This document shows, one piece after another, positions 1-64,000 of a DNA stretch of 64,000 nt. The first letter of the stretch is position 1. Each line of letters begins with the position of its first letter. The notes beneath the pieces are model-generated. The model was not told the origin of the DNA and did not search any database. It worked only from the letters and a program-made list of their open reading frames with translations. The DNA is taken from positions 30,928 to 94,927 of the forward strand of contig JAUIJA010000007.1 in the NCBI GenBank assembly GCA_030431055.1, given 5' to 3'. Made by a program: the position numbers and the translations under genes. Origin of the DNA: Bacteroidia bacterium. GTDB lineage: Bacteria; Bacteroidota; Bacteroidia; Flavobacteriales; Flavobacteriaceae.

Positions 1-2
1 TG

Positions 3-623
3 TTTGAACATAATGATAAAGAAACTGTATATAAAGTATTAAAATCACATCTTATCAGTCGAAAAGCAGTCGATATTTTATTAAGAGAAAATTTTACTGT
101 AGATGATTTTAACGATTTTATAAATGAACGTAAAGAAACGATACTTAATGTTATTTTTAAAACAGTTATTGATGACTCGGTAGAATTACCAGAAGAATTA
201 GACAAATTAAATAAGGCAATTGAACAAATTGAATTACAATTAAGAAGTTTAATATTAAAACAATTAAACCTTATTTCAAGAAATGATATAAAGGAAGTAT
301 TACCTTCTAATATCTATGATAACTTTAGTCAAAAAGTAAATAGAGAAAGAAAACGCAATCCATCTTTAGTAAATGATAATATTGAAATGGCCAGTTATTG
401 GATGCAATTTTCAGACTTGCAAGAGCTATTACAAATTATTACAGCTAAAACACATTGGTCAACTTTTGAAAATATCTTTGGTTCTAAAGAAAAATTAACT
501 ACTGAATTTAATGACATGGCTAATCTTAGAAATTCATTAAGACATTCACGAGAAATTGACATTATTGTTAAAATGAAAGGAGAAGCTTCGATACTTTGGC
601 TAAAACAACAAATGAAATTGTAA
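3..623 (+). CDS. C-terminal part of a DUF262/GmrSD-like protein with a HEPN-like end (5' truncated by window)
   Basis: The frame is open from base 3, so this is the last 206 residues of a longer protein. The first ATG inside it, at 387, is internal. The stretch around residues 40-50 (DDFNDFINERKE) resembles the end of DUF262 (GmrS-type) regions. The last 40 residues contain RNSLRH, an Rx4H motif with Asn after Arg, as in HEPN RNases. From memory, DUF262 proteins often end in this way. The stop codon lies 2 bp before the ATG of the hsdR remnant, so this gene was probably translated with a type I restriction operon whose hsdM and hsdS would lie to the left. The family assignment is an inference from short motifs. 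Confidence 0.5.
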   Translation, partial: FEHNDKETVYKVLKSHLISRKAVDILLRENFTVDDFNDFINERKETILNVIFKTVIDDSVELPEELDKLNKAIEQIELQLRSLILKQLNLISRNDIKEVLPSNIYDNFSQKVNRERKRNPSLVNDNIEMASYWMQFSDLQELLQIITAKTHWSTFENIFGSKEKLTTEFNDMANLRNSLRHSREIDIIVKMKGEASILWLKQQMKL

Positions 624-625
624 AT

Positions 626-871
626 ATGCTATCAGAAAACACCATAGAGCAATCATTGATAGAGCAATTAATAAATCAAGGCTATACCTATTTTTATGGT
701 CCTGATATTGCTCCGTATAGTGATAATCCAAAACGAGAGAGTTTTAATTCTGTATTATTAGAAAGTCAGTTTAAGGAGTCACTTAAAAAACTAAACCCTA
801 CTTTACCAGAATCTGCTCGTGTGGAAGCGTTCCATAAAGTAATGAGTGGTGAGGTTAGGGTGCAACTGTAA
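626..871 (+). pseudogene. Truncated 5' remnant of a type I restriction hsdR gene
   Basis: The 81-residue frame begins MLSENTIEQSL and matches the first 70-odd residues of the intact HsdR at 2432. It then breaks off into an unrelated tail and a stop. A longer frame could start at a TTG at 596, but the ATG at 626 matches the intact gene's start. The two copies agree over the first 23 bp, then diverge clearly, then are identical for 107 bp (722-828 against 2528-2634), then diverge again. The product would carry no nuclease or helicase motif. I read it as the leftover of an older hsdR allele, separated from the rest by the ATPase gene that follows. Confidence 0.75.
722..828 (+). repeat. Direct repeat copy 1 (107 bp, in hsdR remnant)
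   Basis: This segment is identical base for base to 2528-2634. Both lie at the same place within the hsdR reading frame, and the flanks on each side are clearly diverged, so the boundary of identity is sharp. That pattern is expected from recent recombination or gene conversion between two hsdR alleles. The pair flanks the ATPase gene. Confidence 0.9.
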
Positions 872-951
872 AAATAAGATATAAAAACTTAAAAAAAACA
901 TCTAATAACTACATTTTTGTAAAAATAAGCTATTTTTTAAACACTTATTTG

Positions 952-959
952 TACATTTG
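952..959 (+). promoter_or_regulatory. Promoter -7 element of the ATPase gene
   Basis: TACATTTG fits the Bacteroidota -7 consensus TAnnTTTG and lies 20 bp before the ATG of the ATPase gene. No clear TTTG stands at the expected upstream distance. It suggests the ATPase gene is transcribed on its own rather than only from the restriction operon. Confidence 0.4.
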
Positions 960-979
960 GATAACAATAAGTATAAAAT

Positions 980-2428
980 ATGAGTTTCGATACCGTTATT
1001 CCAACAGCTAAACGTATAGAGCGTTTGCAATATGAAAATCCTTGGTGGGCTACAGGCAGTGTGCAGCAAACGTATCAGGATATGTCTAAACGGCTGTATT
1101 TTAATTTATTCTATCCTTTTGTAAAAGAAACAGATGTTAAACGTGCCGTGGTACTCATGGGTCCACGTCGTGTAGGCAAAACAGTAATGATGTATCATGC
1201 CATTCAGGAATTAATAAAAGAAAATATTTCACCTCAAAAAATATTTTTTATAGGTATAGATAATCCCATTTATATGCACCTTAGTTTAGAAGATATTTTA
1301 CTCTTGAGTAAAGAAGCTGTGCAATTAAATACGCTAGAGGGTTGTTATGTTTTTTTCGACGAAATACAATACCTTAAAGATTGGGAACGTCATCTTAAAG
1401 TTTTGGTCGATTTATATCCTAAAACAAAGTTTGTGGTATCAGGTTCGGCAGCTGCAGCTTTACGTTTACAAAGTTCTGAAAGTGGTGCAGGTCGTTTTAC
1501 CGATTTTATGTTGCCACCGCTTACTTTTCACGAATACATTCATTTAAAAGGATTAAATCATTTAGTACAACCCAAAACCATTATTTACAACGAAAAAGAA
1601 ATCCCTTTTTTTACAACACACGATAACAAAGCATTTAACAAAGAATTTTTTCATTACCTCAACTTTGGTGGTTATCCAGAGGTGGTTTTGTCTGAAAAAA
1701 TACAAAGCGACATGGGGCGTTATGTAAAAAATGATATTGTAGACAAAGTATTACTAAGAGATTTACCTAGTTTATACGGTATTAAAGATGTACAAGAACT
1801 AAACAGTTTTTTTACTTATTTAGCCTATAATACGGGAAACGAATTTTCTTTCGAAAAATTAGGTAAAGACAGCGGTATTGCAAAAGAAATTATTAAAAAG
1901 TATTTAGAATATCTAGAAGCAGCTTTTTTAATTAAAGTAATTCATAAAATTGATGACAATGCTAAAAAGTTTAAAAGAATAACAAGTTTTAAAGTCTATT
2001 TAACAAATCCGTCTTTACGAACTGCCTTATTTTCTCCTATTGTTGAAACCGATAAAGAAACAGGAAATATGGTAGAAACGGCTATTTTTTCACAGTGGAT
2101 GCATCGCGAAAATCTCGATTTGAAATATGCACGTTGGAAAATGGGACGTTCAGAAGGTGAAGTAGATATTGTATTGCTTGATAATAAATTATTTAAACCG
2201 CAATGGTGTGTGGAAATAAAATGGAGTAATCGTTATTTTGAAAAACCACAAGAGTTAAACAGCTTAACTTATTTTTGTAAGCAAAATAATTTTAAAGCTT
2301 CACTGGTAACAACTATAGATGTTCTAGATAATAAAACAATAGATGAGATTAATATATCGTATGTTCCAGCAGCTGTATATGCATATAACATTGGGGTAAA
2401 TACACTAGAAATAAAATCAAATTGGTAA
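980..2428 (+). CDS. AAA_14/DUF4143-type ATPase
   Basis: The 482-residue protein has a Walker A motif GPRRVGKT at residues 61-68 and a Walker B motif FFDE near residue 126, followed by the DUF4143 region typical of this large family. Near residues 393-415 it has GEVDIVLL and then VEIKW, a pattern like the D...ExK core of PD-(D/E)xK nucleases seen in many members. The biochemical role of the family is not established; members often sit in accessory or defence regions. The gene lies between two copies of the hsdR 5' end, has its own -7 element, and its stop codon is 3 bp before the intact hsdR ATG. That junction closely mimics the junction between the upstream gene and the hsdR remnant. Confidence 0.85.
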   Translation: MSFDTVIPTAKRIERLQYENPWWATGSVQQTYQDMSKRLYFNLFYPFVKETDVKRAVVLMGPRRVGKTVMMYHAIQELIKENISPQKIFFIGIDNPIYMHLSLEDILLLSKEAVQLNTLEGCYVFFDEIQYLKDWERHLKVLVDLYPKTKFVVSGSAAAALRLQSSESGAGRFTDFMLPPLTFHEYIHLKGLNHLVQPKTIIYNEKEIPFFTTHDNKAFNKEFFHYLNFGGYPEVVLSEKIQSDMGRYVKNDIVDKVLLRDLPSLYGIKDVQELNSFFTYLAYNTGNEFSFEKLGKDSGIAKEIIKKYLEYLEAAFLIKVIHKIDDNAKKFKRITSFKVYLTNPSLRTALFSPIVETDKETGNMVETAIFSQWMHRENLDLKYARWKMGRSEGEVDIVLLDNKLFKPQWCVEIKWSNRYFEKPQELNSLTYFCKQNNFKASLVTTIDVLDNKTIDEINISYVPAAVYAYNIGVNTLEIKSNW

Positions 2429-2431
2429 ACA

Positions 2432-5400
2432 ATGCTATCAGAAAACACCATAGAACTTTCTTTAATAGACCAATTAGTAAGTCAAGGTTATACATATTTT
2501 AATGGTACAGATATTTCACCTATTGGAGATAATCCAAAACGAGAGAGTTTTAATTCTGTATTATTAGAAAGTCAGTTTAAGGAGTCACTTAAAAAACTAA
2601 ACCCTACTTTACCAGAATCTGCTCGTGTGGAAGCCTACCAAAAGGTAATTAATCTAGGTACAGAAGACATTATGGAAAACAACGAACGTTTCCATACCTT
2701 GCTAACAAATGGCGTTACTGTAGAATACACCAAAGAAGGCAGAACCAAAGGGATTAATGTAAAGTTGCTTGATGTGCAAAACCCAGAGAATAATAACTTT
2801 TGCGTAGTCAATCAATTAGTCGTTAAAGAAAACAACAACGAGAAACGTTTTGATGTAGTGATTTATATCAATGGGTTACCATTGGTGTTTATAGAACTTA
2901 AAAGTGCCACAAGCGAAAAAGCAACCCTACGTAGAGCCTACGACCAAATACAGAATTACAAAAAAGCAGTACCAAGCATTTTTTATTACAATGCCATTTG
3001 TGTAATTAGTGATGGTATAGATGCGGCAACCTCTAGTGTGTCTGCACCATTTTCACGTTTCCTTGCTTGGAAAGCACCAAAAGAAGAGCCAAACGAGGTA
3101 AGAACCCAATTGCAAATTCTTACCGAGTATATGTTGAACATAAAAACATTAGTAGAACTAATACGCTACTGTACGGTATTTGAAAAAGAGGAAAAGAAAA
3201 ATGAAGAGACAGGTATTGTATCCCAAATAAAAATTAAAAAAGTAGCGGCTTATCATCAATATTACGCTGTTCAAAAAGCAGTTGCGCAAACCTTACGAGC
3301 AACTCATTCTGAAGAAGGAGACCGCAAAGTAGGTGTCGTTTGGCATACACAGGGTTCAGGTAAATCCTTGTCTATGGTGTTTTATAGCGGACAAATTATT
3401 ACGCATCCGCAAATGGAAAACCCTACCATTGTCATATTAACAGACCGTAACGATTTAGACGACCAACTGTTTGGTACGTTTGGGAATTGTATTGGCTTAT
3501 TAAGGCAAACACCTGTACAAGCCGATAGTAGAGAACACATCAAACAATTATTAAAAGTCTCTGGTGGTGGCGTGATATTTACCACCATTCAAAAATTTGC
3601 ACCAGCAGAAGGTAACGTGTACGAAACCTTATCCGATAGAACAAATATCGTGGTTGTGGCAGACGAAGCACATCGTAGTCAATATGGCTTCTCTGGTCGT
3701 GTCGTTGAAACCGAAGAAGGATCAGAAATAAGATACGGTAACGCTAAATATTTACGCGATGCCTTACCCAATGCTTCTTATATAGGCTTTACAGGTACAC
3801 CTATCGAAAAAGAGGACAAATCCACACCACAAGTTTTTGGAGATTATATAGATGTATATGATATTAAACAAGCGGTAGATGATGGTGCAACAGTACCTAT
3901 AAGTTATGAATCCCGTTTAATTAAAATTAAACTAGACGAGGAAACAACTAAAGAGTTAGATGATGAAATAAACGATATTGAAGGGGCAACCGAAGAGCAA
4001 ATAGAAAAAGCCAAAAAGAAAACTGCTACTATTGATGCGGTAGTTGGGCATCCAGACCGATTGAAAGATGTGGCTAAAGATATAGTCACCCATTTTGAAG
4101 CACGACAAAAGGTATTTGAAGGTAAAGCAATGATTGTTGGGATGACCCGTAATATTTGTGTGCGTCTTTACAATGAAATTATAGCCTTAAAACCAGAATG
4201 GCATAATACCGATTTAGACAAAGGTGCAATCAAAGTCATAATGACAAGTTCTACTGACGATCCAGCATTGTTTCAACCGCACCATACCACTAAAAATCAA
4301 AGAAAAGATTTAGCAACCCGTATGAAAGACCCTAACGACGAACTTAAATTGGTTATTGTTCGCGATATGTGGTTAACTGGTTTTGATGCACCAAGTATGC
4401 ACACGTTGTATGTTGACAAGAAAATGCAAGGGGCAAATTTAATGCAAGCTATTGCAAGAGTAAATAGGGTTTATAAGGACAAACCAGGTGGTCTAGTGGT
4501 AGATTATATTGGTATTGGTCAAGACCTACGTAAAGCTATGGCAACCTATTTACAAAGTGGCGGAGAAGGTTCGCCTGTTGTAGATATAAAAGAAGCGATT
4601 GCAGGAATGAAAGAGAAATTTGAAATCGTAGAGCAAATGTTTAACGGTTTTGATTTTAAACAATATTTTAAAGTTGATACCGCACAAAAACTACAAGTGT
4701 TGTTAGGTGCGCAAAACTTCATTTTAGCAGACCAAAAACTAAAAGACCGCTTTTTAAAAGAAGTAACGCTATTATCAAAGTTATTCGCAATGTCAATACC
4801 AAGTCCAGATGCTGAAAAACTAAAGGATGGTGTCGCATTTTTTCAAGCTGTAAAAGCAAGGTTGAATAAGTTTTCTAGTAATGGTGTAAAATCAGATTAC
4901 GAAGTAGAAACCGCTATCAAACAAATTGTTGATGATGCACTGTCTAGTGATGGTGTTATAGATGTATTTGAAGCAGCAGGAGTAAAAGCACCATCAGTAG
5001 GTATCTTATCAGATGAGTTTTTGTTGGAAGTAAAAAATATGCAACAAAAAAATATTGCATATGAATTACTTAAAAAACTTTTAAGTGATGAAGTAAGAAT
5101 TAGAAAAACAAAGAATCTCTCACAAGGAAAGAAGTTTTCAGAAATGTTAGAATCGGTTGTAAAACGCTACCATAATAATCAAATAGATTCCGCTCAAGTA
5201 CTAGCAGAACTATCAGAAATCGCAAAGGAAATGCGATTAGAAGATGCTAAATCAGATGAGTTAGGTTTAACACCAGAAGAATATGCTTTTTACAGCGTCT
5301 TAAAACAAAACGAATCAACCAATTTTCTAGAAGATGATAAAATGAAAGAGTTGATTCACACCATTGTGGATGTCATTAGAAAAAACGCTACGGTTGACTG

Positions 5401-5551
5401 GAGCAAACGAGATGACGTAAGAGCTAAATTAAGACTAACTGTAAAGAAAATACTAATGCGTTACGGTTATCCACCAGATGTAGCCAAAATGGAAGCTGAC
5501 AGAGTGATTGCTCAAAGTGAAAATTTAGCTGATGTTTTTAGTAAAGAATAG
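2432..5551 (+). CDS. hsdR: Type I restriction enzyme, HsdR subunit (translocase/nuclease)
   Basis: This 1039-residue protein has the length and layout of HsdR. The N-terminal nuclease domain shows D141 and E155-x-K157 (FDVVIY ... FIELKS), followed by the QxxxY motif (QIQNY). The superfamily 2 helicase part has motif I HTQGSGKS near residue 305, motif II DEAH near residue 410, GFTGTP, and motif VI QAIARVNR. With HsdM and HsdS it would cut foreign DNA after ATP-driven translocation. Neither partner is in the window; they would have to lie to the left of base 1. Residues 33-67 are encoded by DNA identical to the upstream remnant. The frame is intact, so the subunit should be functional if its partners are present. 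Confidence 0.95.
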   Translation: MLSENTIELSLIDQLVSQGYTYFNGTDISPIGDNPKRESFNSVLLESQFKESLKKLNPTLPESARVEAYQKVINLGTEDIMENNERFHTLLTNGVTVEYTKEGRTKGINVKLLDVQNPENNNFCVVNQLVVKENNNEKRFDVVIYINGLPLVFIELKSATSEKATLRRAYDQIQNYKKAVPSIFYYNAICVISDGIDAATSSVSAPFSRFLAWKAPKEEPNEVRTQLQILTEYMLNIKTLVELIRYCTVFEKEEKKNEETGIVSQIKIKKVAAYHQYYAVQKAVAQTLRATHSEEGDRKVGVVWHTQGSGKSLSMVFYSGQIITHPQMENPTIVILTDRNDLDDQLFGTFGNCIGLLRQTPVQADSREHIKQLLKVSGGGVIFTTIQKFAPAEGNVYETLSDRTNIVVVADEAHRSQYGFSGRVVETEEGSEIRYGNAKYLRDALPNASYIGFTGTPIEKEDKSTPQVFGDYIDVYDIKQAVDDGATVPISYESRLIKIKLDEETTKELDDEINDIEGATEEQIEKAKKKTATIDAVVGHPDRLKDVAKDIVTHFEARQKVFEGKAMIVGMTRNICVRLYNEIIALKPEWHNTDLDKGAIKVIMTSSTDDPALFQPHHTTKNQRKDLATRMKDPNDELKLVIVRDMWLTGFDAPSMHTLYVDKKMQGANLMQAIARVNRVYKDKPGGLVVDYIGIGQDLRKAMATYLQSGGEGSPVVDIKEAIAGMKEKFEIVEQMFNGFDFKQYFKVDTAQKLQVLLGAQNFILADQKLKDRFLKEVTLLSKLFAMSIPSPDAEKLKDGVAFFQAVKARLNKFSSNGVKSDYEVETAIKQIVDDALSSDGVIDVFEAAGVKAPSVGILSDEFLLEVKNMQQKNIAYELLKKLLSDEVRIRKTKNLSQGKKFSEMLESVVKRYHNNQIDSAQVLAELSEIAKEMRLEDAKSDELGLTPEEYAFYSVLKQNESTNFLEDDKMKELIHTIVDVIRKNATVDWSKRDDVRAKLRLTVKKILMRYGYPPDVAKMEADRVIAQSENLADVFSKE
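2528..2634 (+). repeat. Direct repeat copy 2 (107 bp, in intact hsdR)
   Basis: This is the identical partner of 722-828. The distance between the copies is 1806 bp, and the interval carries the ATPase gene. Recombination between the copies would delete the ATPase gene and restore one complete hsdR. Confidence 0.9.
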
Positions 5552-5648
5552 TTTCTTTTAATTTATAGTTTAATTAAGTTAACCCTCTCATTTAAGCAAA
5601 ATACGTTTTCATTTAATGTATATAAATAACTTGTCTAATAATATACAA

Positions 5649-7196
5649 CTAGCTAGCTAATAAAGTGTTTTTTTCACGCAACTCATTCAAATACTTCGCT
5701 GCATGTTCAGGTGCTAAAGCTTCAGTAGCTAGAGTAGGAGGTACACCCACATAATCGGTAAAGACTTCTTGCATCACTTGTTCTACTAAAAGCTGGTTAG
5801 CGGCCGTAGTTACAATGCTATCATGTATGGTAAATAGCGGTACTTTAGGGTGTAACTTTCGCATCTTTTTTGCCACCACTTCAAGCATAATATAACTCTC
5901 AATTTCCTGTAGCAATAAGGGCAACAAATTAGATTGTTCTTTCTTAATGGCCTTTAAAACGGCATACACCTCAGGGAAGTGGTTTCGAAACAATCGTTTC
6001 GGGGCAGCTTCTTTTTGCCCTATAAATTGGTTCGGGGTAAACAATACTTGAAAAACAGCACTTTTCAATATTTTTCTATCGGTAACAGGTATCCCTTCGG
6101 CTTCAAATAAGGTTTGCAAGTATTCATACAACACACCTTTTTGTACCTTTTCTATGTACGCGTCAAACCTTGTATCTACTAGGGTTTTCTTAATTTCTAA
6201 TAACATAAAGTAAGAAATACATTTATGTATAGCTAACAAATCTATATGCAATAGCGGAAATACTAATTGATTAGTAGAAGATGTATTAGAAATAAAAGAA
6301 TGAAGTACTTTGGCTTTTTTGGGTTTTTTACATACAAATTCGCGCTCGTTTTTATTTTTTTTAGCTTTTTTTATTTTTTGGCTATCCCAAAACGACGGTT
6401 GTAATAACAAGCTAATCAAATACGGCTGACTATTTTTTAAATCAATCGAAACCAATGGTTCACCATTATAAGTTAAAAAATTGCGCAACACGCTTCGCAT
6501 ATTCGTCAAAACACTATGAAAGCGTTTACCATTCTCACTAATCAAACAACCATAAGAACCTTCTTGCAGGCGCAGCATACTCAACATCCCTTGTTGGTAC
6601 TGCAAATCGGGTTGTTTGTATTGCTTCACATAATCTCCTTTTCTCCCTGTTACATCAATGGCTTGGTAGTCATATACCAATTTAAAATCCCATAGGGAAA
6701 TATTGCCTTGTTTTAAAGCCAATTCTTCTTCTAAAAACGCCTGCGCCGCTTTAGCATCAATAGTCAAGCCATTAGCAAACCACTCTTCCAAAAAGCGGTA
6801 ATGTTTAATAGTTTTTTGTTGTTTTCTATATTGAGCGTTCAAATGCTTTTGCATATGAAAAGTTGTCACTTCATAAATAGTGTAATGCTTTCCATAAGGC
6901 AATAAAAGTTTATAACCTTTACATTTAAAGTTAGAAACATAAACTTCATCACAAGCAAATAAACCGCTTTGCAAACCATAGTCGATATATTTTTTGTAAT
7001 CAGTAAATACATCTTGTAAAGCACGGGCACTTATAGGCACAAAACCGTCAATTATAGTGAGTTGTTTATTATAAACGGGTAAGTTTACAATCAAATGAAT
7101 AATGTAGAGTAATTTCTCTTTTTCAAACCCATTAAAAGGCACATGAGTTTGCAAATGTTGCCCTAAAGGCAAATCCTTCGGAATAAATAATTTCAT
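5649..7196 (-). CDS. Divergent family A-like polymerase (palm/fingers motifs, no exonuclease)
   Basis: I do not know a name for this 515-residue protein, but its C-terminal half carries, in order, motifs like those of family A polymerases. Near residues 222-245 is NGKRFHS, similar to the TGRLSS region. At 251-260 is IDLKNSQPYL, a motif A candidate with D252. At 374-386 is a motif B candidate with R374, K378, F382 and F386, the same R-x3-K-x3-F-x3-aromatic spacing as Pol I R754/K758/F762/Y766. At 455-460 is FTIHDS, a motif C candidate with H458-D459; HDS is closer to T7-type RNA polymerases than to the HDE of Pol I. No 3'-5' or 5'-3' exonuclease motif is seen in the first 220 residues. A Lys-rich insert lies near 274-297. 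The D-to-SQ spacing in motif A is two residues longer than in Pol I, so activity is not assured. It is transcribed towards hsdR and away from the heptamer array. Confidence 0.6.
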   Translation of the reverse strand: MKLFIPKDLPLGQHLQTHVPFNGFEKEKLLYIIHLIVNLPVYNKQLTIIDGFVPISARALQDVFTDYKKYIDYGLQSGLFACDEVYVSNFKCKGYKLLLPYGKHYTIYEVTTFHMQKHLNAQYRKQQKTIKHYRFLEEWFANGLTIDAKAAQAFLEEELALKQGNISLWDFKLVYDYQAIDVTGRKGDYVKQYKQPDLQYQQGMLSMLRLQEGSYGCLISENGKRFHSVLTNMRSVLRNFLTYNGEPLVSIDLKNSQPYLISLLLQPSFWDSQKIKKAKKNKNEREFVCKKPKKAKVLHSFISNTSSTNQLVFPLLHIDLLAIHKCISYFMLLEIKKTLVDTRFDAYIEKVQKGVLYEYLQTLFEAEGIPVTDRKILKSAVFQVLFTPNQFIGQKEAAPKRLFRNHFPEVYAVLKAIKKEQSNLLPLLLQEIESYIMLEVVAKKMRKLHPKVPLFTIHDSIVTTAANQLLVEQVMQEVFTDYVGVPPTLATEALAPEHAAKYLNELREKNTLLAS

Positions 7197-7355
7197 ACGA
7201 GGCTTAAATTAAAAGTTGTCTAACGTCGTGTAATAATACATTCAAAAATAATGCAAATTACCCTCAATGTCAGTTTAAGTTATTAACAATTAACTGTTCA
7301 TATATCAGTGTGTTAGCTAACCAGTATAGTTTAAAAATAAAAGCGTGAATTAATG
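7197..7355. other. Non-coding stretch upstream of the polymerase-like gene
   Basis: Together with the heptamer array and a terminator, this forms a 387 bp gap between two minus-strand genes. This part has no credible reading frame and must hold the promoter of the polymerase-like gene, but I see no convincing TTTG/TAnnTTTG pair. Confidence 0.4.
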
Positions 7356-7516
7356 ATAATTGATAATCCCTAATTCGTAATTGATAATTCATAATTCACA
7401 ATCCCTAATTCATAATTCATAATCCCAAATCCATAATTCCTAATCAATAATTCATAATTCATAATCCATAATTCATAATTCATAATTCCTAATTCGTAAT
7501 TGATAATTCGTAATTC
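7356..7516. repeat. Heptanucleotide tandem array, 23 units of about ATAATTC
   Basis: The stretch divides exactly into 23 consecutive 7-base units (161 bp) with no break in phase. The commonest unit is ATAATTC; variants such as CTAATTC, GTAATTG, ATAATCC and ACAATCC differ by one to three bases. The unit carries TAATT, so the array is extremely AT-rich and could unwind easily. It lies between the terminator of the 249-residue gene and the polymerase-like gene, 160 bp upstream of the latter's start. Role unknown: it could be a slippage-prone array, a protein-binding array or an origin-like element. Confidence 0.9.
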
Positions 7517-7525
7517 ATAAAAAAA

Positions 7526-7549
7526 ATCCCCACTATCACTAGCAGGGAT
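7526..7549 (-). terminator. Terminator of the 249-residue protein gene
   Basis: On the minus strand an ATCCC ... GGGGAT stem with a loop of about 13 bases is followed by a run of T. It lies 35 bp past the stop codon of the 249-residue gene. Confidence 0.5.
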
Positions 7550-7583
7550 AAAACCTTATTATTTGAACACTTGTAAGATTTTT

Positions 7584-8333
7584 TTAAATCACTTCCACAA
7601 TGTTTAAAACATTATAAGCACCATTGTTTAAGGCATACTGTACACCATTAACCTCCTGAAAAAACTCCACCAGCATAACCACAAAAGCAGTCCCACTTCC
7701 TGTAGGCACACCCGTAGGCGTTAGCGTAACAGCACTCACAGTACTATCAATAGGTAGATTAACCTCATTACTATAAGCAATGTCTGAGGCACCAGTGGAA
7801 AAATCCAAATTCACAAACCCACTTTGCAACCCAAAATGTGTAGCACCTTCTGGGTAACGAATTTGTTCGTTAGGTTTCAATGCCGTAATAGTAATTTCTC
7901 CAGTAGTAGGAGACACCGTAAAAGGAGCATAAAACACACTTTTAAAAGTCGCTCGATTATTAAAATCAAAACCTTTCAAAAGTTCCTTCCCAGTTGCAGT
8001 AGATAGTCCTTCTCCCACATTACGTTCGCCTCGTACAGAAACTAAATCCTGATTTTTAATATCTGACATCAGTTTCATCAAACGACTCGAAAGTTTACTG
8101 TCTTTTGCACGAAACACAAAACTACTCAAAGAATCGCGTAACAATTTGCCAGAGCTAGCACTTCTGCCAAATTCACTACCATTCTCACGAGTCCTCACAA
8201 AAGCAGGATCGTTCATAATTCGGTTTTTACTCACGCCACCTTTGGTGCGCACAAAGTACCCATCGGCACTCTTGTAAAAAGTAACGTTGTCTAACGTACC
8301 TTCAATCTTAAATAAGCTATTGTTTTTAGCCAT
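7584..8333 (-). CDS. Conserved flavobacterial protein of unknown function (249 aa)
   Basis: I recognise the opening, with MAKNNSLFKIEGTLDNVTFY followed by a RTKGGVS stretch, as typical of a family seen repeatedly in Flavobacterium genomes, but I know of no function. It has no signal peptide or membrane segment. Residues 1-100 are basic with many Arg, Lys and Ser. Residues 115-249 are rich in Thr, Val and Gly with alternating hydrophobic residues, which suggests beta structure. Its start faces the small HTH-like gene on the other strand across a 243 bp divergent intergenic region, and it is followed by its own terminator and the heptamer array. The basic N-terminal half could bind nucleic acid, but that is a guess. 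Confidence 0.6.
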   Translation of the reverse strand: MAKNNSLFKIEGTLDNVTFYKSADGYFVRTKGGVSKNRIMNDPAFVRTRENGSEFGRSASSGKLLRDSLSSFVFRAKDSKLSSRLMKLMSDIKNQDLVSVRGERNVGEGLSTATGKELLKGFDFNNRATFKSVFYAPFTVSPTTGEITITALKPNEQIRYPEGATHFGLQSGFVNLDFSTGASDIAYSNEVNLPIDSTVSAVTLTPTGVPTGSGTAFVVMLVEFFQEVNGVQYALNNGAYNVLNIVEVI

Positions 8334-8467
8334 AAAAAAAAGTATTAAAATTAATAATACTCAAAGATAAATCATTTGTGAACCCCAGTAAAACCAGTAT
8401 TTCCCATTGTGTATAAAAGTGTCAATAATTTCCTTAGAGGTATCTTTTTTCTACACTTTTTTTTGCG

Positions 8468-8475
8468 TATATTTG
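8468..8475 (+). promoter_or_regulatory. Promoter -7 element for the 62-residue gene
   Basis: TATATTTG matches TAnnTTTG exactly and would leave a leader of about 100 bp before the ATG at 8577. No TTTG is found at the proper -33 position, only a T-rich stretch. Confidence 0.4.
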
Positions 8476-8576
8476 ATAGGTAATTGCTGCAAAACAATTG
8501 CCAAAAAACTAACAAAAAAAACTCTTTATGTAAATGCCAAAATAAATTTTAATTTTAAAAAGTAAACGCCGTATTA

Positions 8577-8765
8577 ATGAAGAGAATTTGTATTACAACT
8601 TCCGATGTAGCTTTAATCACAGGTAAAACCTCTAGACAAGCGAGAAACATTATCAACGACATTAAAGATTATCTCGGCAAGTCAAAACACCAAGTGGTGA
8701 CTGTAAAAGAATTTTGCCAGTACATGGGCATTCCCGAAGAAGATATAGCAACATATATCAAGTAA
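8577..8765 (+). CDS. Small helix-turn-helix-like protein (62 aa)
   Basis: The 62-residue product has a region SDVALITGKTSRQARNIIND (residues 9-28) with the helix-turn-helix look of MerR/excisionase-type DNA-binding proteins, followed by VTVKEFCQYMGI, like the short second motif of such proteins. Related small proteins are widespread in Flavobacteria, as far as I recall, and have no assigned role. It is divergent from the 249-residue gene and is followed at once by a strong terminator and three 11 bp repeats. Such a protein could control the divergent pair or bind the repeats. Excisionase-like small proteins accompany mobile elements, but no integrase is present here. Confidence 0.6.
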   Translation: MKRICITTSDVALITGKTSRQARNIINDIKDYLGKSKHQVVTVKEFCQYMGIPEEDIATYIK

Positions 8766-8771
8766 GGAACA

Positions 8772-8807
8772 AAAAAATCCTAAAGAAATAATCTTTAGGA
8801 TTTTTTT
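8772..8807 (+). terminator. Terminator of the 62-residue gene
   Basis: An AAATCCTAAAG / CTTTAGGATTT stem with a short AT loop is followed by eight T, starting 6 bp after the stop codon. It is a clear intrinsic terminator. Confidence 0.85.
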
Positions 8808-8837
8808 TATCATGAGTATATCATTAATAGATAGTAA

Positions 8838-8870
8838 GTAGATACTATGTAGATACTAGGTAGATACTCC
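8838..8870. repeat. Three 11 bp direct repeats (iteron-like)
   Basis: GTAGATACTAT, GTAGATACTAG and GTAGATACTCC follow each other without a gap, close to one helical turn apart; a partial fourth copy precedes them. They lie between the small HTH-like gene and the 3' end of mnmE. The one-turn spacing suits repeated binding of a protein on one face of the DNA. Confidence 0.7.
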
Positions 8871-8897
8871 GTATTAAATAGGTAAAACCCTAGTTTA

Positions 8898-10310
8898 TTA
8901 TTTCCCGATACAAAAATTAGCAAAAATATTACCTAAAAGCTCGTCGTTAGTAACTTCGCCTGTTATTTCTCCAAAATAGTACAAAGCAGAGCGAATATCA
9001 ATCGCCATTAAGTCGGAAGAAATACCAGCATCTAATCCCCATTTTACTTTTTGGATTTCCTCTAAAGCTTTTAGTAAAGAATCGTAGTGACGTGTATTCG
9101 TAACTATAGTTTCATTATTGCGTAAAGCACCAGTATTTACAAACGAAAGCAAAGTGTTTTTTAATTCGTCAACACCTGTTTTTTGTTTAGCAGATAAAAA
9201 TAAAATATTCGGAATTTCATTTTCAATATGTTGTTTCACATCGTCAGAAAGTTTATCCGCTTTATTTCCAATAATCGTCAACGCTTTTTGCGGATATTTA
9301 TTTTTTATTTTTTCAATTTCAATTTTCAGTTTTTCAAGATTTGTTGCATTCAAATCAGAACTATCCACTAAAAATAGAACTACCTGAGCTTGTTCAATCT
9401 TCTCAAAAGTTTTTTTAATACCAATGCTTTCAACATGATCTTGCGTATCGCGAATTCCCGCTGTATCAATAAATCGGAAACCGATACCATCAATAACCAA
9501 TTCATCTTCAATCGTATCACGAGTAGTTCCAGCAATATCACTTACAATCGCTCTTTCTTCGTTCAATAATGCATTTAATAATGTCGATTTCCCTACGTTA
9601 GGTTCGCCTACAATAGCAACCGGAATTCCGTTTTTGATAACGTTACCCACAGCAAAAGAATCGATTAATCGTTTTAATACAAATTCAATTCGGTTTAATA
9701 ATTCGTGAAAAGCAGTTCTATCAGCAAATTCCACATCTTCTTCGCTAAAGTCTAATTCTAATTCAATTAACGAAGCAAAATTCAATAACTCTTCACGCAA
9801 TTTGGCAATTTCATTACTAAATCCGCCACGCATTTGCTGCATCGCAATTTGGTGACTCGCTTCATTGTCAGATGCAATCAAATCGGCAACAGCTTCGGCT
9901 TGTGATAAGTCTAATTTGCCGTTTAAAAAAGCACGCAAAGTAAATTCTCCCGCGTCGGCCATTTTAGCGCCTTTACGCAATAATAACTGAATAATTTGTT
10001 GCTGAATAAAAGTAGAACCGTGACATGAAATTTCTACTACATTTTCACCAGTATACGAATTCGGACCTTTAAAAATAGAAACTAAAACTTGGTCAATAAC
10101 TTTTCCAACTTGCCCTGAGCCTGTCGAAGGGTCAACAATATGTCCTAAGTGAATTGTATGCGTTTTTTGTTGACTCAAATCTTTACCAGAAACCGATTGA
10201 AATACTTGCGAAGCAATACGAATTGCGTCTTTACCCGAAAGTCGAATTACAGCAATGGCGCCAGCGCCAGATGGAGTAGCTAAAGCAACAATAGTTTCTT
10301 GTGGAATCAT
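8898..10310 (-). CDS. mnmE: tRNA modification GTPase MnmE (TrmE/ThdF)
   Basis: The protein, 470 residues from the chosen ATG at 10310 (MIPQETIVALATPSGAGAIA), acts with MnmG to modify the wobble uridine of certain tRNAs (5-carboxymethylaminomethyl group). The N-terminal domain binds the folate one-carbon donor. A GTPase domain begins with GEPNVGKST (about residue 230) and has DTAG, TTRD and NKAD motifs. The protein ends in FCIGK, the Cys needed for activity. A frame extension to 10334 is possible but lacks family support. Oddly, the stretch PSTGSGQ after GHIVD is encoded by a dispersed palindrome inserted in frame. The 3' end of this gene is the boundary of the accessory region. Confidence 0.97.
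   Translation of the reverse strand: MIPQETIVALATPSGAGAIAVIRLSGKDAIRIASQVFQSVSGKDLSQQKTHTIHLGHIVDPSTGSGQVGKVIDQVLVSIFKGPNSYTGENVVEISCHGSTFIQQQIIQLLLRKGAKMADAGEFTLRAFLNGKLDLSQAEAVADLIASDNEASHQIAMQQMRGGFSNEIAKLREELLNFASLIELELDFSEEDVEFADRTAFHELLNRIEFVLKRLIDSFAVGNVIKNGIPVAIVGEPNVGKSTLLNALLNEERAIVSDIAGTTRDTIEDELVIDGIGFRFIDTAGIRDTQDHVESIGIKKTFEKIEQAQVVLFLVDSSDLNATNLEKLKIEIEKIKNKYPQKALTIIGNKADKLSDDVKQHIENEIPNILFLSAKQKTGVDELKNTLLSFVNTGALRNNETIVTNTRHYDSLLKALEEIQKVKWGLDAGISSDLMAIDIRSALYYFGEITGEVTNDELLGNIFANFCIGK
10113..10131. repeat. Dispersed palindrome inserted in frame within mnmE
   Basis: The 19 bp CCCTGAGCCTGTCGAAGGG is an imperfect palindrome that I recognise as a short repeat scattered in many bacterial genomes. 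Here it lies inside the folate-binding domain of mnmE and is read through as DPSTGSGQ without breaking the frame. Confidence 0.8.
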
Positions 10311-10394
10311 AAGATTTATTTTATTCGCATGCAAAGATACAAAAGTTATACTTTGGGCGTGCCCTCATTTTATTCGGTCAGGCTGTTCACTTTA

Positions 10395-10473
10395 TCTTTT
10401 TTGTCACATCGAGCATTTGATATTAAGAGGAGCAAACTTTTGTTTGCGGTTAAATGTCGAGATGACAAAAAAG
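10395..10473. repeat. Intergenic inverted repeat with nested hairpin
   Basis: The outer arms (about 22 bases; 10395-10418 and 10451-10473) have the form TTTTTTGTCA ... TGACAAAAAA with a few mismatches and contain TCGAG/TCGAC cores. An inner hairpin GCAAAC-TTTT-GTTTGC sits at 10432-10447. The TCGAG-type cores recall the elements near 31.7, 33.4 and 47.1 kb. This and the dnaN terminator fill the 318 bp gap between mnmE and dnaN; I see no gene there. Confidence 0.7.
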
Positions 10474-10501
10474 GATACCGTTTCCATCCTTCACGCAAAT
10501 A

Positions 10502-10541
10502 AAAAACCGTAATCACTTTACAGTTCTTACGGTTTTTAGGT
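10502..10541 (-). terminator. Terminator downstream of dnaN
   Basis: An AAAAACCGTAA / TTACGGTTTTT stem encloses a 14-17 base loop. The T run lies on both strands, so it could also stop transcription coming the other way. Confidence 0.6.
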
Positions 10542-10628
10542 TAAGGGTTGGTTATAGTTTTTTAATGAGAATAGAAAAAAGATAAAATAAAATAGATGAT
10601 CTAAATTCTGAATTCTAAAATCTAAATT

Positions 10629-11747
10629 TTAATTGCTAAGCATTACAGGCATAACAAGCATAGTAACAGTTTCTCCTTCGTCTAATCCATCAACTGGAGT
10701 TAAAATTCCAGCTCTATTTGGCATCGACATTTCAAGTTGAATTTCGTCACTTGTTAAGTTACTCAACATTTCAGTTAAGAAACGAGAGTTAAAACCAATT
10801 TGAATATCGTCACCTTGGTAATCACAAGTTAAACGCTCATCGGCTTTGTTTGAGTAATCAATATCTTCAGCTGAAATGTTCAATTCTGTTCCAGCAATTT
10901 TTAAACGAATTTGGTGTGTAGTCTTGTTAGCAAAAATTGACACACGACGAACAGAGCTTAAGAATTGATTTCTGTTGATTAATAATTTATTAGGGTTTTC
11001 TTTTGGAATAACTGCTTCATAATTAGGATATTTTCCATCAATTAAGCGACAAGTTAAGATATAGTTTTCAAAAGAAAACGTTGCATTAGAATCATTGTAT
11101 TCTACTTTAACTTCTTCATCAGAAGCACCTAAAATTCCCTTTAAAATATTTAAAGGTTTCTTTGGCATAATAAAATCGGCTACTTGAGATGCTTTTACAT
11201 CGGCACGTGCATATTTTACTAATTTATGAGCATCAGTAGCAACAAAAATTAACCCTTCAGGTGAAAATTGGAAAAATACACCGCTCATTACTGGGCGTAA
11301 ATCGTCGTTTCCAGCAGCAAAAATAGTTTTGCTAATAGCCGTTGCTAAAACATCAGCAGGAATTAGAGTAGAAGAAGGTTCTTCTAAAACTACAGCTTTT
11401 GGAAATTCATCTCCTGGAGCATAAGCAATAGCATATTTACCAGAGTTTGAACTAATTTCTATTGTATTATTGTCTTCAACTGTGAACGTTAAAGGTTGTT
11501 CTGGAAATGTTTTTAAAATATCTAATAATAATTTCGCAGGAACAGCAACACTTCCTTGACTTGTAGAATCAATTTCTAATGAAGCCGACATAGTCGTTTC
11601 TAAATCAGAAGCTGAAACTGTTAATTTAGTATTGTCTAATTCAAATAAGAAATTATCTAAAATAGGTAAAGTATTACTACTGTTAATAACACTTCCTAAT
11701 ACTTGTAGTTGTTTTAATAAATACGAACTTGATACAATAAATTTCAT
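10629..11747 (-). CDS. dnaN: DNA polymerase III beta subunit (sliding clamp)
   Basis: The 372-residue protein has the full length and three-domain repeat of the bacterial sliding clamp, beginning MKFIVSSSYLLKQLQ and ending in PVMLSN, where the family has its M-P-x-R/L-type end. As a ring-shaped dimer it holds the replicative polymerase on DNA. It stands alone here, downstream of gldG, with its own consensus promoter and terminator; dnaA is not adjacent. Confidence 0.97.
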   Translation of the reverse strand: MKFIVSSSYLLKQLQVLGSVINSSNTLPILDNFLFELDNTKLTVSASDLETTMSASLEIDSTSQGSVAVPAKLLLDILKTFPEQPLTFTVEDNNTIEISSNSGKYAIAYAPGDEFPKAVVLEEPSSTLIPADVLATAISKTIFAAGNDDLRPVMSGVFFQFSPEGLIFVATDAHKLVKYARADVKASQVADFIMPKKPLNILKGILGASDEEVKVEYNDSNATFSFENYILTCRLIDGKYPNYEAVIPKENPNKLLINRNQFLSSVRRVSIFANKTTHQIRLKIAGTELNISAEDIDYSNKADERLTCDYQGDDIQIGFNSRFLTEMLSNLTSDEIQLEMSMPNRAGILTPVDGLDEGETVTMLVMPVMLSN

Positions 11748-11776
11748 TTAAAATTTATTTAATGATTTTAGAATTA

Positions 11777-11807
11777 CAAATATATTTTAATTATTTCCAA
11801 TAGCAAA
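11777..11807 (-). promoter_or_regulatory. dnaN promoter
   Basis: Read on the minus strand, TTTG (11807-11804), 19 bp, then TATATTTG (11784-11777): an exact match to the Bacteroidota consensus. The start codon follows about 30 bp downstream. Confidence 0.75.
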
Positions 11808-11823
11808 ATGTATTTATTAACAT

Positions 11824-13503
11824 CTATTTGCTGTAAATACGTTTTCTTAAGTAGGTAAACAAGAATCCGAAAATTGTAAGTATAACTATTGGTAATCCGA
11901 TAGTTATCATTTGTGCCCAACTATAATTTTGGTATACTTTTTCTTTATCTAGTAGTGGAATTTCTACATCTTTACTGCGAATGTTAATAAGTCCATTATC
12001 GTCTAATAGATAATTAACGCAATTCATTAAAAATTCTTTGTTTCCATAGAGTTGATTGGTCCATTTGTCAAAACCTAACTCAAGCGGAACTCCTTTTTCC
12101 ATTTGATTTTTAATAATATCGCCATCAGAAATTACAATCATTTCAGTAGTAACACTTACATCTTTATAATTATTGTCTTTGAATGGAAGTACACGATTTT
12201 TGTACATTGAATTAAATTTCCCTTCTAATAAAACCGATACAGGAATTAATCCTTTTCCTGTATAATCACTTTCGCTCGTTTCTTCAGTTACCATTTCTAA
12301 AGAAATAGGAGTAGGAAGACCAACAGGCTTAGAATAAGGCGAACTGGTTAATAGAACGGTTTTCTTTACATCGTTTTTCAACAACTCAATTGGTGATGTA
12401 AATTCAAACTTAATTCCATCCATATTTTTTACAATAGGGTGATTGTTATTCTCAGAATATATAAACGGAGAATATTTCCACATATATTGCTGATATTGTG
12501 TTTGACTTCCTAATTGTCCAGAAGCTAGTTTAATAGGCGTTCCGTATTCATCTTTAATAATTTGATGATTTAAACGGAAACCATAAGAAAAGAACATATC
12601 AGTTAAATTTAGCTCGTTATATTGCGCAACAGCTAAACCATTTTCGTTGTTCAAATCTTCAAAATTTAGTGGAGCATTATCAACTAGCCACAGTGTTTTT
12701 CCGCCATTCATTATGAATTGATCTAAAACTTGTTTTTCTTCTTCAGAAAAAGCTTCTGTAGGTTTTGCTATAATTGCTAAATCGTATTTTTTTAATTCAG
12801 CAAGAGTTTCATTTGGTTGCTGTTTTTGAACTGAATCTAAAGTAAACGGACCAATAAAATAACTTTCTCTTACAGTTTGAAGAAAATCAGCTAAATAATA
12901 ATCAGGTAATTCGCCATTTCCTTTAAGAATAGCAATTTTCTTTACCTTTTGAGTCGTTATTTTAGATAAAGCTTCGGCGAAAGCGAACTCTAAATGTTGT
13001 ACCGAACTGATTACTTTTTGCTCCGTTGAAGCGCCCATTAAGTTTTTCAATAAAGCAACTTTTGCACCTTTTTCGCCGTAATTTGCTGCAGCCCAAGGAA
13101 AAACTACTTCTTGTGATTGTTTTCCTTTATCATCAACTGTTATGTTTAATGGTTGCATTCCTCTTTCGTAGAATTGCTTCATTACTGCAACTCTTTCTTC
13201 TTCCTTTTCAATCGGATTTATAAATTGAAAAATAATATTGGAATTATAAGCTGAAAACTCTTCTAAAAGTTGACGTGTTTCGTCTTGTAAACGTCTAAAT
13301 TCAGGTGGAAAATTTCCTTCTAAGAAAACATCAATATATAACGGACTTTCAACATTTTTTACAATGTCTAAAGTTGTTGGTGATAAGGTATAACGTTTAT
13401 CTTGAGTTAAATCGAATCGTTTAAAAAGATATTGTCCGGCGAAGTTTACACCAAATAAAACTATTAATGTAACTACTAATTGTTTTAATGCATTCTTTCT
13501 CAT
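11824..13503 (-). CDS. gldG: Gliding motility ABC transporter component GldG
   Basis: The 559-residue protein has a membrane segment near residues 8-25, a long extracytoplasmic part with the ABC-type auxiliary domain, and a second membrane segment near residues 530-553 followed by a short basic tail. GldG works with the permease GldF and the ATPase GldA, and all three are linked to gliding in Flavobacterium. It overlaps gldF by 4 bp, so the two are translationally coupled. gldA is not in this window, which agrees with its separate location in known species. Confidence 0.93.
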   Translation of the reverse strand: MRKNALKQLVVTLIVLFGVNFAGQYLFKRFDLTQDKRYTLSPTTLDIVKNVESPLYIDVFLEGNFPPEFRRLQDETRQLLEEFSAYNSNIIFQFINPIEKEEERVAVMKQFYERGMQPLNITVDDKGKQSQEVVFPWAAANYGEKGAKVALLKNLMGASTEQKVISSVQHLEFAFAEALSKITTQKVKKIAILKGNGELPDYYLADFLQTVRESYFIGPFTLDSVQKQQPNETLAELKKYDLAIIAKPTEAFSEEEKQVLDQFIMNGGKTLWLVDNAPLNFEDLNNENGLAVAQYNELNLTDMFFSYGFRLNHQIIKDEYGTPIKLASGQLGSQTQYQQYMWKYSPFIYSENNNHPIVKNMDGIKFEFTSPIELLKNDVKKTVLLTSSPYSKPVGLPTPISLEMVTEETSESDYTGKGLIPVSVLLEGKFNSMYKNRVLPFKDNNYKDVSVTTEMIVISDGDIIKNQMEKGVPLELGFDKWTNQLYGNKEFLMNCVNYLLDDNGLINIRSKDVEIPLLDKEKVYQNYSWAQMITIGLPIVILTIFGFLFTYLRKRIYSK

Positions 13504-14228
13504 TTTCCTTTAGTAGTTTTAAGTTGGTAAACCGTTAAAGATAAAAATGCAACAGTAACCGATACAAAATAAATAATATCTCTAGTATCTAGTACGCCAC
13601 GACTCATACTTTTAAAATGGAAATCCATTCCTAATTTTGCTATTACTGAATTGTTTTGCTTTAAAAGATTGGCAATTCCGTCGAAACCAAAATAAAAAAC
13701 AAAACAAATAAAAACTGCTAGAATAAAAGCAACGATTTGATTTTCTGAAAGCGTAGAAGTGAAAATTCCAATAGCGCAATAAGAAGCGACCAAGAATAAC
13801 AATCCGAAATAAGAACCTAATGTGCTTCCCATATCAATATTCCCTTCAGGAGCACCAAAAATCCAAACAACCCAAACATAAACTAGAGTAGGAAGCAAAG
13901 CTAAAACGATTAAAAAAAACGCACCAAAGAATTTTCCGTTTACAATTTCCCAAATTGATAATGGCTTTGTAAATAATAATTCTAAAGTTCCTTGTTTTTT
14001 TTCATCGGAAAAACTACGCATTGTTACTGCAGGAATTAAGAATAATAAAATCCATGGTGAGATTTTAAAAAACGGACTCATATCAGCAAATCCTGAATTT
14101 AAAATGTTGTATTCGCCATCGAAAACCCACAAAAACAAACCGTTTAAAATGAGAAAAATGGCTATAACTAAATAGCCAATTGGTGATCCAAAAAAGGATT
14201 TTATTTCACGTAGCAATAATGCTTTCAT
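13500..14228 (-). CDS. gldF: Gliding motility ABC transporter permease GldF
   Basis: This 242-residue membrane protein has about six hydrophobic segments and the layout of ABC-2 type permeases. The stretch SFSDEKKQGTLELLFTKPLS (residues 73-92) is characteristic of them. It forms the membrane part of the GldAFG transporter. Its stop overlaps the gldG start by 4 bp. A TAATTTTG box at 14278-14285 (minus strand) may be its promoter. Confidence 0.93.
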   Translation of the reverse strand: MKALLLREIKSFFGSPIGYLVIAIFLILNGLFLWVFDGEYNILNSGFADMSPFFKISPWILLFLIPAVTMRSFSDEKKQGTLELLFTKPLSIWEIVNGKFFGAFFLIVLALLPTLVYVWVVWIFGAPEGNIDMGSTLGSYFGLLFLVASYCAIGIFTSTLSENQIVAFILAVFICFVFYFGFDGIANLLKQNNSVIAKLGMDFHFKSMSRGVLDTRDIIYFVSVTVAFLSLTVYQLKTTKGK

Positions 14229-14277
14229 TTACGTTCTATTAATTTCGGTTTAAAAATAGATTATTTTTTAGTTGGAA

Positions 14278-14285
14278 CAAAATTA
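14278..14285 (-). promoter_or_regulatory. Candidate gldFG promoter -7 element
   Basis: TAATTTTG on the minus strand fits TAnnTTTG, 50 bp before the gldF start codon. It falls in the short gap after the monooxygenase gene. Confidence 0.35.
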
Positions 14286-14287
14286 GC

Positions 14288-14584
14288 TTAAGGTAATGAA
14301 GCAATTTTATCAACACTCCAAGCTTCAGGTTTATCGCTAAACATTGCTTTTGTGTATGTCCAAACTTCATTAAATAAATCAGAATGACGATATTTTTCTA
14401 AATGTTCTTCAGTTTCCCAAAAGCTATAGGTGAAAAAAATACGATTATCATTTTTATCTTGGTATAGCTCTAAAAACTGATTGCCTTCAAAACCACGAAT
14501 TTTATCTTTTATTTGATGAAAATTTTCAACAAAAGCATCAATTTTATCTTCTTGAAAGCGCATTTTTACGATACGTATAAACAT
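14288..14584 (-). CDS. Antibiotic biosynthesis monooxygenase (ABM) family protein
   Basis: The 98-residue protein fits the dimeric alpha/beta ABM fold of YgiN-type quinol monooxygenases: MFIRIVKMRF, then a helix, GFEGNQFLELYQD, the TYSFWETEEHLEKYR stretch, and a final helix. Members are small cofactor-free oxygenases or stress proteins, and the substrate cannot be read from sequence. It lies 11 bp downstream of the SAM hydrolase gene and is probably in one operon with it. Confidence 0.8.
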   Translation of the reverse strand: MFIRIVKMRFQEDKIDAFVENFHQIKDKIRGFEGNQFLELYQDKNDNRIFFTYSFWETEEHLEKYRHSDLFNEVWTYTKAMFSDKPEAWSVDKIASLP

Positions 14585-14595
14585 AAATTTAAATT

Positions 14596-15420
14596 TTATT
14601 CGAAGCTTATGGTAACAACATCACGGTAATCTAATCCTAAAAGTGAATTTGCTGATCCAATTGATTTAGTTCCTTTATAAATTGCTAATTCTAAAAAATC
14701 ATTTTCATTAAAAAGAGCCAAAGCTGTTCCCTCAAGGTTTTTTAAAGAATTTTTGTCATTCGATTTAAAATCTCCGTAAAAACTATGAATTCGTTCAATT
14801 TTCTTATTTAAAAACTGAACTGAAAACTTTCGACCTTGACCAATTTCTGTAATTAATTTATTGGAAAGATTAGTAACACAATTTCCAAAATCATCAATAT
14901 AAATAATGTTTCCTCTTATACTGTTTTTGTCATTACTAATTTGCGGAGCCAATTCATTATTTGTATAAACAGTGTCAATTTCTTTCCCTATAACATTTAA
15001 TAAACCGCCACGAGCAATATGGCAAGCAACAGCAACAAAAACATCCATGTTAGTTGCTTTTTTATTCAATCTCTCGTGAATATTTATAGCCACAATTTTT
15101 TGAGGATTTTTTTTCTGAATTAGTGAAGTTAAAATACCATTATCGGCACAAATGAAAAAATGATCATTCCATTCAATGGCAATGTGTTGAGAATCTTCGG
15201 TAAGTTCACTATCAACATCAATAATATGAATAGACCCTTTAGGAAAGTTGTGATAACAAGCCGAAACACAATAGCCAGCATTAGAAACATTGAATTTATC
15301 AATCTCATGCGAAATATCAATAATTGTAGCCTCTTTATATTCGGAAAGTATTTTTCCTTTTGTAGCTCCTACAAAATGATCTTTATGACCATAATCTGTT
15401 GTTAGCGTAATTATTGACAT
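14596..15420 (-). CDS. S-adenosyl-L-methionine hydrolase (SAM hydroxide adenosyltransferase, DUF62)
   Basis: The 274-residue protein begins with ITLTTDYGHKDHFVGATKG, the signature of the DUF62 family related to fluorinase and chlorinase. Further marks are IDISHEI and a substrate-site DNG (ADNGILTSL). Most bacterial members split SAM into adenosine and methionine using water, and the short loop arrangement gives no sign of a halogenase. It is divergent from phoH. Confidence 0.88.
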   Translation of the reverse strand: MSIITLTTDYGHKDHFVGATKGKILSEYKEATIIDISHEIDKFNVSNAGYCVSACYHNFPKGSIHIIDVDSELTEDSQHIAIEWNDHFFICADNGILTSLIQKKNPQKIVAINIHERLNKKATNMDVFVAVACHIARGGLLNVIGKEIDTVYTNNELAPQISNDKNSIRGNIIYIDDFGNCVTNLSNKLITEIGQGRKFSVQFLNKKIERIHSFYGDFKSNDKNSLKNLEGTALALFNENDFLELAIYKGTKSIGSANSLLGLDYRDVVTISFE

Positions 15421-15568
15421 AAATTTGTTTATAACTTATTGTAAAACGAAAGCTAGTTTTTGTTAAATTTGAATACAAACCTACGTAAAAATAGGCGATG
15501 CTCAAAATAGCAAACGCACTATATGTACAATTATTTTCTTGATTTATAAATTTAAAATTGTAAGCCTT

Positions 15569-16522
15569 TTGAACGAAAGAATTATTGAATTAACAGACAT
15601 TACTCCAAAAGACTTTTGGGGAGCAAGAGATTTAAACCTACAAGCATTAAAAAGCTATTATCCTAAATTAAAAATTGTAGCCAGAGGTTCAACTTTAAAA
15701 GCCTTTGGTGAAGAAGAAATTTTAGATGAGTTTGAAACTAAATTTCGTCGTTTAATGCTTCATTTTACTCGATATAATAATATTGATGAAAATGTAATTC
15801 TTAGAGTATTAGAAGGCGATGCTCAGTCTAATCAAGAACAAATGCACGATCGTGATAAGATTTTAGTGCATGGTGTAGGAGGAAAGTTAATAAAACCATT
15901 AACGCCAAACCAACAAAAGCTTGTAGAATTAGTTAATAAAAACGATATGGTTTTTGCCGTTGGTCCAGCTGGTACTGGTAAAACTTATACTGGTGTTGCT
16001 ATGGCAGTAAAAGCTTTAAAAGAAAAACAAGTTAAGCGAATAATTTTAACACGACCTGCAGTTGAAGCTGGTGAAAACCTTGGTTTCTTACCAGGAGATA
16101 TGAAAGAAAAACTAGACCCATATATGCAACCGTTATATGATGCTTTACGCGATATGATTCCGGCAGAAAAATTAGAGGATTATATTTTAAAAGGTATAAT
16201 TCAAATTGCACCTTTAGCATTTATGCGTGGTAGAACATTAGATAATGCTTTTGTAATTTTAGATGAAGCTCAAAATACAACACATAATCAAATGAAAATG
16301 TTTTTAACTCGTATGGGGAAAAACGCTAAGTTTATGATTACTGGAGATCCTGGTCAGGTAGATTTACCAAGAAGGACAATCTCTGGATTAAAAGAAGCTT
16401 TATTAGTATTGAAAGATGTAAACGGCGTAGGAATAATTTATTTAGATGATAAAGATGTTGTGCGTCATAAATTGGTTAAGAAAATCATTGATGCCTATAA
16501 AAGAATAGAAAATCAAGATTGA
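15569..16522 (+). CDS. phoH: PhoH family ATPase
   Basis: The PhoH-like ATPase has Walker A GPAGTGKT and Walker B FVILDEAQNT, followed by TGDPGQVDLP. PhoH proteins are cytosolic RNA-linked ATPases/helicases, often with an N-terminal KH-like part, as here (residues 20-100). No ATG precedes the domain in frame. I chose the TTG at 15569, giving LNERIIELTD as in relatives (317 residues); another TTG at 15539 adds ten residues. The gene lies alone between the divergent SAM hydrolase gene and an outer-membrane protein gene. Confidence 0.92.
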   Translation: MNERIIELTDITPKDFWGARDLNLQALKSYYPKLKIVARGSTLKAFGEEEILDEFETKFRRLMLHFTRYNNIDENVILRVLEGDAQSNQEQMHDRDKILVHGVGGKLIKPLTPNQQKLVELVNKNDMVFAVGPAGTGKTYTGVAMAVKALKEKQVKRIILTRPAVEAGENLGFLPGDMKEKLDPYMQPLYDALRDMIPAEKLEDYILKGIIQIAPLAFMRGRTLDNAFVILDEAQNTTHNQMKMFLTRMGKNAKFMITGDPGQVDLPRRTISGLKEALLVLKDVNGVGIIYLDDKDVVRHKLVKKIIDAYKRIENQD

Positions 16523-16612
16523 TGATAATATTGTAAGTATTATTGGAAATTTTGTAAGTAATTTTTTCTAAATCTTATTGAAATTTGTAGTGTAAACAAA
16601 AACAATGAAATT

Positions 16613-17128
16613 ATGAGAAAGTTATTTTTATTATTCGGATTGTTAGTTTTGAGTCCAATGGTAGCTCAAGAAATTGATGAAATCGATATTAAACCAAGTA
16701 ACTCTTGGGTGAAACTAGGAGTTACAGCTGGTGCTCCAATAGGTGATGCTAGCGATGTTTCAGCATTTAATTTAGGTATTGATTTTAGAGGTCAATATTT
16801 GGTAACTCCAAGTTTTGCTATAGGTTTAGCATCTGGTTATAACCATTATTTTGAAAAAGATGATTTCGAATCTTTTGGTGTAGTACCAGTTGCAGGTTTT
16901 GTACGATACTATTTTCAACCTAAAGGTTTATTTTTTGGATCAGATTTAGGTTACGGATTTTTAACTAATGTTGATGAAAATTCTGGTGGATTGTATATAA
17001 ATCCGCAAATTGGTTACCATAATAGAGATTGGAATATTTATGGATACTTTCAAAATACCTTTGCTGAAAACGATGTTGATATACAAAGTATTGGAATTGG
17101 AGTTACATATAATATTCGATTCAAATAA
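16613..17128 (+). CDS. Outer-membrane beta-barrel protein (171 aa)
   Basis: A signal peptide (MRKLFLLFGLLVLSPMVAQ) is followed by about eight amphipathic beta strands rich in Gly, Tyr and Phe, ending with IGVTYNIRFK, a typical final strand. It fits a small OmpA/OmpX-type barrel with eight strands. Function unknown; possibly structural. A terminator follows at once. Confidence 0.8.
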   Translation: MRKLFLLFGLLVLSPMVAQEIDEIDIKPSNSWVKLGVTAGAPIGDASDVSAFNLGIDFRGQYLVTPSFAIGLASGYNHYFEKDDFESFGVVPVAGFVRYYFQPKGLFFGSDLGYGFLTNVDENSGGLYINPQIGYHNRDWNIYGYFQNTFAENDVDIQSIGIGVTYNIRFK

Positions 17129-17137
17129 AAAAACATT

Positions 17138-17169
17138 AAAAAAAGGAGAAGATAGTTTCTCCTTTTTTT
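17138..17169 (+). terminator. Terminator after the beta-barrel gene
   Basis: An AAAAGGAGAA / TTCTCCTTTT stem with a five-base loop is followed by a T run, 10 bp after the stop codon. Confidence 0.8.
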
Positions 17170-17178
17170 ATTTATGTA

Positions 17179-17209
17179 TTGTTTTAGATGTGTAAACCAA
17201 CTAAATTTG
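17179..17209 (+). promoter_or_regulatory. purC promoter
   Basis: TTG (17179-17181), 20 bp, then TAAATTTG (17202-17209): a consensus Bacteroidota promoter, 22 bp before the start codon. Confidence 0.7.
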
Positions 17210-17231
17210 CAATCCAAACAACACACATTTA

Positions 17232-18182
17232 ATGAATACAATTACTTCGACTCAGTTTAACTTTCCGGGTCAAAAATCTGTTTATAAAGGGAAAGTTCGT
17301 GAAGTTTACAACATAAACGACGAACTTTTAGTTATGATTGCAACCGATAGACTTTCGGCTTTTGATGTTGTAATGCCAAAAGGGATTCCATACAAAGGAC
17401 AAATTTTAAATCAAATTGCAACAAAATTCATGCAATTAACCGAAGATATTGTTCCAAATTGGTTAATTGCAACTCCAGATCCAAACGTGGCTGTTGGTCA
17501 TCTTTGCGAACCTTTTAAAGTTGAAATGGTAATTCGTGGTTATTTATCAGGTCACGCTGCAAGAGAATATAAAGCGGGAAAAAGAAAACTTTGCGGAGTT
17601 ACTTTACCTGAAGGAATGAAAGAAAATGACAAATTTCCTTCGCCAATAATTACGCCTTCCACAAAAGCTGAAAATGGTGAACACGATGAAGATATTTCGC
17701 GTGAAGAAATTCTAATTAACGAAATTGTTTCAAAAGAAGATTACGAAGTTTTAGAAAAATATACGCAAGCTTTATTTAAACGAGGAACTGAAATTGCAGC
17801 TTCAAAAGGTTTGATTTTAGTAGATACTAAATATGAATTCGGAAAAACTAAAGATGGAAAAATTGTTTTAATAGACGAAATTCATACACCAGATTCTTCT
17901 CGTTATTTTTATGCTGATGGTTATCAGGAAAGACAAGATAGAGGAGAAGCGCAAAAGCAATTATCGAAAGAATTTGTTCGACAATGGTTAATTTTAAATG
18001 GATTTCTAGGAAAAGATGGTCAACAAATTCCTGAAATGAGCGAAGAATATATTGCTTCTGTTTCAGAAAGATATATCGAACTTTACGAAAATATTTTAGG
18101 AGAAAAATTTGTTAAAGCAGATGTTTCAAATATTCAAAACAGAATTGAAAAAAATGTTTTGGAGTATTTAAAAAGTAAATAA
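17232..18182 (+). CDS. purC: Phosphoribosylaminoimidazole-succinocarboxamide synthase (SAICAR synthase)
   Basis: The 316-residue enzyme joins aspartate to CAIR with ATP in de novo purine synthesis. Visible marks are YKGKVREVY near the N terminus, the SAICAR signatures [13 protein letters not shown] and [11 protein letters not shown], and [11 protein letters not shown]. The length fits the longer SAICAR synthase form (about 310 residues) rather than the 240-residue E. coli form. Monocistronic, with its own promoter and terminator. Confidence 0.97.
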
Positions 18183-18215
18183 AAAAAGGAGCTGAAAATT
18201 TCAGCTCCTTTTTTT
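18183..18215. terminator. Bidirectional terminator after purC
   Basis: An AAAGGAGCTGAAA / TTTCAGCTCCTTT stem with a T run on either strand sits between the convergent purC and the next minus-strand gene, and can serve both. Confidence 0.85.
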
Positions 18216-18228
18216 TAGTTCTATGTTA

Positions 18229-19443
18229 TTAAATTCTTCCACCTCTTCTCGAGCTACTTCTTGTTGAAGAACGATTGCTCGAACTTCTTGTGCTACCTTT
18301 TGAAAAAGTACTATTACTTCTACTAGGTTTCGAAAAGCTTCTACTTTGAGTAGAGCGTGGCGTGTAAGTTCTTGGTTTAGAAATTTTAGTATTACTTCTA
18401 GTTCTAGGCTTTGTATAATTTCTAGGTGTAGAATTACTACTTCTAGGCGTTGAATACGAATTATTATTTCTTGTTCTTGGCTTTATACCAGTTCTTGGTT
18501 TAACTCCAGTGTTATTGTTTCTAGGAGTTGAAACTGTTCTTGGTTTTGGTGAAACACTAGAATTGTTATTTGTTCTAGGCTTAACACTTGTATTCGAATT
18601 AGTATATCCAGTTCTCGGTGTAGAAGTTCTAGGCTTTACAGAAGAACTTCTAGGTGTGTTGTATGCTAACTCACGGCTTCCAGGAACTCTAGTTTTAATA
18701 GTTCTATTTCTGTCCATATCATATCGGTTTGTATAACCTCTATTTCTATGAGAGAATGAACGATTAGGGTATCTTCTTTCATAACCATTAGCTCTTCTTC
18801 CGTAGTATGCATTATAGGCAACTCCACATCTTCTATAACTTACGTAGTTAAATGAAATTCCGTAGTTAATATGTAAGGCAATATGATTTCTGTATCTAAA
18901 GATTGGAAATGGTCTCCAGTAGCTATAGTAAGCTGGGTAATATCCCCAATACCAAGAAGAATGATAAGGTCGGTAAAACGGTACCCAAAATGTTGTGTAA
19001 ATTACTGGACGATGTACATAAACTGGCTCATATATATAATTGTTTCCGTACATATAAGTGTCACCAACGACTTGAACTGTTACGTTATTGTTTCTGTCTT
19101 TTTCAACTTCAACTGTAGCAATATCTTGATATAAATCTTTATCTAAAACAGATTGAATTACAATAATATGTGCGTTTCCTTCAACAGATTCAATTACACG
19201 TAAATAATCTACATAGTTATCGTTGTTAAGGTCTAAGTTTGAAATTTGCGATTTAGGGTCGTTTATACGTCTTTCAAAATCTTCTAAATCTTTACTTTCT
19301 CCAAATATAGTTGCAACAGCTCTCAAGTCTAAGTTATCACTAATGTCAGAACTGTTTGCTCTTACTGTAGTCTTATCTTGAGCTAACGATGGAATTGCCA
19401 TCAAAATTGCACCTAAAATCGTTGTTATAAATTTTGCTTTCAT
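18229..19443 (-). CDS. Exported protein with Tyr/Trp-rich centre and Arg/Ser/Thr-rich low-complexity tail
   Basis: From the ATG at 19443 the product is 404 residues with a clear signal peptide (MKAKFITTILGAILMAIPSLAQ). An earlier in-frame start at 19470 would put nine residues before it. A folded N-terminal part (about residues 25-130) is followed by a stretch full of Tyr, Trp, Pro and His (about 135-225), then about 180 residues of repeated PRT motifs in Ser/Thr/Asn-rich sequence, ending SSRRGGRI. The tail is strongly basic. Similar exported proteins occur in Flavobacteria without a known role. Binding to polysaccharide, DNA or the envelope is possible but unproven. Confidence 0.7.
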   Translation of the reverse strand: MKAKFITTILGAILMAIPSLAQDKTTVRANSSDISDNLDLRAVATIFGESKDLEDFERRINDPKSQISNLDLNNDNYVDYLRVIESVEGNAHIIVIQSVLDKDLYQDIATVEVEKDRNNNVTVQVVGDTYMYGNNYIYEPVYVHRPVIYTTFWVPFYRPYHSSWYWGYYPAYYSYWRPFPIFRYRNHIALHINYGISFNYVSYRRCGVAYNAYYGRRANGYERRYPNRSFSHRNRGYTNRYDMDRNRTIKTRVPGSRELAYNTPRSSSVKPRTSTPRTGYTNSNTSVKPRTNNNSSVSPKPRTVSTPRNNNTGVKPRTGIKPRTRNNNSYSTPRSSNSTPRNYTKPRTRSNTKISKPRTYTPRSTQSRSFSKPSRSNSTFSKGSTRSSSNRSSTRSSSRRGGRI

Positions 19444-19555
19444 AGGTAAAGGTGTTTCATTAATACTCATTTACTTCTAAATGAACCAATTATTGTGCCA
19501 AAACTATTTTTGTATCTTTACACAAGTATATTAAACCTTATTAAATAAAGGATTT

Positions 19556-20599
19556 ATGAAGAAAATATTTTTTCTTTCAATAGTAGCTTTGCTTTTATTT
19601 TCATGTAAAAAGAGTAGAGAAGTACAAGATTTTACTTCGGTAGAAATTGATGAAATACATAATGATACAATTAGTTGTAGAGCAATTTCAATTATAGAAA
19701 ATGAATTATGGTTTGCAGGAAGTAAAGGAAAATACGGAGCAATCGATTTAGAAACAAATCAAATTTTTAAAGGAAGAATTAAAAAAGATTCAATTTTTCC
19801 TGAATTTAGAAGTATTGCTACTACAAATAAAGGAACTTTTATTATGAGTGTGGCTAATCCTGCTTTATTGTATAAGATCTCTAAAGATAAAAAGGTAGCA
19901 ACTTTAGTTTACGAAGAAAATAACGAAAAAGTATTTTTTGATAGTATGCAGTTCTTAAATGACGAATTCGGAATAGCAATGGGCGATGCTGTTGAAAACT
20001 GTTTAAATGTTATTCAAACTAACGATGGCGGAAAAACTTGGCATAAAATTAATTGCGAAAATTTACCAAAAGTAGAAGAAGGCGAAGCCGCTTTTGCTGC
20101 GAGTAATTCTAATTTAATGGTAAGAGGAGACTCAATTTTTATGGTTTCTGGCGGAAAAAAAGCACGTTGTTTTGTAAGTGAAGATAAAGGTAAAACATGG
20201 AATGTTTATGATACACCAATTGTTCAAGGTGAAGCAATGACTGGAATTTTTACAGCAGATTTTTACAATGAAAAAATTGGAATAATTGCTGGCGGAAATT
20301 ATGAAGAACAAGAAAGTAATTCAAAGAATAAAGCTATTTCTCATGATGGAGGTAAATCTTGGAAATTAGTAGCCGAAGGAAGCGGTTTTGGTTATGCATC
20401 TTGTGTTCAATTTGTACCAAATAGCAACGGAAATGAAATTGTTTGCGTTGGCGGAACTGGAATTCACTTTTCTAACAATAGAGGTGAAAGTTGGAAATTA
20501 CTAGATGAAACTAAAGATTTATATACAATTCGATTTCAAAATGATTCAATTGCTTATGCAGCAGGACATAATAAAATTGTAAAATTAACTTTCAAATAA
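19556..20599 (+). CDS. Lipoprotein with YCF48/BNR-type beta-propeller repeats
   Basis: The N terminus, MKKIFFLSIVALLLFSCKKS, is a lipoprotein signal peptide with the lipid Cys near residue 17. The remaining 330 residues contain several Asp-box-like repeats (NDGGKTWHKI, EDKGKTWNVY, HDGGKSWKLV, NNRGESWKLL) typical of BNR/sialidase-type propellers and the YCF48 family. No sialidase catalytic set is apparent. It is probably an envelope-anchored binding or assembly protein. A short hairpin terminator follows. Confidence 0.82.
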   Translation: MKKIFFLSIVALLLFSCKKSREVQDFTSVEIDEIHNDTISCRAISIIENELWFAGSKGKYGAIDLETNQIFKGRIKKDSIFPEFRSIATTNKGTFIMSVANPALLYKISKDKKVATLVYEENNEKVFFDSMQFLNDEFGIAMGDAVENCLNVIQTNDGGKTWHKINCENLPKVEEGEAAFAASNSNLMVRGDSIFMVSGGKKARCFVSEDKGKTWNVYDTPIVQGEAMTGIFTADFYNEKIGIIAGGNYEEQESNSKNKAISHDGGKSWKLVAEGSGFGYASCVQFVPNSNGNEIVCVGGTGIHFSNNRGESWKLLDETKDLYTIRFQNDSIAYAAGHNKIVKLTFK

Positions 20600-20626
20600 A
20601 AAATCCCGCATTTGCGGAATTTTTTA
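20600..20626. terminator. Terminator between two convergent genes
   Basis: A short CCGC-ATTT-GCGG stem is flanked by A and T runs, between the YCF48-like lipoprotein gene and the Spy-like gene that ends at 20627. Confidence 0.6.
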
Positions 20627-21058
20627 TTATTTACCTTTTCTTTCTCTAAATTCACGAAGTAATTTTCGATTAAATTCATCTTCTGTTTTCTTTAAAAGTA
20701 AGATTTTTTTAGCGGGAAGAACTTTTTGTAAGTCAATTATATACTGTTTTTTTAATTGAAACATTTTTTCTTCGTTTTGTTGCATTTCAGCAATTAAATT
20801 TTGTGCTTCTTTTTCAGAAATAGTATTCATTTCTTCTTTAGATTTTCTTCTTTTAAAATGGCGGATTTGAAATTGTTTTTCATCAAAAGCATTATAAATA
20901 GGCCAAAACTTTTGAGCTTCATTAGTTGTTAAATCTAATTTTTCGGTAATATAAGCAACTTTTAAAGCTTTAATTTTTTCTTTTTTCTCTTTAAAACCTT
21001 GACTAAAAGATATGTTAGCTAAAGAAAGTACAAGTAAAATGGTGAAAATCTTTTTCAT
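20627..21058 (-). CDS. Periplasmic Spy/CpxP-like protein
   Basis: The 143-residue product has a signal peptide (to about residue 20, ISFSQ). The rest is highly charged and helical, with LTTNEAQKFWPIYNAF resembling the LT-x-Q motif region of Spy/CpxP-type envelope-stress proteins. It is the third gene after an ECF sigma factor and an anti-sigma-like protein and lies only 3 bp from the latter, so it is probably a member or target of that regulon. Binding partner unknown. Confidence 0.65.
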   Translation of the reverse strand: MKKIFTILLVLSLANISFSQGFKEKKEKIKALKVAYITEKLDLTTNEAQKFWPIYNAFDEKQFQIRHFKRRKSKEEMNTISEKEAQNLIAEMQQNEEKMFQLKKQYIIDLQKVLPAKKILLLKKTEDEFNRKLLREFRERKGK

Positions 21059-21061
21059 TTT

Positions 21062-21487
21062 TTATTCGTTTAAGTAATAATCTAAATTTTGTGTTTCTAA
21101 TAAATAATCTTCAATAACTTCATCATTAAAAGCTATTTCGTTTTCAAGTTCTGTTATTTGAGTTTCAGATAGGTTATCTAATAATTCATAAGTTGAAAAT
21201 TCGGTTGCTAAATAACTTTCTAGTGTTGTTGTTTCAATGGTTTTATTTGCGGAATTAAAATAAAAGGGAATTGCAAGCATGGCCACAAAAATAGCTGCAA
21301 TTGCCGAAATCCAAATTTGCTTTTTATAAAATAAGGAAACTACTTTTGGTTGAGTTTCTACTGAAACTTTTTCCATAAGTTCGTTTTCAAACTTTTCAAA
21401 ATAATTATCTGGAATTTCAAACCCCGATTTTATTTTATTATTATGTAAATCAAACTCTTTCATGTTGTTATGACTTCGATAAACCAA
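21062..21487 (-). CDS. Probable anti-sigma factor (single membrane segment)
   Basis: The 141-residue protein has a cytosolic N-terminal part (about residues 1-70), one membrane segment (IWISAIAAIFVAMLAIPFYF, about 73-92), and an acidic C-terminal part outside. It lies 6 bp downstream of the ECF sigma gene, the usual position of a cognate anti-sigma factor. No zinc-binding (ZAS) motif is seen, so the assignment rests on topology and context. A start at 21463 (MKEFDLHNN) is equally likely. Confidence 0.6.
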   Translation of the reverse strand: MVYRSHNNMKEFDLHNNKIKSGFEIPDNYFEKFENELMEKVSVETQPKVVSLFYKKQIWISAIAAIFVAMLAIPFYFNSANKTIETTTLESYLATEFSTYELLDNLSETQITELENEIAFNDEVIEDYLLETQNLDYYLNE

Positions 21488-21493
21488 AAAGGT

Positions 21494-22036
21494 TTAATTG
21501 TTTTTTAAATATTCTTCTATTTTTTTCACAGCTAAATGATAACTTGCTTTTAATGCACCAACAGATGTTTCTACAATTTCTGAAATTTGTTCATATTTTA
21601 ATTCTTCAAAATACTTCATTTTAAAGACTAATTGTTGTTTTTCTGGTAACAAAGCTATGGCTTTTTGTAATTTTAGCTGAATTTCATCGCCATCAAAATA
21701 TACATCGCTTTCTAAACTTTGAATAGCTTTTTGCTGAATTTCTTCATTAGAAATGCCACTTTTTCTCGCTTTTTGCTTTAAAAATGTCAAAGCTTCGTTT
21801 GTTGCAATTCGGTATAACCAAGAAAATAGTTTACTTTCACCTTTAAAATTTTTCAAATTTCTGAAAACTTTTATAAAAGTATTTTGTAAAACATCATCCG
21901 TATCATCATGATTTAAAACAATATTTCTAATATGATGATATAGTGGTTTTTGATACAATTGCAATAGCTTCCGAAAGGCATCTTGTTGCGTTTTCGGATT
22001 CAATAATTCGGCAATAAATTCTTTTTCGTCTTGCAC
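21494..22036 (-). CDS. ECF-family RNA polymerase sigma factor
   Basis: The 180-residue protein has sigma region 2 (DTDDVLQNTFIKVFRNLKNF and FSWLYRIATNEAL, about residues 44-90) and a region 4 helix-turn-helix (EELKYEQISEIVETSVGALK, about 144-163). It lacks region 1 and most of region 3, as expected for ECF factors. It heads a three-gene set with an anti-sigma-like protein and a Spy-like exported protein, which suggests control of an envelope-stress response. Confidence 0.92.
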   Translation of the reverse strand: MQDEKEFIAELLNPKTQQDAFRKLLQLYQKPLYHHIRNIVLNHDDTDDVLQNTFIKVFRNLKNFKGESKLFSWLYRIATNEALTFLKQKARKSGISNEEIQQKAIQSLESDVYFDGDEIQLKLQKAIALLPEKQQLVFKMKYFEELKYEQISEIVETSVGALKASYHLAVKKIEEYLKNN

Positions 22037-22124
22037 TAACTATTGTGTTTTATAGTAAGACTAAAAGTAATAAAAAAGGTTTAATTGGAAATTTTAATTC
22101 TATTTTTGTAGAAAATTAAACAAC

Positions 22125-22772
22125 ATGATTAAAACAGTAATTTTTGATATGGATGGCGTTATTGTTGATACCGAACCAGTACATAAATATGCTTATTACC
22201 AACATTTTAATGAATTGAATATTGAAGTTTCAGATGAAATGTATGCTTCATTTACCGGAAATTCAACTCGAAATGTTTTTCAAAAATTGAAAGCTACATT
22301 TAATCTAAATGAAGAAGTTGAAAATTTAATTTTAAGAAAAAGAGAACTATTTAATGAAGCTTTCGATACAAAACCCGATTTGTTTTTAATTGATGGTGTT
22401 GAAGATTTGATTAAAGATTTATATGCAAATGATTTTCAATTAATTTTAGCTTCATCGGCTTCAAAAGGAACGATCGAACGCGTTTTTAACCGATTTTATT
22501 TACACCAATATTTTACGCATAAAGTTAGTGGAGAAGATTTCCCAAAATCGAAACCCGATCCTGCAATTTTTGTTCATGCAGCTAACCTTTCAAATCATCC
22601 CTTTGAAAATTGTATTGTTATTGAAGATAGCACAAATGGAGTAGAAGCTGCAAAAGGAGCTAATTTAAAATGTATTGGCTATAAGAGTAATAATTCAAAA
22701 TTACAGAATCTATCAAAAGCAGATATCATTTTTGATAATTTTAAAGAAGTAAAACTTTTTTTAATTAATTAA
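22125..22772 (+). CDS. HAD-family hydrolase, beta-phosphoglucomutase-like
   Basis: The 215-residue protein has the HAD motifs: FDMDGVIVDTEPVH (motif I with both Asp), SS in ILASSAS (motif II), KSKPDPAIF (motif III region) and VIEDSTNGVEAA (motif IV). The cap domain and the DMDGVIVDTEP opening are those of the phosphoglucomutase/sugar-phosphatase group; the substrate cannot be told. It runs convergently into the photolyase operon with an 8 bp overlap of the two 3' ends. Confidence 0.88.
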   Translation: MIKTVIFDMDGVIVDTEPVHKYAYYQHFNELNIEVSDEMYASFTGNSTRNVFQKLKATFNLNEEVENLILRKRELFNEAFDTKPDLFLIDGVEDLIKDLYANDFQLILASSASKGTIERVFNRFYLHQYFTHKVSGEDFPKSKPDPAIFVHAANLSNHPFENCIVIEDSTNGVEAAKGANLKCIGYKSNNSKLQNLSKADIIFDNFKEVKLFLIN

Positions 22773-24225
22773 TTTTTTGGTTAGAAAAAGTGTGTTTCTC
22801 TATTATTCGTTTACTGTCTTTTATAGTTTGTATACTTTTTCTTATTTCCCATAGTTTATTAGTAGCAAATTTCCTAGTGGAATCTAAATCAACTATTGGT
22901 AGATTATAATTAATTCCAATTTTAAAATTATACAATTCTTGCTCTAATTGAGTCATTTTCCATGGCTCAAAGAGATATTCCAAGGGTAAGTTTTTTAATT
23001 CTGGAACCCATTTTTTTACAAAAACACCTTCAGAATCATGTTCCATAGCATTTTTTACAGGATTATAAACTCTTACGGTATTAACTCCAGTGATACCAGC
23101 TTGCATTTGAATTTGCGGATAATGAATTCCTGGTTCGAAATCTAAAAACATTTGCGCTAAATGATGCACACAGTTTTTCCATGGTTGCCATAAGTTGTGA
23201 GTATAAAATGAAACCAGCATTGCTCTCATTCTAAAATTTAGATATCCAGTTTCATTTAAACATCGCATTGAAGCATCAATCAATGGAATACCTGTTTTTC
23301 CATTAACCCAAGCGTCATGATAGGTTTTATTCACTTTCTGTTCAAGTTTAGTAAATCCCTTATTTATTGGCGTGAATTCCATCTCACATTCCATCTCAAA
23401 TTTCTGAATAAAATGCGCTTGCCACCTTAGCCGTGACATAAAATTTAGTATAGCTCTTTTATTTTTTAAAGTATTAAACTTTTGAGAAGTTGATTGATAA
23501 ATTTCTCTTATAGATAAGTTTCCCCAAGCAATATAAGGAGATAACCTACTACATGACTTTCTTGAGGTTTCTGGTTTTGAGATATTTTTAGAATAGCTTA
23601 AATATCTATTTTCTAAAAATGTATTTAAATATCGAATACCTGTTTTTCTTCCTCCTTTTTGAAAAGGGGTTTTATAATTTGTTTTTAAAGATTCTACATC
23701 GAATTGAAGTTCTATGTTTTCAATTTCTTTGTATTTAATAAATGTTCTAGAATTTGGTTTAAATTCGAAAATAGAATTATTCATATAATCATTCCAGTAA
23801 TCTTTCCATTTCTCTCTATTTGAAATCCCTCTTTGCACACCATTATTTACACTTTCAATCCAATTAACATTATTTTTTTTTAAAAATTCATACAATTCCT
23901 TATCTCTTTCAAATGTTACTTTAATTCCTGTTTCTTGATGTGAAAAAACATTAGTATAGTTAATAGTATCTTTTAATGTTTTAAAAACTTTTAATGCATC
24001 ACCTTTAACAACAAGTATTTGTGTGTGAAAAGGTAAAAGACTTTCTTGTAGCTCAGAAAGGGATTGTTTTATAAAATCAAAATGTCTTATACTATAATGT
24101 GGATTATTTACAAGAATAGGTTCAAAAATGTATAGTAATAAAGTTTTTTTACCAGACTTTATGGCGTTATATAAAGCTTCATTATCCTGTAAGCGTAAAT
24201 CTCTTTTAAACCAAACTATATTCAT
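22765..24225 (-). CDS. Cryptochrome/photolyase family protein with altered FAD-pocket residues
   Basis: The 486-residue protein has an N-terminal photolyase domain (NIVWFKRDLRLQDNEAL) and a C-terminal FAD-binding domain (RLRWQAHFIQK, LIDASMRCLNETGYLNFRMR, VYNPVKN). In the stretch matching Pol-type photolyase N378-x3-W382-x-W384 it has H, I and M (IHYPQIQMQAG). So the Asn facing flavin N5 and the inner Trp of the electron-transfer triad are both replaced. I recall this IQMQAG form in a little-studied group of photolyase homologues in Bacteroidota and cyanobacteria. It overlaps the standard photolyase gene by 4 bp. It may be a light sensor or a repair enzyme with a different electron path. Confidence 0.85.
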   Translation of the reverse strand: MNIVWFKRDLRLQDNEALYNAIKSGKKTLLLYIFEPILVNNPHYSIRHFDFIKQSLSELQESLLPFHTQILVVKGDALKVFKTLKDTINYTNVFSHQETGIKVTFERDKELYEFLKKNNVNWIESVNNGVQRGISNREKWKDYWNDYMNNSIFEFKPNSRTFIKYKEIENIELQFDVESLKTNYKTPFQKGGRKTGIRYLNTFLENRYLSYSKNISKPETSRKSCSRLSPYIAWGNLSIREIYQSTSQKFNTLKNKRAILNFMSRLRWQAHFIQKFEMECEMEFTPINKGFTKLEQKVNKTYHDAWVNGKTGIPLIDASMRCLNETGYLNFRMRAMLVSFYTHNLWQPWKNCVHHLAQMFLDFEPGIHYPQIQMQAGITGVNTVRVYNPVKNAMEHDSEGVFVKKWVPELKNLPLEYLFEPWKMTQLEQELYNFKIGINYNLPIVDLDSTRKFATNKLWEIRKSIQTIKDSKRIIEKHTFSNQKIN

Positions 24226-25511
24226 ACATCTAATGCTTCTTTATAGGTTTTTAAGCATTTTTCTCTTGCTTCTTTATGGTCGACAATTGGTTTTGGATAT
24301 TTTGATGTATTAAGTTCTGGAATCCATTTTTTAATGTATTTTAAGTTTTTATCAAATTTATCAATTTGCGTTGTTGGATTAAAAATTCTGAAATAAGGCG
24401 CAGCATCAACACCAGAACCAGAAGCCCATTGCCAATTTCCAACATTACTTGCTTGTTCGTAATCGAGTAATTTTTGAGCAAAATAAGCTTCGCCCCAGCG
24501 CCAGTCAATGAGTAAGTGTTTGCATAAAAAACTGGCTACAATCATCCGAACGCGATTATGCATATGTCCGGTTGTGTTAAGTTCACGCATTCCAGCATCT
24601 ACAAAGGGATAACCAGTTTTTCCTTCACACCAAAGTTTGAATTCAGTTTCGTTATTTCGCCACTTAATGTTGTCATACTTTGGCTTAAAACTAGTATTTG
24701 TAGTTTGCGGAAAATGCCATAATATTTGCATAAAAAATTCGCGCCAAATCAACTCGTTTAAAAATGTTTGATTACTAAATTCTCGAGCTTTTTTAACCAT
24801 TTCTCGAATTGAAACAACTCCGAATCGTAAATAAATTCCTAAATGAGAAGTTTTGTCTAAAGCAGGAAAATTTCTGTTTTCTTCGTAGTTTTTAATTAAA
24901 TTATCTGAAATATTAAATTTTGGAATTTCAATTTCAGATTTGGAAAAACCAATTTCCTCTAAACTCAAAAAAGAGTAGTGGTGCTGAGCTATTTTATCTA
25001 ATAATTCTTCAGACTTATAATAAGGTAGTTCAATTGATGCTAGTTTTTCTTTCCATTTTTTAGAATACGGAGTATAAACAACATAAGGTTCATTGTTATC
25101 TTTTACAACTTCGCTTTTTTCAAAAATAACTTGGTCTTTTGCCGTTTTGAATGCAATATTATGAGCTTTTAATAAAGCATTTATTTCTTTATCTCGTTTT
25201 CTAGCATAAGGTTCATAATCATGATTTGTATAAACAGTTTTAATTTCATTTTCAGAAATTAAATTCTTGAATATTTCATCAGGAGTTCCTTTAAAAACAG
25301 CTAATGATTTACCTATTTGATTTAATTTAGTCTGTATATCTTCTAAACTTTCATGTATAAAACTAACACGAGCATCATCTTTTGGAAGTTGTTCTAGAAT
25401 TGAAGTATCAAATATAAAAATAGGTAATACTTCTTCAGAAGAATTCAATGCATGAAACAATGCTGCATTATCATGCAAACGTAAATCGCGACGGAACCAA
25501 AAAATTGTCAT
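24222..25511 (-). CDS. phrB: Deoxyribodipyrimidine photolyase (class I CPD type)
   Basis: The 429-residue enzyme repairs cyclobutane pyrimidine dimers using blue light. It shows TIFWFRRDLRLHDNAAL, GMRELNTTGHMHNRVRM, and LDYEQASNVGNWQWASGSG with the standard Asn and Trp residues, then FRIFNP. It is the middle gene of three on the minus strand: it follows the SRPBCC gene by 10 bp and overlaps the cryptochrome-like gene by 4 bp. The intact pocket contrasts with that of its neighbour. Confidence 0.95.
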   Translation of the reverse strand: MTIFWFRRDLRLHDNAALFHALNSSEEVLPIFIFDTSILEQLPKDDARVSFIHESLEDIQTKLNQIGKSLAVFKGTPDEIFKNLISENEIKTVYTNHDYEPYARKRDKEINALLKAHNIAFKTAKDQVIFEKSEVVKDNNEPYVVYTPYSKKWKEKLASIELPYYKSEELLDKIAQHHYSFLSLEEIGFSKSEIEIPKFNISDNLIKNYEENRNFPALDKTSHLGIYLRFGVVSIREMVKKAREFSNQTFLNELIWREFFMQILWHFPQTTNTSFKPKYDNIKWRNNETEFKLWCEGKTGYPFVDAGMRELNTTGHMHNRVRMIVASFLCKHLLIDWRWGEAYFAQKLLDYEQASNVGNWQWASGSGVDAAPYFRIFNPTTQIDKFDKNLKYIKKWIPELNTSKYPKPIVDHKEAREKCLKTYKEALDV

Positions 25512-25521
25512 CTATAATATT

Positions 25522-25983
25522 TTAATATTCACCAAATAGTTCTATTAGTTTATTTCTTCTAAATTCAAAAATTTCCTCAAGTTTTGGTCTAACTAATATT
25601 GGATTTACCAATTGTCCTATTATACCAAATGGAACTTTATAGTGAATTAAATCTTCCATTTCAACACCTCCTGGAATTTCTTTTAAAAAGTGTTTATGAT
25701 GCCATAACGCATAAGGACCAAATCTTTGCTCGTCTACAAAGAATTTATTTTCAACAACATGAGTTATTTCAGTAACCCATTTGTTCGGAATACCAAAAAC
25801 AGGTTTTACGATATATTCAATTATTTGTCCAGGATACATTTCTTTTTCAGCACCTGAAACAATATCAAATCCCATGTATTCTGGAGTAATTTTTTTCAAA
25901 TTTTTTGGGTCAGATAAAAATTTCCAGGCTTCTTCTTTTGAAATTGGAATATTTTGTTTTTTATGTAATGTATAAATTTTCAT
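25522..25983 (-). CDS. SRPBCC (START-like) ligand-binding protein
   Basis: The 153-residue product opens with HKKQNIPISKEEAWKFLSDP and continues with WVTEITHVVENKFFVDEQ and a long C-terminal helix, the layout of the SRPBCC/polyketide-cyclase-like fold with a deep hydrophobic pocket. Ligand unknown. Such proteins often stand next to photolyase genes in Bacteroidota, as here as the first gene of the operon, which suggests a shared stress or light response. Confidence 0.82.
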   Translation of the reverse strand: MKIYTLHKKQNIPISKEEAWKFLSDPKNLKKITPEYMGFDIVSGAEKEMYPGQIIEYIVKPVFGIPNKWVTEITHVVENKFFVDEQRFGPYALWHHKHFLKEIPGGVEMEDLIHYKVPFGIIGQLVNPILVRPKLEEIFEFRRNKLIELFGEY

Positions 25984-26111
25984 TCTAAATTTGTTTAATC
26001 AAAGTTACTAAAACATTAAACAAAATAAAAATAATTTTAGTAAAAGCTTAACAAATAACAGCTGATTAATTAGTAATTTCGTGATAAATCAAAAAAACTA
26101 AATAAAATACA

Positions 26112-26966
26112 ATGAAAAAATTATTCTTAACCCTAGCTTTATCTCTAGCTATTTTTGCGTCTAATGCACAAGTAAAAACACCACAGGCAAGTCCGTTTTC
26201 AAAAACAGAACAAGTTGTTGGGTTAACTAATGTAGAAATTGAATATTCACGACCTGGAGTAAAAGGAAGAACGGTTTATGGAGATTTAGTTCCTTTTGGT
26301 AAAAACTGGAGAACAGGGGCTAATGCAAATTCTATAATTTCATTTAGTGACGCAGTAACTATAGATGGTAAAGAATTAAAAGCAGGAAAATATGCTTTGT
26401 TTACAACTCCAAAAGCAGATAGCTGGGATGTTATTTTTTATTCAGATACAAATAACTGGGGTTTACCACAAGAATGGGATAATAGTAAAGTAGCTTTAAC
26501 AACAACTGTTAAACCAGAAACGTTATCTAATTTAGTAGAAACTTTTACAATTGAAATAAACAACATTACAAATAATAATGCTACTTTAGATATTGTTTGG
26601 GAAAAAACAAGAGTTTCAGTCCCTGTTACAGTTCCTACTCAAGATTTAGCAATGGCAAGTATTGAAAAAGCTTTAGCGGGACCTTCAATGAGTGATTATT
26701 ATTCTGCAGCTCAGTACTATTATCAATCGAATAAAGATATGAATAAAGCTTTGTTGTGGATAAACAATGCAGTTTCTATGACGCCAACAGGAAAAGATAC
26801 TCCATTTTGGTACTTACGTCTAAAATCGCTTATTCAAGCTAAATTAGGCGATAAAAAAGGAGCAATTGAAACTGCTAAATATTCTCTTGAAGGTGCTAAG
26901 AAAGCAGGAAATGCAGATTATGAAAAAATGAATGAAGACAGCATTGCTGAATGGTCTAAGAAGTAA
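26112..26966 (+). CDS. Exported DUF2911 protein
   Basis: The signal peptide ends near ASNAQ (residue 19). Residues 25-165 form the DUF2911 domain (ASPFSKTEQVVGLTNVEIEY, PFGKNWRTGANANS, FTTPKADSWDVIFY). Residues 185-284 are helical and tetratricopeptide-like (YYSAAQYYYQSNKDMNKAL...). DUF2911 proteins are common in Bacteroidota and their function is unknown. Monocistronic, with a good terminator. Confidence 0.88.
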   Translation: MKKLFLTLALSLAIFASNAQVKTPQASPFSKTEQVVGLTNVEIEYSRPGVKGRTVYGDLVPFGKNWRTGANANSIISFSDAVTIDGKELKAGKYALFTTPKADSWDVIFYSDTNNWGLPQEWDNSKVALTTTVKPETLSNLVETFTIEINNITNNNATLDIVWEKTRVSVPVTVPTQDLAMASIEKALAGPSMSDYYSAAQYYYQSNKDMNKALLWINNAVSMTPTGKDTPFWYLRLKSLIQAKLGDKKGAIETAKYSLEGAKKAGNADYEKMNEDSIAEWSKK

Positions 26967-26985
26967 TAGATTAAATTATTGAACA

Positions 26986-27014
26986 AAAATCCCGTTAAAA
27001 AACGGGATTTTTTT
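26986..27014. terminator. Bidirectional terminator
   Basis: AAAAATCCCGTT / AACGGGATTTTT with a four-base loop lies between the convergent DUF2911 gene and the lipoprotein gene that ends at 27013. Confidence 0.85.
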
Positions 27015-27390
27015 ATTCTACTGGAATTTGTAATTTGAAAAATCTTAATTTTTCTTGCATTTTATAAGTCAAAAAAACATTTAGTCTTCCATCAACTAAA
27101 TCTTCTTCTTTTGGTGACATATCTAAATGAATTTCATTTTCAAAAAGTTTATTATTTTCTGATGTTCTAATGCTTTTTCCAGAAATTGAAACTTTAGATT
27201 TGTCAATATTTTTTAAAATAAAACGAGTTTTGTTTATTTTATTGAGTTTTAAAACTTGTTTATTACTCAATACTTCAAAATTTATTTTCTCATTACCATT
27301 TTCAAAGCTTGTGTTAAAACTTAAATCTTTTTTAGTAGTTCCACAACCTGTAATTATAAGAATTAGTATAAATAAAAACTTTTCCTTCAT
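27013..27390 (-). CDS. Small lipoprotein of unknown function (125 aa)
   Basis: MKEKFLFILILIITGCGTTKK is a lipoprotein signal with the lipid Cys at residue 16. The rest (about 108 residues) has alternating charged and hydrophobic residues, suggesting beta structure; I do not recognise a domain. It is the last gene of the PIG-L/small protein/symporter operon, only 2 bp from the symporter stop, which suggests an envelope partner of that system. Confidence 0.7.
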   Translation of the reverse strand: MKEKFLFILILIITGCGTTKKDLSFNTSFENGNEKINFEVLSNKQVLKLNKINKTRFILKNIDKSKVSISGKSIRTSENNKLFENEIHLDMSPKEEDLVDGRLNVFLTYKMQEKLRFFKLQIPVE

Positions 27391-27392
27391 AT

Positions 27393-29072
27393 TTATTCTT
27401 TATTAAAAAACATTTGTAATAAACTCGAGAACATAATTGTCATTAATGCACCTATGAAATTCAACCATAGGAAACTTACTACATCGATATAAAAAATGTA
27501 AAATATTATTAATTGTGAAACTGAAGCCCCAATAAATATAGCTTTTCCTTTTACATAGTTAATGTAAAATCCGACTAAGAAAATTCCTAAAACAGTTCCG
27601 TAAAATATAGAACCAATTATGTTCACTAATTGAATTAGGTTTTCAAATAAAGTTCCAATACAAGCAAAACCAATTGCTACTAAACCCCAAAATAAAGTAA
27701 ACCATTGAGTTGCATAAACATAATGCTTGTCGGATTTTGTACCAACATTTCGCTTGTAAATATCAATTGAAGTTGTTGCGGCTAATGAATTCAATCCAGA
27801 AGCACTTGATGACATGGCTGCACTAAAAATTACAGCTAGAAGTAAACCAAGTAAACCTTTTGGTAAATAATTCAGAATAAAATATAGAAAGACATAATCT
27901 TTGTCATTAGTTTCTGCACCACCATCAATACTCGAAATTATTTCTTTAGCTTCTTCACGTAAATCTTTTTCTTTGTTAGATAAAGCAACCATTTGTTTTC
28001 TAAGAGTTGGATTATCGTAATCATTATGTTGTAATTGATCAATATAAATTTGATTTACAACTTTTTTATCTTGATTTAAATCGGCTAATTTTTGTTCCAC
28101 TAATTCGTAAGCTTCTTTTTTATCAGAAGCTTTTACTTTGTTTACATTATTAGGATTGAAGTGAAGTGGTGTATCGTTAAACTGAAAAAATACAAAAACC
28201 AAAACTCCAGTCAATAAGATGAAAAATTGCATAGGAACTTTTAAAATTCCGTTCATTATCAATCCCATTTGACTTTCCTTAATTGATTTTCCCGATAAAT
28301 ATCTTCCAACTTGCGATTGATCTGTTCCAAAATACGAAAGCATTAAGAAAAAACCACCAGTAATTCCACTCCAGAACGTATAACGTGTTTCAGGATTATA
28401 AGAAAAATCCAAAATGTCCATTTTACCATTTGCTCCTGCAACATGTAAAGCATTTCCAAAATCTAATTCATTAGGTAAATACGAAAGAATGGTGAAGAAC
28501 GTAATAAACATTCCACTCATAATTACAAACATCTGTTGCTTTTGTGTAACATTTACCGCTTTAGTTCCGCCAGTTACGGTGTAAACAATTACTAGAATTC
28601 CAATGATAATATTTAGCATCGTTAAATTCCAACCTAATAATGCCGAAAGAATGATAGATGGTGCATAAATGGTTAATCCGGTTCCTAAACCGCGTTGGAT
28701 TAAGAATAAAATTGCGGCTAAGGAACGTGTTTTTACATCGAAACGTTGTTCTAAATATTCATAAGCGGTATAAACTTTCAGTTTGTGATAAATAGGAATA
28801 AAAGTGTAAGCAATCACAATCATGGCAAGTGGCAAACCAAAATAGAATTGCACAAATCCCATTCCGTCGTGATAGGCTTGTCCTGGTGTGGAAAGAAATG
28901 TAATAGCACTAGCTTGTGTTGCCATTACAGAAATTCCTACAGTGAACCAAGGTGTTTCGTTATTGTCTAATAAATAATCTTTTACGTTTGCACTGCCTTT
29001 GGTTTTAAAGGCTCCGTAGATTACAATGAAAAGTAATGTACACGATAATACAATCCAATCTAAACTTTCCAT
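27393..29072 (-). CDS. Sodium:solute symporter (SSS family)
   Basis: The 559-residue membrane protein has about 13-14 hydrophobic segments and SSS family marks: ATQASAITFLSTPGQAYHDG near residues 51-70, FQFYFGLP-like stretches, and GGFFLMLSYFGTDQSQVGRY (about 234-254). A charged, cytosolic or periplasmic insert (about 300-385) is unusual for short SSS members and may mark the subgroup found beside PIG-L deacetylases. The substrate is probably a sugar or amino-sugar derivative, judged from the upstream gene; this is an inference. It is translated 1 bp after the stop of a 34-residue membrane protein. Confidence 0.92.
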   Translation of the reverse strand: MESLDWIVLSCTLLFIVIYGAFKTKGSANVKDYLLDNNETPWFTVGISVMATQASAITFLSTPGQAYHDGMGFVQFYFGLPLAMIVIAYTFIPIYHKLKVYTAYEYLEQRFDVKTRSLAAILFLIQRGLGTGLTIYAPSIILSALLGWNLTMLNIIIGILVIVYTVTGGTKAVNVTQKQQMFVIMSGMFITFFTILSYLPNELDFGNALHVAGANGKMDILDFSYNPETRYTFWSGITGGFFLMLSYFGTDQSQVGRYLSGKSIKESQMGLIMNGILKVPMQFFILLTGVLVFVFFQFNDTPLHFNPNNVNKVKASDKKEAYELVEQKLADLNQDKKVVNQIYIDQLQHNDYDNPTLRKQMVALSNKEKDLREEAKEIISSIDGGAETNDKDYVFLYFILNYLPKGLLGLLLAVIFSAAMSSSASGLNSLAATTSIDIYKRNVGTKSDKHYVYATQWFTLFWGLVAIGFACIGTLFENLIQLVNIIGSIFYGTVLGIFLVGFYINYVKGKAIFIGASVSQLIIFYIFYIDVVSFLWLNFIGALMTIMFSSLLQMFFNKE

Positions 29073-29073
29073 A

Positions 29074-29178
29074 TTAAGAATAAATTTCCATTAATAAATA
29101 AAAGATCAAAATGTATAGCGCATTGAGAAGAAGCACTATAGTGTAATTTTTTTTCCATTCGTGTTTTTTTTCTTTCAT
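29074..29178 (-). CDS. Tiny membrane protein between PIG-L deacetylase and sodium symporter (34 aa)
   Basis: Reading the minus strand from the ATG at 29178 gives 34 codons ending in TAA: a charged start (MKEKKHEWKKN) and one hydrophobic segment (YTIVLLLNALYILIFYLLM). It begins 2 bp after the PIG-L stop and ends 1 bp before the symporter start, too exact a fit for a chance frame. Several sodium:solute symporters have small single-span partners or DUF3311-type leaders, so an accessory subunit is plausible. I see no named family. Confidence 0.65.
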   Translation of the reverse strand: MKEKKHEWKKNYTIVLLLNALYILIFYLLMEIYS

Positions 29179-29180
29179 AA

Positions 29181-31619
29181 CTATTCTAACGAAATTAAAT
29201 TAGCTAATAATTTGTAAGCTCCACTTACTCCTTCGGGTAATTCTCTGAAGAAAGATAAACCTGTGTAAACATAATTTCCTTTACCATATTTTGCTATTAA
29301 TAAACTTCCTTTTGTATCGGATTCTCCTTCATCGTGCATAGCTAATATAGGCATAAAATTAGAATCCCATTTATTTGGGAAATATAAACCGCGCTCTTGA
29401 ACCCAACCTTCAAAATCCTTAGAAGTAATTTTATTAGGAAAGTTTAGAACTGTGTGATTTGGATTTAAAAATTTCACTTCTGCATTTTCATTCGTTACTC
29501 TGTCACGTGAAAGTTCGATAGTGTAAGGTGCTAATTCATTGGTAACTAAACCACGGGTGGTATTGTATTGCACTATTAAATTTCCACCTTGCTTTACATA
29601 TTCGAATAGTACTTTATTTTTAAATTTTAAATCGTCTAATACATTAAAAGCACGAATTCCAACAATAATGGCATCAAAATTTTTGATATTTTCAAGTTCT
29701 AATTCGTTTGTTTTCAAATACGTTACTTTGTAATTTAGGTTTTCAAGATAATTTCCAACTTCATCTCCAGCTCCCATTATATAGCCAATGTTTTTACCCG
29801 AAGTTTGAATATCTAAGTTCACAAATTTAGCTTCTGAAGTTTCTAAAATAGTCTGCTTCGGAATATGCGAATAGCTGATTTGCGTTATTTGTTTGTCGTA
29901 TGTTTTATTATTACTTTCTACAATTGATTTAACTTTAATATTTTGTTCATTTTTGGGCGGATTAATAGTAAAAAAAAACGTTTTAGTTTCTCCTTTTGTT
30001 TTTATTGAAACAGGAACTTCCTTTGGTGTAACTTTCCAATTATTAGGTAATTGCAATTTTACAATTCCGCTTGCGTTGTTTTCGTAAGCTGTAACTTTAA
30101 CATCAATTCGTTTGCTTTGTTCACCATCGAAAATGGCAACTTTATTCATTATTTCAGTTGTAAATTTTGGTACAACTGAAAAGGGAATGTAGGTTTCACC
30201 ATCGTTAGGTTCGTTCTTTTTAAAAGTAAGATTTTTAGTAAAAGTAAAGGTTTGATTTTCAATTTCTAAATAGAAAACTACAGGAAACTGATTAGTCAAT
30301 TCGGGTAGATTTCGTAGCGATTTATCAGAAACTGAATATAAACCGTCTTGTTGTTTTTCGTTTAACCAAAATAAATTGGAATACGGAATGTTTTCAGCTA
30401 TTTTAAACTCAATTGTTTCTTTTATATTTTCATTATTAAGCAAAGATTTATTTACGGAAACAGTTTTAGAATTTAATAATGTAACTGAATTCAGTTTTAT
30501 GTTTGAATTGCTTCTGTTTATGGCTTCAATGTTGATTTCGATTTCAGAATTTGGCGTAGCCATTTCAACATCGGCAACAGCTTCTAAAAACAAACCAGCG
30601 CAAGCTTCGATAATGGTTTTAATTTCTTCAGTCTTGATTTTTTTCCAATGTTCGTCTTCTAAATTTTGAATCAATTGATACGCTTTTACCAACTGAGGTA
30701 AATGTTCAGAAGGATTTTTAAAATTGAAATTATTTTGAATAGGAAGTAAAATTTTAGCAATTTCATTTCCACCATTAACTCGGTTCCAAGAAGTGTCAAT
30801 TCCTTCAAATAAATTATCTTTTGGCGGAAGATTCCCTTTAATTAACTCTAAATATTCCAAATCATCACCACGTGTTCCAATAGTACCAAAACCTTGACAT
30901 TTATGTTGGCTTCGGCTTAATGCTGCAATTTCGTGATTACTTTTTCCTTTTAACGGATAATACACATTGGCGTCAATTGAAAGTAGTTTAGACTTATCAG
31001 CTTCATCAAATTTTTCCTGACTTCCGTAAAACCACCAAGAAGTATTAAAAAACAATCTTTTCGGTTTAATTTTTACCAAATCGTATGCTTCTAAACTCAA
31101 CATAGCCGAAGCTGTGTGATGTCCGTGTGTAGTTCCTGGAGTTCTATAATCGAAACGATTTATGATAATATCAGGTTGGAAATTTTCTATAGCTTGAACA
31201 ACATCGGAAAGCACTTCTTTTTTATTCCAAATGGAAAAGGTTTCGTTTGGCTCTTTGCTATAACCAAAATCATTTGCCCGCGTAAAAAACTGACTTCCGC
31301 CATCTATTCTGCGAGCTGCTAAAAGTTCTTGTGTGCGAATTGCGCCTAATTTTTCTCGTAGTTCAGAACCAATTAAATTTTGTCCGCCATCTCCACGAGT
31401 TAACGATAAATAAGCTGTATTTGCATGATAATGATTGGAAAAATAGGTGATAAGCTTTGTGTTTTCATCATCAGGATGCGCCGCTATGTAAAGTACTTTT
31501 CCAAGGAAATTGAGCTTTTCTATTTTCTCATAAATTTCGTTTGAAGATAGTTTTTTAGGTTCTTGAGCAATTGCAATTGAGGTAATTATAAAAAAGACGA
31601 GTGTTACTTTTCGAAACAT
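29181..31619 (-). CDS. Exported PIG-L family deacetylase (large, multi-domain)
   Basis: After a signal peptide (FFIITSIAIAQ, cut near residue 19), residues 35-300 are the PIG-L/LmbE zinc-dependent N-deacetylase domain: AAHPDDE near residue 46 and the distal HGHHTA that supplies zinc ligands. Residues 340-590 look like beta-sandwich domains. The final 200 residues resemble a class I glutamine-amidotransferase-like (ThuA-like) fold (YIMGAGDEVGNYLENLNY, AIIVGIRAFN). Members remove acetyl groups from sugars; the natural substrate here is unknown. The gene leads an operon with a tiny membrane protein, a sodium symporter and a lipoprotein, consistent with deacetylation outside followed by uptake. 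Confidence 0.9.
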   Translation of the reverse strand: MFRKVTLVFFIITSIAIAQEPKKLSSNEIYEKIEKLNFLGKVLYIAAHPDDENTKLITYFSNHYHANTAYLSLTRGDGGQNLIGSELREKLGAIRTQELLAARRIDGGSQFFTRANDFGYSKEPNETFSIWNKKEVLSDVVQAIENFQPDIIINRFDYRTPGTTHGHHTASAMLSLEAYDLVKIKPKRLFFNTSWWFYGSQEKFDEADKSKLLSIDANVYYPLKGKSNHEIAALSRSQHKCQGFGTIGTRGDDLEYLELIKGNLPPKDNLFEGIDTSWNRVNGGNEIAKILLPIQNNFNFKNPSEHLPQLVKAYQLIQNLEDEHWKKIKTEEIKTIIEACAGLFLEAVADVEMATPNSEIEINIEAINRSNSNIKLNSVTLLNSKTVSVNKSLLNNENIKETIEFKIAENIPYSNLFWLNEKQQDGLYSVSDKSLRNLPELTNQFPVVFYLEIENQTFTFTKNLTFKKNEPNDGETYIPFSVVPKFTTEIMNKVAIFDGEQSKRIDVKVTAYENNASGIVKLQLPNNWKVTPKEVPVSIKTKGETKTFFFTINPPKNEQNIKVKSIVESNNKTYDKQITQISYSHIPKQTILETSEAKFVNLDIQTSGKNIGYIMGAGDEVGNYLENLNYKVTYLKTNELELENIKNFDAIIVGIRAFNVLDDLKFKNKVLFEYVKQGGNLIVQYNTTRGLVTNELAPYTIELSRDRVTNENAEVKFLNPNHTVLNFPNKITSKDFEGWVQERGLYFPNKWDSNFMPILAMHDEGESDTKGSLLIAKYGKGNYVYTGLSFFRELPEGVSGAYKLLANLISLE

Positions 31620-31646
31620 AAAAATATTGGTTTCTTCAAAATTAAA

Positions 31647-31673
31647 AAAAGGAAGCCAAATGACTTCCTTTTT
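31647..31673. terminator. Terminator near maf
   Basis: An AAAAAGGAAG / CTTCCTTTTT stem with a loop of about seven bases lies upstream of the PIG-L gene and downstream of maf on the same strand, so it probably ends the maf operon. Confidence 0.6.
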
Positions 31674-31701
31674 AACAGTTTATTTATTTTTTATTATTTG
31701 C

Positions 31702-31793
31702 CGTCAGTTCGAGTGGTTTTTGTTTCTTTTCTCGATACTTTTCATTCTGAAAAACTCGAATTGACGAAACAAAAACTATATCGAGAACTTTTA
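31702..31793. repeat. Intergenic dispersed repeat with inverted arms
   Basis: CGTCAGTTCGAGT (31702-31714) is repeated inverted as ACTCGAATTGACG (31753-31765, one mismatch), followed by TATCGAGAAC. The same motifs occur at 47104-47146. Noncoding, downstream of maf. Confidence 0.65.
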
Positions 31794-31800
31794 TGATGTT

Positions 31801-32391
31801 TTAATTTGCCTTGGAAAGCTCTAACAATTTATCATAAACTTTATCTATAGGCATTCCTACAACATTTGCATACGAACCTTCAATTTTATCAATGCCAACT
31901 AAGCCAATCCATTCTTGGATACCATAAGAGCCAGCTTTGTCAAAAGGTTTATAGTTTTCTAAATAGTAATGTAAAGCTTCATCTGAAAGGTTTTTAAAAC
32001 TTACTTTTGTGATTTCATAAAAGGATTCAACATTATTTGATGTTTTAAAACAAACCGAAGTTATTACTTCATGAGTTTTGCCACACATCGATTTAAGCAT
32101 TAAAAAAGCATCATTGTAATTTTTCGGTTTTCCTAATGCTTTGCTTTCATGCCAAACTATCGTATCACTTGTAATAATTATTTCGTTTTCTGCAATTTCA
32201 GTAAATGCGCTGGCTTTTAATTCTGCTAAGAAGTTTGTTATTTCATGAGCTTTTAAATGCTCAGGATAAATTTCTTCAACTTCTTTCAATTGGATTTCAA
32301 AATCGATATCCAATTCTTTGAAAAATTGTTGTCTTCTTGGAGAACCCGAAGCTAAAACGATTCGTTTATGTTGTAACTTTTCTCTAAGCAT
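31801..32391 (-). CDS. maf: Maf-like nucleoside triphosphate pyrophosphatase
   Basis: The 196-residue protein opens with RIVLASGSPRRQQFFKELD, the Maf signature, and has SDTIVWHESKALGKPKN (the catalytic Asp is in SDT) and DKAGSYGIQEW. Maf enzymes hydrolyse non-canonical or canonical NTPs (dTTP/UTP for the YhdE type) and are linked to control of septum formation. The start overlaps the ubiA-like gene by 8 bp. Confidence 0.93.
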   Translation of the reverse strand: MLREKLQHKRIVLASGSPRRQQFFKELDIDFEIQLKEVEEIYPEHLKAHEITNFLAELKASAFTEIAENEIIITSDTIVWHESKALGKPKNYNDAFLMLKSMCGKTHEVITSVCFKTSNNVESFYEITKVSFKNLSDEALHYYLENYKPFDKAGSYGIQEWIGLVGIDKIEGSYANVVGMPIDKVYDKLLELSKAN

Positions 32392-33319
32392 GTAAAGTAG
32401 AATAGGTGATAACCCAAATTGATAAAATTCCGAAGAATAAAATAAATTTTAATAGTGAACTTAGGTTTTTGAAATCTTTTTGCGATTTTGCACTCCAACT
32501 TTTAATAGTAAAAAATAAAAGTGGAGCTACAATGAACAATATTGAATAATAAACAACGTAATCATACATGAATAAGTTAGTTCGTAAATAATATGCCAAT
32601 AAAACTATAGGAATAATTGAAAGTACAAACACAATTTTCATGGTTCGGTTTTTACCAATTAGAACTGGCAAAGTTCCAATTCCGTTTGCGTAATCAGCAT
32701 CAATATCTTCAATATCTTTTACGATTTCTCTTAAAAAATTAATGATGAAAGCGAAAATAGCATAATCAGTAAGTATGCTGAAAACTTGTTTCATTTGCTC
32801 TCTATTTCCTTCATAAGTTGATGGAACTAAATCGTAAATTCCGATTATAATAATACTAAATGAAAGAATTAACGCTACAACCAAATTTCCTACAACCGCA
32901 ATTTGTTTTAAAGTAGTTGCATAAACGTACAACAAAGCAGCAGTAATAATGAAAAACGCAGTAAAACTTGGTTTACCAATGATGTTTGAAAGATAAAAAC
33001 CAATTCCTACACCAATAATATTACAAATTACGTAATAATTGTAAGCTGCTTTTTCAGAAATGGAAACACCAATGATTCGCTTTTTTGCAATTTCATCAGT
33101 TTCTTGATCCATAATATCATTAATGATATAACCACCAGCCGCAATTAAAACTGTAGCTAAAACCAAGGAAAAGAATTGTAAATGCGAAAGCGCTAAGAAA
33201 TTGAATGTTGGCGTAAGTTCAGTAAACGTAGCCGTTTTCATAAAAGTATAACGAAATAACAACTGCATAAAAGCAATTATCGCTAAGTTTTGTATGCGTA
33301 TAAGTTTGAAGAAGTTCAT
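32384..33319 (-). CDS. UbiA-family prenyltransferase (geranylgeranylglycerol-phosphate geranylgeranyltransferase-like)
   Basis: From the ATG at 33319 (MNFFKLIRIQNLAII) the product is 311 residues; an upstream frame to 33382 runs through a repeat element and is rejected. About eight membrane segments and the two Asp-rich motifs NDIMDQETD (about residues 68-76) and DIEDIDADYANG mark the UbiA superfamily. The closest familiar relatives in Bacteroidota are annotated as digeranylgeranylglyceryl-phosphate synthase-like enzymes, an archaeal-type lipid step. The bacterial substrate is not proven here. It sits between a KdsC-like gene and maf. Confidence 0.85.
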   Translation of the reverse strand: MNFFKLIRIQNLAIIAFMQLLFRYTFMKTATFTELTPTFNFLALSHLQFFSLVLATVLIAAGGYIINDIMDQETDEIAKKRIIGVSISEKAAYNYYVICNIIGVGIGFYLSNIIGKPSFTAFFIITAALLYVYATTLKQIAVVGNLVVALILSFSIIIIGIYDLVPSTYEGNREQMKQVFSILTDYAIFAFIINFLREIVKDIEDIDADYANGIGTLPVLIGKNRTMKIVFVLSIIPIVLLAYYLRTNLFMYDYVVYYSILFIVAPLLFFTIKSWSAKSQKDFKNLSSLLKFILFFGILSIWVITYSTLHA

Positions 33320-33362
33320 TTTTAGGTAAAAGGTTATTGGTAAATGGTAAAGGTTTGTCGGG

Positions 33363-33416
33363 TCGAGCGGAGTCGAGACCAAATATAATTTTAATTATCT
33401 TCTCGACTCCGCTCGA
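33363..33416. repeat. Intergenic palindrome with perfect 16 bp arms
   Basis: TCGAGCGGAGTCGAGA (33363-33378) and its exact complement TCTCGACTCCGCTCGA (33401-33416) form a hairpin with a 22-base loop, followed by AGTGACA. The sequence resembles a dispersed repeat of Flavobacteria. It separates the KdsC-like gene from the UbiA-like gene and could modulate read-through. Confidence 0.8.
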
Positions 33417-33430
33417 AGTGACAATTAAAA

Positions 33431-33961
33431 TTAGTCATACTTCGCATCGAAATGTTCCATCCATTTGTGTTGTACTTTCATTACTTGCTCTATAACATCT
33501 CGAACACAACCTTTTCCGCCATCTTTGTGTGAAACGTATTTTGAAATTCCTTTAATTTCTGGAGCTGCATTTTGCGGACATGTTGGTAAGCCAACCAGTT
33601 TCATTACATGAAAATCAGGAATATCATCACCCATGTACAAAACATTTTCAGGATTGATACTGTAAATATCACAGTATTCTTTAAAGGTTTCCACTTTATC
33701 GGAAACGCCTAAATGAATATCAGTAATTCCTAAATTTCGTAAGCGAACGCGAACACCTTCGTTGCTTCCGCCTGAAATAATACAAACGTGATAACCATTT
33801 TCAACGGCAGCTTTCATGGCATAACCATCGCGAATGTTCATATTGCGAAGCATTTCTCCAGTTTGTGTAACGTGAATGGTTCCATCAGTAAGAACACCAT
33901 CTACATCTAAAACGAAAGTAGTAATGGTATTCATATGTTCTTTATAACTCTTTTGCGACAT
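33431..33961 (-). CDS. KdsC-like HAD phosphatase (3-deoxy-D-manno-octulosonate 8-phosphate phosphatase type)
   Basis: The 176-residue protein shows VLDVDGVLTDGTIHV (HAD motif I), ISGGSN (motif II) and MGDDIPD (motif IV), in the cap-free tetrameric KdsC layout. KdsC hydrolyses KDO-8-phosphate in lipopolysaccharide synthesis, though related enzymes act on sialic-acid phosphates. The length matches KdsC. It overlaps the preceding DUF2520 gene by 20 bp. An internal ATG at 33934 is an alternative start, but the overlap fits relatives. Confidence 0.88.
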   Translation of the reverse strand: MSQKSYKEHMNTITTFVLDVDGVLTDGTIHVTQTGEMLRNMNIRDGYAMKAAVENGYHVCIISGGSNEGVRVRLRNLGITDIHLGVSDKVETFKEYCDIYSINPENVLYMGDDIPDFHVMKLVGLPTCPQNAAPEIKGISKYVSHKDGGKGCVRDVIEQVMKVQHKWMEHFDAKYD

Positions 33962-34703
33962 TTTGTATCGATTGGGTTAGTAATTTGTAAATATCTTGAT
34001 AATTTGAATCTTTTAAAAATTCAATATGTTTTTCTATAGTTTTGGTATCGTTGCGTAACGCCGGACCTGTTTGTGCATCTTTAGGGGAAAGCGTTGTTGT
34101 TTTATTTGCCACTTCTTGAATTAAGGGTTGTAAAACTTCGAATGGGACATTATTAGTTTCGCAAATTTCACTACCGATAACGTACATATGATTCACAAAA
34201 TTGCTAACAAAAACAGCTGCAACGTGCAAACTTTTTCGTTGTTCCGATGAAATGTTGTAAACTTTATTTGAGATAGCTTTTGCTAATAGTTCTAAAGTTT
34301 TGTAATCATTTTCATTTTCGGCTTCTAAACATAATGGAATAGAGGAGAAGTCGACTTCCTTGCTTTTAGAAAAAGTTTGTAAAGGATAAAAAACACCTTT
34401 TCTGTTTTTAGTATCCAAAACTTGCAAACTCGAAGTTCCTGAAGTATGAACCACCAACTTATTTTTAAACGGAAGTTGGCTTGAAACTTCCTTTATAGCA
34501 TTATCTGTAACCGAAATGATATAAAGATCTGCCTCTTGTAAAGCTTTGTAATCGTTAGTGATTCTTTCCTTTGGCAATAAATGTAAAAGCGATTTTGGTT
34601 GGCGTGCAAAAGCTTGCACCAAAGAAACTTCTTTCGTTTGCAAAAACACTCTAATTAAGTGTTGGGCTACATTACCACTACCAATTACTATTACTTTTAA
34701 CAT
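33942..34703 (-). CDS. Rossmann-fold protein with DUF2520 domain
   Basis: The 253-residue protein begins VIVIGSGNVAQHLIRVF, an NAD(P)-binding Rossmann motif, and contains KLVVHTSGTSSLQVL and a helical C-terminal half with AAVFVSNFVNHMYVIG, the DUF2520 mark. It looks like an NADP-dependent dehydrogenase related to ProC/6-phosphogluconate dehydrogenases; the substrate is unknown. It heads the operon that includes the KdsC-like, UbiA-like and maf genes. Confidence 0.87.
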   Translation of the reverse strand: MLKVIVIGSGNVAQHLIRVFLQTKEVSLVQAFARQPKSLLHLLPKERITNDYKALQEADLYIISVTDNAIKEVSSQLPFKNKLVVHTSGTSSLQVLDTKNRKGVFYPLQTFSKSKEVDFSSIPLCLEAENENDYKTLELLAKAISNKVYNISSEQRKSLHVAAVFVSNFVNHMYVIGSEICETNNVPFEVLQPLIQEVANKTTTLSPKDAQTGPALRNDTKTIEKHIEFLKDSNYQDIYKLLTQSIQNVAKEL

Positions 34704-34742
34704 GTGGCTAAATTAACCAATTTCTTTAGGACAACAATAAAC

Positions 34743-34777
34743 AAAAAACTCCAAAATTATATTTTGGAGTTTTTTTA
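34743..34777 (-). terminator. Terminator of pheT
   Basis: An AAAACTCCAAAAT / ATTTTGGAGTTTT stem with a short AT loop and a T run lies between the pheT stop and the DUF2520 gene on the same strand, so it separates the two units. Confidence 0.8.
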
Positions 34778-34806
34778 TACTGTAAACTGAGACTGAAAAC
34801 TGAATA

Positions 34807-37245
34807 CTAGCGAAGTACCGCTCCTAATTCTTTTTCAAGATTAGTTTGTAGTTTCGACATTATTTTTTCAATTTCTTTGTCGTTTAATGTTTTGTTTTCG
34901 TCTTGAATGGTAAAACTCACTGCATACGATTTCTTACCTTCTGGTAAATTTTTCCCTTCGTAAACGTCAAATAAATTGATGTCTTTCAATAATTTCTTTT
35001 CGGTTTTTTTAGCTGTTTTAAATACATCTTCAAAAGCTACTTTGCTATCAAGTAATAACGCTAAGTCACGACGAACTTCTGGATATTTTGGAATATCGGT
35101 AAACTTAATTTTATTTGAAATGTATTTTTGAATTTTATCCCAATAGATATCAGCAAATAAAACTTCTTGTTTAATATCGAAATGTTTTAAAATAGGTTTC
35201 TTAATTGTTCCCATTTCTAAAATAATTTCTTTACCAACAGCTAACGCTAAACCTTCGTTGTAAATATCATCTTCAAAAGGTAAAGTAATAACTTTAGCAT
35301 CTAAACCAATTCGAGACAAAATATTCATTACATAACCTTTAAACAAGAAGAAATCTGATTTTTGCTGGTTATTTGTCCAACTTTCATCTGAACGATTTCC
35401 AGTTACAGTTAAGGTTAAATGTTTGTTTTCATCAAACCCAGAAGGTAATTTATGATATGTTTTTCCGAATTCGAATAATTTTAAATCGGTTTTTCTACGA
35501 TTAATATTAAAAGAAACCGCTTCTAAAGCTGAAAACAACATTGATTGACGCATTACCGATAAGTCATTACTCAACGGATTTAGCATGTTTACCGTAAATT
35601 CTTCTTTTAGATTTTCAGATAATGAAACGTATTCTGGCTTCGTTAACGAGTTGGCCATCATTTCATTAAACCCGATTGAACACAATTGGTTTGAAACGAT
35701 ATTTTGAATTTTATATTCTTCTGTGCGAGATGAATTTGAAATAGTAGCGTTTAATTTTTGAGAAAACTTAATATTATTATAGCCATAAACACGTAAGATT
35801 TCTTCAATTACATCAATTTCACGTTGAACATCAACACGATATGAAGGAATTACTAATCCAAGTCCAGCTTCGGTAACATTATTTACTCTGATGTCTAAAG
35901 AAACTAAAATTCGTTTGATAACTTCTTTTGGAATTTCTTCACCAATCATATTTTTGATTTTCTCAAATGTTAGAAACACTTGAAAATCTTCCATTTTTCT
36001 TGGGTAATAATCTAAAACATCTGAAGTAATTTCTCCGCCAGCAACTTCTTGAATTAACAAAGCAGCACGTTTTAAAGCATACTCTGTCATATTTGGATCA
36101 ATTCCTCTTTCAAAACGGAAAGAAGCATCCGTATTTAATCCATGACGTTTTGCCGTTTTTCTTACAGCAACAGGATTAAAATAAGCACTTTCTAAGAAAA
36201 TTGAAGTTGTGTTTTCAGTAACACCAGAATTTATTCCGCCAAAAACACCAGCAATACACATAGGTTCATCGGCATTACAAATCATTAAGTCTTCAGCATC
36301 TAAAGTACGCTCAACTTCATCAAGTGTAGTGAATTTTGTACCAGCTTCAACGGTTTTAATAACAACTTTATTTCCTTTTATTTTAGCAGCATCAAAAGCG
36401 TGTAAAGGTTGTCCCAATTCATGTAAAACATAATTTGTTACATCGACAATATTATTTTTTGGAGCTAAACCAATTGCTTTCAATCTGTTTTGTAGCCAAT
36501 TAGGCGATGGTTTTACCGTTAAATCTGAAATTGTTACGCCACAATATCTTGGAGCTAATTCTTCATTTTCTACAGCAACATCTATTTTTAAAGTACGTTT
36601 ATCGACTCTAAAATTACTTACAGAGGGAGTAATGATTCCAAAATTTGTTGAAGAATTTTCCTTTTGAACTAATCCTGCACGTAAATCGCGAGCCACTCCA
36701 AAATGACTCATTGCATCAGCGCGATTTGGAGTTAAACCAATTTCAAAAACTTCATCTGTTTCAATTTCAAATAATTCGGCAGCTGAAGTTCCAGGAACTA
36801 CATCATCAGCTAGAATCATGATTCCGTCGTGACTTTCACCTAAACCTAATTCGTCTTCGGCACAAATCATTCCGTGGCTTTCTTCACCTCTAATTTTTCC
36901 TTTTTTAATTTCGAATGCATTTCCTTCTTTATCATAAAGCTTTGTACCTATTGTTGCTACAGGAACTTTTTGCCCAGCAGCTACATTTGGAGCTCCACAA
37001 ACAATTTGAACTGGTTTTTCGCCATTTCCTAAATCTACAGTTGTAACTTTAAGTCTATCAGCATTAGAATGCTGCTCGCAAGTAAGTACGTGACCTACAA
37101 CAACACCTTGTAAACCACCTTTAAGACTTTCAAAGTTATCTAAACCTTCAACCTCTAATCCTAAATCGGTTAAGATTTCAGAAACTTCTTCGGCTTGTAA
37201 ATCTGTTTTAATAAATTGTTTTAACCAATTATATGAAATACGCAT
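34807..37245 (-). CDS. pheT: Phenylalanyl-tRNA synthetase beta subunit
   Basis: At 812 residues this is a full-length PheT: EMAP-type tRNA-binding domain (about residues 40-155, QIVCGAPNV), B3/B4 editing domain (about 215-390, RYCGVTISDL), B5 domain (about 405-475), catalytic-like core and the C-terminal anticodon-binding FDX-ACB domain (about 720-812, KYPEVRRDLALLLD). With PheS it charges tRNA-Phe. pheS is not adjacent, which is usual in Flavobacteria. Confidence 0.97.
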   Translation of the reverse strand: MRISYNWLKQFIKTDLQAEEVSEILTDLGLEVEGLDNFESLKGGLQGVVVGHVLTCEQHSNADRLKVTTVDLGNGEKPVQIVCGAPNVAAGQKVPVATIGTKLYDKEGNAFEIKKGKIRGEESHGMICAEDELGLGESHDGIMILADDVVPGTSAAELFEIETDEVFEIGLTPNRADAMSHFGVARDLRAGLVQKENSSTNFGIITPSVSNFRVDKRTLKIDVAVENEELAPRYCGVTISDLTVKPSPNWLQNRLKAIGLAPKNNIVDVTNYVLHELGQPLHAFDAAKIKGNKVVIKTVEAGTKFTTLDEVERTLDAEDLMICNADEPMCIAGVFGGINSGVTENTTSIFLESAYFNPVAVRKTAKRHGLNTDASFRFERGIDPNMTEYALKRAALLIQEVAGGEITSDVLDYYPRKMEDFQVFLTFEKIKNMIGEEIPKEVIKRILVSLDIRVNNVTEAGLGLVIPSYRVDVQREIDVIEEILRVYGYNNIKFSQKLNATISNSSRTEEYKIQNIVSNQLCSIGFNEMMANSLTKPEYVSLSENLKEEFTVNMLNPLSNDLSVMRQSMLFSALEAVSFNINRRKTDLKLFEFGKTYHKLPSGFDENKHLTLTVTGNRSDESWTNNQQKSDFFLFKGYVMNILSRIGLDAKVITLPFEDDIYNEGLALAVGKEIILEMGTIKKPILKHFDIKQEVLFADIYWDKIQKYISNKIKFTDIPKYPEVRRDLALLLDSKVAFEDVFKTAKKTEKKLLKDINLFDVYEGKNLPEGKKSYAVSFTIQDENKTLNDKEIEKIMSKLQTNLEKELGAVLR

Positions 37246-37490
37246 TTTGTATCGAATTTTAAGAGTGCAAAGATAAGCTTAATTTAATGATTTGAAAATT
37301 TGATGATTTGAAAAATTACTACTATTACACAAATATTATTTTTGAGTAAATAATGCTATTGTTTTTATATTGTTATTGTTAGTGTTGTTTTTATAAGAAT
37401 TTTTCAAAAAAACATTGTTAAAAATATTATAAATACAATTTTATGCTATTAATTGAAAAAAAAGTGCTACTTTTTTGAGTACAGAACTTA

Positions 37491-37498
37491 TAATTTTG
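37491..37498 (+). promoter_or_regulatory. Candidate promoter -7 element of the aldehyde dehydrogenase gene
   Basis: TAATTTTG fits TAnnTTTG and lies 24 bp before the ATG at 37523. That position would be inside any longer reading frame from 37475, which supports the shorter start. No good -33 box is seen. Confidence 0.4.
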
Positions 37499-37522
37499 AT
37501 AGAAATCAAATACAAAGAAATT

Positions 37523-39028
37523 ATGAGTAATTTAATTCAAAGACCACAATTAAAAGAAAAGTACGATAATTATATTAATGGAAAATGGGAAGCTCCTTCG
37601 ACATGGCAATATTTTGAGGTTCTTTCACCTGTAGATGGAAAATTAATGGCTAAAGCAGCACATTCTGCAAAATTAGATATAGAAAATGCTGTAGATGCAG
37701 CTGATGCAGCTTTTAAGTCTTGGAGTGAAACTTCTGCAACGGAAAGAAGCATTATATTAAATAAAATTGCAGATAGAATGGAAGCTAATTTAGAATATTT
37801 AGCTGCTGTTGAAACGTTAGATAACGGTAAAGCAGTTCGCGAAACTTTAGCGGCTGATATTCCATTAGCAATTGATCACTTCCGTTATTTTGCAGGAGTA
37901 ATTCGCGCTGAAGAGGGTTCGATTAGCGAATTAGATAAAGATACTGTTTCTGTAATTGTACATGAGCCAATTGGTGTAATTGCACAAATTATTCCATGGA
38001 ATTTCCCAATTTTAATGGCTGTTTGGAAGTTAGCTCCAGCTTTAGCTGCAGGTAACTGTGTGGTATTAAAACCAGCTGAAAGTACACCTGTTTCTATTAT
38101 GGTATTAATGGAATTAATTGGTGATTTACTTCCTGCAGGTGTAATAAATGTTGTTAACGGATTTGGTGCAGAATTAGGACGTGGATTAGTAACAAATCCA
38201 AAAGTTTCTAAAGCTGCATTTACAGGTTCAACAGCAACAGGTAGAATGGTAATGCAATATGCAACTGAAAATATTATTCCAGTTACTTTAGAGTTAGGAG
38301 GAAAATCACCTAATATTTTCTTCCCATCAGTTATGGATGCTGATGATGAATTTTTAGATAAAGCTATAGAAGGAGCTGTATTATTTGCATTAAATCAAGG
38401 TGAAATTTGTACTTGTCCATCGAGATTATTAATTCACGAATCAATCTACGATAAATTTATTGAAAGAGTTTTAGCACGTGTTAAAGCTATTAAAACAGGT
38501 AGCCCTTTTGACCCAACAGTAATGATGGGAGCTCAAGCTTCACAAATTCAAAAAGATAAAATTTTATCTTACATTAAATTAGGTAAAGAAGAAGGAGCAG
38601 AGTTGTTATGTGGTGGAGATGTTAACCATTTAGGTGGTGATTTAGAAGGTGGATATTACATTCAACCAACTTTATTTAAAGGGCACAACAAAATGCGTAT
38701 TTTTCAAGAAGAAATTTTTGGACCAGTATTAGCAGTAACAACTTTCAAAACTACCGAAGAAGCTTTAGAAATTGCAAACGATACTATGTATGGTTTAGGT
38801 GCTGGTGTATGGACTCGTGATGCTCACGAATTATACCAAGTTCCAAGAGCAATTCAAGCGGGTAGAGTTTGGGTAAATCAATATCATTCTTATCCAGCGG
38901 GAGCTCCGTTTGGAGGTTATAAACAATCAGGAATTGGTCGTGAAAACCATAAGATGATGTTAGATCATTATCGTCAAACTAAGAATATGCTAATTTCTTA
39001 CAATAAAAATAAATTAGGATTCTTTTAA
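37523..39028 (+). CDS. Aldehyde dehydrogenase (NAD-dependent, ExaC/AldB-like)
   Basis: The 501-residue enzyme oxidises aldehydes to acids with NAD. Catalytic marks are ELGGKSP (the general-base Glu) and GEICTCPSR with the nucleophile Cys, plus IPWNFPILM and the C-terminal [17 protein letters not shown]. The CTCPSR form and the downstream DUF779 gene match the acetaldehyde/long-chain aldehyde subgroup found with ethanol catabolism. I chose the ATG at 37523 over a TTG at 37475 because a promoter box lies between them. A convergent AraC-type regulator gene lies on the other side of the DUF779 gene. Confidence 0.95.
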
Positions 39029-39050
39029 TTTTTTAATATTTAGTTAATTA

Positions 39051-39077
39051 GCCACGGGTTTTCCCGTGGCTTTATTT
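39051..39077 (+). terminator. Hairpin between aldehyde dehydrogenase and DUF779 genes
   Basis: GCCACGGG-TTTT-CCCGTGGC followed by a T-rich stretch is a strong stem, ending only about 14 bp before the DUF779 ATG. It probably reduces rather than abolishes expression of the second gene. Confidence 0.75.
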
Positions 39078-39086
39078 TATTTTAAA

Positions 39087-39470
39087 ATGGAAAAAGTAAA
39101 GAGAGTAAGTGTTACTTCTGAAGCAATGGAAGTTATAAAAATGCTAGAAGAAAAGTTTGGTGAATTGATGTTTTATCAGGCTGGTGGATGTTGTGAAGGA
39201 ACACAGCCACAATGTTTTGAAAAAGGAGGTTTTTATTTGCGTACTGGTGATGTTTGCATTGGAACTGTAAATAATCACGAATTTTGGTTAGATAAAGATT
39301 TGTTCGAATATTGGAAATTTTCACATTTTACTTTAGATGTAGTAGATGGTTTTGGGCCTGGAGGATTTTCACTAGAAACACCTTATGGAAAAACTTTTAA
39401 AGTAAATTATAGATTGTTCACAGAAAAAGAATTGGAAAATTTAGATACAGTTAAACGTTTTGATTATTAA
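39087..39470 (+). CDS. DUF779 protein
   Basis: From the ATG at 39087 the product is 127 residues; a frame start at 39066 would begin inside the hairpin. It contains GGCCEGTQPQCFEKG, the Cys-rich mark of the DUF779 family, and VVDGFGPGGFSLETPYG. DUF779 proteins almost always accompany aldehyde dehydrogenases of this subgroup and may be redox or metal-handling partners; function unproven. The last 4 bp overlap the convergent AraC-type gene. Confidence 0.9.
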   Translation: MEKVKRVSVTSEAMEVIKMLEEKFGELMFYQAGGCCEGTQPQCFEKGGFYLRTGDVCIGTVNNHEFWLDKDLFEYWKFSHFTLDVVDGFGPGGFSLETPYGKTFKVNYRLFTEKELENLDTVKRFDY

Positions 39471-40405
39471 CGTGAAAAATTCATTAATTGATATTGTTTT
39501 GGTGTAACGCCTTCATATTTTTTAAATAAACGAATAAAGTAATTACAATCTTCAAATCCTGTTGCATACGAGACTTCATTTACTTGTAAACTAGGATTAC
39601 TTAACAATTTTTTGGCAAATTTTAGTTTTTCGTTTAAAATATATTCAATTGGGCTCATGCCCAATTCTCTTTTAAAATGTCTGTAAAAAGAAGTTGTACT
39701 CATACACGCTTTTTCGCTCAATTCTTTTAAATTAATATTTTCTCTAATATTTTTTCTAATATACTCTACTGTTGGCGCTATTGGACTATTAGAATCTATC
39801 AATAAATTATCATCAAATCGTTTTGCAGTTTGGGTTTGAATAATTCTAACAATTAATTCTTGTAGTGTTAAATTGGCTAACGCATCTTTAGTAATATCTG
39901 TCCCCATACAGTCTTTTATTAACTTATTGATGGTAGAGGCTAATTCTACATTGTTATAGAAAAAGTAATTTTCATAATCTAATTTCCAATAATTATTTTT
40001 TCCTTCTTTTGGATATTTATCATTTAAAAAATCGAGAGTGTCAATAATTATTTTTTTATCAATAGCTAAAGCAATACACTGTGTTGGATTATTTTTAGTT
40101 GCTTCAGGAAAATCAATTTTCATTTCTACATTTTGCGGAACAATTACTGTTTCTCCAGGTAAATACTCAAAACTTGGATCGTCAAATAAATGCATCACTT
40201 TTTTTCCACGAAGCATACTTGTAACAACTAAATCGTTAAATTTTAAAGGAACTAAATTAGATTCTTCATACGTTTCAAAAATATTTAATTCGCAGTGATC
40301 TAAAGAAAAAACAGTTCTATTTTCAACCAAAGTTTTGAGTGATTTTTCATGAGTTAAATCAACTTTATTAAGTAAAGATTTTGTTGGCATCGCTTTTTTT
40401 AACAA
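39467..40405 (-). CDS. AraC-family transcriptional regulator
   Basis: The 312-residue protein has an N-terminal cupin-like effector region (about residues 20-190; GKKVMHLFDDPSFEYLPGE) and a C-terminal double helix-turn-helix (about 212-308: NLKELSEKACMSTTSFYRHF and LQVNEVSYATGFEDCNYFIR). It lies tail-to-tail with the aldehyde dehydrogenase/DUF779 genes, so it is a plausible activator of them in response to an alcohol or aldehyde. The start may be the second Met at 40390. Confidence 0.9.
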   Translation of the reverse strand: MLKKAMPTKSLLNKVDLTHEKSLKTLVENRTVFSLDHCELNIFETYEESNLVPLKFNDLVVTSMLRGKKVMHLFDDPSFEYLPGETVIVPQNVEMKIDFPEATKNNPTQCIALAIDKKIIIDTLDFLNDKYPKEGKNNYWKLDYENYFFYNNVELASTINKLIKDCMGTDITKDALANLTLQELIVRIIQTQTAKRFDDNLLIDSNSPIAPTVEYIRKNIRENINLKELSEKACMSTTSFYRHFKRELGMSPIEYILNEKLKFAKKLLSNPSLQVNEVSYATGFEDCNYFIRLFKKYEGVTPKQYQLMNFSR

Positions 40406-40416
40406 GATACAAAAAA

Positions 40417-41280
40417 TTATAATATTTCTTCAACGTGTTTTTTTATGTTTGAAGCCAGTTTTTTTGTAGGTAAATCATTGGCGTCATTTCCAAAGGGATC
40501 TTCAATTTCTTCAGCAATTAACTCTAAACTAGCCAATACATAAAAAATGAAAATAACAACCGGAATTGCATAATAACCTAAGCTAAAAACATAACCAAAT
40601 GGCAACGTCATAATGTAAAAGAATATAAATTTCTTTATAAACGAGCTATAAGAGTAGGGAATAGGTGTATTTTTGATTCTTTCACAAGCACCACAAATAT
40701 CCGTAAACGATTGTAATTCAGCATTGATAACAATTAGTTGGTCACCAGAAATTTTGCCAGAAACATACAAATCATTTGCTTTTTGAAATAACATTTTAGC
40801 AATTTGATTTGGACGATGTTTGTGATCATCAATTTCTAAATCTAAACCTTCAATTAACATTAAAGCAGTTTCTTCATCGGCTAAATGTTTTTGAAGAAAT
40901 GAAGCATAGCTAGGAATTAGTTTTCGGTAGTAATTTCTATCGTGCTCTTCTTTTAAATAAGCGGATAGTTTTAAGGCTAAGTTTCTGCTATTATTTACCA
41001 AACTTCCCCAATGTTTTCTACCTTCCCACCAGCGATCATAAGCTGTATTGGTTCTAAATACTAATAAAAGTGAAATCACAAAACTTAATGTTCCATGCAT
41101 TAACGTTAAATTTTTCAGGTTATGTTTTTCGCTCAATTGCCAATATTCCATTTCTAAATAAGCTACGCCGTAAGCATAAAGTCCTATAAAAATCATCATA
41201 GGAATTAATTGACGAAAAGTATCCGATTTATGAAATCGAAATATAAATGTAATCCAGTCTTTAGGGTTGTATTGTACCAT
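40417..41280 (-). CDS. Bestrophin-like anion channel protein
   Basis: The 287-residue membrane protein has FRTNTAYDRWWEGRKHWGSL, the signature of bacterial bestrophins, a basic start WITFIFRFHKSDTFRQL, and hydrophobic segments near residues 25-45, 55-75, 215-240 and 240-262. Bacterial bestrophins form pentameric channels, some for cations. It starts 3 bp after recG and is cotranscribed with it. Confidence 0.9.
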   Translation of the reverse strand: MVQYNPKDWITFIFRFHKSDTFRQLIPMMIFIGLYAYGVAYLEMEYWQLSEKHNLKNLTLMHGTLSFVISLLLVFRTNTAYDRWWEGRKHWGSLVNNSRNLALKLSAYLKEEHDRNYYRKLIPSYASFLQKHLADEETALMLIEGLDLEIDDHKHRPNQIAKMLFQKANDLYVSGKISGDQLIVINAELQSFTDICGACERIKNTPIPYSYSSFIKKFIFFYIMTLPFGYVFSLGYYAIPVVIFIFYVLASLELIAEEIEDPFGNDANDLPTKKLASNIKKHVEEIL

Positions 41281-41283
41281 TTT

Positions 41284-43383
41284 TTAACTAATATAATTCC
41301 AAATATTCTTCTTTTTACTTAATTCTAAGAAGATTTGTTTCATTTTTTGATGTTCGGGTTTTGTCATATTCGGGTCTTCTTTTAAAATCTTAATCGCTTT
41401 ATGTCGAGCCAATTGTAAAATATCTCTGTCTTTTACCAAATCGGCAATGTGTAAATTCAGCACACCACTTTGTTGGGTTCCCATAATATCTCCCGGACCG
41501 CGAAGTTTTAAATCGACTTCTGCAATTTCAAAACCATCATTGGTTGCACACATGGTTTCCATTCGTGTTTTGCTATCGTTACTCAATTTGTGTCCCGTCA
41601 TTAAAATACAATAACTCTGTTCGGCACCACGACCTACGCGACCACGTAATTGATGCAATTGCGATAAACCAAAGCGTTCGGCACTTTCAATTACCATAAC
41701 GGAAGCATTAGGAACATTTACACCAACTTCAATTACTGTTGTCGCAACCATAATATTGGTTTTCCCTTCTGCAAAACGACGCATTTCTTCGTCTTTATCT
41801 GCTGGTTTCATTTTTCCGTGAACTATGGAAATGGAATATTGTGGTAACGGAAAATCACGAGAAATACTTTCATAACCATCCATTAAATCTTTATAATCCA
41901 TTTTTTCAGATTCTTGAATTAACGGATAGACTATATAAACTTGACGTCCCTTAGCGATTTCGTCTTTTAAGAATTTCCAAACTTTTAATCGGTTATTATC
42001 AAATCTATGGACAGTTTGTATTGGCTTTCTTCCTGGTGGTAATTCATCTATCACTGAAATATCTAAATCACCATACATGCTCATGGCTAATGTTCGCGGA
42101 ATAGGAGTAGCGGTCATTACTAAAACGTGAGGTGGAATATCGTTTTTTTTCCACAACTTACTTCTTTGCTCTACACCAAATCGGTGTTGTTCATCAATAA
42201 TGGCTAAACCTAAATTATGAAATTGAACTTTGTCTTCTAAAATAGCATGCGTTCCAATTAAGATATCCAAACTTCCATTTTCAAGTTCTTCGTGAATGAT
42301 TTTTCTTTCAGCAGTTTTAGTTGAGCCTGTAAGTAATTTTATATTGATATTTAAACTTTGAGCTAATTGAGAAAGTCCACTAAAATGTTGTGTGGCTAAA
42401 ATTTCTGTTGGCGCCATCAAGCAACTTTGAAAACCATTGTCTTTAGCAATTAGCATAGAAAGTAAAGCTACTATCGTTTTTCCTGAACCTACATCACCTT
42501 GTAATAAACGATTCATTTGGGCATTACTTCCCAAATCATTTCTGATTTCTTTGATTACACGTTTTTGAGCATTAGTTAACTCAAAAGGTAAATGATTTTG
42601 GTAGAAATCGTTAAAATTATCACCAACAATTTCAAAAGGATGTCCTTTTATTTTGTGTTTTCTAATTAAGTTTTTGGTAATAAGCTGTAATTGAATGTAA
42701 AACAATTCTTCAAATTTTAATCGAAACTGTGCTTTTGCTAATAATTCTTGATTTTTTGGAAAATGAATATTGAATAACGCTTCTTTTTTCGGAATTAGTT
42801 GTAACTCTTGAATAATACTTTCCGGCAAAGTTTCAGAAAATAAAGCTTGCGTTTCTACAAATAGTTGTTGCATCATTTTATTGATGACTTTATTTGTAAT
42901 ATTTTTATTGGCTAATTTTTCTGTGCTTGGATAGACAGGTTGCATCGCACTTCGCAAACTCGCTTTATGTTCGTTCAACAATTCCATTTCTGGATGTGCC
43001 ATATTGAACTTGCCATTAAAAGAAGTTACTTTTCCAAAAACTACATACGGAGTATTTATTTTTAAACTTTCTTTTATCCATTTGTGACCTCTAAACCAAA
43101 CCAATTCCATTTCGCCAGTTTCATCAATAAAAGTAGCAACTAATCGCTTTCCTCTTTTTTGCTCAACAGTTTTTATGTGAATAATTTTACCCACAATTTG
43201 GACATCGGCATTACTATTAACCAACTGATTAATTTTATAATAACGTGTTCTATCGATATATCGATTTGGGTATAAATTCAGTAAATCGCCATAACGATGA
43301 ATATCTAACTCCTTGCGCAATAAATCGCCACGTTGCGGACCAACGCCTTTTAAGTATTCAATTGGAGTTTCGAGTAAATTCAT
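41284..43383 (-). CDS. recG: ATP-dependent DNA helicase RecG
   Basis: The 699-residue protein has the wedge/OB domain (about 1-200), then helicase motifs: LLQGDVGSGKTIVALLS (motif I), IIDEQHRFGVEQR (motif II, DEQH), VMTATPIPRTLAMSMYGDLD, and the C-terminal SQLHQLRGRVGRG. RecG reverses stalled replication forks and branch-migrates junctions. Full length. It is followed by the bestrophin and AraC-type genes on the same strand. Confidence 0.97.
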   Translation of the reverse strand: MNLLETPIEYLKGVGPQRGDLLRKELDIHRYGDLLNLYPNRYIDRTRYYKINQLVNSNADVQIVGKIIHIKTVEQKRGKRLVATFIDETGEMELVWFRGHKWIKESLKINTPYVVFGKVTSFNGKFNMAHPEMELLNEHKASLRSAMQPVYPSTEKLANKNITNKVINKMMQQLFVETQALFSETLPESIIQELQLIPKKEALFNIHFPKNQELLAKAQFRLKFEELFYIQLQLITKNLIRKHKIKGHPFEIVGDNFNDFYQNHLPFELTNAQKRVIKEIRNDLGSNAQMNRLLQGDVGSGKTIVALLSMLIAKDNGFQSCLMAPTEILATQHFSGLSQLAQSLNINIKLLTGSTKTAERKIIHEELENGSLDILIGTHAILEDKVQFHNLGLAIIDEQHRFGVEQRSKLWKKNDIPPHVLVMTATPIPRTLAMSMYGDLDISVIDELPPGRKPIQTVHRFDNNRLKVWKFLKDEIAKGRQVYIVYPLIQESEKMDYKDLMDGYESISRDFPLPQYSISIVHGKMKPADKDEEMRRFAEGKTNIMVATTVIEVGVNVPNASVMVIESAERFGLSQLHQLRGRVGRGAEQSYCILMTGHKLSNDSKTRMETMCATNDGFEIAEVDLKLRGPGDIMGTQQSGVLNLHIADLVKDRDILQLARHKAIKILKEDPNMTKPEHQKMKQIFLELSKKKNIWNYIS

Positions 43384-43472
43384 TTATAGCTTTTATGTAG
43401 AATATAGCGAAGATACTAATTTCTAGTTGTACTAAAAATACTTATATTCGTGTAAAATTCAAGAACTATTTC

Positions 43473-45560
43473 ATGCTACGATATTTACTGCTGTTTTTTA
43501 GTGTTTTAGCTTTTTCCCAACAATATAAAAGCGTTGATTTTATTAAATGTGATGCTTTTGTTGTAACAAATTTTAAAGAGAAATCAATTTCTGGTAGAAT
43601 TAATTATGAGTTTAAAGTTTTAAAACAAATAGATACTATTAGTATTGATGCGATTGCAATGGAGTTTACAGATGTTAGAATTAATTATGAAAAAGTTCCA
43701 TTTGTATATGATGGAAAGCATTTAAAGCTTTACAAAGGATTTAAAAAGAAAAACAATATTTTATCATTTACTTACTCGGCAAAGCCAAAGCAAACTCTAT
43801 ATTTTGTTGGAGATAAACAAGATTTTCAAATTTGGACACAAGGACAAGGAAAATATACAAGTCATTGGTTACCAAGTTTTGATGATGTGAATGAAAAAGT
43901 GATTTTTAATCTGAATGTTTCGTTTGATGATAAACATGATGTTATTTCAAATGGTAAATTTAATTTAGTTGAAAAAACTTTGTCTTTTTCTTCTGCTCCA
44001 TATGAAAGACTTTGGAGATTTTCCATGCAAAAACCCATGTCATCTTATTTAGTAATGTTGGCAATTGGTGATTTTGTAAAACAAACTGAAACAACTTCAT
44101 CAGGAACGGTTTTAGAATATTATTTAGATAGAAAAGATAGTTTAAAATTTGAACCAACATATCGTCATTCGAAACAAATATTTGAGTTTTTAGAAAAGGA
44201 AATTGGTATAAAATATCCTTGGGAAATTTACCGCCAAGTTCCCGTTCGCGATTTTTTGTATGCAGGAATGGAAAATACAACGTCAACCATTTTTTCACAA
44301 GATTTTGTAGTGGATAAAATTGGTTACAACGATAAAAATTACTTGAATGTAAATGCTCACGAATTAGCGCATCAATGGTTTGGCGATTTGGTTACGGCAA
44401 AAGAAAGCAAACATCATTGGTTACAAGAAGGCTTTGCAACGTATTACGCTTTGTTAGCGGAACAATCGGTTTTTGGAGACGATTATTTCTCTCATCAATT
44501 ATGGGAAATGGCGCAGCAACTAGAACAAGCAGATAGTTATGATAATGAACCTATTTTAAGTGAAAAAGCAAGTTCGTTAACTTTTTACAAAAAAGGAGCT
44601 TGGGCTCTGCATGCATTACGAGAAGAAATCGGACATAAAAAGTTTAGTAAAGCAGTAAAAAAATATTTAAAAAAACACCGATATAAAAATGTTGATACTG
44701 ATGATTTTCTAAGAGAAATTAAACGTGTTTCTAGGAAGTTTGATATTGATTCGTTCAGAAGAAATTGGCTTGAAAATCCAAATTTCGATTATGATATTGC
44801 TCAAAAGTATTTAAACAAAGCCGATTTTATTCAATCATTTACAGAAGTTAGAAATAAAAGAGATTTACCATTTTCTGAGATAAAAGAAAGTTTCGAAGAA
44901 ATTATGCAATCCGATGTTTATTTTCCAATTAAAAAGGAGATTTTATATCAATGTGAAATGGTTTCTTTAGAAGATAAACAAGAATTAATCGACTTGGCTT
45001 TAGCAACAAATAATATTGAAGTTCGTCAAGCTGTAGCACAAACCGTAAATGCAATCCCGAATAGTTTTAAAGCTCAATTTGAAACGTTGCTTAACGATGA
45101 ATCCTATATAACTCGCGAAATAGCATTATTCAAATTGTGGAAAAATTTTAAAAATGACCAACTTACTTATGTGCAATTAAGTAATAATTGGAAAGGTTTG
45201 AATTATAACTTAAAAATTGCTAACTTAACTTTGAAATTGGTAACTAAAGGAATTTCTTCATCTGAAAAAATGAAAGCCATAGCCGAATTGGAAAAAATGA
45301 CACAATTACCATATGAATCTGGAGTACGTCAAGCAGCAATAGAAACTATTTTAGGTTTGCAAATTCCATCAGAGCAAGTTTATATCAGTTTAATTGAAGC
45401 AACGCTACATCATAAATGGCAATTTGTCAAATTTGGTAAAAATAAACTCAGAGCCGCATTATCAGATGATATTAAAAGACAGCAATTATTAAGTCTGAAG
45501 CCAAAATTATCTTCTGAATTGCAAGACCGACTACAAGTATTCATAAAAGAAACAGAATAA
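43473..45560 (+). CDS. M1-family aminopeptidase
   Basis: The 695-residue exported zinc peptidase has a short signal peptide (LLLFFSVLAFSQ), the GMEN substrate-binding motif (AGMENTTSTIF, near residue 268), and the zinc motif HELAHQWFGDLVT with the third ligand Glu 18 residues on (HHWLQEGFATYY). The C-terminal 250 residues are HEAT-like helices. It would trim peptides in the periplasm for nutrition. Its stop abuts the patatin start without spacing. Confidence 0.93.
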   Translation: MLRYLLLFFSVLAFSQQYKSVDFIKCDAFVVTNFKEKSISGRINYEFKVLKQIDTISIDAIAMEFTDVRINYEKVPFVYDGKHLKLYKGFKKKNNILSFTYSAKPKQTLYFVGDKQDFQIWTQGQGKYTSHWLPSFDDVNEKVIFNLNVSFDDKHDVISNGKFNLVEKTLSFSSAPYERLWRFSMQKPMSSYLVMLAIGDFVKQTETTSSGTVLEYYLDRKDSLKFEPTYRHSKQIFEFLEKEIGIKYPWEIYRQVPVRDFLYAGMENTTSTIFSQDFVVDKIGYNDKNYLNVNAHELAHQWFGDLVTAKESKHHWLQEGFATYYALLAEQSVFGDDYFSHQLWEMAQQLEQADSYDNEPILSEKASSLTFYKKGAWALHALREEIGHKKFSKAVKKYLKKHRYKNVDTDDFLREIKRVSRKFDIDSFRRNWLENPNFDYDIAQKYLNKADFIQSFTEVRNKRDLPFSEIKESFEEIMQSDVYFPIKKEILYQCEMVSLEDKQELIDLALATNNIEVRQAVAQTVNAIPNSFKAQFETLLNDESYITREIALFKLWKNFKNDQLTYVQLSNNWKGLNYNLKIANLTLKLVTKGISSSEKMKAIAELEKMTQLPYESGVRQAAIETILGLQIPSEQVYISLIEATLHHKWQFVKFGKNKLRAALSDDIKRQQLLSLKPKLSSELQDRLQVFIKETE

Positions 45561-46469
45561 ATGAGAGCATTAATCATATCGGGTGGAGGAAGTAAAGGTG
45601 CTTTTGCTGGTGGAGTAGCCCAATATCTTATTGAAGACTTACATAAAGATTATGATTTTTATTTAGGAACTTCAACAGGAAGTTTATTAGTTTCTCATCT
45701 GGCTTTAAAAGAAGTAGAAAAAGTTAAAGAAGCTTATACTTCTGTAAATCAAAAAAGTATATTTAGTAATTGTCCCTTTAAAATAAAAAAACGTTTTGGA
45801 GAAGATACGATTTTAATTAATCACTATAATGTACTGCGTAATTTTTTAAGAGGTTCAAAAACTTTTGGAGAAAGTAAAAATCTTAGAAAATTAATCGGAC
45901 AATTTTTTACCCAAGAAGAATTTGAAAAGTTAAAATCTGGACCAAAGGAAATTATCGTTACGGTTTCTAATTTGTCTTTAAATACAGTTGAATACAAGTC
46001 GATAAACGAATTTTCGTACGAAGATTTTTGTGATTGGATTTGGATTTCTTGTAATTATATTCCGTTTATGTCTTTAGTTCGAAAAAACGGTTGTGAATAT
46101 GCCGATGGCGGTTTTGCCGCTATGGTTCCTATTGAAGAAGCAATTAAACGAGGCGCAACACATGTAGATGCAATTATATTACATACAGAAACTCCTTTAT
46201 ATAATCGTTTACCAGCTAGAAGTCCGTTTACAGCGTTGACCAATTTATTTAATTTTATGATGGATCGTATTGAGTTTCAAAATATTAAAATTGGCAAATA
46301 TGAAGCTCGATTTAAAGATGCAACGATTAATTTTTATTACACGCCCACTTTATTAACTACTAATTCATTGGTTTTCAATAAAGAAAAAATGAAAGAATGG
46401 TGGCAAGTTGGTTATAATTATGCCAAGACAAAAGAAATCGATAGTCAAGAAATTCAAAAAGAAGATTAA
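45561..46469 (+). CDS. Patatin-like phospholipase
   Basis: The 302-residue protein has the patatin catalytic set: oxyanion-hole GGGSKGAFAGG (residues 7-17), nucleophile elbow GTSTGS (about 39-44) and the Asp of the dyad in YADGGF (about 178). It hydrolyses acyl esters of lipids. No signal peptide. The ATG directly follows the M1 peptidase stop, so the two are translationally coupled. Confidence 0.92.
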   Translation: MRALIISGGGSKGAFAGGVAQYLIEDLHKDYDFYLGTSTGSLLVSHLALKEVEKVKEAYTSVNQKSIFSNCPFKIKKRFGEDTILINHYNVLRNFLRGSKTFGESKNLRKLIGQFFTQEEFEKLKSGPKEIIVTVSNLSLNTVEYKSINEFSYEDFCDWIWISCNYIPFMSLVRKNGCEYADGGFAAMVPIEEAIKRGATHVDAIILHTETPLYNRLPARSPFTALTNLFNFMMDRIEFQNIKIGKYEARFKDATINFYYTPTLLTTNSLVFNKEKMKEWWQVGYNYAKTKEIDSQEIQKED

Positions 46470-46499
46470 AAAAACCAATCATTCGATTGGTTTTTTTAT
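46467..46499. terminator. Bidirectional terminator
   Basis: AAAAACCAATC-ATTC-GATTGGTTTTT lies between the patatin gene and the convergent gene that ends at 46518. Confidence 0.85.
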
Positions 46500-46517
46500 T
46501 TTAACAATATTTAAAAT

Positions 46518-47039
46518 TTAAAAAACTCTTTTCAATTCTTCTTTTAAATAAGCAATAGCAATATCAGTTGCAACTTCTACTGTAGCGGTTTCTTCAAGAA
46601 TTAATTTACGCATTTCTTCAGCGGTTGTAACACCTTCTGTTACTGATTTAGTAGTAACTAAATTCATAATATTATTTTTTGCTTTTAAAACCATTTCCCA
46701 ACCTTCACTCGAAATATACACTTGTTGTGTAATATTGTGTTCGTATTCTGTTTGAATAGTGTGTACTAAAAGCGTTGCATAACTGCGAGCGTCTAATCCA
46801 TTAGGTTCTACACGAAGTAATAATTGTACAGGGTTTATTCTTTCTAAAAATAAAACAACACGCTCAAAAGCTTGTAACCGAATAGGCAACGATTGCTTCT
46901 GATTTTGTTTTAATAATTCAAAGCGTCTTCTGTTTTCTTCATTATTGAAGAATTTTGAAAATAAAACAAAAGCCGTTGCACCAGTTATTAAAGCTGGTAA
47001 TGTATAACTTGCTAACTCTATAATTTTATTGGTATCCAT
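46518..47039 (-). CDS. Membrane-anchored protein of unknown function (173 aa)
   Basis: From the ATG at 47039 (MDTNKIIELASYTLPALITG) the product has one membrane segment (residues 8-30), a basic linker (NNEENRRRFELLKQNQKQ) and a long helical cytosolic part. A frame extension to 47126 runs into a dispersed repeat and is rejected. I have seen similar proteins in Flavobacteria, always unnamed. It is divergent from the UvrD-type helicase gene. Confidence 0.7.
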   Translation of the reverse strand: MDTNKIIELASYTLPALITGATAFVLFSKFFNNEENRRRFELLKQNQKQSLPIRLQAFERVVLFLERINPVQLLLRVEPNGLDARSYATLLVHTIQTEYEHNITQQVYISSEGWEMVLKAKNNIMNLVTTKSVTEGVTTAEEMRKLILEETATVEVATDIAIAYLKEELKRVF

Positions 47040-47103
47040 CTTTTCTAAATTTGATACACAAAATAAAACGAAACTTTTCCAAAAAACAAATACAATAACA
47101 ATT

Positions 47104-47146
47104 TTCGTCAGTTCGAGTGATTTCAAAGAAATTGTATCGAGAACAA
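47104..47146. repeat. Dispersed repeat in the intergenic region
   Basis: CGTCAGTTCGAGTGATTT followed by TATCGAGAACAA shares its two halves with the element at 31702-31793. Noncoding; it separates the divergent genes at 47039 and 47220. Confidence 0.6.
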
Positions 47147-47165
47147 TAAATAGTTAATAACTTCA

Positions 47166-47197
47166 TTTGTAAGTACAGTAACCAACACTTATTTTTG
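47166..47197 (+). promoter_or_regulatory. uvrD/pcrA promoter
   Basis: TTTG (47166-47169), 20 bp, then TATTTTTG (47190-47197), 22 bp before the start codon; a match to the Bacteroidota consensus with the same spacing to ATG as at purC. Confidence 0.7.
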
Positions 47198-47219
47198 TAA
47201 CTTAGAAGATTTACGACTT

Positions 47220-49553
47220 ATGATGGAGCAATATATAAATCAATTAAACGAAGCGCAACGTGCGCCAGTATTACATAAAGACGGACCATTAATTGTTATT
47301 GCTGGTGCGGGTTCAGGTAAAACACGTGTATTAACGATGCGTATTGCTTATTTAATGAGTCAAGGTGTAGATGCTTTTAATATTTTAGCCTTAACCTTTA
47401 CCAATAAAGCGGCTAAAGAAATGAAAAGTCGTATTGCAAGTATCGTAGGAAGTAATGAAGCTAAAAATTTGTGGATGGGAACTTTCCACTCGGTTTTTGC
47501 TAAGATTTTAAGAATTGAATCCGAAAAACTAGGTTATCCTTCAAATTTTACGATTTACGACACACAAGATTCTGTTCGATTGATTTCTTCAATTATTAAA
47601 GAAATGCAATTGGATAAAGATGTGTATAAACCAAAACAAGTTTTAAATCGAATTTCCTCTTATAAAAACTCTTTAATTACCGTTAAAGCATATTTCAATA
47701 ATCCCGAATTACAGGAAGCTGATGCTATGAGTAAGAAGCCACGTTTGGGCGAAATTTATCAAAATTACGTAGAGCGTTGTTTTAAATCTGGAGCAATGGA
47801 TTTTGATGATTTGTTATTGAAAACCAATGAGTTATTAAATCGTTTTCCAGATGTTTTAGCGAAATACCAAGATAGATTTCGTTATATTTTAGTTGATGAG
47901 TATCAAGATACAAATCATTCTCAGTATTTAATTGTTCGTGCACTTTCAGATAGATTTCAGAATATTTGTGTTGTTGGTGACGATGCACAAAGTATTTATG
48001 CTTTCCGTGGTGCGAATATTAATAACATTTTGAATTTCCAGAAAGATTACGATGATGTTCACATGTATCGATTGGAACAAAATTATCGTTCGACCAAAAA
48101 TATCGTAGAAGCGGCAAATAGTGTAATCGATAAGAATAAAACGAAACTTGATAAAGTAGTTTGGACAGACAATGCCGAAGGTCCGAAAATAAAAGTTCAC
48201 CGCAGTTTAACCGATAGTGAAGAAGGACGTTTTGTAGCGTCAACAATTTTTGAAGAGAAAATGCAAAACCAACTTCCAAATAGTAATTTTGCAGTTTTAT
48301 ATCGTACCAATGCACAATCGCGATCTATTGAAGATGCGTTGCGTAAACGTGATATTCCATATCGTATTTATGGCGGACTTTCATTTTATCAGCGTAAGGA
48401 AATTAAAGATGTTTTAGCGTATTTACGCTTAATTATCAATCCAAAAGATGAAGAAGCTTTAGTTCGTGTAATTAATTATCCGGCAAGAGGAATTGGAAAT
48501 ACAACTTTAGAAAAGTTAACGGTTGCGGCTAATCATTATAAGCGTTCTATTTTTGAAGTAATGGAGCATATTGATAAAATCGATTTAAAGTTAAATGCTG
48601 GAACAAAGAAGAAACTTTCTGATTTTATAACGATGATTAAAAGTTTCCAGGTTATTAACGAAAATCAAGATGCTTTTTATTTAACCGATCATGTTACGAA
48701 GAAAACAGGTTTAGTTCAAGAGTTGAAAAAAGACGGAACGCCAGAAGGAATTGCACGGATTGAAAATATAGAAGAACTTTTAAATGGTATTAAAGATTTC
48801 ACCGAAGGTCAAAAAGAGGTTGATGGCGCAAGAGGTTCTTTAGCTGAATTTCTTGAAGATGTTGCTTTAGCAACCGATATGGATAAAGACACGAGCGATG
48901 AAGATAGGGTTGCTTTAATGACAATTCACTTGGCAAAAGGATTAGAATTTCCGCATGTATTTGTAGTGGGAATGGAAGAAGATTTGTTTCCAAGTGCTAT
49001 GAGTATGAATACACGAAGCGAACTTGAAGAAGAACGCCGACTTTTCTATGTAGCATTAACGCGTGCCGAACATCAAGCGTATTTAACCTATGCACAATCG
49101 CGTTATCGTTGGGGAAAATTAGTTGATAGCGAACCTTCTCGTTTTATTGAAGAAATTGATGATGAATATTTAGATTATTTGAATTTAGAAAGCAATGCTT
49201 CTTATCGCTATAAACCGATGATGGATGTTGATATTTTTGGTGATATAGATAAATCGAAATTGCGTTTGTCTAAGCCTGTAAATAGTAAGCCGCCAGCATA
49301 TTTGAATACTGAAGCTAACAATAAACCAAATATTCGCAAACTAAAACCCGTTTCTGGGATTAAAACACAAGCCAATAGTTTATTTGATAGTAATTTAGCT
49401 GTTGGAAATATAGTTATGCACGAACGTTTTGGAAAAGGTCAAGTGATTAATTTAGAAGGAGTAGGAGCTGATAAAAAAGCTGAAATTAAGTTTGATGTTG
49501 GCGGAGTAAAGAAATTATTGTTGAAGTTTGCTAAATTGGAAGTAATTGGATAA
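47220..49553 (+). CDS. uvrD: UvrD/PcrA-type superfamily 1 DNA helicase
   Basis: The 777-residue helicase has LNEAQRAPVLHKDGP (Q motif), AGAGSGKT (motif I), TFTNKAAKEMK (Ia), LVDEYQDTN (motif II), GDDAQSIYAFRGA (III), LEQNYRST (IV), TIHLAKGLEFPHVFVVG (V) and YVALTRA (VI). It unwinds DNA in repair and displaces proteins. The C-terminal 60 residues (VMHERFGKGQVINLEG) form the Tudor-like RNA-polymerase-binding domain of PcrA/UvrD. The start could also be the second Met. Confidence 0.96.
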   Translation: MMEQYINQLNEAQRAPVLHKDGPLIVIAGAGSGKTRVLTMRIAYLMSQGVDAFNILALTFTNKAAKEMKSRIASIVGSNEAKNLWMGTFHSVFAKILRIESEKLGYPSNFTIYDTQDSVRLISSIIKEMQLDKDVYKPKQVLNRISSYKNSLITVKAYFNNPELQEADAMSKKPRLGEIYQNYVERCFKSGAMDFDDLLLKTNELLNRFPDVLAKYQDRFRYILVDEYQDTNHSQYLIVRALSDRFQNICVVGDDAQSIYAFRGANINNILNFQKDYDDVHMYRLEQNYRSTKNIVEAANSVIDKNKTKLDKVVWTDNAEGPKIKVHRSLTDSEEGRFVASTIFEEKMQNQLPNSNFAVLYRTNAQSRSIEDALRKRDIPYRIYGGLSFYQRKEIKDVLAYLRLIINPKDEEALVRVINYPARGIGNTTLEKLTVAANHYKRSIFEVMEHIDKIDLKLNAGTKKKLSDFITMIKSFQVINENQDAFYLTDHVTKKTGLVQELKKDGTPEGIARIENIEELLNGIKDFTEGQKEVDGARGSLAEFLEDVALATDMDKDTSDEDRVALMTIHLAKGLEFPHVFVVGMEEDLFPSAMSMNTRSELEEERRLFYVALTRAEHQAYLTYAQSRYRWGKLVDSEPSRFIEEIDDEYLDYLNLESNASYRYKPMMDVDIFGDIDKSKLRLSKPVNSKPPAYLNTEANNKPNIRKLKPVSGIKTQANSLFDSNLAVGNIVMHERFGKGQVINLEGVGADKKAEIKFDVGGVKKLLLKFAKLEVIG

Positions 49554-49594
49554 TAGCTTTAAGCATTAAGCTTAAGGCATAAAGCATTAAAACT

Positions 49595-50215
49595 ATGTCA
49601 AAATTCATAAAAATATACGAAGACAAGCCAAGTGAAGCCGCTATTAAAAAAGTAGTTGATGTTTTACGCAATGGCGGTTTGGTCATTTATCCAACAGATA
49701 CAGTTTATGGTTTGGGTTGTGATATTACCAATTCTCGTGCTCTTGAAAAAATTGCTAAGATAAAAGGAGTGAAGTTGGAAAAAGCTAACTTTTCATTTAT
49801 TTGTAGTGATTTAAGCAATATTTCCGATTACATAAAACAGATTGATACATCTACTTTTAAGATTTTAAAACGAGCATTACCTGGTCCTTATACATTTATT
49901 TTACCAGGAAATAACGATTTGCCAAAACAGTTTAGAAAGAAGAAAACTGTTGGAATTAGAGTTCCAGCAAACAATATTGCTTTAGAGATTGTTAAGATGT
50001 TAGGAAACCCAATAGTTTCAACATCAATTTATGATGAAGATGAAGTCTTAGAATATTCAACAGATCCTGAATTAATTTTTGAAAAATGGCAAAATAAAGT
50101 CGATTTAGTTATCGATGGAGGTTATGGCGATAATGTAGCTTCAACAATAATCGATTTATCAGGTTATGAACCGGAAATTATACGAGAAGGAAAAGGAGAT
50201 GTCGATATTTTTTAA
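49595..50215 (+). CDS. L-threonylcarbamoyladenylate synthase (Sua5/YciO/YrdC family)
   Basis: The 206-residue protein has GGLVIYPTDTVYGLGCDITN and KRALPGPYTFILPG, the YrdC-domain marks. The family makes threonylcarbamoyl-AMP for the t6A modification of tRNAs. It has KxR-type basic residues in FRKKKTVGIRVPAN and lacks the Sua5 C-terminal domain, so it could be the YciO branch, whose role is less clear. It follows uvrD by 41 bp. Confidence 0.88.
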   Translation: MSKFIKIYEDKPSEAAIKKVVDVLRNGGLVIYPTDTVYGLGCDITNSRALEKIAKIKGVKLEKANFSFICSDLSNISDYIKQIDTSTFKILKRALPGPYTFILPGNNDLPKQFRKKKTVGIRVPANNIALEIVKMLGNPIVSTSIYDEDEVLEYSTDPELIFEKWQNKVDLVIDGGYGDNVASTIIDLSGYEPEIIREGKGDVDIF

Positions 50216-50406
50216 ATTTTACATCAAAAACTTCTAAAATTATTCGTAAATTGCATGTGTAACCCATACCTTTTGTTAGGTTAATAATTTAAGAATCAAT
50301 TAATTAGTTAAGATTAGGTTGTTTTTTAATTGGAAGAATTAATGAACAATGTATTTCTTAATGTAGATATTTTAATTGGTTATAAATATTAATTAAGGGT
50401 ACATGG

Positions 50407-50430
50407 AAGCAGGCTTTTAGCCTGCTTTTT
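50407..50430. terminator. Bidirectional terminator at the end of the curli operon
   Basis: GAAGCAGGCT-TTT-AGCCTGCTTTTTC lies between the convergent YrdC-family gene and the last curli-operon gene. The 224 bp gap contains no gene. Confidence 0.75.
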
Positions 50431-50439
50431 CATTTTGTA

Positions 50440-51930
50440 TTATTTCCAATCTGGCATAATGCTATTATTAAATAAAGCTTCGCGCGAACTTGTATCGTCA
50501 ACATCACATGAATAAATAGTGCGTTCTGAAACTCCGTCATTTGAAGTACTGACAAAAATTACTTGCGCTTCATTGGGAGAATATCTCACATCATAATCAT
50601 TATATCCAGCTGGTTTATTAGTATCTAATTCCGTTGCAGTGAGTGTATTAAAATCGTAGATGAAAATTCGGTTGTCTAATTGTCGATATTCACTGGTTTC
50701 ATAACCTGAAATATCTCTTGAATACACTAATTTTGAATTGTCAACTGATAAATGTAATCCACTTGTAGCACCATTTTCGCCGCTTAAAACATTATAGAGC
50801 ACTGTTCCAGTCATATCGATTACATAAATTTCGACATCATAACCGTTAACATCGTTTACTTTAACAGCAATTCTGCTATTATCGTAACTCCAATCACATT
50901 CTGAAATAAATTTTCCGTTTGGTGTTTGAAAAATTTGTGTTAATCCGCTTCCATCAGCATTTATTTGGTATAATTTGTCAAAATTTGAATATAAAAACTG
51001 ACTTCCATTTGATTTCCAAGAATAATTGTAATAATCTAAATTAAATCCTGCTAAAGGTACAGTTTGCGTGACTTTAAAAACGTTTGATCCATCTGGATTC
51101 ATGGTATATAAATGCGCTTGTCCACCAGTTGTTCTTATAAATGCAATTTTATTAGCTTGTGTGTTTTTTCGTGGTCTAAAACTATTTGTGGATGCAGAAG
51201 TAAGTTGTAGTTCATTTCCATCTTCGTCAGCAGTAAAAATAACGTGATTATCTTCAACTTTTCTGTTAAATAAAAAGCGTGCATTAGGAAATTCTAAGGT
51301 TCTAAAAGAATTAGTAATACTATTCACATCAGGATTTATTCCGTCATTTGCAGTTACTTGCCAAAAGTATTTAGTACTATAATTTAGATTTTCTAAAGTA
51401 AAAATAGTATCGGTTATATCTTCAAAAACTTCAATATCATCAGTTATACTGTTTCGAAGTGTAACTTTATAAGTTAGAATATCTTCTTCAGGATCAGAAC
51501 AACTCCAAGTTAAATCTACACTTAAATTAATGTTTTGTTCGTTATCTTCAGGAGTAATTAATTCAGGTATTTCTGGTGGATTATTTTCATCTTCTTCAGG
51601 ATCGAGTTCAAAAACAACATTTGTGGTTTCGTTTATAGAAATTGTAACTCCTTCAAAACGAGTAATAAATCCATCTTTTTTAGCTTCAAAAGAATAATCG
51701 CCTACGGGAATATTTTCAATTAGAAAATCGCCCAAAGAATCTGTAAAAACGGAACTTGTATTAGGGTTTGATGAAATTTTAGCATTTGGAATTGGCTCAA
51801 AAGTTTCTGCCTGAACAACTTTACCTGTAAGTGTACCTTTTCCATCTTCATCTAAAGGTTCTTCAGAACAAGAAGAGATTGTTGCTATTGCAATGAATAT
51901 AAATACGATATATTGAATAAACTGCTTCAT
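50440..51930 (-). CDS. Curli-operon lipoprotein with carboxypeptidase-regulatory, Fn3 and TolB-like propeller domains
   Basis: The 496-residue protein has a lipoprotein signal (FIFIAIATISSCSEE, lipid Cys near residue 21), a carboxypeptidase-regulatory-like beta-sandwich (about 34-108), a fibronectin type III domain (about 115-210), and PD40/TolB-type propeller repeats (about 225-496: DGSNVFKVTQ, YSWKSNGSQFLYSN, CDWSYDNSRIAVK). It starts 1 bp before csgG's stop codon region and is the last gene of the curli operon. It may sit on the outer membrane and help anchor or assemble fibres; there is no such gene in the E. coli operon. The role is inferred from position only. Confidence 0.75.
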   Translation of the reverse strand: MKQFIQYIVFIFIAIATISSCSEEPLDEDGKGTLTGKVVQAETFEPIPNAKISSNPNTSSVFTDSLGDFLIENIPVGDYSFEAKKDGFITRFEGVTISINETTNVVFELDPEEDENNPPEIPELITPEDNEQNINLSVDLTWSCSDPEEDILTYKVTLRNSITDDIEVFEDITDTIFTLENLNYSTKYFWQVTANDGINPDVNSITNSFRTLEFPNARFLFNRKVEDNHVIFTADEDGNELQLTSASTNSFRPRKNTQANKIAFIRTTGGQAHLYTMNPDGSNVFKVTQTVPLAGFNLDYYNYSWKSNGSQFLYSNFDKLYQINADGSGLTQIFQTPNGKFISECDWSYDNSRIAVKVNDVNGYDVEIYVIDMTGTVLYNVLSGENGATSGLHLSVDNSKLVYSRDISGYETSEYRQLDNRIFIYDFNTLTATELDTNKPAGYNDYDVRYSPNEAQVIFVSTSNDGVSERTIYSCDVDDTSSREALFNNSIMPDWK

Positions 51931-51931
51931 G

Positions 51932-53488
51932 TTAATCTTTTTTTAAGTAATAATCGATATTAAAGCTGTCTTTTTTCTTTAAGTCTTTTGCATCATTTTT
52001 AATGATTTCATTAAGCTTCTCGTTAGGATCAGTTTCCTGCTCTTTTTTAACCTCTTCAACTTCATCTGTTTTTAAAAGGTTTGGAAGTACTTTATTTTTG
52101 TTAGGATTTTCAAATTCTTTTTCTTGTGTAAGTTCATTAATTTGTTTTTCAATAGCCTTCTCGTTATACTTACTTTTTGGGAAATAGTAATTTAATCCAA
52201 CAAAAAATCGCCAATAATTATCATCTCTTATTCCTGCCTCTATACCATCAATTACATCAGATTGTGTTAAGTTATATTCGCCTGAAAGACGAACACCAAA
52301 ATTATCTGACATTAACAACTCTAAGCCCGTTCCAGTTTGAAGTTTCCAATATAAATTTTCATAACTAGTTGTAGCACCTACGCCACCACCAACATATAGA
52401 AAAGGAGAGAGTTTATCGTTCGGCAATATTATTCCTTCTAAGTTAACATCAAATGATAAATGACCGTCTTTAAACTTATTTTTGTTTTCAAGCCAAAATA
52501 AATTTGTATTTGCTGTAATATTAAATGCTGGAACTACAAAATATTTTAATCCTAATTGTAGTGCTGGTTTTACAACAGGTTTAGGATAGTCGCTTTGCAT
52601 TAAAGTTGAACCTACGGAAGCATTGATGCCAAATTTTGCTCTACGTTCTTTAAAATATCTTTTATAGATTAATGCTGCTTCCGATTCTTCTTTTTCAGCG
52701 TTGTATTCATTTATTAGTTTTGTTAGATTTGATAAAGGTGCTTTAGATTCCCAAAGATTTTCTTGTAACCCTTCAATGATTAATCCTTCAACAGCTTTTT
52801 CAATAGCTTCAGAAACAGCTAATTGTATAGGTTCGTTCGTTGTAAATCCAGTTTCGACTTCTAATAATCTTTTAAAATTCACATATCTAAATAAACTAGC
52901 ATCTAATGATTGAGACAGTATTGTTTTTGAAACATAAACGGTTTTTAAAATTTTTCCATTTTGGGTAGAAACTAATCGAAGATAAACAGTTACTCTATCT
53001 TGTCGATATCTTGTTGAACCACCAGCGCCAAAATATCGTGCGCCAAAACCACCTGTAATAATATTAGAATCGTAAGAAATAATTCCTCCTTCAATTAAAA
53101 CTCCGGCAAATAGGAGAGGAGAAAGTTTTTCATTTTGTTCATTTCCGTTTGAATATTCTTTTCGAGTAGATCTAATTATATTTCTTTCTTGTAATAAATT
53201 AGATAAATTTTCTCTTTCGATAGGGATAAACCACTTAGAATCTTCTAAAGCTTTTATTAAGATAGAAGTTGCTCCTTGTGTAACGGCTGTACTAAAGTTA
53301 CTTCCGTTTTCAGAAGGTTTATATTGTCCTGTTTGGTCTCTAAATTTATAGACACCAACAACAATTTGGTCTTTTGGAGGAGGTAATTGCTTTAAAGAAT
53401 GTGTAGATGGAGTGTTCTCTCCATAACTTGCATCTTGTTTACTAACAGGTTGATTAAAATATGCTCCGCAACCTGTAAATATAAGCAA
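51932..53488 (-). CDS. csgG: Curli secretion channel CsgG fused to a C-terminal beta-barrel-like domain
   Basis: Residues about 20-245 match CsgG (PPPKDQIVVGVYKFRDQTGQ, WFIPIERENLSNLLQER, ...), the nonameric outer-membrane lipoprotein pore that exports curlin. Residues about 280-450 are alternating strands rich in Gly, Tyr and Phe (GINASVGSTLM, LYVGGGVGATTSYEN, WRFFVGLNYYF), a beta-barrel of outer-membrane type, and the final 70 residues are charged. E. coli CsgG has only about 277 residues. The start given is a TTG that leaves only a stub before the lipid Cys (IFTGCG); the frame stays open to 53566 and translation from a non-ATG codon near 53521 would give a complete lipoprotein signal. Confidence 0.9.
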   Translation of the reverse strand: MLIFTGCGAYFNQPVSKQDASYGENTPSTHSLKQLPPPKDQIVVGVYKFRDQTGQYKPSENGSNFSTAVTQGATSILIKALEDSKWFIPIERENLSNLLQERNIIRSTRKEYSNGNEQNEKLSPLLFAGVLIEGGIISYDSNIITGGFGARYFGAGGSTRYRQDRVTVYLRLVSTQNGKILKTVYVSKTILSQSLDASLFRYVNFKRLLEVETGFTTNEPIQLAVSEAIEKAVEGLIIEGLQENLWESKAPLSNLTKLINEYNAEKEESEAALIYKRYFKERRAKFGINASVGSTLMQSDYPKPVVKPALQLGLKYFVVPAFNITANTNLFWLENKNKFKDGHLSFDVNLEGIILPNDKLSPFLYVGGGVGATTSYENLYWKLQTGTGLELLMSDNFGVRLSGEYNLTQSDVIDGIEAGIRDDNYWRFFVGLNYYFPKSKYNEKAIEKQINELTQEKEFENPNKNKVLPNLLKTDEVEEVKKEQETDPNEKLNEIIKNDAKDLKKKDSFNIDYYLKKD

Positions 53489-53576
53489 TAAAATAAAAAG
53501 TAGTGCTCGTAACCCTTTTATGTGCTTTAATTTTATGTTATCAACTAGATGGTTAAGTTTTCTAGTTTATATCATA

Positions 53577-54008
53577 TTAATTCCCAGGAATTATTACCTG
53601 AGTTTCTTCTCCTGTAAAAATGTCTAAAATGTTCACGACCAAACCTAAATTTGATTGGTATAACTCAACAGATAAACTTCCGAAAGTGTAAACACCTTCT
53701 TGTAATTGTTGAGAACCTCCAGTGCCTACACCACCTACACCAGTACCAAATTCATTTTGAAATAAAGTACGAGATAAATAATTAATTAACTGCGAATTAA
53801 GGTTTTCTGTAAATCGTTCGAGTTCAGTTTTTTCCTTAAACTGATTGTCCTCGTCTGGGTCTTTGAATTTGTTTTGCGAATCTGCTGAACTTAACATCCA
53901 TTGATAATTAAAAGTGTCGCCACCAAATGCAGGATTTTTTGGTTTATACACCAAGTCCTGAGCAAATAAGCTATTTGAAAAAAATAATATGATTATAATA
54001 TATTTCAT
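53577..54008 (-). CDS. csgF: Curli assembly protein CsgF
   Basis: From the ATG at 54008 (MKYIIIILFFSNSLFAQ) the product is 143 residues with a signal peptide. The mature start DLVYKPKNPAFGGDTFNYQWMLSSA matches the CsgF core, which binds the CsgG pore and couples export to nucleation. The family asparagine-rich region and SVELYQ, then LDIFTGEETQVIIP, are present. A GTG at 54017 is an alternative start. It lies between csgE and csgG as in E. coli. Confidence 0.92.
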   Translation of the reverse strand: MKYIIIILFFSNSLFAQDLVYKPKNPAFGGDTFNYQWMLSSADSQNKFKDPDEDNQFKEKTELERFTENLNSQLINYLSRTLFQNEFGTGVGGVGTGGSQQLQEGVYTFGSLSVELYQSNLGLVVNILDIFTGEETQVIIPGN

Positions 54009-54023
54009 TAAAAGCACACATAT

Positions 54024-54752
54024 TTAATAAGAAGAAATTAATTTGTTATTTCTTTCTAAATCCTTAAAGTGTTTTTTGGTTAAGTATACTGATTGATTGG
54101 CCATTGTGGTTAAGAATTCTTCATTTGGTTTAACTATAAATTCATTTATTATTTGATTTTCTACAGAAATTTTAATTTTTGTTGTTCTGCCAAACATTTG
54201 CTCTTCTTCAATTTTTACAATTTTTTGAGCATCAATATTAGCTTCATTATATTTTTTATAATAAAAATCATAAAAATCTTTACCTATTTTTGTTTTAGTT
54301 TCGTCTGAAATAATACCTTTCATTTCTAAACCAACTTCAACTTCTTCTTGTGTTTTATTTTTTGAATTTTCTACAACTATTCTGTCTTTTCCCACAAGTT
54401 TTTCATCTTCATCATATATAAGAAGTAAAATGATAGTTTCATCTTTTTGTGAAATATTAATTTTAGTTGTAGATAAAGTACTTTTTGAGTTGGGTTCTAA
54501 AGTAAATCTTCCACTTTGAGAATTATTAGATACATTAGAAGATGCTTTATTCTTTTTTATAACAGATAGTTTATAGTGTAAATTTTGTAGCACATTTGTA
54601 AGATTTTCAGCAGTTCCTGTAATAGAAATTAAGCCTTCAAAATCTTTAATTTCAACTTTTGCTTTGACTTCAGTATTCAAAATTTGACTATAACTATTAA
54701 TAGTTAATAGTATAATTACTGTAAAAAATAATATTTTGATATATTTTTTCAT
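54024..54752 (-). CDS. csgE: Curli assembly protein CsgE with an N-terminal CsgH/CsgC-like domain
   Basis: At 242 residues this is nearly twice the length of E. coli CsgE (129). The signal peptide ends near NSYS (residue 22). Residues about 30-130 (ITGTAENLTNVLQNLHYKLS, NNSQSGRFTLEPNSKSTLS) follow the pattern of CsgH/CsgC immunoglobulin-like proteins that prevent premature amyloid formation. Residues about 135-242 resemble CsgE (EEVEVGLEMKGIISDETKT, GKDFYDFYYKKYNE, FGRTTKIKISV), the periplasmic adaptor that caps CsgG. The 4 bp overlap with csgB indicates coupling. The N-terminal assignment is mine from pattern and needs a profile search. Confidence 0.82.
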   Translation of the reverse strand: MKKYIKILFFTVIILLTINSYSQILNTEVKAKVEIKDFEGLISITGTAENLTNVLQNLHYKLSVIKKNKASSNVSNNSQSGRFTLEPNSKSTLSTTKINISQKDETIILLLIYDEDEKLVGKDRIVVENSKNKTQEEVEVGLEMKGIISDETKTKIGKDFYDFYYKKYNEANIDAQKIVKIEEEQMFGRTTKIKISVENQIINEFIVKPNEEFLTTMANQSVYLTKKHFKDLERNNKLISSY

Positions 54753-55234
54753 CGGCTTAAAACAATAACAGTTTTATCGTTTCCTTTTATATTAATCTTT
54801 AAATTATCAGATATTGAGTTACTTCCATAACTTAGGTAGTTATTATTATTTCCGGTTTGTGTTACTTGAGAATCTACATTATTGCTGTAAATAGCATATT
54901 CGCTAATAAAATTATTATTACCATTTTGGACAATATTTTCTGTTAAGGAATTAGCATATTTGGTAACATCTACTGCATTAAAATCTCCATTTTGTATTAC
55001 CGAAAAATTTGAAGTACTTGCTTTTATAGTAAGAACATTAGTATTATAGTTTCCTATTTGTTGAATAGTAGCAACTTGATTTATACTTGAAGTTTTTTGG
55101 GCTAAATTCAAACTATTTGAGATTATTCCCATTTCCTTTTGTTTCCAATAAGTGTTTTCCTCTTGTTGTGCAAAAGTTATACTTGTAAAAAATACAAATA
55201 GAATGAAAGCTACTATTTTAATTGTTTTCTTCAT
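54749..55234 (-). CDS. csgB: Minor curlin / nucleator CsgB-like
   Basis: From the ATG at 55234 (MKKTIKIVAFILFVFF) the product is 161 residues with a signal peptide. The TTG at 55258 lies inside the terminator stem and is not used. The mature part has four imperfect curlin repeats with the core Q-x-G-x-x-N (IQQIGNYNTN, IQNGDFNAV, VQNGNNNF, TQTGNNNN), interrupted by longer linkers, and ends in a basic VIVLSR. Fewer and less regular repeats than csgA suggest the nucleator role of CsgB. It is separated from csgA by a terminator-like hairpin. Confidence 0.85.
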   Translation of the reverse strand: MKKTIKIVAFILFVFFTSITFAQQEENTYWKQKEMGIISNSLNLAQKTSSINQVATIQQIGNYNTNVLTIKASTSNFSVIQNGDFNAVDVTKYANSLTENIVQNGNNNFISEYAIYSNNVDSQVTQTGNNNNYLSYGSNSISDNLKINIKGNDKTVIVLSR

Positions 55235-55249
55235 AAAAAAAGATACAAA

Positions 55250-55277
55250 ACGAGACAAGGCAAAGCCTTTGTCTCGT
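55250..55277 (-). terminator. Terminator/attenuator between csgA and csgB
   Basis: ACGAGACAAAGGC / GCCTTGTCTCGT with a short loop, followed on the minus strand by a T-rich stretch (TTTTGTATCTTTTTTT). It lies between the csgA stop and the csgB ATG, and would let far more csgA be made than the downstream assembly genes. Confidence 0.8.
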
Positions 55278-55289
55278 TCTGCAGAAAAG

Positions 55290-56108
55290 TTAGTTAGATT
55301 GATTTACTAAAGAAACATTTCCTACACCAGTTTGGTTTACAAAACTCATATGAGCTTCACCACTTTGATTTGTCCAAGCTGCATTTAATGCACCATCTTG
55401 CTCTATGTAAGAAAGGTTATCTTCTCCATCTTGAGTTGTGATAGCTAAATTGCCAAAACCATCTTGATCGTGGATAGCAATATTATCTTCACCTAATTGT
55501 AATTGTAAAGAAACATTTGAATCTCCATTTTGTAATGTAAATCCTAAGTTACCTTCTCCAATTTGAGTTTGAGTTGAACTGTTATCGTCACCCATTTGCG
55601 CAGCAATAGCTGTGTTATCTTCCCCAAACTGGAATTGATCAGAAGTATTGTCTTGACCAACTTGTAATGCAGTTGAAGAATTATCTTCACCTATTTGAAG
55701 TACAGTTGCATCATTTGTTTCTCCTAATTGAATTACTGTAGCCTCGTTTCCTATACCGAATTGATCAACGTCGGAACCATTTGCTATTCCAATTTGAGAA
55801 ACAGAAGCCATATTTCCAATACCTAACTGATTTACATCTGATTCATTAAAAAATCCTAATTGATCAACTTGAGATTCATTTCCCCAACCAACTTGGTTTA
55901 CTTCAGAAGCATTAAATGCTCCATCCTGGTCTACTTCGGAGTCATTAAACGCTCCAAATTGATCTACATTTGAATAGTTTAACAATCCGTCTTGGTCAAC
56001 ATCAGACATGTTACCTAATCCTGTTTGATTCACCACGCTTAAATTAGCTTGTGAGAATCCAAAAACTGCAAAGAACATCACAGAGATGCTTAAAACAACT
56101 TTTTTCAT
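55290..56108 (-). CDS. csgA: Major curlin CsgA-like amyloid protein with 22 repeats
   Basis: After a signal peptide (MKKVVLSISVMFFAVFGFSQ), the 250-residue mature part is built almost entirely of an 11-residue unit with the core Q-x-G-x-x-N-x-S/A-x-V; I count 22 Q-x-G cores and a final VNQSN. It fits curlin beta-solenoids, but with about four times the repeats of E. coli CsgA. The N-terminal half has VDQ/VNQ units with aromatic residues (QFGAFN, QVGWGN, QLGFFN); the middle has QxGExN units. Asp and Glu are very common, so the fibre is strongly acidic. It is the first gene of the operon. Confidence 0.92.
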   Translation of the reverse strand: MKKVVLSISVMFFAVFGFSQANLSVVNQTGLGNMSDVDQDGLLNYSNVDQFGAFNDSEVDQDGAFNASEVNQVGWGNESQVDQLGFFNESDVNQLGIGNMASVSQIGIANGSDVDQFGIGNEATVIQLGETNDATVLQIGEDNSSTALQVGQDNTSDQFQFGEDNTAIAAQMGDDNSSTQTQIGEGNLGFTLQNGDSNVSLQLQLGEDNIAIHDQDGFGNLAITTQDGEDNLSYIEQDGALNAAWTNQSGEAHMSFVNQTGVGNVSLVNQSN

Positions 56109-56362
56109 AATATAAATATTTAATTGGTTACTATTAAATTACTAAGTTCCAGAAGTAAAAGTGGTAGGTAAGTAATCTTTTTCAAAAACGAGGGCTCGTT
56201 TGGTTTTATTTAAATAACAGGTCAAATATATGAATATATATTAAAATATATATATGTTTTATAGATATATTTTCATTAAAAACACTATTTTTCTACGAAA
56301 TGTTTAATAAGATAGATGAACTACATTTTTTAAGAATTTTTATAAAAGAATAATTTAAAAAT
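56109..56362 (-). promoter_or_regulatory. csgA upstream region with leader hairpin and -7 box
   Basis: This 304 bp gap to the OmpA-family gene contains no gene. On the minus strand TATATTTG (56230-56223) fits the -7 box and would give a leader of about 110 bases. Within it, AAACGAG-CC-CTCGTTT (56186-56201, shown on the minus strand) forms a hairpin. No TTTG at -33 is present, so an activator may be needed. Confidence 0.45.
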
Positions 56363-56363
56363 A

Positions 56364-56393
56364 AAAAAAGCTTCCTAATTGGGAAGCTTTTTT
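56364..56393 (-). terminator. Terminator of the OmpA-family gene
   Basis: AAAAAAGCTTCC / GGAAGCTTTTTT stem with a four- to five-base loop, located downstream of the OmpA-family stop codon. Confidence 0.85.
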
Positions 56394-56412
56394 ATTTTAT
56401 TTAAAACTGTAA

Positions 56413-57252
56413 TTATTGTCCGTTACTCATATTTTTCATTTCCTTTTCAATCATATCATAGAACTGATCGATTTTTGGCATAATGATAATACGAGTTCTC
56501 CTATTTTTAGCTCTGTTTGCTGGAGTATCATTATCAACTAAAGGAATATAAAAACTTCTACCAGCAGGAATTAATTGTTTCGGGTTCACTTTAAAATCTT
56601 GTTGTAAAACTCTAACAATAGATGTTGATCTTTTTACAGATAAATCCCAGTTGTCTAATAAAACCGCATTTTTGATAGGAACATTATCAGTATGACCTTC
56701 AACCATACATTCAAAATCTGGTTTGCTATTAATTACTTTAGCAACTTTTCCTAAAACAGTTTTTGCTTTATCACTTACAATATAACTTCCAGATTTGAAT
56801 AATAAATTATCGGCAATAGAAATCATGACAACTCCTTTTTCTACATTAATATTAATGTCTGGATCATCAATACCAACTTCACGTTTTAAACTCGTTACTA
56901 AAGCTAAAGTAACGCTGTCTTTCTTTGTTAAAGCATCTTGTAAACGTGCAATTTTTAAATCTTTCTCTTTTAGACTTTCTAATGATTTCTCAAGATTTTC
57001 GGCACCTTTTGTAGTTAAAACAGTTAATTCTTTTGAACTGTCAATTAAATCGGTATTTGTTTTCTTTAAATAATCAACTTGATTAGCCAAAGCTTCTTTT
57101 TCAGTTAAACAAGAATTTAATTTAACCGTTGCAGAGTTTAACAAATCTTGAGTTTCTTTTTGTTTTGCTTCTAATTCGGTAAATTTCTTTTTAGAAACAC
57201 ACGAACTTAAAGTTAGCGATAATGCTAATGCAGATAAAAATAGTTTCTTCAT
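56413..57252 (-). CDS. OmpA-family lipoprotein with coiled coil
   Basis: From the ATG at 57252 the product is 279 residues: a lipoprotein signal (LSLTLSSCVSKKK, lipid Cys near residue 18), a coiled coil (about 25-115), and an OmpA/MotB peptidoglycan-binding domain (about 150-265: VEGHTDNVPI, WDLSVKRSTSIVRVL, PANRAKNRRTRIIIMP). It links the outer membrane to peptidoglycan. An upstream frame to 57366 overlaps the glycosyltransferase gene and is rejected. Confidence 0.9.
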   Translation of the reverse strand: MKKLFLSALALSLTLSSCVSKKKFTELEAKQKETQDLLNSATVKLNSCLTEKEALANQVDYLKKTNTDLIDSSKELTVLTTKGAENLEKSLESLKEKDLKIARLQDALTKKDSVTLALVTSLKREVGIDDPDININVEKGVVMISIADNLLFKSGSYIVSDKAKTVLGKVAKVINSKPDFECMVEGHTDNVPIKNAVLLDNWDLSVKRSTSIVRVLQQDFKVNPKQLIPAGRSFYIPLVDNDTPANRAKNRRTRIIIMPKIDQFYDMIEKEMKNMSNGQ

Positions 57253-57328
57253 AACAGTATTAAGGTTTACATATACAAAATTATAAACAAACTTCAATTT
57301 TATTAACGTTCCAATAGCTAAACTATTG

Positions 57329-58324
57329 TTAAAAAATTTCAGAATATTTACGTTTATTTTTTGCAAAGTACAAATAAACTATACTATTGGTTTTATAATA
57401 TTTTGGGAATTGTTTATATGATCTTTTTCTAAAAAATTTTGAAAAGTAAAAATAAAAATAGAAATGTGATTTCAATACAGCCCAAAGATGTTTGGGTTTT
57501 CCTTCGACGAGAAATTTAATTCCAGCAATTCCATCAAGAACCATTCGCATGAATATTCTTGAGAATAACTTTTTCTTCGGAAGATTTTTAGTCATCATCC
57601 AAAGTGAATTTCTAAAATTTAAAAATGTCTTTTGCGGACTTCCAGTTTTTAAAGTTGCGCCACCAACATGATATACTGTTGAATTACCGTTATATTTTAT
57701 ATCTAAACCGAGATTTTTTGTACGCCAACATAAATCTATTTCTTCTTGATGTGCAAAGAAATTTTCATCAAAGCCATTTAGTTTTTTAAAGACTTCATTT
57801 CGTATAAAAAAACAAGCTCCAGTTGCCCAGAAAATGTCTATTATATCATTGTATTGACCTTTGTCTTCTTCAATAGTTTCAAAAATTCGACCTCTACAAA
57901 AAGGAAATCCAAATTTGTCAATAAATCCGCCAGCCGCACCAGCATATTCAAAATGTGTTTTCTTTTTAAAATCTAAAATCTTAGGCTGAATTATTGCAGT
58001 GTTTGGTTCGTTTTCAAATTGCGATAGAATAGGAGTCAACCAACTTTCAGTTACTTCAATATCGCTATTCACTAAAGCTAAAATTGGTTCGTCTACAACT
58101 TTTAGTGCTTCGTTATATCCTTTTGCAAAACCAAAGTTTCTAGTATTTTGAATGATTTTAACACTTGGAAAATTTTCTTGTAAAACTTCAATAGAATTAT
58201 CAGTAGAAGCATTATCAGCAACATAAATTGTAGCTTCAGGTGAATATTGAATTACCGAAGGTAAAAATTGACGCAATAAATCTGCACCATTCCAATTTAA
58301 TATGACGACTGCTACTTTATTCAT
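57329..58324 (-). CDS. Glycosyltransferase family 2 protein
   Basis: The 331-residue protein opens VAVVILNWNGADLLRQFLPS, has ADNASTDNSIEVL and LALVNSDIEVTESWL (the metal-binding DxD-like site) and WATGACFFIRNEVFKKLNGFDENFF, all typical of GT2 enzymes that transfer sugars in polysaccharide or rhamnan synthesis. The C-terminal part has basic helical segments but no clear membrane span. The gene begins directly after the HsdR_N-type gene. Confidence 0.92.
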   Translation of the reverse strand: MNKVAVVILNWNGADLLRQFLPSVIQYSPEATIYVADNASTDNSIEVLQENFPSVKIIQNTRNFGFAKGYNEALKVVDEPILALVNSDIEVTESWLTPILSQFENEPNTAIIQPKILDFKKKTHFEYAGAAGGFIDKFGFPFCRGRIFETIEEDKGQYNDIIDIFWATGACFFIRNEVFKKLNGFDENFFAHQEEIDLCWRTKNLGLDIKYNGNSTVYHVGGATLKTGSPQKTFLNFRNSLWMMTKNLPKKKLFSRIFMRMVLDGIAGIKFLVEGKPKHLWAVLKSHFYFYFYFSKFFRKRSYKQFPKYYKTNSIVYLYFAKNKRKYSEIF

Positions 58325-58765
58325 TTAAAATCTTGGTAATTCTTTTAAGAAAATATATTTCTCATTTTCAAAATCCATCTGACAAAAATAATGATTCAAT
58401 CCGTTTGTAACCATTAAATTTTCGGCTTTTAAAACTAAATTATATTGCGCTATTTGGTCAAAGGTTTGTTGGGTAATGTTAACTTCTGGCGCTTTACATT
58501 CTACTAAAAGAAAAATAGAACCATCATTTCGAAATACAACTGCGTCATAACGTTTATTAATTCCGTTTAATTTAACCAATTTTTCAACGTTAATCAATGA
58601 TTTTGGATAGTTCATTTCCTCGATTAGAAAATTAACAACATGTTGGCGAACCCATTCTTCTGGAGTTAAAAGCAAAAACTTTTTTCGAATAACATCAAAA
58701 ATATAGGTTTTATTTTCACTATTTTTGAAGCGAAACGAATAGTTAGGAAAGTTGAGTTTTTGCAT
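58325..58765 (-). CDS. Small stand-alone HsdR_N-type nuclease-fold protein
   Basis: The 146-residue protein has the PD-(D/E)xK core seen at the front of HsdR: RYDAVVFRNDGSIFLLVECKAP (D then E-x-K) followed by FDQIAQYN (Q-x3-Y). It has no helicase domain and no methylase neighbour, so it is not a restriction system. This form is common beside holA in Bacteroidota, as far as I recall. Possibly a DNA repair nuclease. It is divergent from holA. Confidence 0.85.
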   Translation of the reverse strand: MQKLNFPNYSFRFKNSENKTYIFDVIRKKFLLLTPEEWVRQHVVNFLIEEMNYPKSLINVEKLVKLNGINKRYDAVVFRNDGSIFLLVECKAPEVNITQQTFDQIAQYNLVLKAENLMVTNGLNHYFCQMDFENEKYIFLKELPRF

Positions 58766-58817
58766 TTAGCAAAGCTAAAATCTAATTGTGAATAAACAAA
58801 TAAACGAATAAACAATT

Positions 58818-59822
58818 TTGGACGAAGTCATTCAAATAACGAAAGATATAAAAGCGGGAAACATAAAACCGATTTACTTTTTTATGGGTGAAGAACCTTA
58901 CTATATTGATAAATTAACCGAATTTATTGAAGATTCTATTCTTGAAGAACATGAAAAAGATTTTAACCAAACGGTTTTATATGGTAGAGATGTTACGATA
59001 GAAGATATAGTTTCAAGTGCGAAGCGATTTCCTATGATGGCGGAACGTCAGGTTGTGATTGTTAAAGAAGCACAAGAATTGACGCGAACAATTGATAAGT
59101 TAGAGTCTTATGCTGAAAATCCACAACCTTCAACAGTTTTGGTTTTTGCTTATAAATACAAAACACTTGATAAACGTAAGAAAGTAACTAAGATTTTAAA
59201 TAAATCGGGAGTTGTTTTTGAAAGTAAAAAGCTATACGAAAACCAAGTAGGCGATTGGATTAAAAGAGTTCTTAGTGGTCAAGGTTACACAATCGAACCA
59301 AAAGCAGCTGCAATGTTGGTTGAGTTTTTAGGAACCGATTTATCTAAAATTAGTAACGAACTTGATAAACTTAAAATTATTTTACCAAAAGGCCATACGA
59401 TTTCTGCAAACGATATAGAAGAAAATATTGGTATCAGTAAAGATTTTAATGTTTTTGAGCTCCGAAAAGCTATTGGTGAAGGAAATCAATTAAAAGCCTA
59501 TAAAATTATTGAGTATTTTTCTCAAAATCCAAAATATAATCCATTAGTATTAATAGTCGGACAAGTTTTTGCATTTTTCTCAAATCTTTTACAATATCAC
59601 GGATTAAAAGATAAAACAAAGTTTAACGTAGCCAAAGTTTTAAAAGTAAACCCATATTTTGTTTCCGATTATGAAGTCGCAGCAAAGCGTTTTCCAATGA
59701 AAAAGGTAAGTGGAATTGTAGCTAAAATGCGAGAATTAGATGTAAAAAGCAAAGGAGTTGGCGCAGCTTCAATAAGCCAATATGATTTAATGAAAGAAAT
59801 GTTAATTCACATTTTTAATTAA
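58818..59822 (+). CDS. holA: DNA polymerase III delta subunit
   Basis: The 334-residue protein is the clamp-loader wrench subunit. It matches HolA in length and marks: PIYFFMGEEPYYIDKLTEFIE near the start, RFPMMAERQVVIVKEAQEL, and helical C-terminal domain III. The start is a TTG at 58818 (L/MDEVIQITKD), which agrees with relatives; no ATG lies nearby in frame. It faces the nuclease-fold gene on the other strand. Confidence 0.95.
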   Translation: MDEVIQITKDIKAGNIKPIYFFMGEEPYYIDKLTEFIEDSILEEHEKDFNQTVLYGRDVTIEDIVSSAKRFPMMAERQVVIVKEAQELTRTIDKLESYAENPQPSTVLVFAYKYKTLDKRKKVTKILNKSGVVFESKKLYENQVGDWIKRVLSGQGYTIEPKAAAMLVEFLGTDLSKISNELDKLKIILPKGHTISANDIEENIGISKDFNVFELRKAIGEGNQLKAYKIIEYFSQNPKYNPLVLIVGQVFAFFSNLLQYHGLKDKTKFNVAKVLKVNPYFVSDYEVAAKRFPMKKVSGIVAKMRELDVKSKGVGAASISQYDLMKEMLIHIFN

Positions 59823-59964
59823 TATAAACGAAAATATATGAATCCTATTTTACGTAATATTTCGGTTGGAAATTATCAGGAAGTAAATAATTACTTATTA
59901 ATAGAATAGAAAATATCAGTTAAAATCACGATATTTGTAATCCTCAAATTTTAAATGAATTATT

Positions 59965-60147
59965 ATGGGAATGAATAAAAACACAGTTTTAGCTTGGGCT
60001 ACTTTTATAATGATTTTAATGGGATTATTATTAATTGCATTAGCAATATTTAGATATGATGATGTTGCTGGTTGGGGATTTGGAGCTGTTGGTGTTGGTT
60101 TCTTCGCCATCGCTTGGGTTTTTAACGCATTGAAAGGCAGAGTATAG
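59965..60147 (+). CDS. Small two-span membrane protein (CAL67264-like)
   Basis: The 60-residue protein has two hydrophobic segments (about residues 9-27 and 36-54) joined by a short RYDDVAGWG loop, and ends basic (NALKGRV). It matches my memory of a small flavobacterial membrane protein family named after CAL67264; function unknown. It lies between holA and the convergent M3 peptidase gene. Confidence 0.7.
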   Translation: MGMNKNTVLAWATFIMILMGLLLIALAIFRYDDVAGWGFGAVGVGFFAIAWVFNALKGRV

Positions 60148-60163
60148 ATTTTTATACCAAAAA

Positions 60164-60196
60164 AAATTCCCGAATTACTACTAATTCGGGAATTTT
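60164..60196. terminator. Bidirectional terminator
   Basis: AAAAATTCCCGAATTA / TAATTCGGGAATTTTT lies between the small membrane protein gene and the convergent M3 peptidase gene. Confidence 0.88.
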
Positions 60197-60201
60197 TGTT
60201 T

Positions 60202-62328
60202 TTATGATTTTTTGTCTAAACCTCTTTTCTTTAATAAAGGTTCGATAGAAGGTTCACTTCCTCTAAATCTTTTGTATAAAACCATTGGATCTTCGGTGCC
60301 GCCTTTTGATAAAATATTGTTTCGGAACGATTTTGCTTTTTCCTGACTGAATAAATCGGTTTTCTTAAATTGGTCAAAAGCATCTGTATCTAAAACGCCC
60401 GACCAAATATAACTGTAATAACCTGCCGAATAGCCACCAGAAAATACATGACTAAAATGCGTGCTGCTATGTCTTGGTGTAATTGCGCTAGTTAATCCGT
60501 ATTTTTTCATTGAGTTTTCCTCATAATCCGTAGCTTTTCCGCTAATTGGCGATGTAATAGAATGGTAATCCATGTCTAACAATGACGAAGCTAAATATTC
60601 GGTAGTAGCAAATCCTTGTCCGAATGTTGCTGCTTTTTCTAATTTTTCAATCAATTCATCTGGAATTACAGCTCCAGTTTTGTAATGTTTGGCATACATT
60701 TTTAATACTACTGGATCAGCAGCCCAATTTTCCATTACTTGTGAAGGTAATTCAACAAAATCTCTTGAAACAGAAGTTCCGGCTAAGCTTTTGTATTTCA
60801 CATCAGATAATAAACCATGTAAAGCGTGTCCAAATTCATGAAAGAACGTAGTTACTTCATCAAAAGTCAATAAAGCTGGAGTAGTGCTAGTAGGTTTTGT
60901 AAAATTACAAACAATTGAAATTACTGGAGCAACACGTTTTCCATCTTTCATCGTTTGCGGACGGTATGATGTCATCCAAGCGCCACCTCTTTTAGAACTT
61001 CTTGGATACATATCCATAAATAAAACGCCCAAATGCGTGCCATCAGCTTCCATAACTTCCCATGAAGTTACATCAGGATGATACACGGGAACATTCGTAA
61101 TTTGTTTAAATTTTAATCCCCAAAGTTTATTGGTTACCATGAAAATTCCTTCTCTAACACCTTCAATACTGAAATAAGGCGCTAACTCTTGTTCGTCTAA
61201 ATCAAATTTAGCTTTTCTGATTTTTTCACTATAAAAACTATAATCCCAAGGTTGTACATCGCCAGAAATGCCATCTTTGTTCATCACGGTTTTAATTTCT
61301 GCAATTTCTTCATTGGCTTTAGCAATTGATGGTTTCCATAAATCTTCCAAAAATGACGTTACTTTTTCAGGCGTTTTAGCCATTGTTTCTTCCAATGTAT
61401 AATGTGCAAAAGTTTCATAACCTAAAATTTGTGCTTTTTCCAAACGAAGATTCGCCAATTTTATAGCATTTTCATTGTTATCACTAGCGCCACCATTGTT
61501 TCCTCGGTTTTTGTAGGCTTTGTACATTTTTTCTCTTAATGTACGATTAGCACTATATTGCAAGAAAGGCATCACACTTGAATTATGAATAGTAAATAAC
61601 CATTTTCCATCGTGACCTTTGCTTTTTGCAGTTTCTGCAGCGGCTTGAACAATTGATTCTGGTAAACCAATTAAATCGTCTTTTTTGTCGATTAGCATTT
61701 CAAAACCATTGGTGTCAACTAAGATATTCTGTCCAAAATTCACCGATAATAAAGACAATTCGGCATTGATTTGACGTAATCTGTTTTTGGCATTTTCGTC
61801 TAATTTTGCGCCATTTCTTGCAAATCTTTTATAAGCGTTTTCTAGTAATTTCGCTTCTTCTGTTCCCAAATTTAATTGGTTTTTACTTTGCCAAAGACTA
61901 TTTACTTTTTGGAATAACTTTTCGTTTAAGTTGATGTTATCACTATGAGCGGCAAGCAATGGAGAAACTTCTTGTGCAATTTTTTGAATTTCAGCATTTG
62001 TATTTGCCGAACTTAAATTGAAGAAAACGGTAGATACTTCACTTAACAACTTCCCTGAATTTTCCATTGCTAAAATGGTGTTTTCGAAAGTAGCTTTCTG
62101 TGTGTTGCTTGCAATAGCATCAATTTCTTTTTCTTGTTGTTTGATTCCTTCCAAAAACGCTGGTTTGAAATGTGCTACTTTTATTTTATCAAATGCAGGA
62201 ACATTGTACGGCGTATTGTACTTTTCAAAAAATGGATTTTGATTCGGTTGCTTTTTTTGAGCAATTGTCGTGCTGGTAATCATAGTCATACTAGCAAATG
62301 TTAAGATTAATAGGTTTTTTTTGTTCAT
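60202..62328 (-). CDS. dcp: M3-family metallopeptidase (Dcp/oligopeptidase A-like)
   Basis: The 708-residue protein has a signal peptide (FASMTMITSTTIAQ) and the M3 zinc motif HEFGH (about residue 495; FFHEFGHALHGL) with the second ligand Glu in the following helix. The C-terminal FSHVFSGGYSAGYYSYIWSG holds the Tyr and His residues that bind substrate. It cuts short peptides, most likely as a peptidyl-dipeptidase (Dcp). The signal peptide places it in the periplasm. Confidence 0.94.
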   Translation of the reverse strand: MNKKNLLILTFASMTMITSTTIAQKKQPNQNPFFEKYNTPYNVPAFDKIKVAHFKPAFLEGIKQQEKEIDAIASNTQKATFENTILAMENSGKLLSEVSTVFFNLSSANTNAEIQKIAQEVSPLLAAHSDNINLNEKLFQKVNSLWQSKNQLNLGTEEAKLLENAYKRFARNGAKLDENAKNRLRQINAELSLLSVNFGQNILVDTNGFEMLIDKKDDLIGLPESIVQAAAETAKSKGHDGKWLFTIHNSSVMPFLQYSANRTLREKMYKAYKNRGNNGGASDNNENAIKLANLRLEKAQILGYETFAHYTLEETMAKTPEKVTSFLEDLWKPSIAKANEEIAEIKTVMNKDGISGDVQPWDYSFYSEKIRKAKFDLDEQELAPYFSIEGVREGIFMVTNKLWGLKFKQITNVPVYHPDVTSWEVMEADGTHLGVLFMDMYPRSSKRGGAWMTSYRPQTMKDGKRVAPVISIVCNFTKPTSTTPALLTFDEVTTFFHEFGHALHGLLSDVKYKSLAGTSVSRDFVELPSQVMENWAADPVVLKMYAKHYKTGAVIPDELIEKLEKAATFGQGFATTEYLASSLLDMDYHSITSPISGKATDYEENSMKKYGLTSAITPRHSSTHFSHVFSGGYSAGYYSYIWSGVLDTDAFDQFKKTDLFSQEKAKSFRNNILSKGGTEDPMVLYKRFRGSEPSIEPLLKKRGLDKKS

Positions 62329-62471
62329 TGTAATTTTGGGTAAAAGGTTTAATCATAGTCGTAAAAATACTAAGTTTTTTTAATTAATTCTTTTAATTTC
62401 TAAAGTGTTAACTAATATTTATGAGTTTGTTTTTTTCAATTTAAATCTTTTAAATCGTAAAGGAATAGCAG

Positions 62472-62479
62472 TATATTTG
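62472..62479 (+). promoter_or_regulatory. ettA promoter -7 element
   Basis: TATATTTG is an exact -7 match, 26 bp before the ettA ATG. The matching -33 site is T-rich but lacks a clear TTTG. Confidence 0.5.
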
Positions 62480-62505
62480 TATTCGAAAATTAAATTAAAA
62501 AAATC

Positions 62506-64000
62506 ATGTCAGCAGACGATAAGAAAGTCATTTTTTCAATGTCGCGAGTGAATAAAATTTACTCAAGTACAAATAAGCAAGTATTAAAAGATATATATCT
62601 TAGTTTCTTTTATGGAGCTAAAATTGGTATTTTAGGTTTAAATGGTTCTGGTAAATCTTCACTTTTAAAGATTATTGCAGGTTTAGACAAAAACTATCAA
62701 GGTGATGTTGTTTTTGCGCCAGGTTATACAGTTGGTTATTTAGAACAAGAACCACAATTAGATGAAGATAAAACCGTAATCGAAATTGTTCGTGAAGGTG
62801 CAGCTGAAATTTATGCACTTTTAGACGAATTTAATAAAATTAATGACGATTTTGGTTTACCAGAAGTTTATGAAGATGCTGATAAGATGCAGAAATTGAT
62901 GGATCGTCAAGCTGAACTTCAAGATAAAATTGATGCTGCTGGAGCTTGGGAAATTGATAATAAACTTGAAGTTGCTATGGATGCACTTCGTACACCTGAA
63001 GCTGATACGCCTATAAAAGTTTTATCTGGTGGAGAAAGACGTAGAGTTGCTTTATGCCGTTTATTATTACAACAACCAGATGTATTACTATTAGATGAGC
63101 CAACGAACCATTTAGATGCTGAGTCTGTTCTTTGGTTAGAGCAACATTTGCAACAGTATGCAGGAACAGTTATTGCTGTAACGCACGACCGTTATTTCTT
63201 AGATAATGTTGCGGGTTGGATTCTAGAATTGGATAGAGGAGAAGGTATTCCGTGGAAAGGAAACTACTCTTCTTGGTTGGACCAAAAAGCAAAACGTTTA
63301 GAGCAAGAAGAGAAAACGGCTTCAAAACGTAGAAAAACGTTAGAACGTGAACTTGATTGGGTTCGCCAAGGTGCAAAAGGTCGTCAAACAAAACAAAAGG
63401 CACGTTTACAAAATTACGACCGATTGTTAAATGAAGACCAAAAACAATTAGAAGAAAAATTAGAAATTTACATTCCAAATGGACCTCGTTTAGGAACTAA
63501 TGTTATCGAAGCAAAACATGTTTCAAAAGCTTTTGGCGATAAATTATTATATGAAGATTTAAACTTTACGCTACCACAAGCTGGAATTGTTGGAATTATC
63601 GGACCAAATGGTGCTGGTAAATCCACAATTTTCAGAATGATAATGGACGAAGAAAAACCAGATGGTGGAGAATTTTCAATAGGTGAAACTGTAAAAATTG
63701 CTTATGTAGATCAATCGCATGCTAATATTGATACAGAAAAATCGATTTATGAAAACTTCAGTGAAGGCCAAGATTTAATTATGATGGGTGGACGCCAAGT
63801 GAATTCGAGAGCATATCTTTCTCGTTTTAATTTCGGTGGAAGTGACCAAAATAAAAAAGTTTCTACACTTTCTGGTGGTGAACGTAACCGTTTGCATTTA
63901 GCCATGACGTTAAAAGAAGAAGGAAATGTCTTACTTTTAGATGAACCTACGAATGATTTAGATATTAATACGCTTCGTGCCTTAGAAGAAGGTTTAGAAA
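62506..64000 (+). CDS. ettA: Energy-dependent translational throttle protein EttA (3' end outside window)
   Basis: The visible part is 498 codons of about 560. It begins MSADDKKVIFSMSRVNKIY and has two ABC ATPase domains: Walker A GLNGSGKS (about residue 46), signature LSGGERRR and LLDEPTNHLD; then GPNGAGKS, LSGGERNR and LLDEPTNDLD in the second. The arm between them, which follows the first domain (ASKRRKTLERELDWVRQGAK), is the EttA/ABC-F linker that contacts the ribosome. EttA gates entry into elongation according to ATP level. The frame runs open to the last base. Confidence 0.95.
   Translation, partial: MSADDKKVIFSMSRVNKIYSSTNKQVLKDIYLSFFYGAKIGILGLNGSGKSSLLKIIAGLDKNYQGDVVFAPGYTVGYLEQEPQLDEDKTVIEIVREGAAEIYALLDEFNKINDDFGLPEVYEDADKMQKLMDRQAELQDKIDAAGAWEIDNKLEVAMDALRTPEADTPIKVLSGGERRRVALCRLLLQQPDVLLLDEPTNHLDAESVLWLEQHLQQYAGTVIAVTHDRYFLDNVAGWILELDRGEGIPWKGNYSSWLDQKAKRLEQEEKTASKRRKTLERELDWVRQGAKGRQTKQKARLQNYDRLLNEDQKQLEEKLEIYIPNGPRLGTNVIEAKHVSKAFGDKLLYEDLNFTLPQAGIVGIIGPNGAGKSTIFRMIMDEEKPDGGEFSIGETVKIAYVDQSHANIDTEKSIYENFSEGQDLIMMGGRQVNSRAYLSRFNFGGSDQNKKVSTLSGGERNRLHLAMTLKEEGNVLLLDEPTNDLDINTLRALEEGLE

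Follow-up and report, generated by a model that had tools for sequence, protein, structure and literature searches.

A stand-alone polymerase of predicted family A fold, likely a replication primase-polymerase, in mobile islands of Bacteroidota

A polymerase-like gene in an accessory region raises the question of what it encodes, to what kind of element it belongs and what it may do there. It lies in the window, a stretch of 64,000 nucleotides from a Flavobacteriaceae genome (GCA_030431055.1, contig JAUIJA010000007.1), in which an earlier note, made from the letters and their open reading frames, had pointed to a stand-alone protein with family A polymerase motifs beside a heptamer array, a small HTH-like gene and restriction genes, and had proposed it as the best candidate for an undescribed system. 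The features of the locus are collected in Table 1; loci and genomes are denoted by L and G numbers, respectively.

Table 1. Features of the polymerase locus in the window (positions of the window; a full stop in the strand column marks features without strand).
Feature	Position	Strand	Basis
Stand-alone family A-fold polymerase, 515 residues	5649..7196	-	ORF, homology, alignment, predicted structure
c19, 249-residue protein of unknown function	7584..8333	-	Homology; near the far end in 15/15 tRNA-Ser islands
AACCCCAGTAAAA	8381..8393	.	Found only in the window-type arrangement
c32, 62-residue HTH-like protein, divergent from c19	8577..8765	+	In 15/15 islands its homologue is flanked by c19 and by the repeats that precede attR
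GTAGATACT, three direct repeats with a period of 11 bp	8838..8868	.	c32 on one side, mnmE 3' end on the other
mnmE, chromosomal neighbour; 3' end is the predicted insertion site on this side	8898..10334	-	

The polymerase and its active site

The open reading frame is intact, and its polymerase part (residues ~124-498) is preceded by an N-terminal portion of ~120 residues. All three motifs were found where the earlier note had placed them, namely motif A with D252 and S256-Q257 (the gap from the Asp to S-Q being two residues longer than in D-Y-S-Q), motif B with R374, K378, F382 and F386 at spacings of +4/+8/+12, and motif C as T-I-H458-D459-S. In family A polymerases, the places of D252, K378 and H458-D459 are taken by the Asp of motif A, the Lys of motif B and the His-Asp pair of motif C. 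A database search, in which the 7997 candidates with the most words in common were scored, returned at least 493 homologues at E<=1e-3, the best 120 of which were listed, and one homologue elsewhere is 91% identical. Alignments were made first of 39 sequences and then of 111 more diverse ones, comprising the window protein, 57 of the 120 listed homologues and 53 of 76 locus ORFs. In the latter alignment, R225, D252, Q257, Y357, K378, L429, Q430, E433, H458 and D459 never vary (111/111), S460 is kept in 110/111 and R374 in 101/111. Position 386, the equivalent of Pol I Y766, is Phe in 101 and Tyr in 10, and the F762-equivalent position reads F85, L19, M3, Y2 and I2. Given at least 493 homologues and this near-invariance across 111 aligned sequences, the named motifs are not due to chance. 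The two catalytic aspartates and the motif B Rx3K expected of superfamily A polymerases are both present.

Family-level sequence searches were far less telling. The protein matched no exonuclease family in Pfam, NCBIfam or PADLOC, as had been claimed, and no polymerase family in the same three collections, the listed matches being at chance level (best E 0.01); nor was a Pfam polymerase family found among the 39 polymerase members scanned. A PHROG of unknown function (phrog_4756) was matched by 15 of these 39, and a PHROG named RNA polymerase was weakly matched by 5 of them (best E 0.0012). Profile comparison by hhalign gave E-values of 0.033 against PolA, 0.027 against T7-type RNA polymerases and 0.058 against an unrelated integrase, such that, at the level of sequence profiles, the two polymerase matches are hardly better than the integrase control, and the one to T7-type enzymes is not significant. 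The protein is not recognisable by PolA sequence profiles, which are the usual criterion and not a structural definition, and the ordinary PolA of the genome sits on another contig (G000:C35), in keeping with the earlier statement that the protein is not PolA.

The lack of any significant polymerase profile match had been named beforehand as a result that would speak against the assignment; this is largely true of sequence profiles, with the two PHROGs as the only hints, and the match at the level of fold stands. The confident predicted structure, the check that had been proposed, matches the palm and fingers of family A, and the best 50 Foldseek and VIA rows are all DNA polymerases, with no T7-type RNA polymerase among the best 50 listed. 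Matches in BFVD include a Barba-phage protein named DNA polymerase (rank 11, E 7.2e-6). Fold prediction and motifs together uphold the reading of a stand-alone family A-type polymerase. The N-terminal portion contains helices and strands at 26-42, 52-54, 57-63, 67-77, 80-82 and 94-97, an order that probably represents a winged helix, for which a sequence search of solved structures returned no confirmation.

The active site departs from that of Pol I in one position that bears on the choice of sugar. Pol I E710 discriminates against ribonucleotides, and this Glu is kept by CCPol, as described in PMC7581432. In the present family the residue two after the invariant motif A Gln (position 259) is Y99, F5, L5, W1 and M1, hence aromatic in 105/111 and never Glu; an E710-type steric gate is absent from all 111 aligned sequences. 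Motif C, in full T-I-H-D-S-I-x-T-T, carries HDS in 110/111, and the likeness to T7-type RNA polymerases remarked upon previously was confirmed, since T7 RNA polymerase reads IHDS, as do 2 of 5 other phage RNA polymerases fetched (the search pattern missed the other three); PolA has HDE in 14/14 Bacteroidota genomes. At the motif A Gln, Q-H-F or Q-H-Y is read in 3 of 6 T7-type enzymes, the pattern failing on the other 3. With both T7-type features present, HDS in motif C and an aromatic residue after the motif A Gln, the active site leans to the RNA polymerase side, and the sugar choice is not deducible from sequence.

Islands at tRNA genes

The gene neighbourhood was surveyed in 92 loci plus the window by calling genes and searching them with cluster-built profiles (one locus, L048, has no called polymerase ORF, a few loci are duplicates and some contigs are short). 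Same-strand integrase ORFs lie upstream of the polymerase in 62 cases and downstream in 1, opposite-strand ones downstream in 6 and upstream in 4, and an HTH_17-type protein is found upstream on the same strand in 41. One representative of each was assigned by Pfam, the integrase to Arm-DNA-bind_5, Phage_int_SAM_5 and Phage_integrase and the small protein to HTH_17. Where an insertion site was found in the relatives it is a tRNA gene, tRNA-Ser(tga) standing directly before the integrase in 20/60 loci scanned and other tRNAs in many others. In distant branches (L022, L033, L051, L055, L058, L067 and others) the polymerase is accompanied by a DUF3871 cluster (12 loci) and an AAA_24 ATPase cluster (8 loci), which possibly form a fuller replication module.

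The far end of the islands was located through c19, which has 3875 homologues and a predicted structure with no clear relatives. A homologue ~60% identical to it lies 6-19 kb downstream of the polymerase on the opposite strand in 16/26 loci (coordinates by eye), the genomes behind these 26 loci being 25 distinct ones, with L016 and L095 in the same genome. All 15 far ends fetched present c19 (-), the 62-residue HTH gene (+), GGTGACC arm repeats and attR; the repeats occur as two copies at -81/-69 in 14/15 and as a single exact copy at -68 in 1/15, and attR is a copy of the tRNA-Ser 3' end, TC(T/A)TTCTCCGC, in 15/15. The left end carries the identical att core with GGTGACC repeats ~100 bp further in, again in 15/15, and ARAGORN called the tRNA in 13/15 (none in L018 and L021). 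These islands measure 11.2-24.1 kb (n=15). The suggestion that the polymerase keeps company with the 249- and 62-residue genes was borne out by homologues of both in 15/15 islands, a count which describes the tRNA-Ser type and not all relatives, the 15 having been picked for a c19 on the same contig.

Near-identical islands occur across genera. Polymerase DNA is 97.0-99.9% identical between records named for different genera (L008/L010, L011/L012, L014/L015) and shows no difference between L015 (Algibacter) and L032, whose name goes no further than the family. Among five locus pairs, the blastn match starts at the tRNA in L011/L012, at most 81 bp before it in L004/L006 and L008/L010, and from ~790 bp before it in two L015 pairs, in which a further upstream stretch of 73-76% identity is also common. 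L004 and L006 remain 96% identical until the polymerase stop codon, after which their cargo differs; therefore the polymerase is the final gene of the conserved block. The gene is under purifying selection, dN/dS being 0.07-0.18 in 12/15 pairs (3 not computable). Its distribution is patchy, with matches in 16/199 genus genomes (protein query) and 29/299 family genomes (profile query). Since c19 is far commoner, occurring in 104 of the same 199 genus genomes with at most 9 matches each, it is independent of the polymerase, and it appears to mark the end of islands of several types. In 30 c19 loci fetched (L206-L235), a c32 gene lies within 1.5 kb of c19 in 19, and varied genes come after c19, by eye Cas9-like in L230 and hsdM-like in L224.

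The cargo is led by restriction-modification families of types II, IIG and III and by metal-related ones (68/163 listed ORFs scanned; 25 commonest families). The smallest island, L026, has five ORFs of >=100 aa from polymerase to c19, encoding a DUF6660 protein, a TonB receptor, a FUR-type regulator, a PEMT-type methyltransferase and a P-type ATPase. Pfam returned no replication helicase, relaxase or capsid family after the polymerase among the ORFs of >=100 aa in L026 (5 ORFs) and L007 (4 ORFs, including one type III restriction DEAD/ResIII protein); the scan covered whole ORFs of >=100 aa in these two islands and the other 13 in part or not at all.

Outside the islands, relatives of the polymerase were seen in very large phage genomes (L085, L091; LR756511, LR745206, LR756504, LR756502; records up to 642 kb). 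In the viral contig L085 (341 kb), the relative lies directly before, and shares 4 nt with, a gene that matches a DNA polymerase PHROG, and an ATPase with a weak clamp-loader match lies near, a context that points to priming or an accessory function next to a polymerase encoded separately.

The window copy and its insertion site

In a tree of 85 rows with an arbitrary root, the window polymerase falls into an 11-row clade, supported at 100/100, that has no adjacent integrase; its sister is a group of 24 rows in which the integrase is mostly present, as it is in other branches too. Where contigs allow the context to be read, the order c32 (<), c19 (>), polymerase (>) without integrase alongside is common to the window, L002, L003 and, in part, L016, which belongs to a separate branch. 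Across 277 fetched loci, the 13-bp site of Table 1 occurs only in the window, L002 (6966-6978), L003 (1095-1107) and overlapping copies of these. The L003 site is inverted and on the opposite side of c32. L002 has a copy of the tRNA-Ser att core between two c32 genes (6240-6610), and therefore the window-type block directly follows the attR end of another island. L016 (8001-17330; Flavobacterium soyangense) has its polymerase copy beside Cas1-, Cas2- and Cas9-like ORFs and a repeat array (names by eye).

In the window, c32 ends 132 bp from mnmE, and by analogy of position the intervening direct repeats may correspond to the GGTGACC arm repeats of the tRNA-Ser islands. The genus is read as Flavobacterium, the name borne by L003 and L016, with which same-genus genomes coincide. 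After mnmE, same-genus genomes carry xis and int (G015, G004), a restriction-like gene (G005), or c32 and c19 with another 359-aa gene where the polymerase would be (G010). Because other genomes carry xis and int or c32 and c19 there, mnmE is the likely insertion site, and its 3' end (window 8898; L200, L201, L202, L204) looks like an insertion hot spot in the genus. The other boundary of the block was not found on the contig, a 13-mer search returned no second att copy for the mnmE side, no integrase adjoins the polymerase (the 4 sequences of the genome that match the islands' integrase share at most 29% identity with it and sit on other contigs), and 9 other genomes of the genus yielded no full uninterrupted site. 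The window copy may be immobile, mobilised in trans, or the end of a larger element.

The polymerase does lie in an accessory region, as previously proposed: its neighbours include a type I restriction gene and a protein of AAA_14/DUF4143 type for which candidate-defence matches were listed. Two copies exist of the first ~70 codons of the restriction gene, hsdR; one is a 5' fragment (ORF 596-871; ~626-871), the other the start of the full gene (2432-5551). Between them lies the AAA_14/DUF4143 gene (980-2428), indicating a duplication or an insertion within hsdR. The heptamer array exists (ATAATTC, 7356-7520, 23.6 copies, 77% matches), although it does not belong to the system, being absent by eye between the 249-residue gene and the polymerase in L002, L003 and L016, the three relatives with the arrangement, and a three-unit ATAATTC run being present at 3 places in the 2.43 Mb genome, the window array included.

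Known relatives and the proposed role

The claim of an undescribed system proved too strong. For the transposon-virus polymerases (TV-Pols), Iyer, Abhiman and Aravind predicted a primase-polymerase role in 2008 because these proteins are exchanged with AEP prim-pols; they listed members from Bacteroidetes including Polaribacter, Psychroflexus and Cytophaga, and proposed that TV-Pols stand near the ancestor of DNA polymerase I and of T7 RNA polymerase (PMC2579912). TV-Pols have 400-600 residues, are related to family A, lack a nuclease and reside in mobile elements with lambda-type integrases and in restriction-modification hot spots (PMC2579912), and the present family likewise has no nuclease domain and occurs in a mobile element with integrase. 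Their absolutely conserved Arg before the palm has a counterpart in R225, presumably the hairpin Arg by its position. In contrast, the 2008 main text describes no complete islands in which att sites in tRNA genes are combined with arm repeats and with c19/c32 at the ends (PMC2579912), and the linkage or fusion to a D5-like helicase, a property of some TV-Pols only, was not found among the Pfam-scanned ORFs of >=100 aa in L026 and L007. The polymerase-family profile had no match in Ma-LMM01, a listed TV-Pol host, in a search run without a positive control.

CCPol, which PMC7581432 and PMC10061031 describe together with the PolA-SSB primases of SCC elements, is likewise an A-family polymerase encoded by an integrative island. 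Its primer-independent synthesis with MP has been proven and is abolished by mutating the two catalytic Asp (PMC7581432, PMC10061031); it primes when paired with this small protein, and its authors stated in 2020 that, to their knowledge, no other TV-Pol member had been biochemically characterised (PMC7581432). CCPol keeps the E710 and F762 equivalents, uses dNTPs and comes with an OB-fold partner as well as a helicase and a serine recombinase (PMC7581432, PMC10061031), whereas here the Glu is replaced, mostly by Tyr, the recombinase is a tyrosine integrase, and the ORFs of >=100 aa scanned in L026 and L007 yielded neither such a partner nor a replication helicase. The divergent family A polymerases divPolA1 and divPolA2 also lack an active exonuclease, and divPolA2 has an N-terminal domain of unknown kind, although both are phage-borne and not core genes of integrase islands (PMC11348598). 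The PICMI phage satellites have as core genes an integrase, an AlpA-type HTH (their model accepts PF12728; the islands here have HTH_17) and a primase, and they share small size, integration and anti-viral cargo, but differ by a DUF3987/DUF5906 primase, insertion at fis and residence in Vibrionaceae (PMC10803314); here the polymerase stands in the primase slot and a tRNA gene is the site wherever one was found. Deletion of the PICMI primase lowers the circular copy number (PMC10803314). AEP PrimPol-PV1 elements are integrated, have a primase hallmark and involve tRNA genes in 14 of the 25 with precise borders, and RepE/RepS and PrimHYQ elements are likewise without helicase, although the PrimPol-PV1 primase family is unrelated (PMC5862659). 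The five-core-gene island type with both ends, the steric-gate Tyr and the lack of a helicase (two islands) were not found in the open-access literature searched; the polymerase kind is already known, and the island anatomy and active-site variant are apparently new.

On balance, the 515-residue protein belongs to a family encoded beside integrase genes in mobile Bacteroidota islands and is likely a replication primase-polymerase of predicted family A fold, as argued by the parallel with the PICMI core genes, the TV-Pol prediction, the priming by CCPol and the L085 context. In the proposed mechanism, the integrase and the small HTH protein would cut the island from the tRNA gene 3' end as a circle, the predicted mnmE 3' end being the excision site for the window's relatives. 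Binding of the island origin would fall to the N-terminal domain, which is probably a winged helix, and the polymerase domain would make primers de novo, needing no existing 3' end, before extending them. The host helicase and replisome would complete the copying, unwinding having to come from elsewhere because no replication helicase occurs among the scanned L026 and L007 ORFs. A higher copy number could then aid transfer, perhaps in phage particles or by the conjugation machinery of another element, as no transfer genes were found in the two islands checked (L026, L007). A bolder version, which we regard as conceivable but doubtful, would make the protein a one-protein replicon starter, initiator and primase in one, whose winged helix and family A polymerase, with the steric-gate Glu turned to Tyr, begin synthesis with ribonucleotides, or with either sugar, at the origin of Bacteroidota satellite islands that have no helicase, as a living intermediate between Pol I and T7-type RNA polymerases.

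Alternatively, the protein might be a T7-like single-subunit RNA polymerase transcribing island genes and not a replication enzyme. Its motif C and the aromatic residue in place of Glu fit this view, and divPolA2 has been suggested as a possible RNA polymerase (PMC11348598); yet no promoter-binding domain was recognised, the best structural matches are DNA polymerases (an RNA polymerase fold would still be compatible), and the core position after int and xis is that of primases in satellites, which together make it unlikely. An accessory, for example anti-phage, function like that of the neighbouring restriction genes would agree with the restriction cargo of the islands and the defence-like flanks of the window copy, but is very unlikely, given that the polymerase lies downstream of int/xis in most loci, stays with them where cargo swaps exactly at its stop codon and has no PADLOC match.

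As to the window copy itself, it could be a stranded remnant, an intact ORF without a current role, as the missing second att copy, the lack of a close integrase in the genome and the integrase-free clade would allow. This is quite unlikely for a copy that keeps all catalytic residues and has a 91% identical homologue elsewhere; the c32-c19-polymerase order and the 13-bp site recur in L002 and L003, which argues that the arrangement is maintained.

For the likely primase-polymerase, the family provides a large and well-bounded set, with an invariant active site and islands with both att ends, for testing the TV-Pol primase proposal, and its active site is without the Glu by which Pol I rejects ribonucleotides. 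The polymerase can also serve to recognise a type of island by which restriction and metal genes are shuffled among Bacteroidota.
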